56,126 bases of DNA from a candidate division Zixibacteria bacterium HGW-Zixibacteria-1. Its GTDB lineage: Bacteria > Zixibacteria > MSB-5A5 > GN15 > PGXB01. This document shows, in pieces, positions 1-56,126 of this stretch. The position numbers and the translations under genes were made by a program. Each line of letters starts with the position of its first letter. Position 1 is the stretch's first letter. The notes beneath the pieces are model-generated. The model ran no database searches and was not told the DNA's origin. It saw only the letters and a list, made by a program, of their open reading frames with translations. Location of the stretch: positions 1-56,126 of the forward strand of contig PGXB01000021.1 of NCBI GenBank assembly GCA_002838945.1, in the 5' to 3' direction.

Positions 1-83
1 TTCGTCGTCATTCTACGCTGAATTATCTCAGCCCGGTTGACTTCGAACGGTTAAACCAACAACCTTATTTAATTGTCCAATAA
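1..83 (+). CDS. IS3-family transposase (OrfB), C-terminal fragment
   Basis: The window opens inside this gene. Reading from base 3, 26 codons run to a TAA at 81-83. They give a tail starting R-R-H-S-T-L-N-Y-L-S-P-V-D-F-E, which matches the conserved end of the DDE integrase-type transposase of IS3/IS150-like elements, usually written as RRHSTLGYLSPVEFE. Everything upstream lies outside the window, so an intact element cannot be told from a remnant. No terminal inverted repeat of an IS could be recognised in the following 100 bases. The fragment sits next to other mobile features (RAYT, REP repeats) and supports an accessory edge here. Confidence 0.7.
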   Translation, partial: RRHSTLNYLSPVDFERLNQQPYLIVQ

Positions 84-195
84 AACAGGGCAAGATCAGA
101 GCCTTGTCGATGACCCTGAGAGACGAAGGGCGCTCCTGACAATATTTAATTTTTCATTCTCAACCATTTAAAATCTACATTTGCATCAGAAAATT

Positions 196-225
196 TGTAG
201 GTCAGGAGTCTTGCACTCCTGACAT
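196..225 (+). repeat. REP-type hairpin repeat, left copy
   Basis: A 9-bp stem GTCAGGAGT / ACTCCTGAC closes a 5-base loop. The 30 bases 196-225 are the exact reverse complement of 806-835, so the RAYT gene sits between two inverted copies. A shorter partial match (CTCCTGACA) occurs near 132-141. Hairpin repeats flanking a Y1-type transposase are the normal REP/REPIN arrangement. Confidence 0.85.
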
Positions 226-264
226 CTTTTATATCCTCAATTTACTTTCAAAACCTGACATCCA

Positions 265-768
265 CTACTCCCCAAATTCTCCTTGAATATCAACAGGCCC
301 TCTCGTACCCCAGTCTGCCTGGTAAAACCCTTCCTCCAAATATTTTTGTATCGATGTACTTTTGTAATCAAATGGGCTTTTCACCAAACCATGTTTAACC
401 GGGTTATAATGTATATAATCAATATGGCTATTCATATCTCTCTGATCACGAATAATATGATCCCAAAAACGATTCTGCCAAACCCGACCGCATTTCAGTC
501 CATTGATAGATCTATAAGCCCCGGCAAATTTCAACTTTATTCCTTTCATAATCTCAGAGAGATTATGTTCAATAGGTCGGATGATCAAATGGAAATGGTC
601 GGGAATTATAACCCAGGCTTTTAATTCAAACGCCATTTGATTTTTTATAAAATCAAAAGCTCGCCATAATTCATTTTCGTTTTCAACAAGAATCGGTATG
701 CGCTCATAAGTAACGCAAGTTACGAAATAAGTATGTCCTTTTTCATAATAACGGTGTAATTTTGACAT
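265..768 (-). CDS. REP-associated tyrosine transposase (RAYT, Y1/HUH family)
   Basis: This 167-residue protein belongs to the single-strand nicking and joining (HUH) enzymes of the IS200/IS605-related TnpA_REP group. The metal-binding motif is H58-F59-H60 in PDHFHLI, and the nucleophile is probably Y118 in DYIHYNPVKHGLV, the signature region of RAYTs. Length is typical for the family. The ATG at 766-768 is preceded by AAGG. Exact 30-bp inverted REP copies lie 39 bp beyond each end of the gene. RAYTs are usually single-copy, domesticated genes thought to spread short palindromes; whether this copy is active cannot be told from one locus. Confidence 0.9.
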   Translation of the reverse strand: MSKLHRYYEKGHTYFVTCVTYERIPILVENENELWRAFDFIKNQMAFELKAWVIIPDHFHLIIRPIEHNLSEIMKGIKLKFAGAYRSINGLKCGRVWQNRFWDHIIRDQRDMNSHIDYIHYNPVKHGLVKSPFDYKSTSIQKYLEEGFYQADWGTRGPVDIQGEFGE

Positions 769-805
769 ATCAGGACCTTAATATCTGTCTCCAATTTTTT
801 TAACA

Positions 806-835
806 ATGTCAGGAGTGCAAGACTCCTGACCTACA
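806..835 (-). repeat. REP-type hairpin repeat, right copy
   Basis: This is the exact reverse complement of 196-225 over 30 bases, again a 9-bp stem with a 5-base loop. It ends two bases before the stop codon of the adjacent HNH gene, so it may also affect transcription ending there. Confidence 0.85.
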
Positions 836-836
836 C

Positions 837-1870
837 TTACTTGCTTTTATACCACTTTACCTTCACCATTCCATCTACCCATAAAAGGTGATCCTTTGAA
901 TTTAGATTGGGATACATAAATGGTTGCAATTCATGCCTATCCATGGTAAATAAAAAAACACGATCAAGCAGACTTGAATAAAAATCATATTCATCTTTCC
1001 ATTTATCAATAATAAAAAAATTCCTTATTAGACCAAATAAAGTGACTTCTATGTATAGAATATTATCACAAGATAATCTCAGTATGAAATAATGACACTT
1101 ATCAAAAGGAATGTCTTCAAGTTTTTCACAAAATCTAAAATTATTAGCTGTATTGGAAAAAATATAATTTTTCAATTCATCATCGATTTTTATGCGATTT
1201 TCCGTGCTACTATTATCGACAGAAATAAATCTTCTTAACGAATTTCTCAGACTTGGAATCAATAAAAAATTACGCAAACACATAAATTCATATAACATTT
1301 TAAAGATAAATTTAAAGTCTGGATCTCGAGTTCCTTCCATTTTAATTATAGTCTTTTTTGTTAAGTAATCTCTTTTGGAAATTACAATATTATCATATCT
1401 AAATTCAGTTTTATCCGTATCATTAAAAAAATCCTCGAGTGGTTTTGTTGGAATATCCGGATATTTTTTTTAATTTTGCCAATTCTTATTTGTTTTGATT
1501 TCATATTGGAAGCTATTAAGGTTTTTTCATCCAACCATTTAATTCTAGGAATAGCTACACTTCCTTTAAAGTCAACTTCTACTTCATTCTCCGCATCAAT
1601 TTTCTTTAAATTCCTATACGCAACTTCTTCATTTGCTAACCCAAGCCTTACCATAGCTGCAGTTATAAAAGCATTATCTTTTGCCCTTACTTCTATTTTA
1701 CTCCCTAAAAAATTGTTACATTGATCACACGAAATTTTCGGTTGAAACCATCCTCCCAAGAATTGAGGGATAAGGTGGGACTTACTCAAATTACTTTTCT
1801 CGCCACACCAAATACAGGTGTCAGACACAACCGTATTCCCTATTGAATATAACTTTGGTTTGAGATTCAT
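837..1870 (-). pseudogene. HNH endonuclease-like protein, interrupted by a -1 frameshift
   Basis: Two adjacent open frames form one gene. The first (1382-1870) starts with a Zn/HNH-like module: C19-x2-C22, S31-H32-L-I-P, then C48-x2-C51-N52-N53. That pattern fits HNH nucleases with treble-clef cysteines. At an A8 run (plus-strand T8, 1464-1471) a -1 shift moves into a frame that stays open, without a stop, directly into the second open frame (837-1340). The joined product would be about 344 residues. Read straight, the first frame adds about 28 unrelated residues and stops at 1382. The region is much more AT-rich than its neighbours, suggesting transfer. It could be a real pseudogene, a programmed or transcriptional slippage site, or a one-base assembly error. 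The C-terminal half has no recognised domain. Confidence 0.7.
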
Positions 1871-1910
1871 TGTTATTTTATCATATTTAATAACTTATTC
1901 CAAATCACCC

Positions 1911-2000
1911 TCACACCATCCGCATGATCAGACCCACTACCGTGTCGAAACTGATCGGCATCAGCAAGATCAAAAACATCCAGACCATCGCCCGCCTCAT
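1911..2000 (-). CDS. Possible 29-residue hydrophobic peptide overlapping the lexA stop
   Basis: An ATG at 1998-2000 overlaps the TGA of lexA (1997-1999) as ATGA, the usual geometry of translational coupling. The frame runs 29 codons to a TGA at 1911-1913. The peptide begins MRRAMVWMFLILLMP, ends in GLIMRMV, and has a positively charged N-terminus and a largely hydrophobic body, as small single-pass membrane peptides do. No homolog is recognised. Genes next to lexA are often SOS-controlled, and small membrane peptides are known SOS effectors, but that role here is only inference. A chance frame of this length is quite possible. Confidence 0.35.
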   Translation of the reverse strand: MRRAMVWMFLILLMPISFDTVVGLIMRMV

Positions 2001-2614
2001 GGCAGCCTCCGCATCAATCCGACCACTTTCCCGGCAATCTGGAACTGCGGCGAATTGCGGTCCACCACGATCGGCTCATAAGCATCGTTTTCCGGTTTGA
2101 GAATAATCCGCCCGCTCTTCGGCTGATACCGTTTGACCGTCGCCTCTTCGCCGATTATAGCCACCACGATATCACCCGGCTCGGCATCCTTCTGCTTCTT
2201 GACCAGAACATAATCACCGTCGAAAATTCCGGCATTTTTCATCGAATCGCCCTGAACCCGTAGAGTGAATGTTTCACCGGACGGCAGAAAACTGGTATCG
2301 ACGGCAAATTCCCCTTCGACATTCTCGATCGCATCAATCGGATTACCGGCCGGAACAGCACCTACCAGCGGCACTTTCCGGACCGGCCCGGACAAGGCCC
2401 GCACCAGCTCGATTCCGCGCGAAATCAATTCCTGCCGACGGATATACCCCTTCTTTATCAAAGCTTCCAAATGCGCCCGGACACCGTTCGTGGAACTGAT
2501 ATTGAACTTCAGCCCGATTTCCCGGATAGTCGGCGATTTGCCGACCTCACCGATCATATTTTCGATATACTCCAGAATCTCCCGCTGCCTTCGGGTCAAT
2601 GATTCTCTGACCAT
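1997..2614 (-). CDS. lexA: LexA repressor (SOS response regulator)
   Basis: LexA represses DNA-damage genes until RecA filaments stimulate its self-cleavage. The 205-residue product has the N-terminal winged helix (about 1-65; LTRRQREILEYI and SPTIREIG are family hallmarks). The Ala89-Gly90 cleavage site lies in VGAVPAGNP, catalytic Ser124 in QGDSM and Lys161 in ATVKRY, so it should be fully autoproteolytic. Length is normal. The ATG is preceded by AAGGAG (about 6 bases away). It is divergent from purD across 230 bp, where a candidate operator lies at 2676-2687. A possible tiny peptide overlaps its stop codon. Confidence 0.97.
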   Translation of the reverse strand: MVRESLTRRQREILEYIENMIGEVGKSPTIREIGLKFNISSTNGVRAHLEALIKKGYIRRQELISRGIELVRALSGPVRKVPLVGAVPAGNPIDAIENVEGEFAVDTSFLPSGETFTLRVQGDSMKNAGIFDGDYVLVKKQKDAEPGDIVVAIIGEEATVKRYQPKSGRIILKPENDAYEPIVVDRNSPQFQIAGKVVGLMRRLP

Positions 2615-2675
2615 ATTGACTCCTTGTATTTGAAAACCACTGATTTCAACTTAATTTCTCCAAACAAAAGCTACT

Positions 2676-2687
2676 GCACATTTGTTC
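2676..2687 (-). promoter_or_regulatory. Candidate LexA operator
   Basis: On the minus strand this reads GAAC-AAAT-GTGC, one mismatch from the GAAC-N4-GTTC core used by LexA in Gram-positive bacteria and several other phyla. It lies about 60 bp upstream of the lexA start, where autoregulation would be expected. The LexA motif of this lineage is not known to me, so the call is tentative. Confidence 0.3.
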
Positions 2688-2783
2688 AGATGTCAAGTTA
2701 ATTTATCGGAAACGCCCCTGTTTCCTTGATATGTGATATTGGTTCTGCCCGACATCTACTTTCATCCCATATTTAAAAAAGTA

Positions 2784-2811
2784 TTGAAAAAAAGAAAATA
2801 TTTGTTATAAT
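2784..2811 (+). promoter_or_regulatory. Sigma70-type promoter for purD-purE
   Basis: TTGAAA (2784-2789), a 16-base spacer and a perfect TATAAT (2806-2811) stand about 33 bp upstream of the purD ATG, in an AT-rich stretch between the divergent lexA and purD genes. Confidence 0.65.
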
Positions 2812-2844
2812 TCTGGTTTATAAGATTTTAAGGATTAAATTACT

Positions 2845-4134
2845 ATGATGAAAATACTTGTCGTTGGTTCCGGCGGGCGGGAACATACGCTCGTCTGGAA
2901 ACTAAAACAATCCCGATTGGTGGGAAAAATCTACGCCGCTCCCGGCAATGCCGGTATCAGCCTGCTCGCCAATTCGATCAATATCAAGGCTGATGATATC
3001 AAAGGCCTGGCCAATTTTGCTGAAAATCACCATATCGACTTAACCGTCGTCGGCCCGGAACTTCCTCTTACCCTTGGCATTGTCGATGAATTTCAAAAAC
3101 GCGGCCTGCGCATTTTCGGCCCGTCGCAACTGGCGGCCGAAATCGAAGGCTCCAAGGCTTTTGCCAAGGAGTTTATGAGAAAATATCATATCCCAACCGC
3201 CCCTTTTCAGATTTTTACCGAAGCTTCCGAAGCCATCTCATTTATCCGCTCGGCAGCGATGCCGGTCGTAATCAAGGCCAGCGGCCTGGCGGCCGGAAAA
3301 GGCGCCGTGGTCGTTCACAGTCATGACGAAGCGGCCGAGACCATCGATAAGATGATGGTAAAAAAGATTTTTGGCGAAGCCGGAAATAAAGTTGTCGTGG
3401 AGACTTTCCTCAAAGGGCAGGAACTTTCGGTCATGGCCTTCACCGACGGCAAAAATATTAAAATGATGCTTACGTCACAGGATCATAAGCAAATCGGCGA
3501 AGGCGATACCGGCCCCAATACGGGCGGCATGGGCGCTTATTGCCCGGTTCCGTTTGTCGAGGATACCATTTTGACCATGATCAAAGAACATATCCTCGAA
3601 CGAACCATTTCCGGCCTCGAAAAAGAAGGGCGGAATTACAAGGGTGTTTTATACGCCGGTTTGATGCTGACCGAATCCGGCCCGAAAGTTATCGAATTCA
3701 ACTGCCGTTTCGGCGATCCGGAAACACAGGCGGTCCTGCCGCTGCTCAATTCGGACCTGGCCGACATCTTTATCGCCATCGCCGATGGAAACCTATCCAT
3801 AATCGACGATCTGGACTGGGTGCCCGGCGCGGCAGTCTGCGTCGTGCTCGCTTCCAAAGGTTATCCCGGAAAATATGAAACTCAGAAGCGAATTTTTGGT
3901 TTAAGGAATTACAGCGACAGGAAATGCTATCTGTTCCATGCCGGAACCAGAAGAGAAGGGAAAAATTGGGTTACTGAAGGCGGACGCGTTATGGGAGTTA
4001 CCGCGGTTGACAAAGATCTCCCGGCGGCGCTTTCGAAAGCTTACGGTCTGATCGAAAGAATCAAATTTGATGGAATGTATTTCAGGAGTGATATTGGTTT
4101 CCGGGCACATACACATGTCAATGTAGGGATATAA
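2845..4134 (+). CDS. purD: Phosphoribosylamine--glycine ligase (GAR synthetase)
   Basis: PurD joins phosphoribosylamine to glycine using ATP, step two of purine synthesis. The 429-residue length is standard. The N-domain opens with the nucleotide-fold motif VVGSGGREHTLVWKL. The ATP-grasp part contains GLAAGKGAVVV, and the signature region reads FNCRFGDPETQAVLPLL. Two ATG codons lie in tandem (2845 and 2848) and either may be used. A good sigma70 promoter lies just upstream, and purE follows after three bases, so the two are co-transcribed. Confidence 0.97.
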   Translation: MMKILVVGSGGREHTLVWKLKQSRLVGKIYAAPGNAGISLLANSINIKADDIKGLANFAENHHIDLTVVGPELPLTLGIVDEFQKRGLRIFGPSQLAAEIEGSKAFAKEFMRKYHIPTAPFQIFTEASEAISFIRSAAMPVVIKASGLAAGKGAVVVHSHDEAAETIDKMMVKKIFGEAGNKVVVETFLKGQELSVMAFTDGKNIKMMLTSQDHKQIGEGDTGPNTGGMGAYCPVPFVEDTILTMIKEHILERTISGLEKEGRNYKGVLYAGLMLTESGPKVIEFNCRFGDPETQAVLPLLNSDLADIFIAIADGNLSIIDDLDWVPGAAVCVVLASKGYPGKYETQKRIFGLRNYSDRKCYLFHAGTRREGKNWVTEGGRVMGVTAVDKDLPAALSKAYGLIERIKFDGMYFRSDIGFRAHTHVNVGI

Positions 4135-4137
4135 GTT

Positions 4138-4563
4138 ATGCCAAAGGTTTTGATTTTAATCGGTTCCAAATCTGATATGGTGTACGCCGAAGAATGTCAG
4201 AAAATGCTGGATGGCTACGGAATCGAAAACAGCCTGGAAATATCATCGGCGCATCGCGAACCGGACAAGACGGATGATCTGGCTAAGAACGCCGCCGCCA
4301 ACGGCTTTGAAGTTGTCATATGTATGGCCGGAATGGCCGCCGCCCTGCCCGGTGTGGTTGCCGCCCGGACCAGGCTGCCGGTTATCGGGGTGCCGCTTCC
4401 GGCCTCACTCGACGGACTGGATGCCCTCCTGGCGATAGCACAGATGCCATCCGGAGTGCCGGTGGCGACCATGGGAATCGGCAAGGCGGGAGCCAAAAAC
4501 GCGGCAGTTCTGGCAGCGCGAATATTGGCCGTGAAATATCCCGAGATAAACGGAAAGCTCTGA
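4138..4563 (+). CDS. purE: N5-carboxyaminoimidazole ribonucleotide mutase-like PurE
   Basis: PurE makes carboxyaminoimidazole ribonucleotide in purine synthesis. The 141-residue protein has the phosphate loop GSKSD, the SAHREP motif with its catalytic histidine, and the core signature DALLAIAQMPSGVPVATM. It starts three bases after purD with GTAGGG upstream, so they form an operon. In the usual AGGAAHLPG loop the sequence here is AGMAAALPG, which lacks the histidine of standard class I enzymes. It may therefore be a divergent or class II-like PurE that uses CO2 directly. No purK is visible in the window. Confidence 0.9.
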   Translation: MPKVLILIGSKSDMVYAEECQKMLDGYGIENSLEISSAHREPDKTDDLAKNAAANGFEVVICMAGMAAALPGVVAARTRLPVIGVPLPASLDGLDALLAIAQMPSGVPVATMGIGKAGAKNAAVLAARILAVKYPEINGKL

Positions 4564-4648
4564 TCAGTCGTCTTAGGCTTGTTGGAATTTCCTGCAAACT
4601 TATGAGCGAATAATTGTAGAATATAATAAATAGGAAAGGAGTTGTTTG

Positions 4649-5584
4649 ATGAATGCACATGCCCGGTCTGGAAAAAAATATTTATTTCTTTTCCTTGCAG
4701 TCGTTTTCGGCCTGACATTGCTGGCTTCATCTGCTTTCTCCGGTGACCCGGAAAAAGCCAAGAGTTTCTTTAATTCCGCTTTGACCCTGCAAAAAGAAGG
4801 TAATGACTCGCTGGCCGTCAACGAGTATAAGCAGGCCATCAAAGAGGACCCCCAGTTTATCGATGCCTACATCAATCTGGGCTCGATCTATTTTGGAGGT
4901 AATAATCTCAACGAAGCCGTGACCCAATTCAAGAAGGCTACCGAAGTTGCCCCCGGCAATCCTGACGCCTGGGCCAATCTGGGCAGGACCTATTACAAAC
5001 AGAAAAAATATCTCGAGAGCGAACAGGCTTACAAAAAAGCCCTCGAAATCAAAAGCGATTACGTCGAGGTCTATAAGGATTTGGGATTGATCTATCACAA
5101 ACAAAGTAACTGGCCGGCGCTGGTGGAAAATATGGCCAAGTACACTGAAAGTGTTAAGGACGATTATCTTTCGTTATATCTGCTTGGAAAGGGCTACCAG
5201 AATCTCAAGAAGTATCCCGATGCCATTGCGGCCTATAATCAAACCATCAGCCTGAAGCCTGACTATTTCAATGCCTATAACAGCCTCGGACAGATCTATC
5301 AGAATCAGAACAAGAATCTTGATGCTTACAAAATGTTCCAGAAAGCGGCCAATATCAGCCCGGATAATTATCTCACTCTTTATAACATGGCTATCTCATA
5401 TGAGACCGAATATCAGGAGGACAAGGATAAAATCGATCAGGTCATTGCCAACTGGGCCAAGTTTGTCAAAGTTGCCAAAACTAACCCGAAAGCAAAATTG
5501 ATTGTCGGCGGCGCTGAAGAGCATCTGGTTGATCTGAACGAATTGAAGACACATTACGAAGAGGAAGCGGCCTCTAAATTATAA
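4649..5584 (+). CDS. Exported TPR protein
   Basis: This protein of about 311 residues has an N-terminal signal segment (basic start, then FLFLAVVFGLTLLASSAFS) followed by about six TPR units from residue 32 to 280, for example AYINLGSIYFGGNNLNEAVT and AWANLGRTYYKQKKYLESEQ. It probably acts in the periplasm or at the outer membrane as a protein-interaction scaffold. The ATG at 4649 is chosen over an in-frame TTG at 4646 because AAGGAG lies 7 bases upstream of the ATG. It follows purE by 85 bp and ends at a strong terminator. The partner is unknown. Confidence 0.85.
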   Translation: MNAHARSGKKYLFLFLAVVFGLTLLASSAFSGDPEKAKSFFNSALTLQKEGNDSLAVNEYKQAIKEDPQFIDAYINLGSIYFGGNNLNEAVTQFKKATEVAPGNPDAWANLGRTYYKQKKYLESEQAYKKALEIKSDYVEVYKDLGLIYHKQSNWPALVENMAKYTESVKDDYLSLYLLGKGYQNLKKYPDAIAAYNQTISLKPDYFNAYNSLGQIYQNQNKNLDAYKMFQKAANISPDNYLTLYNMAISYETEYQEDKDKIDQVIANWAKFVKVAKTNPKAKLIVGGAEEHLVDLNELKTHYEEEAASKL

Positions 5585-5601
5585 TTTCTCTGCAGCAATT
5601 T

Positions 5602-5630
5602 AAAAAGCCCGCCTTATGGCGGGCTTTTTT
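5602..5630 (+). terminator. Rho-independent terminator after the TPR gene
   Basis: Stem AAGCCCGCC / GGCGGGCTT with a TTAT loop is followed by six T. The A-tract on its left lets it act in both directions. It closes the purD-purE-TPR unit. Confidence 0.92.
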
Positions 5631-5709
5631 ATTGCAGGTAACACACCGGCTCTTTTGCTTTAAACCATAATTTGATGTAACATATGTTAATACATTGTTA
5701 AATAAGCTA

Positions 5710-5738
5710 TTAACAATAGCCAACACTAAAAATATAGT
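5710..5738 (+). promoter_or_regulatory. Candidate promoter 1 in the 5631-5963 intergenic region
   Basis: TTAACA (5710-5715), exactly 17 bases, then TATAGT (5733-5738): each box is one mismatch from consensus. It points into the hairpin unit at 5737-5815 and not to any coding sequence. Confidence 0.4.
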
Positions 5739-5815
5739 CGACAGCCCGGGAGTAAAGGAAATAAGGATGACTGCTTCAAAAAGAAGCAAAAATATGCCGG
5801 GACACTCGACTTTTT
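5737..5815 (+). ncRNA. Structured element 1 (possible small RNA or terminator)
   Basis: Nested pairings are visible: GTCGA (5737-5741) with TCGAC (5806-5810), CCCGG (5745-5749) with CCGGG (5797-5801), and inside these TGCTTC / GAAGCA (5772-5788) over an A5 loop. Five T follow immediately (5811-5815). A promoter-like sequence lies just upstream, with predicted start near 5745. No coding sequence is convincing on either strand. It does not resemble SRP RNA, tmRNA, RNase P or a riboswitch class I know. The call rests on structure only. Confidence 0.3.
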
Positions 5816-5816
5816 C

Positions 5817-5845
5817 TTGACAACTCGAAGTATCTAATTTATTAT
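5817..5845 (+). promoter_or_regulatory. Candidate promoter 2 in the 5631-5963 intergenic region
   Basis: A perfect TTGACA (5817-5822), 17 bases, then TATTAT (5840-5845). The predicted start, about 5852, coincides with the base of the long hairpin at 5852-5934. No plus-strand gene follows for tens of kilobases. Confidence 0.45.
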
Positions 5846-5851
5846 GATAAT

Positions 5852-5934
5852 GAAAAAGAGAGTTCTTCTTTGAGATCCCTGGGTCCAACTTAATCCCCTC
5901 TGGATCCAGCCAAAGAAAACTCTCTAAATTTTTC
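5852..5934 (-). terminator. Candidate terminator of the 5964-7196 gene
   Basis: On the minus strand this long hairpin starts about 30 bases after the stop codon, and its 3' arm AACTCTCT is followed by TTTTTC. It is longer (83 bases) than most intrinsic terminators. Confidence 0.45.
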
Positions 5935-5946
5935 TGCCCCTTTTTT
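5852..5946 (+). ncRNA. Structured element 2 (possible small RNA)
   Basis: An almost continuous stem spans 5852-5934. GAAAAA pairs with TTTTTC, AGAGAGTT with AACTCTCT, CTTCTTTG with CAAAGAA, and inside these CTGGGTCC pairs with GGATCCAG (one G-U). T6 follows at 5941-5946. A consensus promoter starts exactly at its base. On the minus strand the same hairpin could serve as terminator of the gene ending at 5964, which is the simpler reading; both may hold. Confidence 0.3.
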
Positions 5947-5963
5947 ATCGGACGAATAAGATT

Positions 5964-7196
5964 CTACTGATCGAATTCAACCGATTCAAAATCATCCCAG
6001 TCGACAACTATTTCATCACGACCGTCCATGACAATGATGCCTTTATTGTCGCTGTCAACATCGTTGGAGCCTCTCAGCTTAAAGGTCCGGCCGTCCTTGA
6101 GTGTCACCATACTTGTCCGCGACGACATCTTTTCGATCGCTTTAATCATGCCGAATTCGATGTCGAATTCCACATCGCGCATATCGCCGTTCAGAATCTC
6201 CCAGGTAAATTCTTCGTCGGAATCCCAGACAATATTACCGGCGTACTTCTCGCCGCCCTCGGTAATAACCGTGCCATGCAGCTTCTTGCCGCCGTCGAAA
6301 TCATTATAGGTCATATTGCCCGGAGGTTCCGAAAAATCCAGCCTGTCAAACCCGTCCCAGTTGACTCTCACCGATCCCAATTTTAAATCGGAAATAACAA
6401 TCCCGCGATTGCCGCTGTCGATATCATTCGAGTCATCCATCTCCATCGTCTTGCCGTTTTTCAGTGTCACTTCCGCTGAACTCGATGACCTTCTCTCGAT
6501 AGAAGCAATATTACTGAATTCGATTTTTCTTTTGCGGCGGCCTTCCCGCCCGTCGAGAATATCGCCGTCGAAGGTTTCATCCATATCCCAGCCGATATAG
6601 CCGCTGAATGTCTCTCCCCGCCGGGTGGTCAGGGTGCCGTAAAGTCTTTTTCCGAATGCCGACTCTTTTTTGGGGGCGTTCATAAACTCGATATGATCGA
6701 TCTCATCCCAGTATATCTCGATAATACCCTCTTTGAGATCATCAATAAGTATTTCCCGGTTGTCTTCGCCGATATCGCCGGAACCGCCGCTCAGTTCCAC
6801 TTCCTCACCCGATTTCAATTCAAGCATGACGGTGTTGTCCCCGGCCGGAGACAATTTGGCGATATGGCCCATTCTGATACCAGCTTCAGCGCTGGTGAAA
6901 CTCCAGATATTGTCACCTTCGCTGTAAATGGTCATACCGAATATCTTTACCGACCTATCCCTCCGGTCATTATCACGCCGGCGATATTTCCGGTATTTCT
7001 TGCCCTCCAGCTCTTTGGTTCCATCAAGGAGATCACACCAGGATGCCTCATTCTTGTCCCAGCGAATGAAACCTTCCAGAACCTCATCATCAACCGTATA
7101 AATTTTGCCGTAAAGCTGCCCTTCGTCGGCCATGGCCACTGCGGACAGTATCAACAACCCCATTAAAGCGCCCAGGGAAATTACTACGGTTTTCAT
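5964..7196 (-). CDS. Secreted protein with three tandem repeats, unknown function
   Basis: The 410-residue product has a signal peptide (MKTVVISLGALMGLLILSAVAMA) and then three related units of about 110-125 residues. Each opens like LYGKIYT, LYGTLTT or LHGTVIT and continues G-x-I-x-W-D. Each then has a stretch like VTLKNGKTMEM or VTLKDGRTFKL with N-D-(I/V)-D-S-x-N-(R/K)-G-I and ends near WD-x-F-(D/E)-x-(L/V)-(D/E)-F. The units are acidic and probably beta-rich. I do not recognise a named domain. The ATG has GGAG 8 bases upstream. It appears to be a single-gene unit. It may be a periplasmic or surface stalk, but that is a guess. Confidence 0.85.
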   Translation of the reverse strand: MKTVVISLGALMGLLILSAVAMADEGQLYGKIYTVDDEVLEGFIRWDKNEASWCDLLDGTKELEGKKYRKYRRRDNDRRDRSVKIFGMTIYSEGDNIWSFTSAEAGIRMGHIAKLSPAGDNTVMLELKSGEEVELSGGSGDIGEDNREILIDDLKEGIIEIYWDEIDHIEFMNAPKKESAFGKRLYGTLTTRRGETFSGYIGWDMDETFDGDILDGREGRRKRKIEFSNIASIERRSSSSAEVTLKNGKTMEMDDSNDIDSGNRGIVISDLKLGSVRVNWDGFDRLDFSEPPGNMTYNDFDGGKKLHGTVITEGGEKYAGNIVWDSDEEFTWEILNGDMRDVEFDIEFGMIKAIEKMSSRTSMVTLKDGRTFKLRGSNDVDSDNKGIIVMDGRDEIVVDWDDFESVEFDQ

Positions 7197-7302
7197 GCCG
7201 CTTACTCCTATTGATTAGTAATAGAGTTCCTTTACTTTATCTGACGGGATTAAGCCAAAAAAGTTGCATGATACGGGATTATATTGAGTTTCTTCGGAGC
7301 GG

Positions 7303-7337
7303 AAAAAGGATCCCGACTGAGAATCAGTCAAGTCCGG
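7303..7337 (-). terminator. Candidate terminator after the 7382-10249 gene
   Basis: On the minus strand GACTGA-TTC-TCAGTC sits inside weaker outer pairing (GGA with TCC) and is followed by five T. It is imperfect but correctly placed, 45 bases after the stop codon. Confidence 0.4.
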
Positions 7338-7381
7338 GGAAATTCGCATTCGGAAATCGAGGAAATTAAATGACCCTGATT

Positions 7382-10249
7382 CTACTTGATCAGAGCCATT
7401 TTGCGCACTTGTGAAGACTCGCTCGCGGTCATTTTGTAAAAATAAATTCCGCTCGGCGCCGTTTCGCCCCCTTTAAGCGAGCCATCCCAGACCAGTTTGT
7501 GCCTTCCGGCTGACAGGACATCATTATGGAGAACCACCACTTCCTGACCAAGAATATTATAGACGTTTATTTCAACATGCTCGGTTCTTGGCAGACTTAT
7601 TTCAATAACGGTCCTCAGATTGAACGGGTTGGGATAATTTTGTCCAAGCGATATTTGCCTCGGAAGAACGGCATCGTGATCATCCGGCACATCGGTCGGA
7701 TTGCCGATCATCATGGTTCCCGAAATGACTTTCGGAACCTGCTTGATTGATGATTCACCAAGAATATAACTGCCGGAACTGTCCGAATAAACGGTGTCGA
7801 TAACATTGAAGGCATCGCTTTCGCCGGCCGTAAAAAATATATCGGCAATATGGTAGGTGCCGGCCGGGATGGTACTGTCATTCAGAACCGAGTCGGCGAC
7901 ACGAAAGCCGAATTCCCCGGTTCCGCCTGTTTGCACCGAGGTGTAATAGGTAACGAAATCCGGCAGGTTGGATTCATTAATAACAATTGAATCCAAAGCG
8001 GCGGTACTGCTGTCGTATCCGAACGGCACATAGCCGCCCCTGGCCGCCGAACTCAGTGTCAAATATACCGGTACCAGGCCGGTCAGGCCGGGCATGACAT
8101 TGGTATTCATGAATTGTACCGTGTCCGAAGAGGACAGGAAAATATCGATCGGTATAAATACTTCCACATTGAATGAAGCACTGTCGATAATGCTTAAACC
8201 GGAGTGATGATAACCGGTTGCGAGCGTTGAAGTTTCGATTGTAATATTTATGGTGTCATTATCACTGCCGCTTGCCCGGTCAATATCGATCCAGTTGTCA
8301 GCCGGAATAGCTGTCCAGCCAAGACTTCCATCGCCGGAGTTTTGAATCCGGGTCAGCCCATTGAGCGTTGCGCCCGCCGTGGCATTAAATATAAATGAAT
8401 CGGGAACCGGATCAATACAGGATAAGCCGTCCAAAAGCTCGGCATATACCCAGACCGTCTCGGGAGAATTGGCCGCCTCCGAAGATATAAATTCCACCGC
8501 CGCCGAATTATCTCCCGGTATTAAATCAGCGGTGCTGATATTGACAAAAAGTGTTTCACCTTGTGTTCCGTTGGTGGCATCAAGTGACATCCACGAGACA
8601 CTTTCGGACGCGTTCCAGGTCAAAACACCGCTTCCGGAATTGTCGATAACAATCGGCTGCGGTTCGGGATCACCAAGCTTCTGGAGTATTCTGAATCGTA
8701 CCGTATCAGGACTTAATTCCAGCAACGGCGCGGTGACCGTCAGCGCGACCGAAACGGCCCGTGAGGAGTCGCCTGCATCATTATCAATAAGCTTTATTTC
8801 ACCGGTATAAGTACCGTATGACAAGGTGTCGGCGGCAATTGATATTTCGATATTGGCCGGTGTTATGCCTGTTGATGGTGTGACACTCAGCCAATCCGTT
8901 TCGGCGACCGCCGACCAGTTAATGGTTCCCAGCCCGTTGTTGCTCAGAGTGGCGGTCTGTGAAGCGGGCAGGCTTCCCCCCTCCTCCATGACGAAAGCAA
9001 GGCTCGCCGGCACGGGAATCAATCCCGGATTATTAAAATTTTTGATGGTGAGATATACGTCGAAATTACCGGCACGGTAATCGGCCCACGTAAACAGCAG
9101 CTTATATCCATCCGTGGCCACATCGGGTTGAAGCTGACGGCCGTCGATGTTTTCATGGACAAGGAAATTACTGCCGCTGGATAATCCATTATGATCGATA
9201 ATTTGTGCCATGATATCATACTGACCCGATACCGAATCGGCCCAGACCACCGCCACATTTCCCAAATAATCGGCGCAGAGGGCAACGTCGCGCTGCGTTC
9301 GGCCGTTGTCATTGCCGTTGACTTTTCTGGAAAGCGCCAGAGCGGTTCCGGTCGAATCGAATCGTCTTAGATAGACATCCGGATTGGCCGGATAAACGCC
9401 GTTTCGCCAGTCGATCCAGCCGACATAAAAGCGTCCGCGCCCGTCCGCCGCGACATCGGGAAATGCCTGCTTGGCGCCGGTCAGGTCATCGCCAGCCCTG
9501 ATATTCCCGCCGACCGCTGCGGCCAGCGAATCGAATCGCTGGAAAAATATATCATCATTGCCCAGTCTGTTATCATACCAGACCACCACAAAACCGCCGC
9601 CGCCAAGCGCCGCTACATGCGGTGAATGCTGCTGGGAGACGATTGTTTCGCTGTTGATTTTAAAACTGCTGCCGATCGGCGCGCCGGCCGAAGAAATTCG
9701 ACGGCCATATATATCCCAGTTATTATTGCGATAATCGGCCCAGACGACAACCGCTGAGCCGCTCTTCAGGACCGCCGCATCGGGGGATTCACAAATAACA
9801 TTGGTAAGTTCGGTGGTGACATTAAAGTTATTTTCAAAACCTGAACTATCCATAATTGACGCATATATATTGGGGCCAAAGGGATATTCGCCGTTGCGAT
9901 AATCCTTCCAGACCGATAAATAATGACCCGAAGAAAAGGCCGCGACAGCCGGCTCCATCTGTATCGAGGAATTTATGTCATCATTCAGTTTCCGATTGGC
10001 GCCGTCTTTTATTCCGGAGGTATCTATTATTTGATAATAAATATCCGATTCGCCGTTTCTCTTATCGGTCCAGACGACAACCATGTCTCCATTGCGCCCC
10101 GAAGCGATACGCGGCTGATATTGGTCGCTGATCGTGTTATCATCATTGAGCTTAATGTCGTACAGGTCGGCGCCGGCGGCCTTTCCTGAGGCAAGGTGCA
10201 GGACGATGACGATTACAAATATAATTATGTACATACGGCGGCTTTTCAT
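7382..10249 (-). CDS. Large secreted protein with beta repeats and C-terminal sorting domain
   Basis: This is a cell-surface or extracellular protein of about 955 residues. After a signal region (YIIIFVIVIVLHLASG) come repeated units with VVVWTDKRNGESDIYYQ-, VVVWADYRNNNWDIYGR- and VVVWYDNRLGNDDIFFQ-like cores, as in beta-propeller-type repeats. About four Ig-like modules of the viral A-type/BACON kind follow (for example WSAVAETDWLSVTPSTG and WNASESVSWMSLDATNG). The end is a FlgD-like domain beginning LGQNYPNPFN and finishing GIYFYKMTASESSQVRKMAL, typical of type IX-like sorted proteins in FCB bacteria. The open frame extends to a TTG at 10297. I prefer the ATG at 10249 because it starts directly before the signal segment, though no strong ribosome site is seen. 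Function is unknown; binding or adhesion is plausible. Confidence 0.85.
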   Translation of the reverse strand: MKSRRMYIIIFVIVIVLHLASGKAAGADLYDIKLNDDNTISDQYQPRIASGRNGDMVVVWTDKRNGESDIYYQIIDTSGIKDGANRKLNDDINSSIQMEPAVAAFSSGHYLSVWKDYRNGEYPFGPNIYASIMDSSGFENNFNVTTELTNVICESPDAAVLKSGSAVVVWADYRNNNWDIYGRRISSAGAPIGSSFKINSETIVSQQHSPHVAALGGGGFVVVWYDNRLGNDDIFFQRFDSLAAAVGGNIRAGDDLTGAKQAFPDVAADGRGRFYVGWIDWRNGVYPANPDVYLRRFDSTGTALALSRKVNGNDNGRTQRDVALCADYLGNVAVVWADSVSGQYDIMAQIIDHNGLSSGSNFLVHENIDGRQLQPDVATDGYKLLFTWADYRAGNFDVYLTIKNFNNPGLIPVPASLAFVMEEGGSLPASQTATLSNNGLGTINWSAVAETDWLSVTPSTGITPANIEISIAADTLSYGTYTGEIKLIDNDAGDSSRAVSVALTVTAPLLELSPDTVRFRILQKLGDPEPQPIVIDNSGSGVLTWNASESVSWMSLDATNGTQGETLFVNISTADLIPGDNSAAVEFISSEAANSPETVWVYAELLDGLSCIDPVPDSFIFNATAGATLNGLTRIQNSGDGSLGWTAIPADNWIDIDRASGSDNDTINITIETSTLATGYHHSGLSIIDSASFNVEVFIPIDIFLSSSDTVQFMNTNVMPGLTGLVPVYLTLSSAARGGYVPFGYDSSTAALDSIVINESNLPDFVTYYTSVQTGGTGEFGFRVADSVLNDSTIPAGTYHIADIFFTAGESDAFNVIDTVYSDSSGSYILGESSIKQVPKVISGTMMIGNPTDVPDDHDAVLPRQISLGQNYPNPFNLRTVIEISLPRTEHVEINVYNILGQEVVVLHNDVLSAGRHKLVWDGSLKGGETAPSGIYFYKMTASESSQVRKMALIK

Positions 10250-10392
10250 CGATAAACATAATAGCAATATCGATGCCCTTAACCGCCCCTTTAACAAAAG
10301 GAATTTGCCTGCTTTAATCCATTGAATATCAATGAGATTTGATGCGGGCCGGAAACTGTGCGGGGATTTTTTTTACGAACCTGAATTAAACA

Positions 10393-10429
10393 AGGAAAAC
10401 AGTTCCAAATCTACCGGAACTGTTTTCCT
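10393..10429 (-). terminator. Hairpin downstream of the COX24-type gene
   Basis: A perfect 14-bp stem AGGAAAACAGTTCC / GGAACTGTTTTCCT with a 9-base loop lies 41 bases after the stop of the small basic protein. The tail is T-rich (TGTTTAATT) but not a clean T run. Confidence 0.6.
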
Positions 10430-10469
10430 CACTATACTTAATGTCAGGCGTAGAAACCTTAAGAGTCAA

Positions 10470-10565
10470 TTATCTTTTTTTCTTTTTATGACGATCGGCT
10501 CTTCTGCGTTTTTTCCGTTTGTGCGTTTTAATTTTCTGACGTTTTCTCTTCTTACCGCTTGGCAT
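10470..10565 (-). CDS. AURKAIP1/COX24-type small basic protein (31 residues)
   Basis: This tiny gene encodes MPSGKKRKRQKIKTHKRKKR followed by RRADRHKKKKR, about two thirds Lys/Arg. It matches the short bacterial AURKAIP1/COX24 domain proteins of Bacteroidetes and relatives (typical start MPSGKKRKRHK-x-x-THKRKKR), which are thought to be small-subunit ribosomal proteins. GGAGG lies 5 bases upstream of the ATG, so it is clearly a translated gene. It is 30 bp downstream of the HU gene on the same strand and probably shares its transcript. It ends before a strong hairpin. Confidence 0.85.
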   Translation of the reverse strand: MPSGKKRKRQKIKTHKRKKRRRADRHKKKKR

Positions 10566-10595
10566 TAAACCTCCATAACAGCATGAGCATACAAG

Positions 10596-10880
10596 CTATA
10601 CGGGCAATTTCACAATCATGTTTTTGAATTCATTTGACGGTTTAAACACCGGCACTTTTCTTCCGGGAACAGGAACTACATCGCCTGTCCGTGGATTTCT
10701 CGCCTTACGTTCTTTTCTCAGTTTAACCTTGAAAGTCCCAAAGCCGCGGATTTCGATATTGTTTCCGGTCTCCATCGACTTTTTGACGGTATCCAGGAAA
10801 GCATCAACGACAACGGCAACATCTGTCCGGGTCAGCCCGGTTCTTTCGGCAACCTTTTCCACCAGATCTGCCTTGGTCAT
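10596..10880 (-). CDS. HU/IHF-family DNA-binding protein
   Basis: This is a nucleoid protein that bends DNA as a dimer. The 94-residue length and motifs are standard: KADLVEKVAERTGLT at the N-terminus, GFGTFKVKLRKERKARNPRTG as the start of the DNA-binding arm, and VPVFKPSNEFK near the end. The ATG is preceded by GGGAGG. It is followed by the COX24-type gene. HU and IHF subunits cannot be told apart from one sequence. Confidence 0.95.
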   Translation of the reverse strand: MTKADLVEKVAERTGLTRTDVAVVVDAFLDTVKKSMETGNNIEIRGFGTFKVKLRKERKARNPRTGDVVPVPGRKVPVFKPSNEFKNMIVKLPV

Positions 10881-11001
10881 CTTTTATCCTCCCTCTTCTC
10901 TTGCTGGTTTATTTTTAACAACTATTTTCTCCAACCCAGCACTTCAGTTCCCCCGTCCCCGATTGTTTATTTTTACTTAAGCTAACTAGGAGCTGATACT
11001 G

Positions 11002-11030
11002 AAATTACAAAATGATTATTCGTAAGTCAA
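11002..11030 (-). promoter_or_regulatory. Candidate promoter for the HU gene
   Basis: On the minus strand TTGACT (11025-11030), 17 bases, then TAATTT (11002-11007), in an AT-rich gap between sppA and the HU gene. The leader would be about 115 bases. Confidence 0.4.
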
Positions 11031-11044
11031 TAGTTTTTATTAAT

Positions 11045-11941
11045 TTAATATAAATACATTACGCGGGGGCCGCCGACCTCGCCCGCGGCATATTCCCGAA
11101 CATTTCCCGCCAGGGAGCCCAGAATATCGAAAAAGCCCGGCTTTGGCTTGACTTCCCTGACCAGTCTGGGTTTTCCCTCGATTCCGGCCATATCGGCTGC
11201 CAGCCGAACCGCATCCTCAAAGCCACCAAGAGTGTCGACCAGCTTGAGAGCCAGCGCCTGACGGCCGCTGAAAATCGAACCATCGGCTATTTTATAGACC
11301 TCTTCCCGCTCTATCCCGCGGCCCTCACTGACCACATCGACAAACTGCTCATAAGTATCGGTAATCATGGAAGTCAGCATTTTTCGTTCATTCTCTGTCA
11401 TGGCTTTGTTAAAGGCCCCGACATCTTTGAGTTCGCCCGATTTGACCGTTTCATAGCTGACACCGATCTTATCAAGAAGTTTACCGATCGTCGGAAATTG
11501 AATGATAACGCCGATCGATCCGGTCATTGTGCCCGGATTGGCCATGATTTTATCGGCCGCGCAGGCTATTAAATAGCCGCCCGAGGCGGCCACCGACGAC
11601 ATCGCCACAATCACCGGCTTGCTATCTTCATTTCTGACCCGCAAAATCTCCTCATAAATTTCCTGTGACGGCGCGACCGCGCCTCCCGGAGAATCTATGT
11701 GAAGAATGATTGCCCTGATGCTGTTGGATTCGCCCCATTTTTTCAGCTGACGAATAATCGAGGCTGATTCATATATCCCGCCGTAAACTTCTACTACTGC
11801 AATCTTTTCCCTGAATCCTCCCAGATCGACGCCGTCATCGGCATAATATGCCCCGAGGAACATCAAGCCGAAAAAACCGATCGCTATAACAAAAGTGAAG
11901 ATAATGATTACGGCTATAACAACATCCCTTTTGCGTGCCAT
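11045..11941 (-). CDS. sppA: Signal peptide peptidase SppA (S49 serine protease)
   Basis: SppA degrades leftover signal peptides in the membrane. The 298-residue protein has one N-terminal membrane segment (about 8-31) and a ClpP-like S49 domain. The nucleophile is S120 in SSVAASGGYLIA and the general base K172 in SGELKDVG. Their spacing of 52 residues matches the S147/K199 pair of the Bacillus enzyme. It is the short, single-domain type of about 300 residues. It lies 10 bp downstream of the lytic transglycosylase gene on the same strand and is probably co-transcribed with it. Confidence 0.93.
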   Translation of the reverse strand: MARKRDVVIAVIIIFTFVIAIGFFGLMFLGAYYADDGVDLGGFREKIAVVEVYGGIYESASIIRQLKKWGESNSIRAIILHIDSPGGAVAPSQEIYEEILRVRNEDSKPVIVAMSSVAASGGYLIACAADKIMANPGTMTGSIGVIIQFPTIGKLLDKIGVSYETVKSGELKDVGAFNKAMTENERKMLTSMITDTYEQFVDVVSEGRGIEREEVYKIADGSIFSGRQALALKLVDTLGGFEDAVRLAADMAGIEGKPRLVREVKPKPGFFDILGSLAGNVREYAAGEVGGPRVMYLY

Positions 11942-11951
11942 AATTATTCCC

Positions 11952-14036
11952 TTAATTAGAATAGATTTTTAGCTTGATCCCGGCTCTCAGTTTCTCCGGA
12001 CTGGAGACATCGTTCCAAGCCATTATCCTCGATACGGTAGTATTGAAAAGGGTGGCTATTCCGGAAAGGGTATCACCCCTTTTTACCGTATAAAGCGTAT
12101 AACCGCCGCCGGAAGCACCTTCTCTCACAACCAGTTTCTGGCCGGGATAAATCTGGCTGTTCTTACCCATACTGTTGAGGGATCTCAGCTCACCGGTTGT
12201 CATACCATATTTGCGGGCAATTTCCCACAAGGTATCACCCTTTTTGACCGTGTATGTTCCGGACCCGGAATTATTATTTTTTTGCGAATAAGTATTCGAT
12301 CCGCTGCCTTCAAAAATCGCTAATTTCTGACCGACATAGATTCTGGAGTTTCGATCCAGGCCGTTCAGTCGCCTGATCTTTTCGGGGGTGGTTCCGAAGG
12401 CCCGGGCAATATCCCAAACCGTATCGCCGGAACGAACCGCATAAACGTTGCCTTGGGCATCATAATCATTCTTGCTCTGGCGGGCGTATTCGCGGTCGTT
12501 CGGGATCGGTACAATCAGACTCTTGCCCGCATAAATTTTCGATCTGTTGCTGAGATTGTTGGCTTCCAGTATGGCGTATTGCGAAACGCCGTATTTGCTG
12601 GCAATTGTCGAAATAGTCTCGCCCTTCCTTATCTCGTGACGGACAAAACTTGTTTCTTTCGATGATGGTATCTTGTCATAGACAGCGAGGAATTTATTCT
12701 TGTAGCCTTTCGGCAGACGCAGATTATATTTGTTCTTATTCGGAGGTGTGAAACGGCGAAGAAGCTCCGGGTTGTGTTCCTGGATTTCCTCTATCGAACA
12801 GCCGATAGCCTCGGCAATGGTCTTAAGATCAAGACAACGGTCGATAAGGACTTCTTCATACTCCCATCTATCGGCATAATCGATATCGGAAAAGCCGAAC
12901 TTTTCAGGGTCCTTGCTGATCATGGTCGCCGCCATAAAAAACGGCACATAGTCTTCCGTTTGTTTTCGCAGGTTCAACTTCCAGAAATCGTTGGTATTCT
13001 GTTTTTTAATAGTTCGGCTGACCCGCCCGGGTCCGCCATTATAAGCGGCCAGGGCCAGTTCCCAGCTTCCGAATTGCTTATAGAGATCTTTCAAAAACCG
13101 CGCCGCAGATTCGGTTGCCTTGATCGGGTCCTTGCGCTCATCATACCACCAGCTACGATTCATATTATAGAGACGGCCGGTCGAGGCTATAAACTGCCAG
13201 AGACCCATGGCCCTTGCCCATGAATATGCATGAGGATTGTACCCCGATTCCACCATCGCCAGGTACTTCAGGTCAGTGGGTATTCCGTACTCGGTAAAAA
13301 CACTGTCAATCATCGGGAGATATTTGGTCGAACGGGACAGATATCTCTCGATGGCGTCGCGAGCGACGGTTTGATAATAAAGAATACTCTTTTTTACCCG
13401 ATCGTTGAGAACAACCGGCACGTTGTAAGATATCTTCTCCTCGGCGTACTGCTCGAGCCGTTTGAACTCCGATGAATCTATCTTGATATTGTTAATTTCC
13501 GAAAACCGCGCAATCAGGACATCGGGAGATATATCGCCCGGAAGATGCCCAAGCGATAATAAAGTCGTCCTGTAGTTGGTTACGATGTCGGCCAGAAGAC
13601 GGTTGTATTTGACCGATTCCGGTGATAACGTGTCGGATTCGGCGTCGATATCGAGCTGACCGAGAATGGATAAACTTTTTTCGAAATAATATTGCGCCTC
13701 TTCCCATGCTGTTTCCTGATTGGCCGTCAATCCCATCGTGTAATATTCGTTGGCGATTGTTAATTCTCTCCAGATATAATCATCAACCGCAACCGTCATA
13801 TCTTCTGCGGCGACACCAGTCGAATCATCCGTCACGAACGGATTGTCGCCAATGCGATCCAGCACGATCTCATTTTCGACGTCGGTGACATTCCCATATT
13901 CGATTTCATCAGTATTCATTTTGTCAGGAATTTTATTTCCGTCGATCTGGGGATTTTTAAGGTTTGGATTTGTGCAGGAAATCAACAGAATTCCCAGAAA
14001 AATGAAAATCAAAGATGCAGACAAAGATTTAGACAT
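11952..14036 (-). CDS. MltD-like lytic transglycosylase lipoprotein with four LysM domains
   Basis: The 694-residue envelope protein cleaves peptidoglycan glycan strands. A lipoprotein signal (FLGILLISC, lipobox Cys about 21) anchors it. A long linker leads to the SLT domain (about 245-385) with catalytic Glu in AMVESGYNPHA, then GLWQFIASTGR and AAYNGGPGRV. Four LysM peptidoglycan-binding repeats fill the C-terminal third (openings HEIRKGETISTIA, YAVRSGDTVWDIA, YTVKKGDTLWEIA, YTVKRGDTLSGIA). It resembles E. coli MltD but with more LysM copies. It has its own promoter just beyond miaA, and sppA follows. Confidence 0.93.
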   Translation of the reverse strand: MSKSLSASLIFIFLGILLISCTNPNLKNPQIDGNKIPDKMNTDEIEYGNVTDVENEIVLDRIGDNPFVTDDSTGVAAEDMTVAVDDYIWRELTIANEYYTMGLTANQETAWEEAQYYFEKSLSILGQLDIDAESDTLSPESVKYNRLLADIVTNYRTTLLSLGHLPGDISPDVLIARFSEINNIKIDSSEFKRLEQYAEEKISYNVPVVLNDRVKKSILYYQTVARDAIERYLSRSTKYLPMIDSVFTEYGIPTDLKYLAMVESGYNPHAYSWARAMGLWQFIASTGRLYNMNRSWWYDERKDPIKATESAARFLKDLYKQFGSWELALAAYNGGPGRVSRTIKKQNTNDFWKLNLRKQTEDYVPFFMAATMISKDPEKFGFSDIDYADRWEYEEVLIDRCLDLKTIAEAIGCSIEEIQEHNPELLRRFTPPNKNKYNLRLPKGYKNKFLAVYDKIPSSKETSFVRHEIRKGETISTIASKYGVSQYAILEANNLSNRSKIYAGKSLIVPIPNDREYARQSKNDYDAQGNVYAVRSGDTVWDIARAFGTTPEKIRRLNGLDRNSRIYVGQKLAIFEGSGSNTYSQKNNNSGSGTYTVKKGDTLWEIARKYGMTTGELRSLNSMGKNSQIYPGQKLVVREGASGGGYTLYTVKRGDTLSGIATLFNTTVSRIMAWNDVSSPEKLRAGIKLKIYSN

Positions 14037-14130
14037 AACTTTTACCCCAAGTGTTTTTGGTCTTCCATGACAATAATTATCGTCCTATTTACCGTCAGAC
14101 TTAACTGGTCGCCCACCTAACTTATTGATA

Positions 14131-14160
14131 TATATATGAAAATAAGGAAATCTATGTCAA
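14131..14160 (-). promoter_or_regulatory. Promoter for the lytic transglycosylase-sppA unit
   Basis: On the minus strand TTGACA (14155-14160), 18 bases, then TATATA (14131-14136). The -35 box lies just beyond the miaA stop codon, separating this unit from the lap/mut operon. Confidence 0.5.
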
Positions 14161-14162
14161 GT

Positions 14163-15104
14163 TTATTTTTCCCTGTTTTCAAAAATAGCCTTTACAACCT
14201 CATACGTTTCATCGGCTCCGGACATATACTCTATATCGTCCATTCCCCGAAACCAGGTAATCTGCCTTTTGGCAAATCGCCGGCTGTTTTGCTTAATAAG
14301 ATTGACGGCCGAATCAAGAGAAAGTTCATTATCAAAATACCTGAAAAGCTCCGCGTAGCCGATAACATTAACTTTCTCCACATTTGGGCGCCGCCCCATT
14401 TTGATCAAATCTTCGACTTCCTCAACCAGTCCCCCCGCAATCATCTCATCCACCCGCTTATTTATTTTACTATATAACACCTCTCTTGGTGGCAAAAGAC
14501 ATAAAATTCGATATAAATAATCATCATATTTTTTATTCCCGGCGGCAATTATCGCCGATTTTGAGCGCCCGGTCAGCTCAAATATCTCCAGCGCCCGAAT
14601 AATCCGCTTGATATTATGAGGATGGGTCTTGCGCGCCTCGAGGGGATCAACGGCCCGCAGTCTTTCAAACAGATACTCCGGCCCCTTTTCGACTGCGTCC
14701 TCTTCCAATCTTGTCCTGATGCTCAGATCATCATCCGGTATTTCCACGATGCCCTCGGTCAGCGCCCTGAGATACAGCCCGGTCCCGCCGCATATCAAAG
14801 GAATCTTATTTCCTGCCAGGGCGCTTCCGATCAATCGCCGGGCGTCATCGGCAAAATCAAACGCGGTATAACGATCTCCCGGCTCAACGAAATCGACCAG
14901 GTGAAATTCATATTTCTGCAGCAGGGAAACTTCGGGCTTGTCGGTCCCGATATTGAGATATTTGTAAATTTGCCTCGAATCGGCTGAAATTATCGGGATA
15001 TCGGAGAATTGTTCCAGAAGTCGAAGGGCAACACCGGTCTTCCCTGACGCGGTCGGGCCGGTGATGACAGGAATGACCGGCTTATTTTCTCTTGAATTTG
15101 ACAT
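14163..15104 (-). CDS. miaA: tRNA dimethylallyltransferase
   Basis: MiaA transfers a dimethylallyl group to A37 of tRNAs that read UNN codons. Of 313 residues, it has the P-loop GPTASGKT (about 17-24), the DSRQIYKYLNIGT region, GGTGLYLRAL and a KRQITWFR tail motif, all typical. The ATG at 15102-15104 is preferred over the preceding in-frame TTG. It overlaps the end of mutL by 23 bases, so translation is probably coupled. mutL-miaA adjacency is common in bacteria. Confidence 0.96.
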   Translation of the reverse strand: MSNSRENKPVIPVITGPTASGKTGVALRLLEQFSDIPIISADSRQIYKYLNIGTDKPEVSLLQKYEFHLVDFVEPGDRYTAFDFADDARRLIGSALAGNKIPLICGGTGLYLRALTEGIVEIPDDDLSIRTRLEEDAVEKGPEYLFERLRAVDPLEARKTHPHNIKRIIRALEIFELTGRSKSAIIAAGNKKYDDYLYRILCLLPPREVLYSKINKRVDEMIAGGLVEEVEDLIKMGRRPNVEKVNVIGYAELFRYFDNELSLDSAVNLIKQNSRRFAKRQITWFRGMDDIEYMSGADETYEVVKAIFENREK

Positions 15105-16914
15105 CAAGCTCGTCTTTGGTGATCTTCAGAATGGTCGGTCGGCCATGCGGGCAGGAATGCTGGTTTTCGGTCATCAGCAGCCTTTTCAGCAGCGTCAGGG
15201 CCTCCTGGCTGCCGAGACGATCGCCGGACATGATCGCGCCGCGGCAGGCGATTGACTGAACTACCGCCTTTTTCAATTCCTGGCCTGCTTTTCGCAATTC
15301 TTCGATATCCTCGAGAATGCCATTAAATATCCTTTCCGGAGATTTTTTTGACAGTGCTCCCGGTACCCCCGACAGCATCACTGTATTGCTTCCGAACGGT
15401 TCCGCCACAAAACCGGCTTTATTCAGAAGCTCGGATGATTCCTCATAAAGCAGATACCGGTCGGGCGAGAGTTCGATATTGACGGGGAAAAGAAGATTCT
15501 GCGAGACCGTTCCGCCCGAATCGATGGCCTTCAAATGTTCTTCATACAAAACTCTTTCGTGCGCCGTGTGCTGATCGACAATGAAAAGCTGATCGCCCGC
15601 CTTGAAAATCAGGTACAAATCGGTCAGACTTCCCATAAAGACAATATTACCCGATTCAATATCATCAGCCTTCAGCGCTACTCCCGGAGCCGCGGATTTA
15701 TCGCTTTGAACCGGGGGGCCGTCATCCGAAGCCACCGGCATAATATCATGATGACCGTATAATTTCCTGAGAATCGCTTCCGACGGCTCCGTTTGCCTTT
15801 GCGGCTCAAAGGCGCTGGCACGGCGGAAAGCCTCACCCTTCGAAATTGCCCGTCCCGGTGATAAAGTCTCCATCGAAATTCCCGGAGCATTGACACCTTC
15901 AGTTTGGTGCAAGGATCGTTTCACCGCATGATACAGAATATCATGAACCTGCCGTTCTTCGGACAGGCGCACTTCCGCTTTGGTCGGGTGAACATTGACA
16001 TCGACTCTGGCCGGATCAATATGCAGAAAAATCGCTCCGACCGGATAATTCCCGCGGGGAAGCATTTCCCCATACCCGGCGGTCACGGCATGCACCATCG
16101 TTTGTGACCTGATATACCGATTATTGATAAAAATGAACAATCCATACTGATTCTGCCGGACACTTTCCGGATAGCCGAGATACCCGTCAACATTCATAAT
16201 TTCGGTCTCGGCTTCGATTTCAATCAGGCGGTCGTCATTTTGACTCAATAAAAGCTTGGCTACCCGCGCTTTCAAATTCGAATAATTTTCATCGAGCGAA
16301 AAAACCGGGCGTCCGTTGAGGCGATAAGTGAAAATAACGTCGGGGGCGCTCAACGCCAGCGCCATGGCATTGCGGGTCAGATGTCGGGCCTCGGTGTTTT
16401 CCGCCTTAAGGAACTTCCGTCTTGCCGGGGTATTGAAGAACAGATCCGCCACCTCCACTTTTGTTCCGATCGGCGCCGCCGCCGGCTTGACACTCTGGAC
16501 CACGCCGCCTTCTATTATAATTTCCGTGCCGACATCGGAATCCGCCGTCCGCGTAATCATCCGCACCTTGGCAACCGAGCCGATCGACGGCAACGCTTCG
16601 CCCCGAAAACCAAAACTGCGAAGGTTCTCCAGATCATCGAAATTCGAAATCTTGCTGGTCGCATGACGCGAGAAAGCAATTTCCACCTGCTCGGCGCTTA
16701 TCCCGCAGCCGTTGTCGATGACCGATATAAGTTTCGTTCCCGACTTCTCGATGATGACATCGATTCTCGATGCGCCGGCGTCGAAAGAATTTTCCACCAG
16801 TTCCTTGAGAACGGCCGACGGCCGTTCAATGACTTCACCGGCGGCTATCTTGTTTATCAGCCGCTCCGGAAGCGGTCTTATCCAGCGCTTGTCCGTTTGT
16901 GCCCGATTACTCAT
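15082..16914 (-). CDS. mutL: DNA mismatch repair protein MutL (endonuclease type)
   Basis: MutL couples mismatch recognition by MutS to strand removal. The N-terminal GHKL ATPase is complete (KELVENSFDAGAS, DNGCGIS, FGFRGEALPSIGS). The C-terminal domain carries the nuclease metal motif DQHTAHERVLYE near residue 447 (consensus DQHAx2Ex4E, with Thr for Ala), ACRGAIMSGDRL, and CPHGRP near 588. It therefore nicks DNA itself, as in species without MutH. The ATG at 16914 overlaps the end of mutS by 8 bases; an upstream GTG is also in frame. Confidence 0.97.
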   Translation of the reverse strand: MSNRAQTDKRWIRPLPERLINKIAAGEVIERPSAVLKELVENSFDAGASRIDVIIEKSGTKLISVIDNGCGISAEQVEIAFSRHATSKISNFDDLENLRSFGFRGEALPSIGSVAKVRMITRTADSDVGTEIIIEGGVVQSVKPAAAPIGTKVEVADLFFNTPARRKFLKAENTEARHLTRNAMALALSAPDVIFTYRLNGRPVFSLDENYSNLKARVAKLLLSQNDDRLIEIEAETEIMNVDGYLGYPESVRQNQYGLFIFINNRYIRSQTMVHAVTAGYGEMLPRGNYPVGAIFLHIDPARVDVNVHPTKAEVRLSEERQVHDILYHAVKRSLHQTEGVNAPGISMETLSPGRAISKGEAFRRASAFEPQRQTEPSEAILRKLYGHHDIMPVASDDGPPVQSDKSAAPGVALKADDIESGNIVFMGSLTDLYLIFKAGDQLFIVDQHTAHERVLYEEHLKAIDSGGTVSQNLLFPVNIELSPDRYLLYEESSELLNKAGFVAEPFGSNTVMLSGVPGALSKKSPERIFNGILEDIEELRKAGQELKKAVVQSIACRGAIMSGDRLGSQEALTLLKRLLMTENQHSCPHGRPTILKITKDELDVKFKRK

Positions 16915-19516
16915 CACCCAAAATCTCTTTCAATTTATTCAATATACGCAGGGCGTCTATCGGCGTTGTATTATTAAGATCTATCTTTTTCAATTCTTCC
17001 TCCACCGGTGACGGAGTTATATCGAAAAGTGATCTTTGATTGATGGTCTTATGAATTCCTTTTGCCAGTTGTGATTGCGAGAATTTGCCCGACTCGAGCA
17101 GCTTGAGAAGCTCCTTGGAACGGGTAATTGCCTTGCGTGGAATTCCCGCCAGACGGGCCACCTCGATACCATATGAATCATCACAACCGCCGGGAATGAT
17201 TTTATGCAAAAAGATAATCTGATCTTCCCATCGTTTGACCGCCACCTGGCAGTTGAATATCCGCTCATAAATGTCCGCCATGCCGGTCAACTCATGATAA
17301 TGCGTCGCGAAAATGGTCCGGGCCCTGATATTTTCATTGATATATTCCACCACCGACCAGGCGATCGACAACCCGTCAAAAGTCGACGTTCCCCGTCCGA
17401 CTTCATCAAGCAAAATCAGCGACCGTTCGGTGGCGTTGTGGAGAATATTCGATGATTCGATCATCTCCACCAGAAAAGTCGACTGCCCTCGGGCCAGATT
17501 ATCTATGGCACCAACCCGGGTAAAAACACGATCGACCAGCCCGATCACGGCCGACTCGGCGGGGACAAATGAACCGATCTGGGCCAGGATGACAATCAGG
17601 CCGTTCTGGCGCAGATAGGTCGATTTGCCCGACATATTCGGACCGGTCAAAACCATGATGCGGTCGTCATCGACCGCCAGATTCACATCATTGGCAATAA
17701 AGCTGCCGGGCGGCAAAAGATCCTCAATGACCGGATGACGCCCCTCAATTATTTCCAGCGCGCCGTCTTCCTTCAATTCGGGACAACAATACATCTTCTC
17801 CGCCGCCAGATTACTTAGCGAAGCCACCAGATCAATTTCGGAAAGGTAATCGGCCGCCATAAGAATATTTCCCATCCATTCGGCCACACGGTCGGTCAGT
17901 TCATTGTACAGTCTCTCTTCAAGACTGAATATTTTTTCCTCAGCGGCAAGAATCAATTCTTCTTTTTCCTTTAATTTCTGCGTAATGAACCGCTCGGCAT
18001 TGACCAGCGTCTGTTTGCGGATATAATCGGAAGGAACCTTATCCTGATGGGTTCGGGTGACTTCGATATAATAACCGAAAACCTTATTGAACCCGACCTT
18101 CAATGAGGTTATTCCGGTTCTTTCCCGTTCCGTTTTCTGGAGGGATGCAATATAATCCCGGGCGTCGCGGATTGAATCCTTCAGGCCGTCCAGTTCCTCC
18201 GAAAATCCGCGCCTTAAGATACTCCCCTTGTTGGCGGTCAGCGGCGGTTCATCAACCAGCGCCTCAACAATGAGCCTGATAAGATCATCCGAGGCCGGAT
18301 AAGTGGAAACAATATTGCTGAAAACCTCCGTCCTCAGTTCCTTCATTCTGGCCAGGATCTCGGTTCCGATAGACAACCCATCCTTTATGGAGGCCAATTG
18401 CCGCGGATTGATTTTCCTCATGCCCAGGCGTCCGGCCAGCCGCTCCAGATCGGGCAGCCTCTTCAGCATTAATGATAAATCCAGGGCCAGATCGCGGGCA
18501 TGATATAATTCCTTTACTCCCTGCTGGCGGTGCAAAATCGGCCCAAGCTTTTTGTACGGGCGCAGAATATTTTCCTTCAAGCGCCGGGCGCCGCCTGCCG
18601 TTGAAGTCCGGTTCACGGCATGAAAAAGCGAATCACGCTCACTGTTTTCGGACAGGTTTCTGACCAGCTCCAGGTTCCGGATGGTGTTGTAATCGAGCGT
18701 CATGTAATCATCCGACTGCGCCTCGGTAAGGCGTCTGATATGATCCAGCCGCGTTCGATTGTTTTCCCTGAGGTATCGGTATATGGCGCCGGCGGCGGTC
18801 AATCCCAGCTTTTTGTCGGCGACGCCGAACCCATCCAGCGTGCTGACGTCAAAAAACTCGCACAATTCTCGGACCGCCGTCTTGTACTCAAAATTCCACT
18901 CCTCATAACCGGTCAGCCGGACCGAACTGTCTTTCCTAAGTTTCGCTATTAAATCGTCCTCTTCACCAACCTGCGGGTAGATGACCTCCTGTGGCGACAA
19001 AACCCTTATTTTCTCAAAAATATTTTCATACCGGCCCTCTTCGAGCAGAAATCTTCCGCTCAAAAGATCGACATATGCCAGCCCGGCATCGCTCCCGTTC
19101 GGATACAGCGACAGCAGATAAAGATGATCGGTTTCATCGACCACTCCTTCTATTGTCGCCGTACCCGGCGTCAGGATTTCAACCACCTCGCGCTTGACCA
19201 CCCCCTTGGCCTGCCTGGGGTCTTCGGTCTGTTCGACAATAACAACCTTCTCCCCGGCCTCCAGGAGCCGGGCCAGGTATTTATCGGCACTGTGATGCGG
19301 GACCCCGGCCAGAGGAATTTTCTCACCGTTGATATGCCCGCGCGACGTCAGGGCGATATTGAGAATCGGGGCCGCTTTGACAGCATCGTCACCGAACATC
19401 TCATAGAAATCACCCATCCGGAAAAAGAGTATTTTATCCGGATATTGGGCCTTGATTTTATTGTACTGACGCATTAGCGGCGTGATGGAGCCGCCGGATG
19501 AAGATGATGATTTCAT
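16907..19516 (-). CDS. mutS: DNA mismatch repair protein MutS
   Basis: MutS binds mismatches and acts as an ATP-driven clamp. At 869 residues it is standard MutS1. The mismatch-reading residues F37 and E39 stand in GDFYEMFGDDA. Walker A GPNMSGKST is at 625-633 and Walker B D704-E705 in LILLDEVGRGTS. The C-terminal tail probably holds the beta-clamp/tetramer region. The ATG overlaps the TGA of the upstream SPOR/TPR gene (ATGA), and the stop overlaps mutL, so the three are translationally linked. Confidence 0.98.
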   Translation of the reverse strand: MKSSSSSGGSITPLMRQYNKIKAQYPDKILFFRMGDFYEMFGDDAVKAAPILNIALTSRGHINGEKIPLAGVPHHSADKYLARLLEAGEKVVIVEQTEDPRQAKGVVKREVVEILTPGTATIEGVVDETDHLYLLSLYPNGSDAGLAYVDLLSGRFLLEEGRYENIFEKIRVLSPQEVIYPQVGEEDDLIAKLRKDSSVRLTGYEEWNFEYKTAVRELCEFFDVSTLDGFGVADKKLGLTAAGAIYRYLRENNRTRLDHIRRLTEAQSDDYMTLDYNTIRNLELVRNLSENSERDSLFHAVNRTSTAGGARRLKENILRPYKKLGPILHRQQGVKELYHARDLALDLSLMLKRLPDLERLAGRLGMRKINPRQLASIKDGLSIGTEILARMKELRTEVFSNIVSTYPASDDLIRLIVEALVDEPPLTANKGSILRRGFSEELDGLKDSIRDARDYIASLQKTERERTGITSLKVGFNKVFGYYIEVTRTHQDKVPSDYIRKQTLVNAERFITQKLKEKEELILAAEEKIFSLEERLYNELTDRVAEWMGNILMAADYLSEIDLVASLSNLAAEKMYCCPELKEDGALEIIEGRHPVIEDLLPPGSFIANDVNLAVDDDRIMVLTGPNMSGKSTYLRQNGLIVILAQIGSFVPAESAVIGLVDRVFTRVGAIDNLARGQSTFLVEMIESSNILHNATERSLILLDEVGRGTSTFDGLSIAWSVVEYINENIRARTIFATHYHELTGMADIYERIFNCQVAVKRWEDQIIFLHKIIPGGCDDSYGIEVARLAGIPRKAITRSKELLKLLESGKFSQSQLAKGIHKTINQRSLFDITPSPVEEELKKIDLNNTTPIDALRILNKLKEILGDE

Positions 19517-20502
19517 CGCGCTACAACTTGAAAGGCTTCGTTTTCCGATATTTCAAGGCGGGATTTGAAGGACATGGCATCCTGCGAAGACCCGAAACGT
19601 CCCACGTAAACCACATAATATTTCTTTTCGGAGACAATTTTATCGCTTATCTCGACCTTTTCCCCGTACTGCTTCATGCGATCGGCAAGCTTTTTGGCAT
19701 TTTCTTTGAGAGAAAAAACACCGACCTGTACCGAATAAACGGTCCCGGTCATTTCCTCGGCCTGCCGGTCGCTGCCGACACTCTCGAAGTTGCCGAACCG
19801 ATCGATTAAATCATCGCGGCCGACGGCATGTGGAAAGCCCTCGCGCAAAATATTATAATAAAGAATGGCGTCATCGATTCTCTTCTGCTCGATGGAATAA
19901 GATGACAGCAGGTATAGAGCCGGGGCCGCGACATCATCGAATTCGACCTGTCTTAGTTTGCGGCATATATTCTGCGCCTCGACATAATTTTTCTTCCGGT
20001 AGGCCTGATAGGCCAGATCCAGTTTCCCTGCATAACCGAACTGCTTGCCCTCATTTTCATTAATCAGCCGGTTGAGAAGTTTTTTGGCCGACTCCTCCCG
20101 GTCCAGCCGGGCATAAGCGGCCGCCGCCAGACGCTGCATCTCCGAGCGGAACCGACCCGATTCCCAGCGCTGCAGGTATGCCTCGGCCGTCGAAGCCACT
20201 TTCGACAAATTTCCATCAGCCAGATAATACAGCGCCATCAGGTAAATATCATCCTCAAGAAAGCGAGGGGCGACTTCGGCCTTGAAGGCCGCCTCAAGAA
20301 ATTGAAATGATTTAATCCCGTCCTGCTCCAGAATAGCCTGATAATACAAGAGAGTCCCGTCGCGCCGTGAGGCGGTGGAAGCGGCGGCGACTTCCTGCCG
20401 CGCTTCATCAAGTCGGCCCTGTTTTATCAGATCGATTATTTCGGCGGACGATACATTGTAAAAAACAAGCCACAAAAATGATATCAGAATTAACGGGCGC
20501 AT
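19513..20502 (-). CDS. Exported TPR protein with C-terminal SPOR domain
   Basis: The 329-residue protein has a signal peptide (ILISFLWLVFYNVSSA). A helical TPR-like region (about 25-245) follows, then a SPOR domain at 253-329 (YSVQVGVFSLKENAKKLADR to EAFQVVAR), which binds denuded septal peptidoglycan. It probably acts in the periplasm at division sites. It starts one base after lapB and overlaps mutS as ATGA. Its fixed place between lapB and mutS suggests shared expression and not a shared function with mismatch repair. The TPR-SPOR arrangement recalls CpoB-like or FtsN-like envelope proteins, but no symbol is justified. Confidence 0.85.
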   Translation of the reverse strand: MRPLILISFLWLVFYNVSSAEIIDLIKQGRLDEARQEVAAASTASRRDGTLLYYQAILEQDGIKSFQFLEAAFKAEVAPRFLEDDIYLMALYYLADGNLSKVASTAEAYLQRWESGRFRSEMQRLAAAAYARLDREESAKKLLNRLINENEGKQFGYAGKLDLAYQAYRKKNYVEAQNICRKLRQVEFDDVAAPALYLLSSYSIEQKRIDDAILYYNILREGFPHAVGRDDLIDRFGNFESVGSDRQAEEMTGTVYSVQVGVFSLKENAKKLADRMKQYGEKVEISDKIVSEKKYYVVYVGRFGSSQDAMSFKSRLEISENEAFQVVAR

Positions 20503-20503
20503 T

Positions 20504-21643
20504 TTACATCACGAAACTATCGACTGCCTTGCATGAAGGACAGAGCCATTTTTTGGTTTTGACTTTATGTCCGCAGCGCGAACAATGATACTGATTTTCG
20601 ATGGCATCCCGCTGACCTTCCAGCTTGTGAAGCAATTCGCTCAGTTTTTTCTTCTCGCCGGTCACCAGATATACTTTGGCCAGTTCCAGCACGGGCAGGA
20701 AAGAATCCGGATGTTCATCGATAGCGATTCCCAGATGCTCGGCGGCTTCGCCGTATTCACCCTTTTTGAAAAAATAATCGGCCAGTGTCAGGCGGGCATC
20801 GATATTTTTTGGCGATGCTAACAGAATTTCATTGCAGACCGTCTCGATCTCTCCGAAATATCCCAGATCAAAAAGGACCTTTTTTAACCGGCCCAGGACA
20901 TGATGGGACTCATTGGGAATCGTCTTGGTCATGCGGCGCCAGATGGCCGCGGCATCATCAAGACGGTTTTCGGCAAGATATGAATCGCCGATATAGACAT
21001 AGGCGGGAGTACAGGTACTGTCCAGATTGATGGCCTCCTTGAAAAGCAGTCGGGATTTATGAAATTCCCGGTCATCGAACAGCTTGACGCCCTGCAAATA
21101 CTTATATATGGCCAGCCCCGTCTTTGATTTACTGCCATTGAGTCGGAGCAATATCTCCTTGACCTCATAGGCCCTCTCCCAGTCCTCAATCTGAGAATAC
21201 ACATCCAGAAGTTTTTCCGCGGCCCAGCGATTATGGCCGTCACCGGCCAGAAGCTCCCGGAGAGCGGAGCCCGCCGATTCGGTATCCTTAAGGCCGATAA
21301 AATCCTCGGCCATGGCCTGCAAAATCATCTTCTTATCATTACCCGAAAGACCATGCCTCAGGGTCAAATCCTTGTGAACCTGCAGCGCCTTATCAGCCTT
21401 GCCGTACTTGCGAAGGATGTTTCCGATCCTGATATAGGCATCGATATTCTCGCTGTCTTCGGCAATAACGTCACGAAACCGGCTGAAAGCCAGTTCTTCC
21501 TGACCGTTCAGCAGTGCCTGGAGACCCTCGATATACCGGGTCGGATCTTTTCCTTTTTTCTCCCTTTTGTAGCGATCGTAGTAAACGTAAATAAAAATCA
21601 GGGCGACTACCGCCAGCAAAAATATTATTATAATTGTGTCCAT
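20504..21643 (-). CDS. lapB: LapB/YciM-like TPR protein with zinc ribbon
   Basis: In E. coli LapB tunes LPS synthesis by guiding degradation of LpxC. This 379-residue protein has the same layout: one N-terminal membrane helix (IIIIFLLAVVALIFIYVYY), six to eight TPR units, and a C-terminal rubredoxin-like zinc ribbon (YHCSRCGHKV and WLCPSCKAVD, two CxxC pairs in the last 30 residues). It starts 3 bases after lapA. The pairing with lapA makes the assignment strong. Its exact partners in this lineage are unknown. Confidence 0.9.
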   Translation of the reverse strand: MDTIIIIFLLAVVALIFIYVYYDRYKREKKGKDPTRYIEGLQALLNGQEELAFSRFRDVIAEDSENIDAYIRIGNILRKYGKADKALQVHKDLTLRHGLSGNDKKMILQAMAEDFIGLKDTESAGSALRELLAGDGHNRWAAEKLLDVYSQIEDWERAYEVKEILLRLNGSKSKTGLAIYKYLQGVKLFDDREFHKSRLLFKEAINLDSTCTPAYVYIGDSYLAENRLDDAAAIWRRMTKTIPNESHHVLGRLKKVLFDLGYFGEIETVCNEILLASPKNIDARLTLADYFFKKGEYGEAAEHLGIAIDEHPDSFLPVLELAKVYLVTGEKKKLSELLHKLEGQRDAIENQYHCSRCGHKVKTKKWLCPSCKAVDSFVM

Positions 21644-21646
21644 ACT

Positions 21647-21982
21647 TTACTCCCGCAGGTCGGTCTTATTTTTCAGCAAATCCTTGGACTCCTCGATCGG
21701 CCTGTTGCGCAATGCCGTAACCTCTGTCTGCAATCCCTTGACAGCGCGGTTTGCCTCCCTGATCTGATTCGACTGCTTTAAATATACGGATATAAACAGC
21801 AGCCATGAAACCAGCGCGCCGATCACGAAAGCCCAGAAAACAATCGTAATTACCGGCACATCATAGCGCTGAGCCCAAATCAAATCAATATCAACGGACT
21901 GATCCGGCCCGCTGTTATAGAGGGCGAAGCCGACTATTACCGCAATTATTATCAGAACCAGGATTGACCTGAGTACCCACAT
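21647..21982 (-). CDS. lapA: LapA-domain membrane protein
   Basis: The 111-residue protein has two membrane helices (about 4-22 and 44-66) followed by a coiled-coil tail. That is the LapA (DUF1049) layout, which assembles with LapB in the inner membrane. It is the first gene of the lapA-lapB-SPOR-mutS-mutL-miaA operon. A clear ribosome site (AAGGAGGAAGT) precedes the ATG, and a near-consensus promoter lies 45-75 bases upstream. Confidence 0.88.
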   Translation of the reverse strand: MWVLRSILVLIIIAVIVGFALYNSGPDQSVDIDLIWAQRYDVPVITIVFWAFVIGALVSWLLFISVYLKQSNQIREANRAVKGLQTEVTALRNRPIEESKDLLKNKTDLRE

Positions 21983-22021
21983 ACTTCCTCCTTGGAAGAT
22001 TAAATAATGATTTATTTGTGG

Positions 22022-22050
22022 ATAATAATAAAGACAACTCTTTGAGTCAA
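22022..22050 (-). promoter_or_regulatory. Promoter of the lapA-lapB-mutS-mutL-miaA operon
   Basis: On the minus strand TTGACT (22045-22050), exactly 17 bases, then TATTAT (22022-22027), about 40 bp before lapA and immediately after the terminator of the upstream gene. Confidence 0.65.
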
Positions 22051-22051
22051 C

Positions 22052-22077
22052 AAAATATAGCCGGTTAAAATACCGGC
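22052..22077 (-). terminator. Terminator of the 22087-22734 gene
   Basis: GCCGGT / ACCGGC hairpin with a 6-base loop, then TATATTTT on the minus strand, 10 bases after the stop codon. Confidence 0.65.
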
Positions 22078-22086
22078 CAGATCTGC

Positions 22087-22734
22087 TTATTCTTTTTCCA
22101 CCTTCCCGTCGCCGAACTTCAAGCCGTTCAGCAGGGTCACGAAATCTTCATATTCGGTGCTGAAATATTTGTTTTCGCTGATCAAATGGAAGATATATAG
22201 ATTATTATCCTGTTTGGCGAAAAAGATCGCCCCGCCGTAATAATCGGTTATAACGTCGGGAATCTGCTTGGTATACTGCAACTCACCCGAAATTAAAACA
22301 CCCGGAACATCGCCGAACTGATATTTTGACTTACGTTTAGGCTTATAATCTCCATAAAGAATCTCGCAATTCTGCAGAATCTCTTTTTTCTGCTTCGACT
22401 TGAATTGGTCATTCAGCAGAGAATCCACGAACAACTGGGCCGACCAGCTGGTCGTGTCCACATAGACGGTTACTTTAGGTGTTTTGGTATAACCGGGGTC
22501 CTGGGTATAGACTATCGGGACATCGAATACTTTCTTCGTCAAAATAAGCCGGATCGGGCTTTTGTCCTTTTTAATCGAAATATTCCAGACGTCTTCGGAA
22601 ATAGGTAGTGAGAAATTGTAACTGTCGTCGATATAAACGCCATTTTCAAGACGGCCCGCCTTATCCTTCTTTTTTGCCAGGGCAATATTAAAGACCAGAC
22701 CGACTGCCAACAACGCAATAACTAACCTTTTCAT
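22087..22734 (-). CDS. Exported protein of unknown function
   Basis: The 215-residue protein has a signal peptide (MKRLVIALLAVGLVFNIALA), then a basic patch and a mixed alpha/beta domain starting NGVYIDDSYNFSLPIS. That opening recalls PsbP-like or DUF1795-like folds, in which a short surface sequence of the form YxxxxYxFSLPxP is common, but the match is too weak to name. GGAGG precedes the ATG. It stands alone between its own terminator and the next transcript. Confidence 0.75.
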   Translation of the reverse strand: MKRLVIALLAVGLVFNIALAKKKDKAGRLENGVYIDDSYNFSLPISEDVWNISIKKDKSPIRLILTKKVFDVPIVYTQDPGYTKTPKVTVYVDTTSWSAQLFVDSLLNDQFKSKQKKEILQNCEILYGDYKPKRKSKYQFGDVPGVLISGELQYTKQIPDVITDYYGGAIFFAKQDNNLYIFHLISENKYFSTEYEDFVTLLNGLKFGDGKVEKE

Positions 22735-22876
22735 ATTTCCTCCTGCCGTTCTTATTGAATATTTTCACTAACTATTTATATATTATACACTTCGTAGTCA
22801 ACAAAATATTCAAAAAATCCGGGCGAAATCCTGATGGCAACATTCCCGGCAAACCCGCCCAGTCCGTCCCAATTGC

Positions 22877-23962
22877 CTATTTTTTCTTATATTGCTGAAA
22901 TAATTGTCCCCATTCGGTCCGCGAGAACTTTCTTATAATTGACTTGCCGATAGTGGGATACCAGATCCAGTCGTGATAAATATTGCTGGCCGCTGGGGCC
23001 CAGAAAACAAGCGGAGAATGAAGAGCGATTTTTTCCAGAAACCTCAGCGCCCCCTTGCGGAGCATCTGATCGCCCCAGATTACAAAAGATTTCTTGGCTT
23101 TAAAGCCGAAGTCTATACCGGTTATATCAATACCGAGAATCTCGATTTCATTCACGTCGGCGGTGCCCAGGCCCCGTTCATGACACATCCTGAGATAGGG
23201 TATATTCAGGGGATCGAAACCCATAAGCCTGGCTGCTACGGCATCAATGGCCACCGAATCGGCTGAGGCCAGAATAATATTCTTTCCATGGGGAATCATC
23301 GTTCTCGGCCCGGCCCCGTCGCCTGCGACCGTCCCGTCCATCACGGCAAATATGGCCGGATGCAGTTCCTGCTGCATCATGACCAGGTCAACCAGAACCT
23401 CATGAATATACTTATGGGCATAATGGCGGACCTCTTTAAGGAGCCCCCCGAAAGCATTCTTGATCGCCCCGGTGGTGGTGGAATGACCATGCGTCTTCAC
23501 GGTCGGCAGATGAATTATCTGCCGCCCTTTATACATGCTGGGTATTTCGATACCTTCGGGAAAAATTTGTGGCAGTTTAAGAAGCGGCTGCTTGAATTGA
23601 TAAACCTCCCACTCAACTTCCGGCAAAGCGGTAAAGCCGAGTCCATATTTTTCAAGAACCGGCATCCAGAGATTATTCCGCGCTCCCTTATGCGGATTGG
23701 TAACCACCGTTTTATTTTCGATTGGAATAAGCTTATCACGCGGGAAGCCGTCTTCTATCAGTGTTTTGACGACCCCTTCAAGCTGCCAGGGCTGTGATGA
23801 GCAGGCCGGGAAATATTTGGTCCAGGAGAGATTTAGTTTTATTAAGGTCTCTTTATTGAAATCCAGAATAGACCGGTACTGAACCAGTTCCAGGAGACGG
23901 CGATAATCCAGCAGAATATTCCGGGAATCGGTTCTTAATACGGCTACTTGGCTTCGCGACAT
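22877..23962 (-). CDS. DUF362-domain protein
   Basis: The 361-residue protein fits the DUF362 family (SLNLS-type KLNLSW near the start, HLPTVKTHGHSTTTGAIKNAFGG in the middle, DGTVAGDGAGPR, SADSVAIDAVAARLMGF). Many members carry ferredoxin-like clusters; here no CxxCxxC motif is seen, so this is the cluster-free type. Function of the family is unclear. It begins exactly where the polysaccharide deacetylase ends (TAA directly followed by ATG), so the two are co-translated and it may belong to the polysaccharide block. Confidence 0.85.
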   Translation of the reverse strand: MSRSQVAVLRTDSRNILLDYRRLLELVQYRSILDFNKETLIKLNLSWTKYFPACSSQPWQLEGVVKTLIEDGFPRDKLIPIENKTVVTNPHKGARNNLWMPVLEKYGLGFTALPEVEWEVYQFKQPLLKLPQIFPEGIEIPSMYKGRQIIHLPTVKTHGHSTTTGAIKNAFGGLLKEVRHYAHKYIHEVLVDLVMMQQELHPAIFAVMDGTVAGDGAGPRTMIPHGKNIILASADSVAIDAVAARLMGFDPLNIPYLRMCHERGLGTADVNEIEILGIDITGIDFGFKAKKSFVIWGDQMLRKGALRFLEKIALHSPLVFWAPAASNIYHDWIWYPTIGKSIIRKFSRTEWGQLFQQYKKK

Positions 23963-24823
23963 TTATCTGCCAAATCCTATCGGTTTCTTTACAAGTCTTT
24001 TAATATAATCCTTAATCGTACAGAAATCAAATGCCTGAAGAAGCAGCTCCATTTTCTTTTCGATGGTCGGAATAGAACCATATTGCCGATACCGCTGCAG
24101 CGCCGTCAACCCCTCCAGACGCGGCTGATGGCTGTCTATTTCCCAGGGATGGATATATATGACAGCGGGATGATTGTCCCGATTCAGTTTCTTTATCATT
24201 TTTTTGGTGAACCAGAAGGGCGAATGTCTCAGGTACCCGCCGCCGCCGACGGGGAAATTATGCCCCAGGACATTGACGGTCGAAGCCGGCACTTCATAAA
24301 TACGCTGGCCGCTTTCCAGGATGATCTTGACTATCCGCTTGGGGCCGTCCGGTTCGCCGTATATGTCATGCTTTATCGGATACATCGAAGAATCATACAG
24401 GAATCCCATATCGGCCAGAACTTCATAGGCCCACGGCACCTTGGAATTAATCGACCAGCTCGGGGCCCGATAGCCCACGGGCGTCACGCCGCAGGCCTCC
24501 TCAATGGCCTTTATCGCCTTCAGTGTATCTTCCCGGAATTGTTCTTCGGTCAGATTATCCACCCGGCCATGCCGATAGCTGTGGCACGCGACTTCATGAC
24601 CCCTCGAGTTAACATTGTAGATCAGGCGGGGATGCTTTTCCGCGATCCAGCCGAGAACAAAAAAGGTGGCGCTGACCCCGTAATAATCAAAGAGCTCGAG
24701 CAGTCGATTGGTATTATCAACGACCCGATCCGACAGTTCATCCCACTCTTCGAATTTTATATTCGCCTTAAGATTTTCAACGACAAACCAATCTTCAAGA
24801 TCAACTGTCAGAATATTTTTCAT
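23963..24823 (-). CDS. Polysaccharide deacetylase, XrtA/exosortase-system type
   Basis: This NodB-fold, metal-dependent deacetylase of 286 residues opens with ILTVDLEDWF (catalytic and metal Asp pair). It then shows ATFFVLGWIAEKHP, GHEVACHSYRH (the His pair that binds metal), GYRAPSWSI and a C-terminal HPWEIDSHQPR. The DVEDWF-type opening and the HPWE end mark the family seen with exosortase/PEP-CTERM exopolysaccharide clusters (DUF3473). It probably deacetylates N-acetylated exopolysaccharide or its precursor. It lies 29 bp after the CpsD-like kinase gene. Confidence 0.93.
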   Translation of the reverse strand: MKNILTVDLEDWFVVENLKANIKFEEWDELSDRVVDNTNRLLELFDYYGVSATFFVLGWIAEKHPRLIYNVNSRGHEVACHSYRHGRVDNLTEEQFREDTLKAIKAIEEACGVTPVGYRAPSWSINSKVPWAYEVLADMGFLYDSSMYPIKHDIYGEPDGPKRIVKIILESGQRIYEVPASTVNVLGHNFPVGGGGYLRHSPFWFTKKMIKKLNRDNHPAVIYIHPWEIDSHQPRLEGLTALQRYRQYGSIPTIEKKMELLLQAFDFCTIKDYIKRLVKKPIGFGR

Positions 24824-24852
24824 GACTAAAGAGAACCTTTTATGATAAGCGG

Positions 24853-25569
24853 CTATTTCTTAGTGACGGGTCGGTAATGATAACCGTAATAGTCATAGTT
24901 ATAATGATACGGCAAGGTCTGATCCAGATTATTAATAACCACACCGGCCACCTTATTTTTTTGCGAGGCCAGCAGATCGCGGGCCCTGGCCACAATCTCT
25001 TTTTGTGTCGAGCCCGCCTTGATGACAAGGATAACGCCGTCAAGCTCCTCCAGCAGAAGCATCGGATCCATCACCGGCAGCAGCGGCGGCGAATCAACCA
25101 GTATCAATTCATAATAAAACTTCATTTCTTCTATGATACGATGAATCGACGGACCGTTGAACAATTCCGATGGGTTGGGCATAATTTTCCCCGCCGTCAA
25201 CAAATCGAGATTATCAATGGCCGTTTTTTTGATCACATTCCTGGACGCAATGCCCTTGGCCAGTATATCCGAAATACCGTTTTCCAGCGGCACGTCAAAA
25301 AGCTTATGAACCATCGGGCGGCGCAGATCAAAATCCACCAATAAGGTCTTACGATTTTTAAATCGCGCCGATGTCATCGCCAGGTAGGCTGAAATTATTG
25401 ATTTTCCCTCCGACAGCATGGCCGACGTGATTAAAACCGCTTTCTTGTTTCCGCCGGATTGTATCCCGTTTAAATTATACAGGACGCGTCGAAATTCGGT
25501 CGATTCCGCCGATTCGGGATCAAAATACTCGATAATGGACAGGTTCGTGCTTTTACTGGTCAAATTCAA
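24853..25569 (-). CDS. CpsD/CapB-type bacterial tyrosine kinase
   Basis: The 238-residue cytoplasmic BY-kinase probably controls polysaccharide chain length or export. It has an altered Walker A (TSAMLSEGKS, where SSxxPGEGKS is usual), Walker A' LLVDFDLRRP and Walker B LILVDSPP. The last 18 residues hold seven tyrosines (Y221, 223, 225, 227, 228, 230, 232), the autophosphorylation cluster. No Wzz/CapA-like membrane activator is fused or adjacent; it must lie elsewhere. It starts three bases after the TPR gene and precedes the deacetylase. Confidence 0.92.
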   Translation of the reverse strand: MNLTSKSTNLSIIEYFDPESAESTEFRRVLYNLNGIQSGGNKKAVLITSAMLSEGKSIISAYLAMTSARFKNRKTLLVDFDLRRPMVHKLFDVPLENGISDILAKGIASRNVIKKTAIDNLDLLTAGKIMPNPSELFNGPSIHRIIEEMKFYYELILVDSPPLLPVMDPMLLLEELDGVILVIKAGSTQKEIVARARDLLASQKNKVAGVVINNLDQTLPYHYNYDYYGYHYRPVTKK

Positions 25570-25572
25570 CTC

Positions 25573-26700
25573 CTAAAAAGAGCTTTTGCCGACAATATCC
25601 GACACGGCATCAGCCAGCTTTACATTATATTCTTTCGAAAGCTCCAGGGCTCTCTGAGCCTTTTTCAGATCCTTGTTAATGCCAAGAGCCTGCCGGAAAT
25701 AGTCCATACCCTTTTGCCATGCGAATCTGGACCGGTGCAAATAACATACTCCAAGTTCATGATAAAGGTCGACAAAATCAGGATTTTTGTCAATTTCGCG
25801 TTCAAGGAAATTGATACGTTCTTCGATGTCCGTTTCCGAGAGCCAATCCGTAAAAATAAGAAAACGGTTGAAATAGGCCGCTTTTTCCTGACGCTGCCGT
25901 TCCTTCTTCTCTTCGCGCACACCCTTGAATAGATAATAGCAGCGTTTGAGATCGTTACGCGAAAGCGCCGACATGGCCTCATTATAGCCGCCCGTCTGGT
26001 AATCGGGATTGATCAGCACCGCCTTCTTGAAAAGGTCAAGACAGCGATTGATCAAATCGGCCGACATGTTGAAATCTTCCTTTCTCACCGCATTAAGAAT
26101 ATAGGCGAGCGCCAGGTTGAAATAGGCATCGGCATAGTACACATTTTTTTTGATGGCTTCTTCGAATTCGATCAGGGCCCGCTTGCATGAATTGGCCTCG
26201 AGATAAGCCTCTCCCAGAGCATTGCGGTAATCCGCATAAGCCGGCTTCAACTCGACCGCCCGGGTGCCGGCATTGATGCCGTCATCGGGATGCCCGAGAG
26301 CATTCTCAGCCTGGCAAAGAAAGAAAAAGGCCTCATGATAATCATGTCGAATCTTGGTCGCGGCCCGGAACAACCGCCGCGCCTCGTTATACATCCTCTT
26401 ACAGAACAGCGCCGTCCCCAGATGATACATCTGTTCCGGACGACCTTTTTCGAGAATCTCCTTATAACTCTTAAGCAAATATTCGAGTTCCGATTTTTTC
26501 TCGGAATGAGCCGATTTTACAAGGCTGAGGACCTCCTCTTCACTGACATCCTCGGCGTGCGGAAGAATGCTGGCATCAAGCAATTCCCCATCCACAAAGA
26601 GATTGGCCTTGATGACGCCGAGTTTTATGTCATTGGTAGTCTGTATTAAAAATTCCTTGTCATCCTCGACTATCCGGCTGTTAAGACAATAGGATTCCAT
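25573..26700 (-). CDS. Cytoplasmic TPR protein of the polysaccharide cluster
   Basis: The 375-residue protein has no signal peptide. An N-terminal region of about 90 residues begins with beta-rich sequence (GVIKANLFVDGELLDASIL). TPR units follow from about 90 to 365 (EQMYHLGTALFCKRMYNEAR, YRNALGEAYLEANSCKRALI, LYHELGVCYLHRSRFAWQKG). The ATG at 26700 is chosen because AAGGAG lies 10 bases upstream; a longer frame to 26736 lacks one. It stands between the Wza-like gene and the kinase, so it probably serves polysaccharide assembly. Its partner is unknown. Confidence 0.85.
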   Translation of the reverse strand: MESYCLNSRIVEDDKEFLIQTTNDIKLGVIKANLFVDGELLDASILPHAEDVSEEEVLSLVKSAHSEKKSELEYLLKSYKEILEKGRPEQMYHLGTALFCKRMYNEARRLFRAATKIRHDYHEAFFFLCQAENALGHPDDGINAGTRAVELKPAYADYRNALGEAYLEANSCKRALIEFEEAIKKNVYYADAYFNLALAYILNAVRKEDFNMSADLINRCLDLFKKAVLINPDYQTGGYNEAMSALSRNDLKRCYYLFKGVREEKKERQRQEKAAYFNRFLIFTDWLSETDIEERINFLEREIDKNPDFVDLYHELGVCYLHRSRFAWQKGMDYFRQALGINKDLKKAQRALELSKEYNVKLADAVSDIVGKSSF

Positions 26701-26778
26701 TTTTATTTTTCTCCTTCCGCGCGGATTTCCTGTCACCTTCCTGAATTTATCCTGGACTTAATATCTTATGCTTTGCCT

Positions 26779-27744
26779 TTATGGACTGGTTTTCAAGGCA
26801 TCATATAGCAGAATCGCCGTCGAAATCGATCCGATTAGTGCCGCAAACTCGGCCACGGAATTCAGTCCCAGGAAGCCGCCGCCGCTCCGGCCGACAATAA
26901 TATTATCCTCCGGACGAACCATGTACCTTCCGGTGACTCCGGCATTGATATATTGTTCCAGATTTATTTTGACCATCTGCGTATTAAGGCCGTCCTTGGA
27001 GACAACCGTCACCGTCTTGAGATTAGCATTTTCCGTCGGCCCGCCGGCCAGCGCCAAGGCATCGAGAATATCGATATTGCTTTCCAGCGTCACCGCCCCC
27101 GGCTCATTGACCGAGCCGATAACGTAAAAAATATTTTTTACCACCGGGCGGTCACTGAGTGTCCTGGCCGGCAGTCCCGCCGGGGCGCGTGAAATCTCGA
27201 TAGTGTCTCCGGCCCGAAGACGCGGCAAATTATTGACATTGCCCGTGACTACCATATCGGCCACGTTGACAACCTCCACCTGACCCGCCTGCTCGCCGCT
27301 TCGTATTATTAAGACGCGTGTCAGGTCGCCGGTTTCCGTTATTCCTCCGGCCTCATTTATTACCGTCCATAGATCCGGAATCTCTTCAAAAGTATACTTG
27401 CCCGGATTAAGGATCTGCCCGGTAATCCATACCTTCTGGAAACCATATTCCGTTACCCTGACGACCGTCTGCGAAATGGCCTTATTATAACGCGACATCT
27501 GGCGGACTATTTCCCGTTCCAGATCGCTTGTCGTCAATCCCGACGCCTGCAACTCGCCGATAATATCCAGCGAAATCTTTCCGTCCTGTCTGACTTTCAC
27601 ATTGGCATCAAGAGTGTTATCCTGCCAGAATTTGATTTCGAGAACATCTTCCGGCCCGATTATATACTCTCCGGCCGCGATCAGCGGCAACAGAAAAACC
27701 AGCAATAAAGACCCTGCTATCTTTAACGGATTATTTATTTTCAT
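26779..27744 (-). CDS. Wza-like polysaccharide export protein (poly-export + SLBB)
   Basis: The 321-residue outer-membrane/periplasmic export protein has a signal peptide (LLLVFLLPLIAAG), then the poly-export domain (YIIGPEDVLEIKFWQD to VVRVTEY). SLBB beta-grasp domains follow (KVWITGQILNPGKYTFEE, and FYVIGSVNEPGAVTLESN). A final hydrophobic helix (AALIGSISTAILLY) probably spans the outer membrane, as in Wza. No lipobox Cys is evident. It is the first gene of a unit with the TPR protein, tyrosine kinase, deacetylase and DUF362 genes. Confidence 0.93.
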   Translation of the reverse strand: MKINNPLKIAGSLLLVFLLPLIAAGEYIIGPEDVLEIKFWQDNTLDANVKVRQDGKISLDIIGELQASGLTTSDLEREIVRQMSRYNKAISQTVVRVTEYGFQKVWITGQILNPGKYTFEEIPDLWTVINEAGGITETGDLTRVLIIRSGEQAGQVEVVNVADMVVTGNVNNLPRLRAGDTIEISRAPAGLPARTLSDRPVVKNIFYVIGSVNEPGAVTLESNIDILDALALAGGPTENANLKTVTVVSKDGLNTQMVKINLEQYINAGVTGRYMVRPEDNIIVGRSGGGFLGLNSVAEFAALIGSISTAILLYDALKTSP

Positions 27745-27886
27745 AATGTGATCAACTCCATATTAAAATCCTTTTTTTGCCTTCCATAGCGCCTATTCCT
27801 TAAAATCGGCCTTCATGCAACCCTGATTTAGCATAATGCCGATAAAATTAAATTTTAATTCGCTTGGCGGGAATCAACCCGCTCGA

Positions 27887-29536
27887 CTAGGCCTTGCGCT
27901 CATATTCGGGCTGATAAAGCCTGGCGCAATTCCGTCCTTCCTCCTTGGCTCGAAGCAGGGCCATATCGGCGGCATGAATCAGTTCTTCGACCGATCCCGA
28001 ATCATCGGGATAAACGGCGCCTCCAATTGATACCGTATAATCCAGCCTGAGTTCCGTCCATTCGATAAATGCCCCCGACGACGAAAGACGTTTTCCGATT
28101 CGTTCCATGAATTGCAGCGTTTCCGCCCGGTTGGTCTCCGGCATCAGAAGGCAGAATTCATCGCCGCCGTAACGGGATAGAACATCATTCTCCCGGACCG
28201 CTTCCTGGAGCATGCCGGCAAATGATTTTATCAGCTCATCCCCCGCCTGATGGCCATATTTGTCATTTATAAATTTCAAGTCATCAACATCGAACAACAT
28301 AAGAGCCAGGTGATGATTAAATCGTTTGGCCCGTTTGACTTCTTCATTTATTCTCTTTTTAAAATACCGGAAATTATATATGCCGGTCAATCCATCGGTA
28401 TATGAAAGCTCTTCCGCCCTTTCATAGCGGCTGATATTTTCCGCCAGCGGAAGCGCCTCTTTTTTAAATCTTTCGATCCGCTCCAGGACTTCGGAGTTTC
28501 TGCTGTCGCTGCTCCAGGCGAGAACCGCTTTTCTTCGATACGCCCAGGGGATGGACATCATATAATTAACACTTTTGCCGTTCAAATCCTTGAAGCTGCT
28601 TTCAAGAACCTGATCGATTTCTTTTTGCATTTTCAGATTGACCGGCTTGTCCATTTCCATCTTTTTTACGATGGTCTCAAAATTTTCCTCGATAATCTTA
28701 TCGGCCTCTTTGCTCATATTCCAGCTCACCGAAAGCATCGGCGAATCCTGGCCGCCTGATTTCAAATACAGTCCCAGTTTGGAAAAATTACAGTCCTTCC
28801 GGAGCAGTTTCAGCAATTCGGGCACCAACTGCTGGCTGTTGCGTATTTTTAGTAATCTCAATGTCTCCAAGGCGGAATCGGCCGCCTGATCACCGGCCGG
28901 CGCCCCGAATTTTCTTTCCTCCAGCGAATGTATCTTGCTTTCGTACCGGGCGATTTTTTGTTCCTGCAATCCGATGTGATACGCGGTCGAAAGATTAAAT
29001 GCGAGCGTCGTCGCCAGCAGATTCAGCGTGGGATTATCCGGCGGTAACTTGGTGCTGATCAAATAAATGCCGTATAATCTGTCTCTCAGAAAAACCGGGA
29101 AAAAATAACTTAGATGCAGCGCTTCGAGCTGCTTAAGATAACCTTTGGAAAGCGCTGATTCCAGTTGCCCGATTGGTGTTACGCGGTGGAATGACTTGAG
29201 ACTCTCCATAAGTGACGGCTTCAGTTTTATTCTCAGCGAATGTTTGCTGAAATTTGTCACTCCCGAGAAATAATTGACCTCCAGGTTGGACCGATAATAT
29301 CTCAAAAATATGATTTTGTCGCAATGTAAATGCTTTTTCAGGATATTCGAGACACTGGCGGCGACTTCCGGGATCCGCCCCTCGCCCGAAATACTGCCTA
29401 CGGCCGCAAGCAAATCGTTCACCGCCGTTTCGTTGAGCTGCACGGCGCTTCCCTTTTTTCCGGCACCGGTAAAGGCAATTATCGCCAACACGATTACAAG
29501 AATCGTAAGGACTACTATTAAGATTATTTCTATCAT
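27887..29536 (-). CDS. Membrane-anchored diguanylate cyclase (GAF-like + GGDEF)
   Basis: The protein of about 549 residues makes cyclic di-GMP. One membrane helix (IEIILIVVLTILVIVLAIIAF) is followed by two GAF-like regions (about 35-190 and 215-370) and the GGDEF domain at the C-terminus. The active site reads RYGGDEFCLL near residue 457. An inhibitory RxxD site (REND) lies five residues before it, so product feedback is expected. The ATG at 29536 precedes the helix; the frame continues to a TTG at 29554. It lies next to the export genes and the STAS/RsbU-like pair, so it may control polysaccharide output. Confidence 0.92.
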   Translation of the reverse strand: MIEIILIVVLTILVIVLAIIAFTGAGKKGSAVQLNETAVNDLLAAVGSISGEGRIPEVAASVSNILKKHLHCDKIIFLRYYRSNLEVNYFSGVTNFSKHSLRIKLKPSLMESLKSFHRVTPIGQLESALSKGYLKQLEALHLSYFFPVFLRDRLYGIYLISTKLPPDNPTLNLLATTLAFNLSTAYHIGLQEQKIARYESKIHSLEERKFGAPAGDQAADSALETLRLLKIRNSQQLVPELLKLLRKDCNFSKLGLYLKSGGQDSPMLSVSWNMSKEADKIIEENFETIVKKMEMDKPVNLKMQKEIDQVLESSFKDLNGKSVNYMMSIPWAYRRKAVLAWSSDSRNSEVLERIERFKKEALPLAENISRYERAEELSYTDGLTGIYNFRYFKKRINEEVKRAKRFNHHLALMLFDVDDLKFINDKYGHQAGDELIKSFAGMLQEAVRENDVLSRYGGDEFCLLMPETNRAETLQFMERIGKRLSSSGAFIEWTELRLDYTVSIGGAVYPDDSGSVEELIHAADMALLRAKEEGRNCARLYQPEYERKA

Positions 29537-29599
29537 ATACTTAAATGCGACCAATCTATTGTATTTTAGCTTTTATGAAAGATGCTGTCAATTAAAATA

Positions 29600-30298
29600 T
29601 TATGACCTTTTATGCATACGGCGGGCATATCTGAACCGTGCACGGCGGGAAACCAGGTTGTTTTTCCATAAAATTCTGAAAACACCCCACCACTTGATTC
29701 TGGAATCAAATAACGACTCTTCCAGAACCAGCTTTAGTTCGGAAATGGTATAAAAGGGATCTTCGACAATGGCGTTCAAGATAATCTTTTCCGCCATTGT
29801 TCCGGCCACTCCACCCTTGACGACATCGCGCCCGGCAGCCGGAACAGGCGAAGAATCGGCGGGGATATAAGCCGGCAATTCTTCGATTGTCGTCCGATCG
29901 CTATTTATCGGGGCTTTTTTTTTTAGCCCCGCGGGATCGGGAGGAGTTCCAAAAGCGGTTCTGGCGGCGCCAATGCTGTCGTATGCGCTCAGAATGTTAT
30001 CGAATTCGAGCAACTCATAAATCTCCATAACATTGGGAACCATATTAACCAGTTTTATGTCGCCGCTGTTATCCCGTATCTCCTTAATTCGGGATATAAA
30101 AATGCCCCATCCGGCCGAGGATATATAATCGACTCCGGCCAGATCGAGAATGATTCCGTAACGACCCCGTTTTACCAGCTTGTCCAGAACCTCTTCCAGC
30201 TCCGTGGCAGTTAAGGTGTCGATAACACCGTCTACCCTTACCACCGATATGTTGTCGTCACGTCCGCTTTCGGAAACAGATAATTTAATATTTTCCAT
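29600..30298 (-). CDS. STAS-domain anti-sigma-factor-antagonist-like protein with extra C-terminal domain
   Basis: Residues 1-110 form a STAS domain like SpoIIAA/RsbV, with the phospho-acceptor serines in DYISSAGWG. A proline-rich linker (about 112-160) follows. A C-terminal region of about 65 residues (MAEKIILNAIVEDPFYTISELK, then KWWGVFRILWKNNLVSRRAR) looks helical and winged-helix-like, which ordinary RsbV proteins lack. The gene lies 91 bp downstream of the kinase/phosphatase fusion, its likely regulator. Phosphorylation may gate the C-terminal domain; that is inference. Confidence 0.88.
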   Translation of the reverse strand: MENIKLSVSESGRDDNISVVRVDGVIDTLTATELEEVLDKLVKRGRYGIILDLAGVDYISSAGWGIFISRIKEIRDNSGDIKLVNMVPNVMEIYELLEFDNILSAYDSIGAARTAFGTPPDPAGLKKKAPINSDRTTIEELPAYIPADSSPVPAAGRDVVKGGVAGTMAEKIILNAIVEDPFYTISELKLVLEESLFDSRIKWWGVFRILWKNNLVSRRARFRYARRMHKRS

Positions 30299-30389
30299 AT
30301 CTTAAAAACCAAATAATATTGCAAAATGAATAATAAACGCCCTTCTGGCAAGCTATTTTTGAGACTGTTTATTTATTTTTGAAGGATAT

Positions 30390-32393
30390 TCAATTTATCT
30401 GACGGGTTTCGATCTCGGAAGCGCCCTTTTCCTTAAATTCATCGGAACATATCGTAATAAAAGTGATATCATCGGTTTGTGTGGCCTGTCCGCAGTGCCG
30501 GTCGATATCGCTCAGTATAAGCCGCGTGATCTCTTTGGGATCGGCGTAGTTGCCGTTGTGAACCTGGCTGTTAAAAATGGCAATCAATCTTTCCAGCCCG
30601 TATTTCTCCGAGGTTCGGTTCATCGCCTCTGTTATGCCGTCGGAATATATAAACAATTTATCGCCCGCATTAATTTTTATCATGTGCTCGTCCAGTCTGT
30701 CAGCAAAGGCATTTTCACCCGAAAGCGGCAAACCAAGCGGGACGCCGGGTGGGTTCAAAAGCATGACCTCGCCTTTTTTCGGAGTCAGGTATATCAACGG
30801 GTTGTGACCCGCCGAAACAAAGTTCAGCTTCCTTGAATCGATACAATATACCGCCATAAATATGGTTATAAATATACCGGGCGGTATATCATCCTTGATA
30901 TAACCATCAACCGCGGTGAGAATGTCCTTTGATGATCTTTTTCCTTTGGCCAGGATTCTGATGACGGTTCGAAGCACCGACATCACCAGCGAGGCCGGAA
31001 TGCCCTTGCCGGCCACATCAGCCACGACCAGACAAAAATGCGTGTCATCAATGCGAAAGACATCATAAAGATCCCCGCTTATCCGGGAAGCGGCGCGATA
31101 GAATGCGTCCAGGCTCAAGCCCGGAATATTCGGCAGCTCTTTCGGCAAAAGTGTTTTCTGAATCTGCCCCGCCACTTCGATTTCCTTGGCTACCCGCTCT
31201 CTCTCGATAATGTTTTTCCGATCCCGGCGCAGACGACTCATCATCTCATTAAGCGCCTTGGAAATTTCGAAGTATTCCTCGACTCCCTCCAGCGGCAGTT
31301 CGGTTTCGATATCACCCGAACTAAACTTGCGAACCCTTTCGACTATGCGGACAATCGGGCTGACAAAATAATTGGACAGCAGATAAATTCCGCCCACGCC
31401 GAAAGCCAGACCGATGATGGTCAAAATAATAATCTTGCGGCGTTCGACATTTATCTGTTCGGCCAGCCTCCGGTCGGTGTAGGCAATATGAACCATGCCG
31501 ATCCTTCGGCCGCCGTTGACAATGTTATGGCTCAAATGAATCAGCTTGCCTTGCTCCGTCTGATAGACCTGAGGGATGCCCACCTCGCCCACCGAAATGG
31601 CGGGCGGCCTAATATATTCCTGATGAAGATTCCTGATATCGCGCGAGTCGGCCAGGATATCGCCGAGGGTATCAACCAGAATTACCATATTCAGCTCGGG
31701 ATTCGCCCGCACATAACTTCTGACAAGTTCATCGAATTCGACATCGGACCGCCGGTTAAGAATATACCCGCCGGCCTGGTCGGCGATGGTTTTGGACAGC
31801 GATGAAACCTTATCGGTCAGATGTTGATGAATATTCTTGGTGGTTCGATTGTCGATAAAAAGATAGGCCCCGGCGATAATTGTCAACATAATCAGGAAAG
31901 TATAGACCGAAAATTTGACCCTGATGGTAAACATCCGGCCCATAAACAACCGGGTCTTTTCCGGCTGATGCGAAATCAGCTTGGTCATGCGCAGTTCGTT
32001 GAAACCGGGCGTGGACAGGTATTCGACCGAATCCATAATCTTATTGATCATGTAAAACCCGAGCCCGCCCTTGCGGCCCGATTCCACCAGCTTCTTCAAA
32101 TCGAGGCGTCCGGCGCTGTCGGGCTGAAATGAGCGGCCATGATCGATCAGGGAAAATATGACCCGTCGCTTGAAAACAACTATTCGGATTCGAATTGTCC
32201 CGGGCTCATATAAATAGGCATGACGGATTATATTGGTGATGCCTTCCTCAATGGCCAAAATGACGGCGTTGACATTCTTGCGCAACATGCCGGCATTGAT
32301 ACAGGTTTCCCTGACCATATCCTGAATGACCGGCAATGATTTCTCGCTGGCCTGGTATTCGCCGTTTATTTCTCTGACCGGTTTCCGGAACAT
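30390..32393 (-). CDS. RsbW-like kinase domain fused to membrane sensor and RsbU/SpoIIE phosphatase
   Basis: The 667-residue protein combines two opposite activities. An N-terminal HATPase_c domain of the SpoIIAB/RsbW type lies at about 1-145 (AIEEGITNIIRHAY, LIDHGRSF, GGLGFYMINKIM). A membrane helix (YTFLIMLTIIAGAYLFI), an extracytoplasmic sensor of about 150 residues, a second helix (IIILTIIGLAFGVGGIYLL) and HAMP follow. The PP2C/SpoIIE phosphatase lies at about 420-650 (DLYDVFRIDD, VVADVAGKGIPASLVMS, FIYSDGITEAMN, TDDITFITI). The kinase half should phosphorylate, and the phosphatase half dephosphorylate, a STAS protein, probably the one encoded directly downstream. No sigma factor gene is nearby. 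Confidence 0.92.
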   Translation of the reverse strand: MFRKPVREINGEYQASEKSLPVIQDMVRETCINAGMLRKNVNAVILAIEEGITNIIRHAYLYEPGTIRIRIVVFKRRVIFSLIDHGRSFQPDSAGRLDLKKLVESGRKGGLGFYMINKIMDSVEYLSTPGFNELRMTKLISHQPEKTRLFMGRMFTIRVKFSVYTFLIMLTIIAGAYLFIDNRTTKNIHQHLTDKVSSLSKTIADQAGGYILNRRSDVEFDELVRSYVRANPELNMVILVDTLGDILADSRDIRNLHQEYIRPPAISVGEVGIPQVYQTEQGKLIHLSHNIVNGGRRIGMVHIAYTDRRLAEQINVERRKIIILTIIGLAFGVGGIYLLSNYFVSPIVRIVERVRKFSSGDIETELPLEGVEEYFEISKALNEMMSRLRRDRKNIIERERVAKEIEVAGQIQKTLLPKELPNIPGLSLDAFYRAASRISGDLYDVFRIDDTHFCLVVADVAGKGIPASLVMSVLRTVIRILAKGKRSSKDILTAVDGYIKDDIPPGIFITIFMAVYCIDSRKLNFVSAGHNPLIYLTPKKGEVMLLNPPGVPLGLPLSGENAFADRLDEHMIKINAGDKLFIYSDGITEAMNRTSEKYGLERLIAIFNSQVHNGNYADPKEITRLILSDIDRHCGQATQTDDITFITICSDEFKEKGASEIETRQIN

Positions 32394-32459
32394 GGTATTA
32401 ATATTAATCTTTTAGCGGGTAATAACAACAAAAATTGCCCCGGTAAAAATAAGAAGTAA

Positions 32460-34289
32460 TTATTCTTTGGACTGCAGGCGAAGTCTGGCCTGAGTAATAT
32501 TATTCAGGGTTTGCTCGTTTCCGGGATAATATTTAAGGACCTCCTGCCAGAGTTCGATCGCGTTCTCATATTCGCCGCTGCGATAATATTCCAGCGCATT
32601 GAGGTATATCTTCCAGACATGTTCATCCTTTTCAAGCTCGGTCTGGCTGGAAGGTTTCTGGCGCAAGCCGCTGATTCTATTGAGATACTCATTGGCGACG
32701 ATATTCCCCGGCGAGAGCTTCAGGACATTATTGAAATTCTGTTCGGCTGCCGTCAGACGGCCCAGATAAAAAGATTCGACTCCATCGCTGATCAGTCGCG
32801 CCATATTGACCGCCTTGCCGACCCGCCCTTTAAGCTCCTTGACCGCAACATCATCAGGGGACAACAGAAGTATTTTGTCGTAAGCCGAAATGGCATCGGT
32901 CAGACGGCCCGCTTTCTCCGCCGATTCGGCCTCGTTAAGCAGCTTGACGATACTGCTGTCGATGTCGGCCAAAAGACGCCGTTCAAGTCCGGCGAATCTT
33001 CGATCGGTATCATCCAGTTCCCGGGCCAGCCGGACGATATTCATTGCGGCAAGATATTCCTTGTTGGTCAACATTTCCCCGGCCTGAACATAGTAACCGT
33101 CGAGGATCGACCGCTTGAGCATTTCCTCGGTAACAACCGGCGTTTCCTGTTCCACCAGCTTGAGGCGAAGGCTCTTGATTTCATCAATTTTTTCCAATAC
33201 ATAGTGGTCGCCTTCACGATATGCCAGAGCCTTGTTATAAAATACAAAAGCTGAATCCTGATTGTCACGCTTCAGATACCAGTCGCCGCGGTCCTTGTAG
33301 TACTCGTACTGTTTGCGGCGATCATCCATAACAAGATAACTGCCGCGTGCATTCTGCAGGTCGATTTCACGCTCCAACTTCTCCTCGACCGACATTCCGA
33401 ATTTGAGCGACAGGCCGATCCGGTGTGAGTCGGTAATGCCGTCCATAATCTTGTAAGCATAATCAAATCTGGCCCGGCCAAGAATGATCCCCAGCCCGAA
33501 CGACAGATTGTCGCGGTCATAACCCATCCTGAAATCCATGCGGTCCGCGTAATTTGTCTCCATGCCGGCATGCAACTTTGCAGATCTTTCCTCCGGTATC
33601 TCCAAGCCGATATTAATACTGTGTTTGAAATCCTTAACCAGTGACAAATTCCGATATCCGATCCCTGCGATAACATTTCGCGGTTGCGTTTCCTGATCAT
33701 TCTGCAGCCGAAGCCTCGGAGAGATAATGTCCTGAAACAGTAATCCGGCCGTCAATTCCCTGTAAACGGGCATGTACAATGATATATCCAGTCCGACCCC
33801 GTACGTGGAATTATTATCCATCGACTGGTTGACAATCTTCAGTGCCGATCCGAGATAAATATTCCCGCCCATTTTTCGGCCATATGCCAGCATCATCTGG
33901 GCAATATAATATCCGAAATCGCCGCTCTCATTCCAGTCAACCCGTTTGACGATGTCCTCGGTCCCGAGCCGCATCAGAGAGACACCGAAACCGCCCAGTC
34001 GAGGGTGCGGATAAACATAACCGGCGACATCATACATGGTCCCTTCAAAAAGCGCCGCATGCATGAAATTGAATTCCTGCTCATTCAAAAGCGCCAGCGC
34101 CGCCTGGTTCCAGAAAACGGCCGAAGCATCATCCGCGAGACCGACATAACCGCCCCCCATGCCAAGCGCGCGGACGCCCGACCCGATTGAAAATTGGGAC
34201 TCATGCCCGGCATCACCCGCAAAGACCGGTACGACGATCATCACGGCCAGCAAGACTGCCGGCAAATATGTCCGCATCAGATACTTCAT
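32460..34289 (-). CDS. PorV/PorQ-family outer-membrane barrel fused to TPRs
   Basis: The 609-residue protein has a signal peptide (YLPAVLLAVMIVVPVFA). A barrel of about 300 residues follows, with the PorV/UPF0164 opening GVRALGMGGGYVGLADDASAVFWNQAAL. The C-terminal half is helical with TPR units (DWYLKRDNQDSAFVFYNKAL, AYDKILLLSPDDVAVKEL, ALEYYRSGEYENAIELWQEV). PorV-type proteins shuttle type IX secretion substrates to the cell surface in Bacteroidetes. The start ATG overlaps the TGA of the giant secreted protein (34286-34289), so the two are translationally coupled and may act as a carrier-cargo pair. Confidence 0.88.
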   Translation of the reverse strand: MKYLMRTYLPAVLLAVMIVVPVFAGDAGHESQFSIGSGVRALGMGGGYVGLADDASAVFWNQAALALLNEQEFNFMHAALFEGTMYDVAGYVYPHPRLGGFGVSLMRLGTEDIVKRVDWNESGDFGYYIAQMMLAYGRKMGGNIYLGSALKIVNQSMDNNSTYGVGLDISLYMPVYRELTAGLLFQDIISPRLRLQNDQETQPRNVIAGIGYRNLSLVKDFKHSINIGLEIPEERSAKLHAGMETNYADRMDFRMGYDRDNLSFGLGIILGRARFDYAYKIMDGITDSHRIGLSLKFGMSVEEKLEREIDLQNARGSYLVMDDRRKQYEYYKDRGDWYLKRDNQDSAFVFYNKALAYREGDHYVLEKIDEIKSLRLKLVEQETPVVTEEMLKRSILDGYYVQAGEMLTNKEYLAAMNIVRLARELDDTDRRFAGLERRLLADIDSSIVKLLNEAESAEKAGRLTDAISAYDKILLLSPDDVAVKELKGRVGKAVNMARLISDGVESFYLGRLTAAEQNFNNVLKLSPGNIVANEYLNRISGLRQKPSSQTELEKDEHVWKIYLNALEYYRSGEYENAIELWQEVLKYYPGNEQTLNNITQARLRLQSKE

Positions 34290-37200
34290 TTCAATACGGC
34301 GACTTTCAGTTTGACCGTTTTATCACTGTCGGCCGGTTTGAATAGCATGATGTAAATACCGTTGACCACCATCTTCCCTTCATCATTGGTCCCATCCCAA
34401 CTGATATAATTCTGTCCCTCGGCCGCACCGCTCGATCCCGACGGCATCATCTTTTCATAAACTTTTTCGCCGGTAAGGGTATAGATTGTCAATACAACAT
34501 CGGTGCTCCGTTCGAGGATATAGGCCACTTCGGCCGGACCTTCCTTGGGATTAAACGGGTTGTTGCGTGTCGTCAGCGAATTTTCCAGCCCCGGAACGGT
34601 AATGGCGAAATTACCGCCGATCCTGAAGCTGTCGGTTAGTTTCCCGCGGACCGGCACCGATTGGTTCGCCCTGGGCCCGGCTATAAAAACGGCCCGGATA
34701 TCGCGGCTGTCGATTGACATGCTGAAACCACTGACCGAAATATCTTCGTTGAACCGGGCGCGGAAGGTGATTGTATCCTCCTCGCCGGGATATATGACAT
34801 AATCGTCGTCGAAGACGACCCTCAGAAGATTCTCATCGGCAACACCGGCCGATATCATTTCATTATCCAGATAAAAACCGGATTCTTCGGGCGAAAGTAA
34901 TTGATCCGGCGAAAGGGCCTGCCCGTCGCGGTCAGTCAACCGGATAATGATCGACCTGATGCCGACCGCATTGACCGGATTTTCGGTATTATTGAATAGC
35001 TCCAGCCGGAACAGTTCGCGGCTGCTTCCTTCGACAATTAGCGGCGAGCGCCCGACCACTCCGTTGACAACCAGCTCGGCAAAACTCGGCTCCACTTTTA
35101 TGGTGAACGTTGTCGCTCCCGTTTTTATCAGCGCCGGCTGGCCGGTGTTTAAATCTATAGGGGGATCGGTAATCTTCAGCCTCATGTCAGCCTCGATTGC
35201 TTCCGAAGGTGCCGTCAGTCTGAATATGCCCGAGCTGTCGGTTTCGATTCGGATGGCTGATGAATCGGGAATGCCAAAATCAACCCCGTCCGTCAAGAGC
35301 GAAACCTCGCCTGATCCGGCCTTGGCTTCGCCGAGATTTTTCATCCTGGCAATGATATAAAACGGCTGATCAAAATCGACAATACCGTTGTACGCATCAT
35401 GCAATTCGAACATTAGCGATATCTCGGCCGGTTTCTGGACTACCACCGCCACGGTATTATCCTCCGCCAGCAATATCGCCGCCCCGCCGGCCACAAGGAC
35501 CGCTTTATATATCTTGATCGGTGTCGCCTGTGCCGGGGCCGTCAGATCAAGAACAAACTCGGACGTGGCATTCGGGAGAAGGTGCAAATCATCCGACCGG
35601 GCATATGTCTCCGACCCGTCCTCCGATTTGATAATAACCGAAACGCCCGATATTTCCGTCTCCGATAAATTCTCCACCCCGACCGAAATCGAAAAGGCTT
35701 GATTCTGATTAACATAAGGCGGATTAACGGTGATAAGATCGGCCGATGCCACCTTTATCCGGGGCATATCGGTGACATGAATCGTCTCGCCCTCGAAAGA
35801 AAGCCGGTCCGTTCTGGGATAATAAATCTCTTTGCCCTTCAGTACAAGAGCGGGTGCCAGGGTCATGTTCATCAGGCTGTCGGGAATATAAACCTCGCGG
35901 GTCATGATATGCGTGATTCCCGGAACCAACGGATATGCATTTAAAAGACAGGCATCGGCGATGAATATATCGTCAATATATAATTCAAATCGGGATTGGC
36001 AGGGATCCAGCAATATTGTCGTAAAACCATCCAGACCGATATTAAATTCAAATATCTGTCCCGCTCCCGCACCGGCAATAACCGGGGATAATGTCCCCGA
36101 CTGGTACGAGACAACGGATGGATAAGCGACAAAGACAGAGTCAAAATTATCGAGCGGCCTTATTGAATAGGATGTCTCCCCCGTGTGTATATAGCCTTCG
36201 ATCCTCAAATTACGGTAGCCGTCCGGCATATTGTCCCACCAGCGATAATCCGGGACATCCAATCCGTATAAGCTGACGGTGAGAATATTCCCGTCAAGTG
36301 AATAGCCGCTCTCATCGGGAAACAGCATCCGCCAGACATCTTCCGATTCGACCAATAATTCCACCTTGAACCAGGATGATGAATAATCTGGACACTCAGG
36401 CAAACGAAGCTTTAATGACAATGAACCGAGAATCGATGGCGCCAGAAGCGAATCGACCGTCAGGGAGTTTTCTATATATTCGATATCCAGTTGCCCGATT
36501 ACATCAACCGGGCTTGTTACAATAGTGCGCACTGTTATAGCGTCGCCGTCATAGAGATATTGCGCCTCCATGACAATAATTATGGTATCTGTACTGAGCG
36601 CTCCAAGTCCATCCGTAATTAAATGGGCTGCGAAGCTGGTCGAATCTCCGGGTATTATGGTCTCCAGGTTCTGTTCTTTCAGGCAGGGCTCCAGGCATGA
36701 GGCAAAATAAGAGGTGTAAATTATCGGCTCCTGTGGCGCCAGATTCCCATCGTTGAGAGCGAGGGCGCTGAAAACGATGGGGACACCTTGGTGAATATAT
36801 ATCCGGGAGGGAAAACCACCAACCGGATGGAAAGTTATTCCGTTAAATACACATAATGCAATATTCGAAGTTACATCACCGGAGAAACATGACATGCTTA
36901 TATCGCCGGCAGGCCCGGAATATACTATATTTCTCTCTATAAGATTTGCAATGCCGCCAATAAAGTCATCAACACTTTCCAGAATGCTCGGATTCAATTC
37001 CCCCTCATCGACCATCAAAGTCACCGGTGACTGCGAGACATCGAAATCAGTCTTGATATTGCCATATTTATCAAACGCGGTAATTTCCGCAACGCCAATA
37101 AGCGGATTGCCGACAAACTGCGTTTCGCTTATATCCAGTGCCAGATCACCCAGATTAGCGGGCAAAACGTCAAAGGTTATTTCTTTTTCGATTGACCCGA

Positions 37201-38617
37201 AGGTCGCTTTTAAAATAGCCGCGCCGGTCCTGTACAAATACTGGTTCGACTCACCCGACCCGTTCTGAACCACGATCGGATTTACAACCGGCTCGAAGCC
37301 GTCCGGTGAGGAGCCGCCTTCGATTAACGTCATCATAATCAACCCGTTTGCCGGGTCACCGTTCTGATCGACAGCATTGACCGCTCTCACCACAAACGGT
37401 TTGCCCGCCATAACGGAGGCATCATACTCGAGATCAAACGAAGCAATCGTCCCGCCGCCCACCAGGATCATGACCGGCTGGCTGCTGATGGTTCCGTCGG
37501 TAACAGCCAGGGTCTGCTGCCCGGCCGTCATCAACTGAAAGCGGCTTCCGGGGAAAGTATGCTGCCCGGCATCAATGATAGTGAACTGATAACGATTGGT
37601 CTCATCATACGTGAATTGCGCCATCGGATCGCTTGATGTAAAATATACCTGACCGACATAGTCGCTCTTGATATTATTGAAGGCGTCATAGACGAAAACC
37701 ATCACCGGCGAGGGAAAAATCTCACCGGCTGTAACGATAGGAGGATATTCGGTAACGGCAAGACGCGCCGGATCGCCCGGCCCGACTGTTATCAGCCCCG
37801 ATTCGGCAAATAACTCTTCATAAGTTACCACAACTTTACCGGTCCCGACCGTGGTCGCAAACAGATTTCCGTTTGAAATGATGCCGATATTATCATATTG
37901 ATCCGATAATGACCATTGGTAGTCAAGATTCCAAATTCTGTTGCCGAAACGGTCGATGGCCACAGCCTCGAAAAGCTGATTGGTCCCGGCTTTTAGCGTG
38001 AGAGCACTGTCCGGATAAATATTTAGGCTGATCGGCTGGTCCGGGAATATTTCAAAAATTTCGGAAAAACCGGGGCCGGCCTCGACCCGAAACCATTTGT
38101 TGAATATAAGCCCGGCCACTCTATATGAACCGGCAATCTTTGGATTCTTTATGGAAATAAATTTTAACGAGATGACAGTACCTTCGGGAGGCGAAATGCC
38201 CCATTTGAAAAATATGACTATGCTGCTTCCGAAAATATAGGCCCGCCGAATTTCGAGATCGTATCCCTCAAAATCATCAGAATAGATAATATCGACAATT
38301 CGATTCAGACCGAAGCCAATAGGAAAGGCGAAAGCCACGCCACCCAGTTTGGGAACACCGACACTCGGCAGGGTCAGATCAATAGTGTACTCCGTGAGGC
38401 TGTCCACCAGTCCTGATTCCGGGGTTACGACCATCAGGGGAATATCGGGACAAAGAACAGTCGCTTTTTCTCCGACAAATTCGCCTTCGCCGTCCCAGAA
38501 ATTGAGCCCCTGAAGTGAATCAGGAAGGCCAAATTCTATTTCGACCGAATTTCCCGAAAGCGGAAATGCCCAAAAAAGGAGAAACAGGACTATAAATGTT
38601 AGTTTATCAGTTCTCAT
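34286..38617 (-). CDS. Giant secreted multi-Ig protein with FlgD-like C-terminal sorting domain
   Basis: The 1443-residue protein has a signal peptide (FIVLFLLFWAFPLSGNS), a cohesin-like first domain, then invasin/Big-like Ig modules (for example FEAVAIDRFGNRIWNLDYQW and VMVFVYDAFNNIKSDY). CARDB-like modules (VGVENLSETEISGVSVII) follow. The FlgD-like end has NNPFNPKEGPAEVAYILE, YISWDGTNDEGKMVVNGIY and VKLKVAVLK. Such ends mark proteins sorted to the surface in FCB lineages. It is probably a surface or appendage component. It is the first gene of a two-gene unit with the PorV-TPR protein. A weak promoter (TTGACT, 16 bases, TATTTT) can be seen about 140-170 bp upstream. Confidence 0.85.
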   Translation of the reverse strand: MRTDKLTFIVLFLLFWAFPLSGNSVEIEFGLPDSLQGLNFWDGEGEFVGEKATVLCPDIPLMVVTPESGLVDSLTEYTIDLTLPSVGVPKLGGVAFAFPIGFGLNRIVDIIYSDDFEGYDLEIRRAYIFGSSIVIFFKWGISPPEGTVISLKFISIKNPKIAGSYRVAGLIFNKWFRVEAGPGFSEIFEIFPDQPISLNIYPDSALTLKAGTNQLFEAVAIDRFGNRIWNLDYQWSLSDQYDNIGIISNGNLFATTVGTGKVVVTYEELFAESGLITVGPGDPARLAVTEYPPIVTAGEIFPSPVMVFVYDAFNNIKSDYVGQVYFTSSDPMAQFTYDETNRYQFTIIDAGQHTFPGSRFQLMTAGQQTLAVTDGTISSQPVMILVGGGTIASFDLEYDASVMAGKPFVVRAVNAVDQNGDPANGLIMMTLIEGGSSPDGFEPVVNPIVVQNGSGESNQYLYRTGAAILKATFGSIEKEITFDVLPANLGDLALDISETQFVGNPLIGVAEITAFDKYGNIKTDFDVSQSPVTLMVDEGELNPSILESVDDFIGGIANLIERNIVYSGPAGDISMSCFSGDVTSNIALCVFNGITFHPVGGFPSRIYIHQGVPIVFSALALNDGNLAPQEPIIYTSYFASCLEPCLKEQNLETIIPGDSTSFAAHLITDGLGALSTDTIIIVMEAQYLYDGDAITVRTIVTSPVDVIGQLDIEYIENSLTVDSLLAPSILGSLSLKLRLPECPDYSSSWFKVELLVESEDVWRMLFPDESGYSLDGNILTVSLYGLDVPDYRWWDNMPDGYRNLRIEGYIHTGETSYSIRPLDNFDSVFVAYPSVVSYQSGTLSPVIAGAGAGQIFEFNIGLDGFTTILLDPCQSRFELYIDDIFIADACLLNAYPLVPGITHIMTREVYIPDSLMNMTLAPALVLKGKEIYYPRTDRLSFEGETIHVTDMPRIKVASADLITVNPPYVNQNQAFSISVGVENLSETEISGVSVIIKSEDGSETYARSDDLHLLPNATSEFVLDLTAPAQATPIKIYKAVLVAGGAAILLAEDNTVAVVVQKPAEISLMFELHDAYNGIVDFDQPFYIIARMKNLGEAKAGSGEVSLLTDGVDFGIPDSSAIRIETDSSGIFRLTAPSEAIEADMRLKITDPPIDLNTGQPALIKTGATTFTIKVEPSFAELVVNGVVGRSPLIVEGSSRELFRLELFNNTENPVNAVGIRSIIIRLTDRDGQALSPDQLLSPEESGFYLDNEMISAGVADENLLRVVFDDDYVIYPGEEDTITFRARFNEDISVSGFSMSIDSRDIRAVFIAGPRANQSVPVRGKLTDSFRIGGNFAITVPGLENSLTTRNNPFNPKEGPAEVAYILERSTDVVLTIYTLTGEKVYEKMMPSGSSGAAEGQNYISWDGTNDEGKMVVNGIYIMLFKPADSDKTVKLKVAVLK

Positions 38618-38875
38618 ACCAATCTTCTATAACTGAATTAAAAAAAGCAAAGCGGATGCCCCAAATGGGTTTTCGGATAAGATTTTCAATCTATTTTTCC
38701 CGGCCTGATCGAGGGCGGAAAAATATTCACAAGCCAATAATAGTCAACAACATAACAATGGGAAATAATTTCTTATCGGAGGTAAGGTGGAAGCGCCGAA
38801 AAGCAGAATTTCAAAAAAACATAATAATGAAATTTATAGTGCATGTCGTTGCCGTTTTTGCGCAACAATATGCAA

Positions 38876-39772
38876 TCAGGCCTTGCTCATTCTTTCGGCC
38901 TTGGCCTCGGCCGACTGCACCGTATTCGTCAATAACATGGTGATCGTCATCGGCCCGACCCCTCCCGGAACCGGCGTTATGTGCGAGGCTTTTTTGCTGC
39001 AGGCGGCAAAATCGACATCACCGACCACGCGATAACCTTTGTCGGCAGAAGCATCGTCAACCCGATTAATCCCCACATCGATGATGACCGCGCCTTCTTT
39101 GACCATATCCGCCTTGACAAATTCCGCTTTTCCGATGGCCGCGATCAGAATATCCGCCCGGCGGCAGACTTCTTCCAGATTGGCCGTTCTTGAATGACAG
39201 AAAGTCACGGTGGCATTGGCCATTTTTGCCTTTTGCATCAGCATGACACCGATCGGTTTGCCCACGATATTCGACCGGCCGAGAACAACCACTTCCCTGC
39301 CCGACGGATCAATATCATAGCGCCGCATTAACTCGACAATACCATATGGCGTGCATGACAGGAAGGTCGGATGCCCCAGTAGCATCATGCCGACATTATG
39401 CGGATGAAAACCGTCCACATCCTTGGCCGGATCTATCCGCAGAGTAATCGCCATCTCGTCGATATGGCCCGGCAGCGGCAATTGCACCAGGATGCCGTCG
39501 ATATCGTCACGATGATTCAGGTCATCGACGATACCGGCCAGCTCTTTCTGAGAGATATCGGCCGGCCGGATCATTACTTCGGAAAAGATGCCGATCTTTT
39601 CACAGGCTTTGGCCTTGCTGCGGACATATATCTGCGACGCCGGGTTCTCGCCCACCAAAACGGCGGCCAGCCCGGGCGTAATACCCTTATCCCTGAGCCG
39701 GTCAACGCGCAGCTTCAATTCTTCCTTTATTTCATTGGAGATTATTTTTCCGTCAATGATTTTTGCTTCCAT
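38876..39772 (-). CDS. folD: Bifunctional methylene-THF dehydrogenase / methenyl-THF cyclohydrolase
   Basis: FolD interconverts one-carbon units on tetrahydrofolate. About 298 residues carry the family motifs YVRSKAKACEKIGI (catalytic Lys), QLPLPGHIDE, GRSNIVGKPIGVML and PVPGGVGPMTI. I place the start at 39772 because homologs begin with AKIIDGK right after Met and GAGGGAG lies before it; another in-frame ATG at 39787 would add five residues. It lies 7 bp after the metallophosphatase gene, at the end of the zapA-rny unit. Confidence 0.95.
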   Translation of the reverse strand: MEAKIIDGKIISNEIKEELKLRVDRLRDKGITPGLAAVLVGENPASQIYVRSKAKACEKIGIFSEVMIRPADISQKELAGIVDDLNHRDDIDGILVQLPLPGHIDEMAITLRIDPAKDVDGFHPHNVGMMLLGHPTFLSCTPYGIVELMRRYDIDPSGREVVVLGRSNIVGKPIGVMLMQKAKMANATVTFCHSRTANLEEVCRRADILIAAIGKAEFVKADMVKEGAVIIDVGINRVDDASADKGYRVVGDVDFAACSKKASHITPVPGGVGPMTITMLLTNTVQSAEAKAERMSKA

Positions 39773-39779
39773 GGCTCCC

Positions 39780-40601
39780 TCATTCATCTAATAAATCCGA
39801 ATCATTGGCCCCGCTGTAGTCGATCTTGAACCGTTCGATTGCCTCGGCCGCCCCATCGGCGGTGCTGATCGAAATTAGGACCCCGCTGATTTTGACATCG
39901 TCTTTGGCGCACGAAAACCGTTTCGGCATCCCGGTCAGGAATCTGTCCAGCGACGGCGTCTTGGCCATCCCGATAATCGAATCATGAGGCCCGGTCATGC
40001 CGACATCGGTAATATAAGCGGTGCCCCGTTCCGAAACCGACTCATCGGCGGTCTGGACATGTGTATGCGTTCCGATAATCCCGGACACCCGGCCATCGAG
40101 ATAATAAGCCAGCGCCTGCTTTTCGGAAGTGACTTCAGCATGGAAATCGATGATGATGATGTCGGTCGATTCCCTGATTATCTTCAATTCGCGATCCGCC
40201 ACATGAAAGGGGCAGTCGATATCCTTCATATAGGTGCGTCCCATCAGATTGAGCACCCCAATCTTAATTCCGTCGGCTTCGCCGATATAATGCCCGAAAC
40301 CGGGACAGCCGGCCGGAAAATTAGCCGGGCGAATTAATTTCGGCTGCTCATCCAGATACTTCAGGATATCCATCCGGTCCCAGATATGATTGCCCGATGT
40401 CTGGCAGTCAACCCCATACGAAAAAATTTTTCTGGACATCTCGGGCGTAATCCCGAAACCACCGGCGGCATTTTCGATATTCGCAACCACAAAATCGGCC
40501 GCGAATTTCTCCTTAAGATTCCTACACATTTGCGAGACGACAAAGCGCCCCGGTTTGCCGACCAGGTCGGCAAAGAACAAAATTTTTATATGAGACTTCA
40601 T
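39780..40601 (-). CDS. YmdB-like metallophosphoesterase (TIGR00282)
   Basis: The 273-residue dinuclear metal phosphodiesterase shows ILFFADLVGKPGR, NIENAAGGFG, SGNHIWD, DFHAEVTSEKQA and GTHTHVQTADE, all metal ligands of the TIGR00282 family. Bacillus YmdB hydrolyses cyclic nucleotides and affects biofilm versus motility choice. It sits 6 bp after rny, the same order as in Bacillus (rny-ymdB), which supports the assignment. Confidence 0.92.
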   Translation of the reverse strand: MKSHIKILFFADLVGKPGRFVVSQMCRNLKEKFAADFVVANIENAAGGFGITPEMSRKIFSYGVDCQTSGNHIWDRMDILKYLDEQPKLIRPANFPAGCPGFGHYIGEADGIKIGVLNLMGRTYMKDIDCPFHVADRELKIIRESTDIIIIDFHAEVTSEKQALAYYLDGRVSGIIGTHTHVQTADESVSERGTAYITDVGMTGPHDSIIGMAKTPSLDRFLTGMPKRFSCAKDDVKISGVLISISTADGAAEAIERFKIDYSGANDSDLLDE

Positions 40602-40607
40602 AACTTC

Positions 40608-42173
40608 CTATTTGGCAAATTCAGTCGCCCTTGATTCTCTGATGACCGTCACCTTGATCTGACCGGGATACTCCATCTCCTGCTCGATTTTCTTGGCCAG
40701 ATCGCCGGCAAGAATGGACGCCGCCAGATCGTCGACTGTTTCACATTCCACGATGACCCGCACTTCACGGCCCGCCTGTATAGCAAACGCCTTCGCCACA
40801 CCCTTAAACGAATCAGCCAGTTCTTCCAGTTTTTCCAGACGCTTGATATAGGCTTCGAGCGGTTCTCTCCGGGCGCCGGGACGGGCCCCTGAGATGGCGT
40901 CGGCCGCCTGCACCAGCACCGAGTACACTGTCTCCTGAATAATGTCGCCGTGATGCGACGCCACGGCGTTAATAACCACCGGATCTTCATTATAACGGCT
41001 CAGAAAATTGCCGCCGATCTCGGTATGCGTCCCTTCGGTCTCACGGTCGATGGCCTTTCCGATATCGTGCAGAAGCGCCGCGCGCTTGGCAAGATTGGGA
41101 TCAAGGCTCAGTTCGGCGGCCATCAGACCGGCCAATATCGCAACTTCCTTGGAATGCTGCAGCACATTCTGGCCGTAAGAGCTGCGGTAATTGAGCTTGC
41201 CCAGAAGCTTGATTATGTCGAGATGCAGCCCCTGGACACCGACATCAAAACAGGCCTGCTCGCCGATCTCACGGACAATCATCTCCATCTCTTTTTCGGT
41301 CTTGGCAACCACTTCTTCGATGCGGGTGGGATGAATCCGCCCGTCGGCAATCAACTTCTCCAGTGACATCCGCGCTATTTCACGCCGGATAGGATCATAA
41401 CCGGAGAGAATCACCGCTTCCGGCGTATCATCGACAATAACATCAATTCCGGTGGCGGTCTCAAAAGAGCGAATATTGCGGCCCTCGCGCCCAATAATAC
41501 GCCCCTTCATTTCCTCATTGGGAAGGTTGACAACCGAAACGGTCGATTCCACCGCATGGTCAGCGGCGCATCGATAAATGGCCTGGATGATAATTTCGCG
41601 GGCTTCCTTCTCGGCATTGCGCTCGGCATTGTCTTTTATTTCCTTGATTTTGGCGGCAGCCTCGATTTTGGCGATGCCGATCAAATTTTCCTTCAGCTCC
41701 TGCTTGGCCTCTTCAGCAGTCATTCCGGCAATCCGCTCCAGCCGCTCATTCTGGGCCTGAAGCATCTTCTCAAGTTCCTGTTCTCGAAGCGTAATGCCCT
41801 TTTCGCGGCCGGTGATGGTCCGCTCGCGATAGGTTACCTCTTTTTCCTTCTTATTAATCGACTCCAGCCTTCGATCGACCGAAGTCTCTTTATCGGACAA
41901 TCTTCTTTCGGTTTTCTGAATTTCATTTCTTTTATTCTGAAGCTCCCGCTCATAATTGGATTTGACGCCGTACCATTCCTCCTTCGCCTCCAGAAGAGCT
42001 TCCTTTTTCTTTATCTCTGCTTCCTTGCCGGCCTCGGCAATCAGCTTTTTGGCGGTCTCCTCGGCGCCGGTAATTTTTTTGTCGCCGATACGGCGCAAGA
42101 TCATCCAGGCTACGCCAAAGGCCACCAGTCCTGATACCAATGCAACAAGTACTAACAAAATGATATCATTCAT
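40608..42173 (-). CDS. rny: Ribonuclease Y
   Basis: RNase Y is a membrane-tethered endoribonuclease that starts mRNA decay. Its parts are an N-terminal membrane helix ([20 protein letters not shown]), a long charged coiled coil (about 30-200), a KH domain ([15 protein letters not shown]), and an HD domain with [10 protein letters not shown]. At 521 residues it is full length. The start is the ATG at 42173, since AGGAGG lies 5 bases upstream; the frame runs on to 42206 without a ribosome site. It follows zapA and precedes the ymdB-like gene. Confidence 0.97.
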
Positions 42174-42265
42174 ACGTCCTCCTCGCCCCTTACAAAAAGG
42201 AGCCATCTATGTGCAAAGAATTAATGATATGGAAGGAGAAATAGATTGACGGACGGATAATAATT

Positions 42266-42574
42266 TTATTCGGAATCCGGCAGGGTGCTGTCAAGCAACT
42301 CCAGCAGGTTTTTCGCCTTGATTTCGGCCTCGTCCAACTCGCCCTTGTTTTTTTCCTTTAATTCAAGCAGTTCGCCGGCAAAATTCAGGGCCGCCAAAAC
42401 CGCTATCTTCTGGGGCGATCGGTTCTTTGAGCGAAGCGCGATATCGCGCATATTTCTATCAACATATTCGGCCACACGAAGAATGTAATCCGGATCGGCA
42501 TGACCGCGTATGGGATATTCCTCACCAAATATGACCACTTTTACAACCTGTTCTTTATTAGAAATATCAGGCAT
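42266..42574 (-). CDS. zapA: Cell division protein ZapA
   Basis: ZapA cross-links FtsZ filaments in the division ring. The 102-residue protein has the family head VKVVIFGEEYPIRGHADPDY, the YVDRNMRDIA segment and a C-terminal coiled coil. The gene stands alone with AT-rich flanks and starts a unit with rny, the ymdB-like gene and folD. A ZapB-like coiled-coil gene lies 124 bp upstream on the same strand. Confidence 0.92.
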   Translation of the reverse strand: MPDISNKEQVVKVVIFGEEYPIRGHADPDYILRVAEYVDRNMRDIALRSKNRSPQKIAVLAALNFAGELLELKEKNKGELDEAEIKAKNLLELLDSTLPDSE

Positions 42575-42698
42575 TTTAAACTATTATCCTCTGGTCCTAA
42601 AAATCTCTTCTTCTTATATCACTAAATAATTTATATCAAATCGTCTAATAAACAAAACTTATAATTCTCAATTTCCTTTGTCAAGAACATTAAACGGG

Positions 42699-42932
42699 TC
42701 AGAATTGTTCAAGCGAACCAAGCTTATCAAGAATATTGCCGAGCTTGTTCTTCATTTTTTCAGACCGCTCAGACTCATTTTTCTCAATTTCCGTCAATTT
42801 CGTTTCCGATTCCGTCAACTGGGTCTTGAGCCGAATGTTCTCTTCTTTCAAATTTTTATTCTCGCCGGACAGCTTCTCAATCAGAGTGACCGCCCTGTTA
42901 ATCTTTTCCTCAAGCTTTTCGAGCGTATCCAT
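42699..42932 (-). CDS. Small coiled-coil protein, ZapB-like
   Basis: The 77-residue protein is almost wholly coiled coil (LEKLEEKINRAVTLIEKLSG, ENIRLKTQLTESETKLTEIE), close in size and pattern to ZapB, which binds ZapA at midcell. Sequence alone cannot prove this, since coiled coils look alike, but its place next to zapA is suggestive. It starts 6 bases after the pheT stop with a GAAGG site that overlaps the pheT end, so it is the last gene of the thrS-pheT operon. Confidence 0.75.
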   Translation of the reverse strand: MDTLEKLEEKINRAVTLIEKLSGENKNLKEENIRLKTQLTESETKLTEIEKNESERSEKMKNKLGNILDKLGSLEQF

Positions 42933-42938
42933 TTAACC

Positions 42939-45314
42939 TTAACCTTCTCTAATCTCAACATTAAAGCATTTCTTTAAATGATCGGCAATCTTGTTGTGCA
43001 AGTCAATAACTTCCTTGTTCTCAAGATTACCTTTGTCTGAGCGGTAAACCATGGCGAAAGCCAGTGATTTTTTGCCTTCGGGAACCTGTTTACCCCGATA
43101 AAGATCAAACAATCTGACATCCTCCAGCAACGGCCCGCCCGCCCTGCGAATCTCCGCCATTATGTCGCCCATTCTGATTTCATCGTCAACCACCATGGCC
43201 ATATCTTTGGGCGACGCCGGATAGCGTGGCAACGGCTTGAAACTGCTTATGTCGCCGCGCAAATTCATAATTTTATCGAATTCGAACAGGGCCGTATAAA
43301 CATTTTGCTTTATATCAAAGGCCTTCGCAATATCGGGACGAATCATCCCGGCGTGGCCCAGAATTATCTCATTGTGCCGCAGCACGAATGACAGCCCCTC
43401 CACATAAAGGCCGCTGTCGTTCGCCACGAATTCAAATTGTGGCAGCCTGCAGCCCAATATCAGGGCGTCAACCGCACCCTTTAAATCATAAAACTCATAT
43501 TGTCTGGGCTTGGCATACCAGTCGGCCGAAGTTGACCCACTTATCGCCATACCCAATTGTTCCATTTCTTGATGCGGCTCCCCGGGCAGAAAGCCCTTGC
43601 CGAGTTCAAACAGCCGCAGGTCAATATTGCGCCGGGATAAATTATGCGAAATTGATTTCAAGAGCGAATATATAACACTATTCTGCAATACCGATAAATC
43701 TTCCGCTATTGGATTTAAAATCTGTAATTGGGGCTGATCACCGGTTATCTGGGCCAGAAGTCTCGCATCAGCCAATCCCGAGCTATATGTCTCATCAAAA
43801 CCCTGCCCGGTCATAACATGCCTGACACCGGCCCGAAATAAATCATCGATCCGGGTCGCGGCCACCAGCGGCCCCGAATTCCTGTCGATAAACGGAATCG
43901 ATTCATAACCCTCGATCCGAATAATCTCTTCAATCAAATCAACTTCACGCGTTACATCGGTCGCATGAGTCGGTGCCAGCACTTTAAGTGTTTCTTCACC
44001 AGACACAGTATATTCCAAGTCCCGCAATATCTTAACCATGCGCTCCACAGGAATCATAGTTCCCAGAAAGGCATTGACGCGTTCCGGTCGCAGCTCAATC
44101 TCAACCGGGTTAATCTTTTTCGCGTAACAATCAACAATACCGGCAAGCACCTCCCCACCGGCATATTTATTCATCAAATAGGCCGCCCGATTGATCGCGG
44201 CCGGAACCACATTAGGGTCGGCCCCTTTCTCGAATCGGGTCGAGGATTCCGAAATCAGTCCCAGCTTTATCCGGCTCTTTCGAATCGTAATCGGGTTGAA
44301 ATAAGCCGCCTCAAGAAGAATGTCGGTGGTCTTCTCGGATACCTCCGTCTCCAGCCCGCCCATGACTCCTGCCGCCGCAACACCCTTTTCCCCATCAGTA
44401 ATCAAAAGAATGTAAGGGTCAAGCACATGCGGTTTTCCGTCAAGCGTCGTGAATTCTTCCGCTTCTTGCGCCCGCCTGACCAGAATTTCCTTCCGGTCGA
44501 ACAAATTGTAATCGAAAGCGTGAAGCGGGTGGCCGTATTCCATCATTACCAGATTGGTGATATCGACCACATTCGAAATCGGTCGAATACCGCACAATAT
44601 CAATTTTCGCTTAATCCACCAGGGTGACGGCCCGATTTTGACATTACGGATTACTCTGGCCGCATAGCGCGGACAGGCATCGGGATCATCTATCGAAACT
44701 TTTATAAAATCAGCCGTTTTTTCGGCCGCTTCTTCCAGAGTGTATTCCGGTCTTTTTAATTTCGTTCCGGCCAGGCAGGCGCAGTCGCGCGCCACCCCTA
44801 TGGCCGACAGCATATCCGGCCGGTTGGGTGTTAAGTCGAGTTCTATTACCGGATCCTGCAGGTTTAAATAATCGAGCGCCGGCGCACCGATGGGGGCGTC
44901 GTCATCTAGAACAATGATACCGTTGTGATCATCACTGATTCCCAGCTCCCGCTCGGAACAAATCATACCATTGGATTCGACACCACGCAGCTTGGCCTTC
45001 TTTATCTTGAAGCCTTCCTTTAGAACGGCGCCGATTTTGGCCAGCACCACTTTCTGACCGCTGGCGGCATTGGGCGCGCCGCAGACGACCTGAAGCTTCT
45101 CGTCACCGGAATCCACAATCGCCTTCTTCAGGTGATCGGTTCCCTCGATCGGCTCCAGTTCCACTATTTTTCCAATACAGATATTATCAAACTCCGAACC
45201 AAACAGCCTTTCGACCTCGGCTTCGGCGCCGCTCAGGGTCAGCCTGTTGGCCAGTTCCTCGGCCGACCACGGAATGTCGGCCAACTCTTTAATCCAGCTG
45301 TAGGGAACCTGCAT
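42939..45314 (-). CDS. pheT: Phenylalanine--tRNA ligase beta subunit
   Basis: The 791-residue beta subunit of the (alpha-beta)2 synthetase has the EMAP-like tRNA-binding domain (about 40-150, VVCGAPNAASGQKVVLAKIG), the B3/B4 editing domain (EYGHPLHAFDYN), B5 (EVDLIEEIIRIEGY) and the C-terminal anticodon-binding domain (RYPASPKDMAMVVD). Full length. It overlaps pheS by one base (TAATG), so the two are translated in step. Confidence 0.97.
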   Translation of the reverse strand: MQVPYSWIKELADIPWSAEELANRLTLSGAEAEVERLFGSEFDNICIGKIVELEPIEGTDHLKKAIVDSGDEKLQVVCGAPNAASGQKVVLAKIGAVLKEGFKIKKAKLRGVESNGMICSERELGISDDHNGIIVLDDDAPIGAPALDYLNLQDPVIELDLTPNRPDMLSAIGVARDCACLAGTKLKRPEYTLEEAAEKTADFIKVSIDDPDACPRYAARVIRNVKIGPSPWWIKRKLILCGIRPISNVVDITNLVMMEYGHPLHAFDYNLFDRKEILVRRAQEAEEFTTLDGKPHVLDPYILLITDGEKGVAAAGVMGGLETEVSEKTTDILLEAAYFNPITIRKSRIKLGLISESSTRFEKGADPNVVPAAINRAAYLMNKYAGGEVLAGIVDCYAKKINPVEIELRPERVNAFLGTMIPVERMVKILRDLEYTVSGEETLKVLAPTHATDVTREVDLIEEIIRIEGYESIPFIDRNSGPLVAATRIDDLFRAGVRHVMTGQGFDETYSSGLADARLLAQITGDQPQLQILNPIAEDLSVLQNSVIYSLLKSISHNLSRRNIDLRLFELGKGFLPGEPHQEMEQLGMAISGSTSADWYAKPRQYEFYDLKGAVDALILGCRLPQFEFVANDSGLYVEGLSFVLRHNEIILGHAGMIRPDIAKAFDIKQNVYTALFEFDKIMNLRGDISSFKPLPRYPASPKDMAMVVDDEIRMGDIMAEIRRAGGPLLEDVRLFDLYRGKQVPEGKKSLAFAMVYRSDKGNLENKEVIDLHNKIADHLKKCFNVEIREG

Positions 45315-46330
45315 TATATGAATTGCCTTATAAAGCGAATGTCATTTTCGTAAAACAGCCTGATATCATTGATCCCGTATTTAAGCATGGCGATGCGTTC
45401 GACACCGATGCCGAAGGCATAGCCACTGTATTTTTCGGGATCGATTCCGGCTATCTTAAGCACGTTGGGATCAATCATGCCGGCGCCGAGTATTTCGAGC
45501 CAGCCGGTATATTTGCACAGTTGACACCCTTCACCTCGACACAGGAAACAGGAAATATCGACTTCGACCGACGGCTCGGTAAAGGGAAAGAAGCTGGGCC
45601 GGAAACGAAGGTTTAATCCCTTGCCGAAGAAATCCCGACAGAAAGCGACCAGGACCCCTTTCAGGTCGGCCATGGTCACACCCTCATCGACCAGAAAACC
45701 GTCAACCTGATGAAAAACGCAGTATGACCGGGTCGATATTTCTTCGTTGCGGTAAGTCTTGCCGGGTGTAATCACTTTGACCGGGGGCGTGCAGGTCTCC
45801 AGGACCCGCGCCTGAACCGGGGTCGTGTGCGTCCGCAAAACCAGATTATTTCCCTCAACGTAAAAAGTATCCTGCATATCACGGGCGGGATGATCGGGCG
45901 GAAAATTCAGCGCCTCAAAATTATAATAATCGGTCTCGATTTCGGGGCCGCGCTCGATGGCAAAGCCCATGCCGTGAAAGGTGCGGCACATATCTTCGAT
46001 GACCTGTGTGATCGGATGAATCGCTCCCAGACGCTGGGCGATCCCTGGTAGAGTCGGATCGATGCCCGCCTTGACTTTTGAAAGGCTGTATTTATCCAGG
46101 GCCTGCTTGATCTGCTGTTCAAGCTCCGTCTTCAATATATTGGCTTCGGCCCCGATAGTTTTTCTCTGGTCAATGGGAAGATCTTTTAAGGATTTTAAAA
46201 CAGACGTAATGACGCCTTTACGACCGAGATATTTAATATTGATATTATTCAGGTCGTCTTGAGATGAAGCCGAAGAGATGGCGGCCATGGCCTCGGCTTT
46301 TATGGCGTCAAGATCTTTTAATCCGGACAT
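45314..46330 (-). CDS. pheS: Phenylalanine--tRNA ligase alpha subunit
   Basis: The 338-residue catalytic subunit has an N-terminal coiled coil (about 1-85) that grips tRNA, and class II motifs including DTFYVEGNNLVLRTHT, YRNEEISTRSYCVFHQVDG and AFGIGVERIAMLKYGI. The A-x-G selectivity region reads GYAFG. A cysteine pattern (CFLCRGEGCQLC) lies in the middle, as in many bacterial PheS. It is followed without gap by pheT and preceded by rplT. Confidence 0.97.
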   Translation of the reverse strand: MSGLKDLDAIKAEAMAAISSASSQDDLNNINIKYLGRKGVITSVLKSLKDLPIDQRKTIGAEANILKTELEQQIKQALDKYSLSKVKAGIDPTLPGIAQRLGAIHPITQVIEDMCRTFHGMGFAIERGPEIETDYYNFEALNFPPDHPARDMQDTFYVEGNNLVLRTHTTPVQARVLETCTPPVKVITPGKTYRNEEISTRSYCVFHQVDGFLVDEGVTMADLKGVLVAFCRDFFGKGLNLRFRPSFFPFTEPSVEVDISCFLCRGEGCQLCKYTGWLEILGAGMIDPNVLKIAGIDPEKYSGYAFGIGVERIAMLKYGINDIRLFYENDIRFIRQFI

Positions 46331-46344
46331 AGCCAGCCTCGGAA

Positions 46345-46695
46345 TCAGCCGGCCTTGGCCATATCCACCAGGCGGCCGAAAGTGGCACCGTCAGTAGCGG
46401 CGATATCCGCCAAAGCCTTGCGATCCAGACCGATACCGGCCTTCTTGAGACCGCTGACAAACATGGAATAATTCATCCCATGTTGCTTGACGGCGGCGGA
46501 GATACGGACAATCCAGAGACTGCGGAATTCGCGCTTTTTGTTTCTGCGATCCCGATAAGCATATGTCATCCCTTTGTGAACCGTCTCCAGTGCCGTCCGA
46601 TACAGTCTTGACCTGGCTCCGTAATTTCCGCGGGCTTTTTTAAGAACTTTTTTATGTCTTCTATGCGCGGCTACATTGTTCATTGCGCGTGGCAT
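46345..46695 (-). CDS. rplT: 50S ribosomal protein bL20
   Basis: The 116-residue primary 23S-binding protein is of standard length. It shows [19 protein letters not shown] and the [16 protein letters not shown] region. In E. coli and Bacillus bL20 also represses its own operon by binding rpmI-rplT mRNA; the same gene order here makes that likely, though no operator structure was identified. Confidence 0.98.
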
Positions 46696-46731
46696 TTCTC
46701 TACTCCTGATCCAAATAATTAATCATTCAGT

Positions 46732-46926
46732 TTAATAAGGAATCATTTTCTTCACGCGTCCGGCATCGACATCGCTCACCAGACCCGACTTGCGAAGATT
46801 CCTTTTCCGCTTCGGCGATTTCTTTGTCAAAATATGCGAATGATAAGCCTTTTTCCGCTTGATCTTACCCGTCGCCGTCTTCTTGAACCGCTTGGCTGCT
46901 GACCGGTTGGTCTTGATCTTTGGCAT
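46732..46926 (-). CDS. rpmI: 50S ribosomal protein bL35
   Basis: The 64-residue ribosomal protein opens [20 protein letters not shown] and is of standard length. GAGGACC lies upstream of the ATG. Its first 62 bases are also read, in another frame, as the end of infC, an unusually long overlap that should couple their translation. Confidence 0.97.
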
Positions 46927-47476
46927 TTTCGGTCCTCTTCTGTTTTGCTTTCACATTCTGTAGTTTTGGGTTCAGAACCATCGTCAGTCGTCGCCCTTCC
47001 AACTTCGGTTCCTGGCCAATTGTGCAAATTTCCTGCAGGTCCTCTACGACTCTGTCTAAAATCTTTCTTCCCAGTTCGATACGGGCCATCTCGCGCCCGG
47101 TATACATGACAAATACCTTTACTTTGCTTCCCTGCTCAAGAAACTCGCGAACATGCCGGGTCTTAAATTGATAATCATGCTCGTCGGTCTTGGGGCGATA
47201 CCGCATTGCCCTCATCTGTACCGTGTGCTGCTTCTTCTTGGCCTGCTTCTCCTTCTTGGCCTGCTGGTACTTGAATTTGCCGAAATCCATGATTCGGCAA
47301 ACCGGCGGCTGACCATTAGGAGCTATTTCGACCAGATCAAGATTCACGGCACGGGCCCTGGCCAACGCTTCATTTACAGGTAATATACCAATTTGTTCAC
47401 CGTTCTGGTCAATGACTCTGATCGGCGTCGAGGTAATCCTCTCGTTAACCCGCACCCGGTCTGTCTTCTTCTTTAT
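46865..47476 (-). CDS. infC: Translation initiation factor IF-3, probable AUA start
   Basis: IF-3 checks start codons and keeps ribosomal subunits apart. The core is complete ([48 protein letters not shown]). No ATG begins it. A GTG at 47455 is 26 bases from the ribosome site, whereas an ATA at 47474-47476 lies 5 bases after GGGAGG and adds KKKTDR, matching usual IF-3 starts. E. coli infC uses AUU, by which IF-3 represses itself; AUA would serve the same purpose. About 30 residues beyond the usual end run into rpmI. The length with this start is 203 residues. Confidence 0.93.
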
Positions 47477-47488
47477 ATTATCCTCCCT

Positions 47489-49426
47489 TTACAACAATTT
47501 CGACTGCAAAGCTTTTTCGTCTCGTTCGGCTTTCATTAATTCAATCAGAGCTTCCAACTTAAAAGTCCCCTTATCCCCGATGCCGTGAAGTCTGACCGAA
47601 ACGGAGCCGCTTTCTTTTTCCTTGGCCCCTATTATAAGCATATACGGGATTTTCTGCAACTCCGATTCTCTAATCTTATGTCCAATTTTTTCGGAACGGG
47701 AATCCAATTCCGCCCGAAATCCGCTCTTTTTGAGAATCTCCTGAATCTCCCGCCCGTAGTCGTTGAAATCATCCGTTATGGGCAGAATCTTTGCCTGAAC
47801 CGGCGCCAGCCAGAGCGGGAATTTGCCCGCATAATGCTCGATCAAAACACCGAAAAAGCGCTCAATCGAGCCCAGCAGGGCCCGGTGAATCATAAACGGC
47901 CGTTTTAATTTACCGTCTTTGTCCGCATAGCTCATCTCAAATCTGTCCGGCAGAGAGAAATCGAATTGAATCGTCGAACACTGCCAGCTCCGGCCGAGAG
48001 CATCCTTTATCTTTATGTCTATCTTGGGCCCGTAAAAAGCGCCCCCGCCCTGATCGACAGCGTATTTCAGACCCAGAATATCAAGGGCCCGTCTTAAGCC
48101 GTTTTCGGCCTTGACCCAGTCCTCCGGGTCGCCGATGGCATTTTCCGGCCGGGTTGACAGATAAATATCGTACTCCTGGAATTTGAATGGATCCAGAATA
48201 TGCAGGCAGAACTTGATCAGCCAGACCAATTCGTCTTCCATCCCCTCGGGGGAGACAAAATGGTGGGCGTCATCCTGCGTAAAACCGCGCACCCGCATCA
48301 AACCATGCAGCACGCCCGGCATCTCATAACGATAAACCGTACCCAGTTCCGCCCACCGCAACGGCAGGTCGCGGTAACTCCATCGCCGCGACTTATACAT
48401 CATAATATGGAACGGGCAATTCATCGGCTTGAGCTGGTATTTTTCCTCGTCAACGAGAACCGGCTGATACATATTTTCGACATAATGGTCGGTATGCCCT
48501 GAGCGGTGCCATAAATCAAGATTCGCTATATGCGGCGTAAAAACCAGTTCATAGCCGTTTTTCAGATGCTCTTCGCGCCAGAAATTCTCGATTTCGTTTC
48601 TGATTATCGCCCCTTTGGGAAGCCACATCACCAGCCCGGCACCGACTTCATTGGTGATATGGAACAATTCCAGCTGCTTGCCAAGCATCCGGTGATCGCG
48701 CTTTTTGGCTTCCTCCTGGCGATAAAGAAAATCGTCCAGCATGCTTTTCTTGGGATACGAAACCCCGTAAATACGCTGCAGCATCGTTTTCTTCTCATCG
48801 CCGCGCCAGTAGGCGCCCGATGACGCCAGCAATTTGAAAGCCTTGACGATTCCGGTATTCGGAATATGCGGCCCGCGGCAAAGGTCCTCGAATGAAGAAT
48901 GTTTATAAACCGTCACCCGGTCGTCCAGAATATCCTCTTCGAGCATCTCCACTTTATAGGTCTCGTGCTCTTTTCTATATTTATCGAGCATCGCCTTCCG
49001 ATCAGTCTCGACCCGCTCGAATTCGGCATTCTCTTTTATTATTTCCTGGACACGCTTCTCTATCTTCTCAAGATCTTCCGGCGAGAACGGTTTTTCCACC
49101 TCAAAATCATAGTAGAAACCTTCCTCGATCGGCGGCCCGATGGCCAGCTTGACCTTGGGGAACAGCTCGGTCACTGCCTGGGCCATGATATGAGCCGAGG
49201 AATGCCAGAAGACAAATTTTCCCTCCGGCGAATCGAAAGTAAGCACCTCGATCGGCGCGTCCTCCTCGATCTTACAGGATAGATCGCGCATATGGCCATT
49301 GACCCTCACCGCCAAAGCCTCCTTGGCCAGGCGCGGCGATATCGACTTGGCGATCTCAAGGCCGGTTACACCCCTGGCAAAAGCCTTCTCCGATCCGTCC
49401 GGAAATTTTATTTTAACTTCACTCAT
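47489..49426 (-). CDS. thrS: Threonine--tRNA ligase
   Basis: The 645-residue class II synthetase has a TGS domain (1-62), an editing domain with HSSAHIMAQAV (HxxxH metal site), a catalytic core (MNCPFHIMMYKSRRWSYRDL, HRALLGSIERFFGVLIEHY) and an anticodon-binding domain. Full length. It heads the thrS-infC-rpmI-rplT-pheS-pheT order known from E. coli. No clear ribosome site precedes the ATG; instead a strong hairpin occupies the leader. tRNA-Val lies just upstream on the same strand. Confidence 0.98.
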   Translation of the reverse strand: MSEVKIKFPDGSEKAFARGVTGLEIAKSISPRLAKEALAVRVNGHMRDLSCKIEEDAPIEVLTFDSPEGKFVFWHSSAHIMAQAVTELFPKVKLAIGPPIEEGFYYDFEVEKPFSPEDLEKIEKRVQEIIKENAEFERVETDRKAMLDKYRKEHETYKVEMLEEDILDDRVTVYKHSSFEDLCRGPHIPNTGIVKAFKLLASSGAYWRGDEKKTMLQRIYGVSYPKKSMLDDFLYRQEEAKKRDHRMLGKQLELFHITNEVGAGLVMWLPKGAIIRNEIENFWREEHLKNGYELVFTPHIANLDLWHRSGHTDHYVENMYQPVLVDEEKYQLKPMNCPFHIMMYKSRRWSYRDLPLRWAELGTVYRYEMPGVLHGLMRVRGFTQDDAHHFVSPEGMEDELVWLIKFCLHILDPFKFQEYDIYLSTRPENAIGDPEDWVKAENGLRRALDILGLKYAVDQGGGAFYGPKIDIKIKDALGRSWQCSTIQFDFSLPDRFEMSYADKDGKLKRPFMIHRALLGSIERFFGVLIEHYAGKFPLWLAPVQAKILPITDDFNDYGREIQEILKKSGFRAELDSRSEKIGHKIRESELQKIPYMLIIGAKEKESGSVSVRLHGIGDKGTFKLEALIELMKAERDEKALQSKLL

Positions 49427-49449
49427 GTCTATACATCTAATAACTATAA

Positions 49450-49487
49450 GCGGGCATAAACCGGATTAGTTCCGATCTATGTCCCGC
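49450..49487 (-). promoter_or_regulatory. Hairpin in the thrS leader
   Basis: On the minus strand GCGGGACATA pairs with TATGCCCGC (one bulged A), with an inner CGGA / TCCG helix. It ends about 24 bases before the thrS ATG and starts 8 bases after the tRNA-Val CCA end. It could be a processing site between tRNA and mRNA or a translational operator like that of E. coli thrS. Confidence 0.45.
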
Positions 49488-49494
49488 CAGAAAA

Positions 49495-49571
49495 TGGTGG
49501 GCGATACTGGAATCGAACCAGTGACCTCTTGCATGTCAAGCAAGCACTCTAACCAACTGAGCTAATCGCCC
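49495..49571 (-). tRNA. tRNA-Val (GAC anticodon)
   Basis: The acceptor GGGCGAT pairs with ATCGCCC, followed by A and an encoded CCA (49495-49497). The anticodon stem CTTGC / GCAAG encloses the loop TTGACAT, so the anticodon is GAC, which reads GUC and GUU. The T arm has GGTTCGATTCC. It is 77 bases long with CCA. Confidence 0.96.
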
Positions 49572-49618
49572 TCTCCTTATCGTCTTATTCAATCTCTTTG
49601 CAATTCTTGCAAGCCTTA

Positions 49619-49647
49619 ACAATATATATATTTATCGATTCTGTCAA
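49619..49647 (-). promoter_or_regulatory. Promoter of tRNA-Val (and probably thrS operon)
   Basis: On the minus strand a perfect TTGACA (49642-49647), 17 bases, then TATTGT (49619-49624); TATATT at 15 bases is an alternative -10. It lies about 50 bp upstream of the tRNA. Confidence 0.6.
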
Positions 49648-49833
49648 GGAAAATATTAGCCGCCGCCAAACTCTTTGCGTCTTATATACGCGCTATTTGA
49701 AACCGTAATTTGATAAAGAGCGGCCGGAAATGCCGATAAAACATTTGGGGAAACGGTCGTAGCGAATTATATTGAAACGAGAAGATATGTCCGACTGATT
49801 ACTGCCGTTTGACACTGGAAAAAAATCTGACCT

Positions 49834-50721
49834 ATGAAAATTTGCGCAAAAACAGTCTTTTATCTGCTTATTGCCCTTCCGGCCCTATTTTTATGCCCCT
49901 CCGCCCATGGCCAGGGTTCGATTTTCGGCACTGTGACCAGCTCCAATCTATCGGTTCCCGACAGCGGCCAGATTCTGTTTATCGGATATCTTGACGGCAC
50001 GGATGATGAAATCCACCTCGAGAGCTGCATTGGCGCCGGTTATGATGCCGGCAATTGGTTCGATGATTTTCAGAATTACCTGACAGAATCTCCCGGCAAT
50101 CCCTATAATTATCACTTCTTTAATATCGCCAACCTTGAAGCCGCCGGTCTTTCCGATCTTATTCCCGACAATTCCTTTCAGCAGGAAAATATTCAGCTCG
50201 AAATTATTTCATGGCCCCCGGCCCCGGCCGGATTCGCCGGCGAGGCCCGGACCGATTCGACTGTCTATCTGCACTGGACAGCCTCGGAAAATACTTCTTA
50301 TCGTGTCTATCGCCGAACGGCACCGTCGGGCGGTTCCTTTTTCCGTATCGATGATCCCGCCGGCTCTCTTTTAAATTCAGGTGTTTCGGACAGCTTTTAT
50401 ATCGACAGCCTGGTGGATAATATCTCCAACTATGACTATGTCCTGATTCCTGTCGAATCCGGCGTCATCGGAGCCCATTCCGCGATATTGACACTCGATT
50501 CCGACCCCGGGCTTTTTATCTGCGGCGATTCCGATCACAGCAGCGCCCTGAACCTGCTGGACATCCTTTATGTAATAAATTTTCTGTACAAATGGGGACC
50601 CGAACCGGACCCGTTTAATTCGGCTGATGTGGATGGCCGACCCGGCCTCAACATGCTCGATATTACTTATCTGATAAAATACCTATATAAACAGGGGCCC
50701 GCACCCACCTGCCCCGAATAG
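49834..50721 (+). CDS. Secreted protein with C-terminal dockerin-like repeats
   Basis: The 295-residue protein has a signal peptide (VFYLLIALPALFLCPSAHG), a transthyretin/carboxypeptidase-like N-domain (GSIFGTVTSSNLSVPDSGQI), and a fibronectin type III-like domain (about 125-225; VYLHWTASENTSYRVYRR). The C-terminal pair of calcium loops reads CGDSDHSSALNLLDILYVIN and ADVDGRPGLNMLDITYLIKY. This dockerin type I variant, with its FLYKWGP and YLYKQGP ends, is common in Zixibacteria-like genomes, where cellulosomes are not known, so it may mediate surface attachment. No strong ribosome site precedes the ATG. The flanks 49572-49833 hold only the tRNA promoter and AT-rich sequence. Confidence 0.88.
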   Translation: MKICAKTVFYLLIALPALFLCPSAHGQGSIFGTVTSSNLSVPDSGQILFIGYLDGTDDEIHLESCIGAGYDAGNWFDDFQNYLTESPGNPYNYHFFNIANLEAAGLSDLIPDNSFQQENIQLEIISWPPAPAGFAGEARTDSTVYLHWTASENTSYRVYRRTAPSGGSFFRIDDPAGSLLNSGVSDSFYIDSLVDNISNYDYVLIPVESGVIGAHSAILTLDSDPGLFICGDSDHSSALNLLDILYVINFLYKWGPEPDPFNSADVDGRPGLNMLDITYLIKYLYKQGPAPTCPE

Positions 50722-50782
50722 GATAAGATCCCGGTATATCATCCCGATTTTACAGGCACGCCATCATAGATAAGGGGGCCTT

Positions 50783-51007
50783 CTATTTCCCCCGCCCGAA
50801 TAAGTTCAATATAATCGTTAGAATTACCGACAAAACAAGACTGGTAACGATCGGAAAGTAGATATGCATGTTTCCTTTTTTGAAATGCAAATCACCCGGA
50901 AGTTTACCCAGGAATGGAATTCTGTCATAAAACAGGAGAATTGATCCGGCAAGGATTACCATCGCGCCGAATATAACCAGGAGTTTCCCCAATTGATTTA
51001 CAGGCAT
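50783..51007 (-). CDS. DUF2905 membrane protein
   Basis: The 74-residue protein has two membrane helices (LLVIFGAMVILAGSILLFY and FPIVTSLVLSVILTIILNLF) joined by the family signature IPFLGKLPGDLHFKKGNMHIYFP. Function is unknown. The ATG at 51007 has AAGGAT upstream; an in-frame TTG at 51031 would add eight residues. It is the only minus-strand gene in the right-hand part, with a weak G5/C5 hairpin after its stop. Confidence 0.88.
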   Translation of the reverse strand: MPVNQLGKLLVIFGAMVILAGSILLFYDRIPFLGKLPGDLHFKKGNMHIYFPIVTSLVLSVILTIILNLFGRGK

Positions 51008-51127
51008 TGACAATTCATCCTTCACCAACAACGACCGGTCGACCGGGCATCCCTATCCCTCCAATGACAAGATTTTTTCGGTTCATGATCTCCCTCCGTC
51101 TCAACATTTCAGGATTTTATCGACCAT

Positions 51128-51141
51128 AATAATCGATTATT
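51128..51141. promoter_or_regulatory. Perfect 14-bp palindrome, candidate operator
   Basis: AATAATCGATTATT is self-complementary and lies between DUF2905 and the acyl-CoA dehydrogenase operon, 200 bp before its first gene. The 340-bp gene-free stretch 51008-51347 otherwise holds the hairpin at 51221 and the promoter at 51273. A dimeric repressor site is plausible but unproven. Confidence 0.3.
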
Positions 51142-51220
51142 CTGATTTTGGAATTTATTTGACAATTGTCCTGATTATAATACCGGGGCATACCGCTAAG
51201 GTCAAGGGAAATAAACGGAT

Positions 51221-51247
51221 CGGCAAAATCTTGATTTTGCCGTTTTA
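51221..51247 (+). terminator. Intrinsic terminator or attenuator upstream of the hbd-ackA-nfn operon
   Basis: A perfect 10-bp stem CGGCAAAATC / GATTTTGCCG with a two-base loop is followed by TTTTATC. It lies 100 bp before the first gene of the operon and 500 bp after the last plus-strand gene, so it could end read-through from the dockerin gene or attenuate the operon. Confidence 0.5.
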
Positions 51248-51272
51248 TCTTGACGATCCGGGCAAAAAAGAC

Positions 51273-51300
51273 TTGCCTGACCGCAACAATTGCATATATT
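51273..51300 (+). promoter_or_regulatory. Candidate promoter of the hbd-ackA-nfn operon
   Basis: TTGCCT (51273-51278), 16 bases, then TATATT (51295-51300), about 47 bp before the ATG and after the terminator hairpin. Confidence 0.4.
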
Positions 51301-51347
51301 TAGCGAATAGTTTGTTACTTTTTTCACATATTTTAAGGTTGTTTAAT

Positions 51348-52259
51348 ATGGCTTTAAATAGAATAGTGGTGGTCGGAGCGGGAGTCATGGGACAGGGCAT
51401 TGCCGAGGCTATCGCCACGACCGGAACCGACGTCATTCTGCTCGATCGTACCGCCAAACTGGCGGAAAAAGGAATCGAGCGAATCGGTGAAAATATCGAT
51501 CATGAGATCGATAAATGGGGGCTCACGTTATCGGATAAGAAAGCTATCCTGTCACGCATCGTTCCTTCGACCGACCTTCAGGTCGCCAAGCTGGCCGACC
51601 TGATTGTCGAGGCCATCCCGGAAAAACTGCGGCAAAAACGCGAACTGTTCCAGCGGCTCGATGATCTTTGCCCCGAGGAAACTGTTTTCATCACCAACAC
51701 CTCTACCCTGTCCATCACCGAACTGGCTTCCGTGACCAACCGCGAAGATCGTGTGATCGGGATGCATTTCCTTAGTCCGGTCCCGAAAATCCCGGTCATA
51801 GAAATCGTCCGGGGATTGAAGACATCCGACAACACCTATGAAATTGCGCGCCAGTTTGCCGATCATCTCGGCAAAACCCCGGTGCAGGTCTATGAATACC
51901 CCGGCTATGTTACGACGCGCGTAATCATGCCCCTGCTGAACGAAGCCATGCATGTGCTGATGGAAGGTGTCGCCACTGCCGAGGACATCGATACCGCCAT
52001 GAAGCTCGGCTTCGGTTTCACCGTCGGCCCGCTGGCCTTGGCCGATATGATGGGACTCGACGTGGTCATGTCCCAGATGGAAAACCTGCTCGAGGAACTT
52101 TCCGAGCATAAATACAATCCCTGTCCCCTGCTTCGCAAAATGGTTCGGGCCGGCTATCTCGGCGTAAAGACAGGACAGGGTTTCTTTAAGTACGACAAGG
52201 AAGGCAATCGCATCAAAGGCGAAACGCCTTTTGTGGACGCAGAGCGGGGTCAAGTATGA
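51348..52259 (+). CDS. 3-hydroxyacyl-CoA (3-hydroxybutyryl-CoA) dehydrogenase
   Basis: The NAD(P)-dependent enzyme oxidises or forms 3-hydroxybutyryl-CoA. The protein of 303 residues has the Rossmann motif G10-A-G-V-M-G15, the catalytic segment GMHFLSPVPKIPVIEIVRG (His-Glu pair), and the C-terminal domain with GFTVGPLALADMMGLDV. That is the usual size of stand-alone Hbd. The ATG at 51348 (AAGG 10 bases upstream) is chosen because the longer frame to 51159 adds no conserved sequence. Its stop overlaps the ackA start as ATGA, so the two are coupled. Confidence 0.92.
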   Translation: MALNRIVVVGAGVMGQGIAEAIATTGTDVILLDRTAKLAEKGIERIGENIDHEIDKWGLTLSDKKAILSRIVPSTDLQVAKLADLIVEAIPEKLRQKRELFQRLDDLCPEETVFITNTSTLSITELASVTNREDRVIGMHFLSPVPKIPVIEIVRGLKTSDNTYEIARQFADHLGKTPVQVYEYPGYVTTRVIMPLLNEAMHVLMEGVATAEDIDTAMKLGFGFTVGPLALADMMGLDVVMSQMENLLEELSEHKYNPCPLLRKMVRAGYLGVKTGQGFFKYDKEGNRIKGETPFVDAERGQV

Positions 52260-53467
52260 ACATCCTGGTCATAAATTGCGGATCATCGTCGGTCAAATAT
52301 CAGTTCTTCGACATGGACAAAAAAACGGCGGTCGCCAAAGGACTGGTGGAACGCATAGGCATGTCCGGCGCGGTTCTGACTCACCGCCCTCATGGGCGCG
52401 ACGAGGTCAAAGTTACCGGCGAAATTCTGGATCATATAATTGCCATTCAATACGTTATTTCAATTTTGACATCCGAAAATCATGGCGTCATCAAGGATGT
52501 CTCGGAGATTCATGCGGTCGGACACCGCGTGGTTCACGGCGGCGAAAGATTTACTTCTTCGGCCCTGATTACCAATGAGGTCATGAAGGAGCTGCGCAGC
52601 CTGATCGACCTGGCCCCGCTGCATAATCCCCATAATATCACCGGCATCAAGGCCTGCATGGCCAACCTTCCAGGCATCCCGCAGGTCAGCGTCTTCGACA
52701 CCGCCTTCCATCACAAGATGCCGCCCATGGCCTATATCTATGGCTTGCCGTACGTCATGTACAAAAAATATTCGATTCGCCGTTACGGCTTTCATGGAAC
52801 CTCGCACAGCTATGTTTCCGAAAGATGCGCCGAATTGATGGGCAAGCCTCGTGAACAACTTAAACTAATCACCTGTCATCTCGGCAACGGCGCTTCCATA
52901 ACCGCCATCAAGAACGGCATTTCGATCGACACCTCGATGGGCTTCACGCCTCTCGAGGGCCTGTTAATGGGCACCCGCACCGGCGATATGGATCCGGCCG
53001 TTATCCTGCATATCATGGGACGTGAGGAATTAACGCTTCATGAAGCCAATACTCTTATGAACAAACATTCCGGCCTGATCGGAATCTCCGGCATCTCTTC
53101 CGATATGCGGGAAATCGAATCCAATGCCGTCAAAGGTCAGGGCAATGCCAAACTCGCCCTTGACATATACTGCTATCGTCTGCGTAAATACATTGGGGCC
53201 TATTCGGCCGCCATGGGCGGACTTGACGCCGTCATTTTCACCGGCGGTGTCGGCGAAAATTCGGCCACCGTCCGCAAAATGACCTGTGAGGAGCTTAAAT
53301 ATCTCGGCATTGAACTGGATGAAGAAGTCAATGCCGCCGCCCAAGGGAAAGAAATCGACATTTCATCGAGGAACTCAAGAGTAAGAACGCTTGTTATTCC
53401 TACTAATGAGGAGTTGGTTATTGCCCGGGATACTGAGGAAATTGTAGAGAAACTGAGCAATAAATAG
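52256..53467 (+). CDS. ackA: Acetate kinase
   Basis: AckA interconverts acetyl phosphate + ADP and acetate + ATP. The 403-residue protein is full length. The motifs are NCGSSSVKYQFFD at the start, VGHRVVHGGE, RRYGFHGTSHSYV, CHLGNGASITAI, GFTPLEGLLMGTRTGDMDP and FTGGVGENS. It overlaps the upstream dehydrogenase by four bases. No phosphotransacetylase gene is in the window. With Nfn downstream it points to ATP formation by fermentation or acetate activation. Confidence 0.97.
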   Translation: MNILVINCGSSSVKYQFFDMDKKTAVAKGLVERIGMSGAVLTHRPHGRDEVKVTGEILDHIIAIQYVISILTSENHGVIKDVSEIHAVGHRVVHGGERFTSSALITNEVMKELRSLIDLAPLHNPHNITGIKACMANLPGIPQVSVFDTAFHHKMPPMAYIYGLPYVMYKKYSIRRYGFHGTSHSYVSERCAELMGKPREQLKLITCHLGNGASITAIKNGISIDTSMGFTPLEGLLMGTRTGDMDPAVILHIMGREELTLHEANTLMNKHSGLIGISGISSDMREIESNAVKGQGNAKLALDIYCYRLRKYIGAYSAAMGGLDAVIFTGGVGENSATVRKMTCEELKYLGIELDEEVNAAAQGKEIDISSRNSRVRTLVIPTNEELVIARDTEEIVEKLSNK

Positions 53468-53492
53468 TTTTAATAATTAGCAAGGAGTACAA

Positions 53493-54359
53493 TTGTTCAA
53501 GATTCTTGACAAACGGGAACTGTGTGAAAAAGTCCACCAGTTCAGGATCGAGGCCCCGCATCTTGTGAAGAAGGCCAAAGCCGGGCAATTCGTGATTCTT
53601 CGCAAAGATGAATTGGGCGAACGGGTTCCGATGTCAATCGGGGGATTGGACAGGGAAAACGGAATTTTGACTATTGTCATTCAGGAAGTCGGCAAAACTT
53701 CGGCCGCGATGAATCGCATGAAGACCGGCGATTATTTTACCGATGTCGTCGGCCCGCTGGGGTTGCCGTCACATGTCGAAAAATTCGGCCACTGCGTCTG
53801 TATCGGAGGCGGTGTCGGCATTCCGCCGATTTACCCCATTGCCCAGACCCTTAAAGAAGCCGGCAATCAGGTAACTACCATAATCGGTGCCCGCACCAGG
53901 GACCTTCTCATCTTTGAAAAGGAGCTGACCGAGGCCTCGCATGAACTCAAAATTTCCACTGATGACGGCTCTTTCGGTACTCATGGTTTCGTCACGACCA
54001 TTCTTCAGAAAATGATCGATGATGGCGAAAAAATCGAAATGGTCATTGCCATCGGGCCGGTCCCGATGATGAAAGCGGTCTGCAAGACCACGCTTGAACC
54101 CAAAATAAAGACCTTCGTTAGTCTTAATCCCGTTATGGTTGACGGTACCGGTATGTGCGGCGCCTGCCGTGTTACGGTTGGCGGCAAAACCAAGTTTGCC
54201 TGTGTTGACGGGCCGGATTTCGACGGACATGAAGTCGATTTTGATGAAATGACCAAGCGGTTGAAGATGTATGCCCGGTTCGAGAAAATTTCTTATGAGA
54301 AATTTCTCGATGAAGAAAAATGCCGACTCGGCAAGCAAGTCAAAACCATGAAGCAATAA
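53493..54359 (+). CDS. nfnA: NfnA-like ferredoxin:NADP oxidoreductase small subunit
   Basis: The 288-residue FAD/[2Fe-2S] subunit of electron-bifurcating NADH-dependent ferredoxin:NADP oxidoreductase has an FAD barrel (RVPMSIGGLD), a nucleotide-binding loop (CIGGGVGIPPIYPIA) and the cluster site D217-G-T-G-M-C222-G-A-C225 with C237. This agrees with the one-Asp, three-Cys ligation described for NfnA. The start is TTG with AAGGAG 5 bases upstream. It is 25 bp after ackA and followed by nfnB. A sulfide dehydrogenase (SudB) is the close alternative. Confidence 0.92.
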   Translation: MFKILDKRELCEKVHQFRIEAPHLVKKAKAGQFVILRKDELGERVPMSIGGLDRENGILTIVIQEVGKTSAAMNRMKTGDYFTDVVGPLGLPSHVEKFGHCVCIGGGVGIPPIYPIAQTLKEAGNQVTTIIGARTRDLLIFEKELTEASHELKISTDDGSFGTHGFVTTILQKMIDDGEKIEMVIAIGPVPMMKAVCKTTLEPKIKTFVSLNPVMVDGTGMCGACRVTVGGKTKFACVDGPDFDGHEVDFDEMTKRLKMYARFEKISYEKFLDEEKCRLGKQVKTMKQ

Positions 54360-54373
54360 ACCTGGATGATATC

Positions 54374-55864
54374 ATGTCAGAATATAAAAAGAAAGAGCCA
54401 CTGGAAAAAAAGGCAAGGCTGACTGTTTCCCGGCAGCCGATGCCGGAACAGAAACCGGAAGAACGGGTCAAAAATTTCCTGGAAGTCCCGCATGGCTTGA
54501 CGCCGGAGCTGGCCCAGATCGAAGCCTCGCGCTGCCTTGACTGCAAGAAACCGCTCTGCGTCGCCGGATGCCCGGTCGAAGTCGATATCCCCGGATTTAT
54601 AAAACTGGTCATGGAGGGTGACTTCTCCGGTGCGGCCCGAAAAATAAAAGAAACCAATGCCCTGCCCGCCATCTGTGGACGTGTCTGCCCGCAGGAAGAG
54701 CAATGCGAGCAGGTTTGCGTTCTCACCAAAAAATACATACCGGTCGCCATCGGCAACCTCGAACGCTTTGTCGCAGATTGGGAGCGTATGCATGGTACGG
54801 TTGAGGTTCCCAAATTACCGCCGTCAACCGGCAAGAAAATAGCCGTCATCGGTTCCGGCCCGGCCGGACTGACCGTCGCCGCCGACCTGGCCCTGATGGG
54901 TCACAAGGTGACTATTTTCGAAGCGCTCCACAAACCGGGCGGCGTGCTTATCTACGGCATTCCCGAATTCCGTCTGCCCAAGGTGATTGTGGCATCCGAG
55001 GTCGATTATCTCAAGAAAATGGGGGTCGAGGTCAAGACCAGCTATGTCGTCGGCAAACTCGACACGGTTGATGAGCTTATGACCGAGATGGGTTTCGATG
55101 CCGTCTTTATCGGCACCGGCGCCGGTCTGCCCAACTTCATGAAGATCGAGGGCGAAAATCTCAACGGCATTTATTCGGCCAACGAATTTTTGACGCGCTC
55201 CAACCTGATGGCCGCTTATGATTTTCCGAATCACGACACGCCCATTTTCGCCGGCAAGAATGTCGCCGTCCTCGGCGGCGGTAACACCGCCATGGACTCG
55301 GTCCGGACTTCCCTCCGTCTCGGCGCCGAAAATGGTTATATCATCTATCGCCGCAGCCGCAATGAAATGCCGGCCAGAAAAGATGAGATTCATCACGCCG
55401 AACAGGAAGGTGTCCAGTTTAAGTTCCTCACCAACCCGGTCAAATACATCGGCGATGAAAACGGCTGGGTGAAGGCGATGGAGTGTATCGAGATGGAACT
55501 GGGTGAGCCGGATGCCTCCGGACGCCGCCGCCCGGTCCCGAAGGAAGGCTCCAATTTTGTCATCCCGGTCGATACGGTTGTCGTAGCGGTCGGCAACTCT
55601 TCCAACCCGCTCATTCCTCAGACGACTCCCGGTCTGGAGACCAACAAGTGGGGCAATATCCAGGTCGATCCCAAGACCATGATGACCTCCCGGCCCGGTT
55701 TATTCGCCGGAGGCGATATTGTAACCGGTGGCGCCACGGTGATTCTGGCAGCGGGCGCCGGCAAAGTCGCGGCCCGCGGTATTCATAAGTACGTTATGGG
55801 CATCCCCTTCGAAACGGGCGAAGAAGAGAAAAAAGACGAAGCTAAAGCAGCCGCGAAGAAATAG
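54374..55864 (+). CDS. nfnB: NfnB-like large subunit (GltD/glutamate synthase small-chain family)
   Basis: The 496-residue flavoprotein has two N-terminal [4Fe-4S] sites (C54, C57, C62, C66 and C101, C105, C111, C115). Two dinucleotide-binding folds follow (VIGSGPAGLTVAADLALMGH and VAVLGGGNTAMDSVRTSLRL), with FAD tail GGDIVTGGATVILAAGAGK. Paired with nfnA it should form bifurcating NfnAB, exchanging electrons among NADH, NADPH and ferredoxin. GltD of glutamate synthase is the alternative, but no large gltB gene is adjacent. The ATG at 54374 is preferred; the frame from 54320 overlaps nfnA. The Lys/Glu/Ala-rich tail is unusual but harmless. Confidence 0.93.
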   Translation: MSEYKKKEPLEKKARLTVSRQPMPEQKPEERVKNFLEVPHGLTPELAQIEASRCLDCKKPLCVAGCPVEVDIPGFIKLVMEGDFSGAARKIKETNALPAICGRVCPQEEQCEQVCVLTKKYIPVAIGNLERFVADWERMHGTVEVPKLPPSTGKKIAVIGSGPAGLTVAADLALMGHKVTIFEALHKPGGVLIYGIPEFRLPKVIVASEVDYLKKMGVEVKTSYVVGKLDTVDELMTEMGFDAVFIGTGAGLPNFMKIEGENLNGIYSANEFLTRSNLMAAYDFPNHDTPIFAGKNVAVLGGGNTAMDSVRTSLRLGAENGYIIYRRSRNEMPARKDEIHHAEQEGVQFKFLTNPVKYIGDENGWVKAMECIEMELGEPDASGRRRPVPKEGSNFVIPVDTVVVAVGNSSNPLIPQTTPGLETNKWGNIQVDPKTMMTSRPGLFAGGDIVTGGATVILAAGAGKVAARGIHKYVMGIPFETGEEEKKDEAKAAAKK

Positions 55865-55888
55865 AGCTAATACTGCAATGCACTATGT

Positions 55889-55919
55889 AACCGCCGGGCA
55901 TCTCCCCGGCGGTTTTTTT
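55889..55919 (+). terminator. Rho-independent terminator of the hbd-ackA-nfnAB operon
   Basis: Stem ACCGCCGGG / CCCGGCGGT followed by seven T, 25 bases after the nfnB stop. Confidence 0.93.
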
Positions 55920-56001
55920 ATCGCAACTTTTATCAACCCCGCAAAACCCGTGATCCACGGTGGGCGACAGACTCTACCGCCGGCCTCATATTACTGTGGG
56001 C

Positions 56002-56021
56002 GGCAGATGTCCACATCTGCC
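56002..56021. repeat. REP-like palindrome
   Basis: GGCAGATGT / ACATCTGCC with a two-base centre: a 9-bp stem like the REP copies at the left end but of different sequence. A related string (GGTGGGCGACAGA, about 55959-55971) lies before it, resembling TGTGGGCGGCAGA at 55996-56008, so two diverged copies may be present. Confidence 0.6.
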
Positions 56022-56034
56022 CCATTTTTGTCAT

Positions 56035-56050
56035 TCCCGCGAAGGCGGGA
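56035..56050. repeat. REP-like palindrome (CCCGCGAAGGCGGG type)
   Basis: TCCCGC / GCGGGA with a GAAG loop, inside CATTCCCGCGAAGGCGGGA. This string is a very common intergenic palindrome in several bacterial phyla. Its spread into this gene-free end (55865-56126) suggests past REP activity. Confidence 0.6.
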
Positions 56051-56126
56051 AGGTGGATTCACATTTGAAGTGCAACAATTGCTCTAAAAATACTTCAGAC
56101 GGTGTTTGAAAGTCCAGACATTTTCT

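Follow-up and report, generated by a model that had tools for sequence, protein, structure and literature searches.

A hairpin RNA in a Zixibacteria intergenic gap is very likely a diverged copy of a multicopy RNA family with a conserved C-rich loop

Does the gap at 5631-5963 of this Zixibacteria contig encode small RNAs and, if so, of what kind? The gap is part of the window, the whole stretch of 56,126 nucleotides that was analyzed. It is flanked by a gene for a TPR protein (4649-5581, + strand) and a convergent gene for a 410-aa protein with no Pfam match (5964-7196, − strand), the latter being found in 36/40 genomes. A terminator-like hairpin with a strong symmetric GC stem and a T-run stands 3' of the TPR gene at 5602-5631. 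The first-pass annotation had proposed two units in the gap, each with a promoter pointing into a hairpin with a T-run, and had suggested that they encode one or two undescribed small RNAs. Both promoter-like sites are present: TTAACA-N17-TATAGT at 5710-5738, belonging to unit 1, agrees with the consensus at 10/12 positions, and TTGACA-N17-TATTAT at 5817-5845 on the + strand, belonging to unit 2, agrees at 11/12. Five promoter-like sites were counted in the 1-kb region compared to 1.7 (sd 1.2) in shuffles. An automatic terminator scan, which allows loops of 3-8 bases only, gave no terminator-like site in the region. Elsewhere in the window, a 167-aa frame at 265-768 on the − strand was recognized by eye as resembling a REP-associated tyrosine transposase.

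The two hairpins with T-runs both exist but are of unequal strength. Unit 2 (folded from 5850 to 5950) reaches −30.1 kcal/mol with a z of −4.94, and 0/200 shuffles fold equally well. Unit 1, which comprises its promoter-like site, a weak hairpin, and a T-run at 5710-5816 on the + strand, folds (5739-5822) at −17.2 kcal/mol with a z of −1.31, and 21/200 shuffles are equally good. A DNA search that covered 60 genomes (its own and relatives) did not recover unit 1. No counterpart of its promoter-like site was found in G001, a genome of the same genus, and the local alignment of unit 1 with that genome scored 22, a value reached by 13/200 shuffles. Unit 1 is therefore unsupported as a gene: it was rejected as a second small RNA since conservation is lacking already at the genus level and its fold is only slightly better than those of shuffles, and it is likely a chance pattern. 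In the G001 and G005 loci (L200, L202), where no unit 1 was seen, a C/T-run resembling the unit 1 terminator tail directly precedes TTGACA. Thus, the C/T-run at the end of unit 1 may instead belong to the promoter of unit 2.

The predicted transcript of unit 2 is 5852-5933 on the + strand, with its start placed by the distance from the −10 box and its end in the T-run. Its hairpin occupies 5857-5925. An alignment of six sequences showed a nearly invariant lower stem and an upper stem with compensatory changes. The lower stem is formed by 5857-5873 and 5910-5925 (both + strand), and 12 of its 16 pairs never vary; the bulged C at 5865 in its 5' arm is invariant across the six aligned window-type copies. 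The upper stem is formed by 5879-5887 and 5901-5909 (+ strand), with both sides changed in 4/9 pairs. Between its arms lies the apical loop (5888-5900, + strand), whose core is invariant in the six copies and keeps the letters CCCCUCU; the conserved C-rich core of the window copy is UCCCCUCU at 5894-5901. The T-run that follows the stem (5929-5933, + strand) is likely the site of intrinsic termination.

Unit 2 was recovered by the same DNA search in five other genomes of the family, namely G001, G005, G009, G012, and G002, with E values of 3.8e-8 or better. All five copies adjoin a homologue of the 410-aa gene and are preceded by TTGACA and a TATA-type box. In a sixth relative, G003 (L035), the corresponding site holds a more distant copy. 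Altogether, 20 loci of the 410-aa gene were fetched; the hairpin stands beside the gene in seven, counting that of the window and all from the family of the window genome, and is missing in 13. The local alignment of unit 2 with G001 scored 135, which was reached by 0/200 shuffles, and all 7/7 window-type copies have a TTGACA promoter-like site of at least 10/12 at about the same place.

The six-sequence alignment contains 25 pairs, and 96.6% of its 148 cells are paired. When the partners were slid by 1 to 3 columns, only 29.1-60.1% of the cells were paired, with 0-1 pairs changed on both sides. Compensatory base changes in relatives, whose lack the first-pass annotation had named as telling against a small RNA, are present: five pairs, in nine cells, are changed on both sides. 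This number of cells was reached by 0/500 shuffles and the number of pairs by 11/500. The further pair types in the alignment number 11, which is lower than in most shuffles (13.7). Taken alone, compensatory counts from six sequences amount to modest evidence.

A covariance model of the six window-type copies detected a second kind of hairpin, referred to as A-type, in most relatives. At E ≤ 1 this model matched 69/98 genomes, six training genomes included. The window's own genome (G000) has an A-type copy at G000:C52:3262-3347, with a DUF1573 gene on one side and an rtcB gene on the other. Another model, R2, was built from 40 A-type sequences with the window copy excluded. At E ≤ 0.01, R2 matched 107/132 genomes of the phylum Candidatus Zixiibacteriota and gave no match in the other 25/132. 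R2 also recovers the window copy, at 34.6 bits and E 2.1e-5; because the model does not contain that copy, its recovery places the window hairpin in the family. The matches on unit 2 cover 5854-5939 with the model that includes the window copy and 5852-5934 with the model that does not.

The exact A-type loop pattern was looked for in a collection of 84,980 species and occurred in 64 stretches, 50 of them labelled Zixibacteria or Zixiibacteriota. Another 13 of the 64 carry other phylum labels or none and were matched by eye to genomes in the phylum search. A loop match in Gammaproteobacteria (L154) was rejected as a member, being a probable chance match that folds at −11.0 kcal/mol and has no stem. 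The pattern had 0 matches in viral contigs. Genomes hold one to four copies of the family, with four in G008. In two related genomes, two copies stand nearly in tandem, about 290 bases apart (L259 in G111:C2 and L260 in G110:C60). One of the G008 copies (L266, G008:C1:150734-150814) adjoins an integrase-like gene and a helix-turn-helix-like frame, as judged by eye, and for this reason some copies may move with mobile elements.

These comparisons make it very likely that the window holds a diverged member of a hairpin RNA family that occurs in multiple copies in the phylum Zixibacteria. However the RNA acts, we are highly confident that unit 2 is a genuine RNA gene and belongs to this family, a judgement made from sequence comparison. 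Of the one or two small RNAs that had been suggested, unit 2 has stood, with its conserved hairpin, own promoter, compensatory changes, and phylum-wide family, and unit 1, weakly folded and unconserved in G001, has not.

The part of the RNA that is kept across the phylum is the loop. The family consensus is GGUAG-UUUCCUAGCCCCCU-CUACC with the core CCCC(C)UCU. The full A-type loop is UAGUUUCCUAGCCCCCUCUA; the loop region of the window copy differs from it (AACUUAAUCCCCUCU), and the loop of the G003 copy, CUCCUAUCCCCUCU, is intermediate between the two. In the window-type copies, the 5' half of the loop has changed and the C-rich core alone is retained. One feature by which membership was judged, a C-rich core CCCC(C)UCU enclosed by a stem that pairs, is found in the window copy at 5894-5901.

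The stems, by comparison, are exchanged. Another 42 matches were read, four of which are places already counted under other locus ids, and with the A-type and window-type copies added, 113 sequences were split into arms and loop. From these, 39 representatives with under 72% arm identity were retained. A C-run of at least four C is present in the loop region of 39/39 and of at least five C in 36/39, and CCCCUCU occurs in 34/39 (counted by eye). Three copies (L269, L284, and L291, in G086, G117, and G057) retain the C-run but have another sequence, or none, in place of the 5' half of the loop, so that conservation shrinks to the C-rich core. RNAalifold found only 11 pairs on the mixed alignment A3 (55 rows from about 70) since MAFFT cannot align unrelated stems; therefore, folding with swapped arms was used instead. 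Alignment A2, which contains antisense self-hits, was left out. The native hairpins of the 39 representatives have a mean energy of −29.1 kcal/mol (sd 3.1), and the 1482 chimeras carrying another member's 3' arm have a mean of −18.4 kcal/mol (sd 4.6). No chimera folds as well as the native hairpin for 22/39 representatives. For the other 17/39, 1 to 13 chimeras do, and some of these certainly carry arms of related stems. An identical loop on freely exchanged stems separates the working part of the RNA from its scaffold with no experiment needed.

The surroundings of 112 placed copies, with 209 flanking reading frames, were compared. A weak match in which the loop is absent (L099) was left out of the context and promoter counts, and L154 was left out of the alignments. 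A protein cluster of 52 is found upstream, and its tested member is DUF1573 (PF07610, E 3.6e-17); the 45 members listed are all codirectional with the RNA and 51-317 bases away. Downstream, 22 convergent genes form a cluster to which rtcB belongs. Elsewhere in the class, other families have a gene for a LuxR-type response regulator upstream (cluster of nine; one member tested), and some copies precede a gene with a protein-kinase domain (cluster of five; one member tested). A promoter-like score of at least 9/12 was obtained for 38/62 A-type and 19/41 divergent copies, and shuffles equalled it in 37% and 42% on average; for these copies, the two-box score alone provides weak support for a promoter. 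TTGAC lies within the upstream 60 bases of 7/7 window-type, 55/62 A-type, and 18/41 divergent copies (shuffled means 0.5, 3.0, and 1.9). The T-run at the 3' end is present in 7/7, 59/62, and 32/41, respectively, as a TTTT run in the window-type and A-type copies.

How might such an RNA act? The compact form of the RNA, with a C-rich loop exposed by its terminator hairpin, points to pairing with G-rich mRNA, and it is moderately probable, in our judgement, that unit 2 acts in trans as a small RNA, its loop serving as a seed for G-rich mRNA sites. An RNA of about 80 nt would be transcribed alone from its own promoter, and its terminator hairpin would display the C-rich loop. This seed would pair with AGAGGGG-like, G-rich sequences close to where translation starts on a group of mRNAs and so block ribosome binding on them. 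An RRM-type protein could take part, and copies with different promoters could feed different signals into one set of targets.

Exact and near complements of the loop in its own genome and 40 relatives gave no conserved mRNA site and no conserved long antisense partner. In the 40 relatives, the near-exact complements fall opposite members of the family, and scattered single sites make up the rest. The lack of a conserved long partner fits either short seeds or a protein partner. In the window's own genome, the loop pattern with three mismatches is rarer than its reversed control (86 versus 290). Apart from the RNA itself, the only near-complement there (one mismatch or none in 14) is at G000:C15:23774-23787, which complements the wider loop at 17/19 positions (counted by eye). 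It lies in an intergenic hairpin (G000:C15:23743-23833; L166:1470-1560) downstream of a sigma54-activator gene, the + strand of which complements the A-type loop at 17/19. The match is lost in the G001 counterpart (L220), and this site was rejected as an antisense partner and is regarded as incidental. A G-rich cluster at G000:C31 was also rejected as a target, as it consists of intergenic repeats for which a link was not found. A global anti-Shine-Dalgarno action was rejected as well because, among 479 upstream stretches, the usual ribosome site is not of the G-rich seed type, AGGGG being present in 12/479 and AGGAG in 58/479. As no conserved long complement was found and G-rich motifs do not serve as ribosome sites in general, the RNA would need either a short seed that acts on selected targets or a partner protein. 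A search for Hfq found none in 30 relatives (0/30), the same search detecting Hfq in 5/14 control genomes, and RRM_1 proteins are encoded in 20/21 genomes.

The nature of that partner bears on the strongest of the other explanations, namely, that the RNA is a ligand or decoy for a protein. CsrB-type RNAs titrate CsrA, and a single conserved protein that binds RNA, such as an RRM protein, could likewise read the loop UAGUUUCCUAGCCCCCUCUA and be titrated by the several copies of the RNA. We regard this as a possibility of secondary rank. The loop of 18 nt is nearly invariant as a whole on its exchangeable stems, which is more constraint than a short seed requires and would favor a protein partner, and a conserved complementary partner was not found. 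RRM_1 proteins are encoded in 20/21 genomes (G000 and 19/20 relatives), with five matches in G000 and up to six per genome, and the RNA itself has up to four copies per genome. However, the window-type copies retain the C-rich core only, and a strict protein site would be lost there; moreover, each RNA has one site only, unlike CsrB. A broader and somewhat more speculative idea, which we consider unlikely, is that Zixibacteria possess a phylum-specific hub of RNA control in place of Hfq-dependent or 6S-type global control: one ultraconserved 20-nt loop, carried by interchangeable hairpins at as many as four loci per genome, would be read by one dedicated partner, either a protein or the ribosome.

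It is improbable that the hairpin is a mere transcription terminator, perhaps a bidirectional one, for the 410-aa gene or the upstream gene. On both strands the stem is followed by a T-run, a further match of the model (30.9 bits) falls on the − strand of the window, and copies stand at gene ends in other genomes. Terminators, however, do not keep their loop letters or an upstream TTGACA promoter, and here an identical loop is found beside unrelated genes across the phylum. The TPR gene upstream already has its own terminator-like hairpin, and 13/20 loci have the 410-aa gene without unit 2. Still less credible is a short 6S-like RNA that binds RNA polymerase in place of 6S RNA. The strong conservation and the asymmetric internal loop would suit it, and 6S RNA (RF00013, >46.4 bits) was found in 0/40 relatives and not in the window, an absence that is weak evidence as the model passes its cut-off in only 4/14 control genomes. 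The RNA is only about 80 nt long, a single hairpin with a small internal loop, occurs in several copies in some genomes, and is constrained in its apical loop rather than in a central bubble. That promoter 2 and its hairpin are a chance pattern is scarcely credible: nothing favored it after comparison, conservation in relatives, compensatory pairs, and arm-swap folding all oppose it, and recovery by a model not containing the window copy refutes it for unit 2.

The trans-acting small RNA thus favored was compared to known families. Against Rfam release 15 (4227 models, gathering score as cut-off), the window had one match only, a tRNA at 49498-49571, and nothing in 5631-5963 reached the gathering score, in agreement with the earlier remark that the gap does not match SRP RNA, tmRNA, RNase P, or a known riboswitch. 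At a permissive threshold there were 32 rows, all below gathering, the best of which rest on the terminator hairpin at 5602-5631; this hairpin accounts for many low-scoring matches to leader and sRNA models. Six A-type or window-type loci gave no Rfam match, and 18 loci of divergent copies gave one tRNA only. No description of a Zixibacteria small RNA, noncoding RNA, or riboswitch was found in the full-text literature (mostly non-subscription, preprints excluded). The hairpins make up a new RNA family whose kind is known and whose design is unusual. As far as the searches reach, it is the first small-RNA family described for the almost uncultured phylum Zixibacteria, and it brings a covariance model, promoters, and a loop that can be tested.

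Among the closest known systems are the alpha-r14/cuckoo RNAs of Alphaproteobacteria (NfeR1, CcsR), which also combine a conserved C-rich loop, divergent stems, and multiple copies. Alpha-r14 is described as having an ultraconserved C-rich loop motif on stems that differ highly in sequence (PMC10746234), and CcsR as occurring in several copies in one host (PMC10253847). The alpha-r14/cuckoo motif is CCUCCUCCC, which is present in 0/39 of our representatives, whereas the core here, in another phylum, is CCCC(C)UCU. Alpha-r14 has three hairpins and the window RNA one; the CcsR/CIN1 locus has an adjacent short DUF1127 gene, whereas the window RNA is flanked by a TPR protein and a protein without a Pfam match. 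As motif, hairpin number, and partner gene differ, the window RNA, judged by its sequence, is not a member of alpha-r14/cuckoo. The NmsR RNAs of Neisseria are siblings that carry UC-rich anti-Shine-Dalgarno sequences, one of which lies in a loop (PMC5362039). They differ from the window RNA in having three stem-loops, two copies, and another sequence. The window RNA has a C-rich exposed loop like those of LhrC, RNAIII, and RsaE, and no Rfam match links them. Both LhrC of Listeria and the RNAIII/RsaE-type RNAs of Firmicutes use exposed C-rich (UCCC) loops for pairing with ribosome sites rich in G.

The phyla Bacteroidota and Zixibacteria belong to the FCB group. In Bacteroides, FopS is reported as a 14-member sRNA family of about 65-70 nt with canonical promoters, bound by the RRM-1 protein RbpB (PMC11697453). 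The family described here resembles FopS in its multiple copies and promoters, and the RRM_1 proteins encoded in 20/21 genomes would be candidate partners. The seed of FopS is a single-stranded 5' end before the terminator hairpin, whereas the 5' end of the window RNA lies in the stem and its conserved letters are in the apical loop. If an RRM protein is the partner of the Zixibacteria RNAs, the Bacteroides pattern of multicopy sRNAs with RRM proteins and no Hfq would extend to another FCB phylum.

Follow-up and report, generated by a model that had tools for sequence, protein, structure and literature searches.

A predicted one-chain membrane kinase/phosphatase and a candidate programmed slippage site in a putative partner-switch locus of Zixibacteria

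Can one membrane protein both phosphorylate and dephosphorylate a STAS partner, and what would the state of that partner control? The question is raised by a gene in a 56,126-nucleotide contig from the Zixibacteria (the whole stretch that was analysed, hereafter the window). An initial annotation, made from the sequence alone, placed an RsbW-type kinase and a SpoIIE phosphatase on either side of an extracytoplasmic sensor and HAMP in a single chain. Pfam domains and the AlphaFold2 fold agree with this reading, and the protein is called KP here, for its fused kinase, sensor, HAMP, and phosphatase parts:

30390..32393, minus strand: KP, fused kinase, sensor, HAMP, and phosphatase, 667 aa; real open reading frame with Pfam domains and orthologs
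31980..32351, minus strand: HATPase_c_2/RsbW-like serine kinase domain, aa 15-138 (Pfam E 1e-21, alignment, model)
within it, minus strand: kinase motifs by alignment, N box E50..N54, G1 D84-x-G86, G2 G109-G112
31854..31925, minus strand: first transmembrane segment, about aa 157-180 (hydrophobic stretch; model helix 157-212)
31449..31844, minus strand: extracytoplasmic single-Cache-like sensor, aa 184-315 (weak sCache_3_2 match, model)
31227..31382, minus strand: HAMP, aa 338-389 (Pfam E 3e-7); second transmembrane segment ahead of it, at about aa 320-340
30450..31049, minus strand: SpoIIE/PP2C phosphatase domain, aa 449-648 (Pfam E 2e-42, 145.8 bits)

The AlphaFold2 model, calculated from an alignment of 23 orthologs, has a GHKL fold at the N-terminus, which matches RsbW 6m37 with a TM-score of 0.92 by target, a single-Cache-like sheet flanked by two long helices in the middle, and a PP2C fold near RssB, SpoIIE, and SiaA at the C-terminus. 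The sensor is the least conserved region in the ortholog alignment, and its sCache_3_2 match (E 0.003) lies under the curated cut-off. No Response_reg match was found in KP with Pfam; the Cache-like sensor and HAMP stand in place of REC. Taken together, the predicted architecture is almost certainly as listed. For the N-terminal domain, the RsbW models are the top NCBIfam matches (E 7e-16) and fall under the equivalog cut-off, with 58 bits vs 145 for the RsbW equivalog and 27 vs 135 for that of SpoIIAB. Judged by these profile scores, the kinase domain is RsbW-like and not RsbW itself.

The ATP-binding residues on which the proposed kinase activity depends are present: E50, N54, D84, G86, and the GGLG at 109-112 are invariant in 39/39 sequences. 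In the alignment with SpoIIAB structures, E50 and N54 occupy the positions at which SpoIIAB has its catalytic Glu and Mg-binding Asn, and from what is known of SpoIIAB we take them to share these roles. On the phosphatase side D441, D459, D585, D641, and D642 are likewise invariant in all 39, D441 falling just upstream of the Pfam SpoIIE match. Both domains are strongly predicted to be active. One could propose instead that the N-terminal domain serves a phosphatase mainly as a regulatory sensor of nucleotides or as a docking module for STAS, and that phosphorylation is left to separate RsbW-like kinases. Such genes do occur in the same genome, which holds further partner-switch sets: the kinase is separate at contig C3, STAS-fused at C4, and fused after a degenerate STAS-like stretch at C1. 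However, the solitary kinase genes belong to partner-switch loci of their own, the catalytic Glu, Mg-binding Asn, DxG, and GGLG have been kept without exception, and conservation within KP is higher for the kinase domain than for the phosphatase (mean 0.75 vs 0.57), which makes a non-kinase role improbable. Since the genome has other STAS, kinase, and phosphatase genes, cross-talk is possible. The C1 locus (L097:5714-8435, G000:C1) is partly parallel to that of KP, with FlgD-Ig and PorV-like genes and a TM-HAMP-SpoIIE protein without a kinase domain, followed by the kinase after its degenerate STAS-like stretch and then by a STAS gene; on its domain content, the kinase domain is shuffled there.

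The order HATPase, transmembrane segment, sensor, HAMP, SpoIIE was sought in other genomes, as had been suggested at the outset, and it recurs. Among the 132 genomes of the phylum set (Zixibacteria, Candidatus Zixiibacteriota), whole-chain orthologs with 41-82% identity occur in most genomes of the order, and the half from HATPase to the second transmembrane segment is present in 104/132. KP is therefore neither a product of chance nor of misassembly. Among the matches listed in a plasmid search outside the phylum, all were to the HAMP-phosphatase half of KP, and none covered 80% of the query. The conserved gene order is FlgD-Ig, PorV-like, KP, STAS, GGDEF, polysaccharide export, TPR, and ParA-like ATPase; the outer neighbours in the window include:

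32460..34289, minus strand: PorV/UPF0164-like and TPR outer-membrane protein (Pfam), conserved upstream neighbour
26779..27744, minus strand: polysaccharide export protein (Wza-like, SLBB; Pfam), conserved downstream neighbour

This order is not uniform. In families f17-f19 KP is often located away from the STAS-GGDEF pair, whose adjacency is kept, while in f2 the STAS gene has been relocated and KP and GGDEF are still together; STAS-GGDEF adjacency is also absent in f7. Given f2 and f17-f19, the KP, STAS, and GGDEF pairs are not inseparable. Loss of the STAS protein in f2 was ruled out, as the gene was found elsewhere in the genome: in f2 (L133, L131) the STAS-HTH gene has moved, and its neighbours in L133 encode an NtrC-type response regulator and a secreted protein of the subtilase family. 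The length of KP also varies, the chain reaching about 940-990 aa in f5, f9, f10, f15, and f16 (L149:3758-6580, L138, L143, L147, L153, L154, L156). In f10 the one member scanned (L149) carries HTH domains at the C-terminus; a KP of this type possibly combines kinase, phosphatase, and DNA binding in one membrane receptor. The long-KP families have a gene of 246-282 aa between KP and STAS, which in the one scanned encodes a ParA/MinD-like ATPase.

The presumed substrate of KP is encoded directly downstream:

29600..30298, minus strand: STAS-HTH protein, 232 aa, presumed KP substrate (open reading frame, Pfam, alignment)
29963..30259, minus strand: STAS domain, aa 14-112 (Pfam PF01740; RsbV/SpoIIAA fold match)
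29606..29797, minus strand: C-terminal helical, HTH-like basic domain, aa 168-231 (alignment, model, weak Pfam)

The initial annotation had named this gene as the STAS partner. The protein is real, matches TIGR00377 with 64.5 bits (above the cut-off of 53.45), and has an invariant Ser61 that aligns with SpoIIAA Ser58, the phosphoacceptor position; it is not a STAS domain alone, as it also carries the HTH-like domain. From its position and domains, it is very likely that KP acts on this protein. In the model a disordered linker (121-165) is followed by a four-helix basic domain. The basic C-terminus is conserved across most of the class, and all its profile matches are weak: HTH_Tnp_Tc3_2 in 6/16 members (best E 4e-5), HTH_24 in two of the 16, and HTH_32 in two. 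The window's own sequence had no HTH profile match in Pfam, a profile of the HTH-like domain gave nothing significant against PDB, and the best 50 foldseek rows for the model were mainly STAS folds, with none for the HTH part. On these sequence and model data, a DNA-binding HTH has about an even chance of being the right assignment.

What the STAS protein would control is suggested by the next gene:

27887..29554, minus strand: membrane-anchored diguanylate cyclase, GGDEF motif and I-site both intact, presumed output (Pfam; adjacency)

Its open reading frame starts with TTG at 29554, and a strong promoter-like match, TTGACA-17-TAAAAT (11/12), lies at 29563-29591 on the minus strand, between the STAS and GGDEF genes. 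It is slightly favoured that the cyclase is an output of the STAS switch. The competing view puts the output in a sigma factor or a transcription programme: STAS-HTH would bind DNA directly, gated by its phosphorylation, and the GGDEF gene would merely be co-transcribed. The wide conservation of the basic C-terminus and the HTH on KP itself in f10 fit with this. However, the HTH assignment is weak, no sigma factor gene was seen among the neighbours examined, and few features of the locus are as steady as GGDEF adjacency. A purely transcriptional output is thus rather doubtful, and the adjacent cyclase is the more likely output when compared to a sigma factor; transcriptional and cyclase outputs could also both hold.

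The most striking feature of the locus is a homopolymer in the linker of the STAS-HTH gene:

29915-29924, minus strand: A10 run within the disordered linker of the STAS-HTH protein, proposed as a programmed slippage site
29905-29907, minus strand: TAA stop immediately past the run in the +1 frame, which ends the short STAS form
29901-29903, minus strand: TAG stop in the other frame after the run

A run at this junction is present in 60/60 covered loci of the window's family, f1, and its sister family on the KP tree, f4 (two further genomes, cut or without the junction region, stand outside the 60). It is A10 in 51, A11 in one, and A9 in eight, where, as in the four genomes labelled +1 below, assembly indels are possible. 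In the other families a run of at least 8 occurs in 0/46 genomes, and STAS and HTH share one frame in 45/45 with an HTH found. Runs of at least nine A's on the strand of the STAS gene sit at the STAS/HTH junction in 60/61 cases over 1.28 Mb of collected loci, and the window's own genome has only 5 A10 runs in 3.8 Mb. The fourfold-degenerate sites of the STAS gene are about 64% different among run-bearing genomes, near saturation, so the run is not a relic. Locus GC in these genomes is between 35 and 66%. In KP genes, 56% of the Lys codons are AAA, and chance retention of three AAA codons in a row would be about 18% per genome. The phase of the run varies among genomes (44/11/5), from which it follows that the selected object is the nucleotide run and not the lysines. 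Assembly error as a general cause was ruled out, since the run recurs across many independent assemblies, as well as in single-contig genomes, and since the frame changes are indels outside the run. In all likelihood, the junction run is a selected slippage site.

The frame relations around the run are consistent with this. The HTH domain shares the frame of STAS in 24 of the 60 genomes; it is offset by -1 in 32 and by +1 in four, the last subject to the possible assembly indels noted above. The run lies inside the overlap of both frames in 36/36 out-of-frame genomes (overlap 10 to 331 nt). A separate start for the HTH domain was ruled out in at least 19/36 of them, which have no ATG, GTG, or TTG for a separate HTH protein. 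In all 60 genomes, a stop follows 1-9 codons past the run in the frame that is one ahead of that of HTH (the baseline in KP genes for a stop within 8 codons is 36%), so the short form is always about 126-136 aa. On the KP protein tree, made by a quick method with SH-aLRT support, the -1 label requires at least 14 changes, 10 of them forced by well supported branches. Repeated switching of this kind implies that either frame serves equally well, as slippage into all three frames predicts. The run very probably points to programmed slippage that would yield STAS and STAS-HTH from one gene.

Frequent frame changes on the tree, the proneness of homopolymers to mutation, and the correction of frameshifts by slippage in insect endosymbionts (PMC5009743) could also be read as signs of a contingency tract subject to phase variation, or of a neutral corrector that just tolerates frameshifts, as in Buchnera. 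This is very unlikely here: the length is nearly fixed while frames change through indels elsewhere, the run is kept in the 24 in-frame genomes despite its easy loss by AAA to AAG and also in genomes of up to 66% GC, and a second gene, coaBC, has one too. The next debatable issue, within programmed slippage, is which machine shifts. No conserved RNA structure was found near the run (mean z -0.26), an SD-like stimulator is not conserved (motif in 7/60), and the palindrome GGGGCT..AGCCCC that surrounds the run in the window is no general feature. The A_AAA_AAA/AAG heptamers contained in every run would permit a -1 shift by the ribosome, such as that of E. coli dnaX, and since -1 is what 32/36 out-of-frame genomes need, it would serve most of them. 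However, the run is held at 10 though 7 are enough for a ribosome, its phase varies, four genomes need +1, and the A10 dnaX of Chlorobi has been assigned to transcriptional realignment (PMC3711429). Ribosomal frameshifting is therefore unlikely. Because conserved structure and SD stimulator are absent and 10 A's exceed the ribosome's need, RNA polymerase slippage is favoured by about 4 to 1, and the shift is probably transcriptional.

The coaBC gene of the same genome has an A10 at the CoaC/CoaB linker (L233, G000:C36:32506-32515). Runs of A9-A11 occur there in 12/13 f1 and 12/14 f4 genes, 24/27 in total (L235-L264, L265-L270), and are absent in f2 (0/6) and f3 (0/3). Five f4 genes have CoaB in the -1 frame with the run in the overlap. 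It is probable, from these alignments, that coaBC is a second slippage gene of f1 and f4, unrelated to the STAS gene. Earlier reports of slippage in either gene were not found in the literature searched, which included few subscription journals. Further A runs of this genome comprise an A9 (L295, G000:C34:15326-15334) before a FeoA-like C-terminal part and near an internal ATG, assigned by eye to a possible two-domain gene; an A10 within a zinc-ribbon/TPR protein (L234, G000:C50:4302-4311), with A9-A10 nearby in a minority of f1 relatives (L301-L309); and an A10 at the start codon region of a trmE/mnmE-like gene (L230, G000:C10:115783-115792).

The scheme that is proposed combines a one-receptor partner switch with slippage at A10, and from the sequence data its probability is put at roughly 0.6. 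An extracytoplasmic signal on the Cache-like sensor would move HAMP and the two cytoplasmic enzyme domains, so that the state of the sensor would set KP either to phosphorylate Ser61 of the adjacent STAS protein through the RsbW domain or to dephosphorylate it through the PP2C domain. The state of Ser61 would in turn control the neighbouring diguanylate cyclase, and c-di-GMP would act on polysaccharide or surface functions encoded nearby. The sign of this control may be either, as SiaC and HsbA differ: unphosphorylated SiaC activates SiaD (PMC8457831), whereas it is phosphorylated HsbA that activates. In f1 and f4, slippage at A10, most likely by RNA polymerase, would give mRNAs in all three frames, and from them STAS alone, of about 126-136 aa, as well as full-length STAS-HTH, of about 230 aa. 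For the long form, DNA binding or sequestering would be the likeliest added role. More tentatively, A10 slippage may be a standing device of these two families for making short and full-length forms of fused genes (at least STAS-HTH and coaBC), with a fixed STAS to STAS-HTH ratio by which KP would feed both c-di-GMP and DNA-binding branches. The core of the initial interpretation, both activities in one membrane protein, stands in this scheme; the cyclase output, the HTH-like domain, and the A10 site had been missed.

The premise that kinase and phosphatase are normally separate proteins is not supported, as SypE, HsbR/CrsR, and Rv1364c precede KP as single chains (PMC3610818, PMC6482189). SypE, a response regulator of Vibrio fischeri, has REC at its centre, in the order kinase-REC-phosphatase (PMC3610818), whereas KP has a transmembrane Cache-like sensor and HAMP between its enzyme domains, so that sensing would be direct. 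Its partner SypA is STAS only, and the STAS protein here has an HTH-like domain in addition. In HsbR-HsbA-HsbD of Pseudomonas aeruginosa and CrsR-CrsA of Shewanella, phosphatase and kinase share one chain and act on a STAS partner, and a diguanylate cyclase is a partner of the STAS protein (PMC6482189). Unlike in KP, the order is REC-phosphatase (PP2C)-kinase and the signal comes by phosphorelay; the text consulted reports no HTH and no slippage. In SiaABCD, also of P. aeruginosa, a membrane HAMP-PP2C phosphatase, a kinase, a STAS-like partner, and a GGDEF cyclase recall the KP locus (PMC8457831); however, SiaA and SiaB are separate proteins while the two activities are fused in KP, which scores 40.6 bits against the SiaA equivalog (cut-off 700), and SiaC is a DUF1987 protein with phospho-threonine, whereas the STAS domain here is canonical (PF01740). 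Control of diguanylate cyclases by STAS-type proteins is known from HsbA-HsbD, SiaC-SiaD, and BgrV-BgrR (PMC3610818, PMC6482189, PMC8457831). Rv1364c of Mycobacterium tuberculosis has RsbU-like and RsbW-like domains in one chain, as KP does (PDB 3ke6). Unlike in KP, the phosphatase is N-terminal to the kinase in the construct that was solved. To our knowledge, it has no transmembrane sensor.

It is thus plausible that a kinase/phosphatase in one chain serves a STAS partner here, which is not new in principle; the layout with a transmembrane sensor is the variant. KP would add a direct transmembrane-sensing form of such enzymes, apparently tied to c-di-GMP, which is conserved through the larger part of a phylum seen chiefly in metagenomes. 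For the run, the nearest parallels are the dnaX genes of Thermus thermophilus (A9), which uses transcriptional slippage, and of Chlorobi (A10), assigned likewise (PMC5009743, PMC3711429). They share with the STAS-HTH gene the A9/A10 run, nearby stops in other frames, and short and long products; in Thermus dnaX both of the other frames have such stops. The dnaX gene encodes a polymerase subunit, whereas here a signalling gene and coaBC are concerned and the in-frame form has been swapped repeatedly. With its run kept in 60 genomes while the default frame flips, the STAS-HTH gene is a candidate cellular case of programmed slippage with unusually strong conservation, and coaBC suggests that the device has been used more than once in the lineage.
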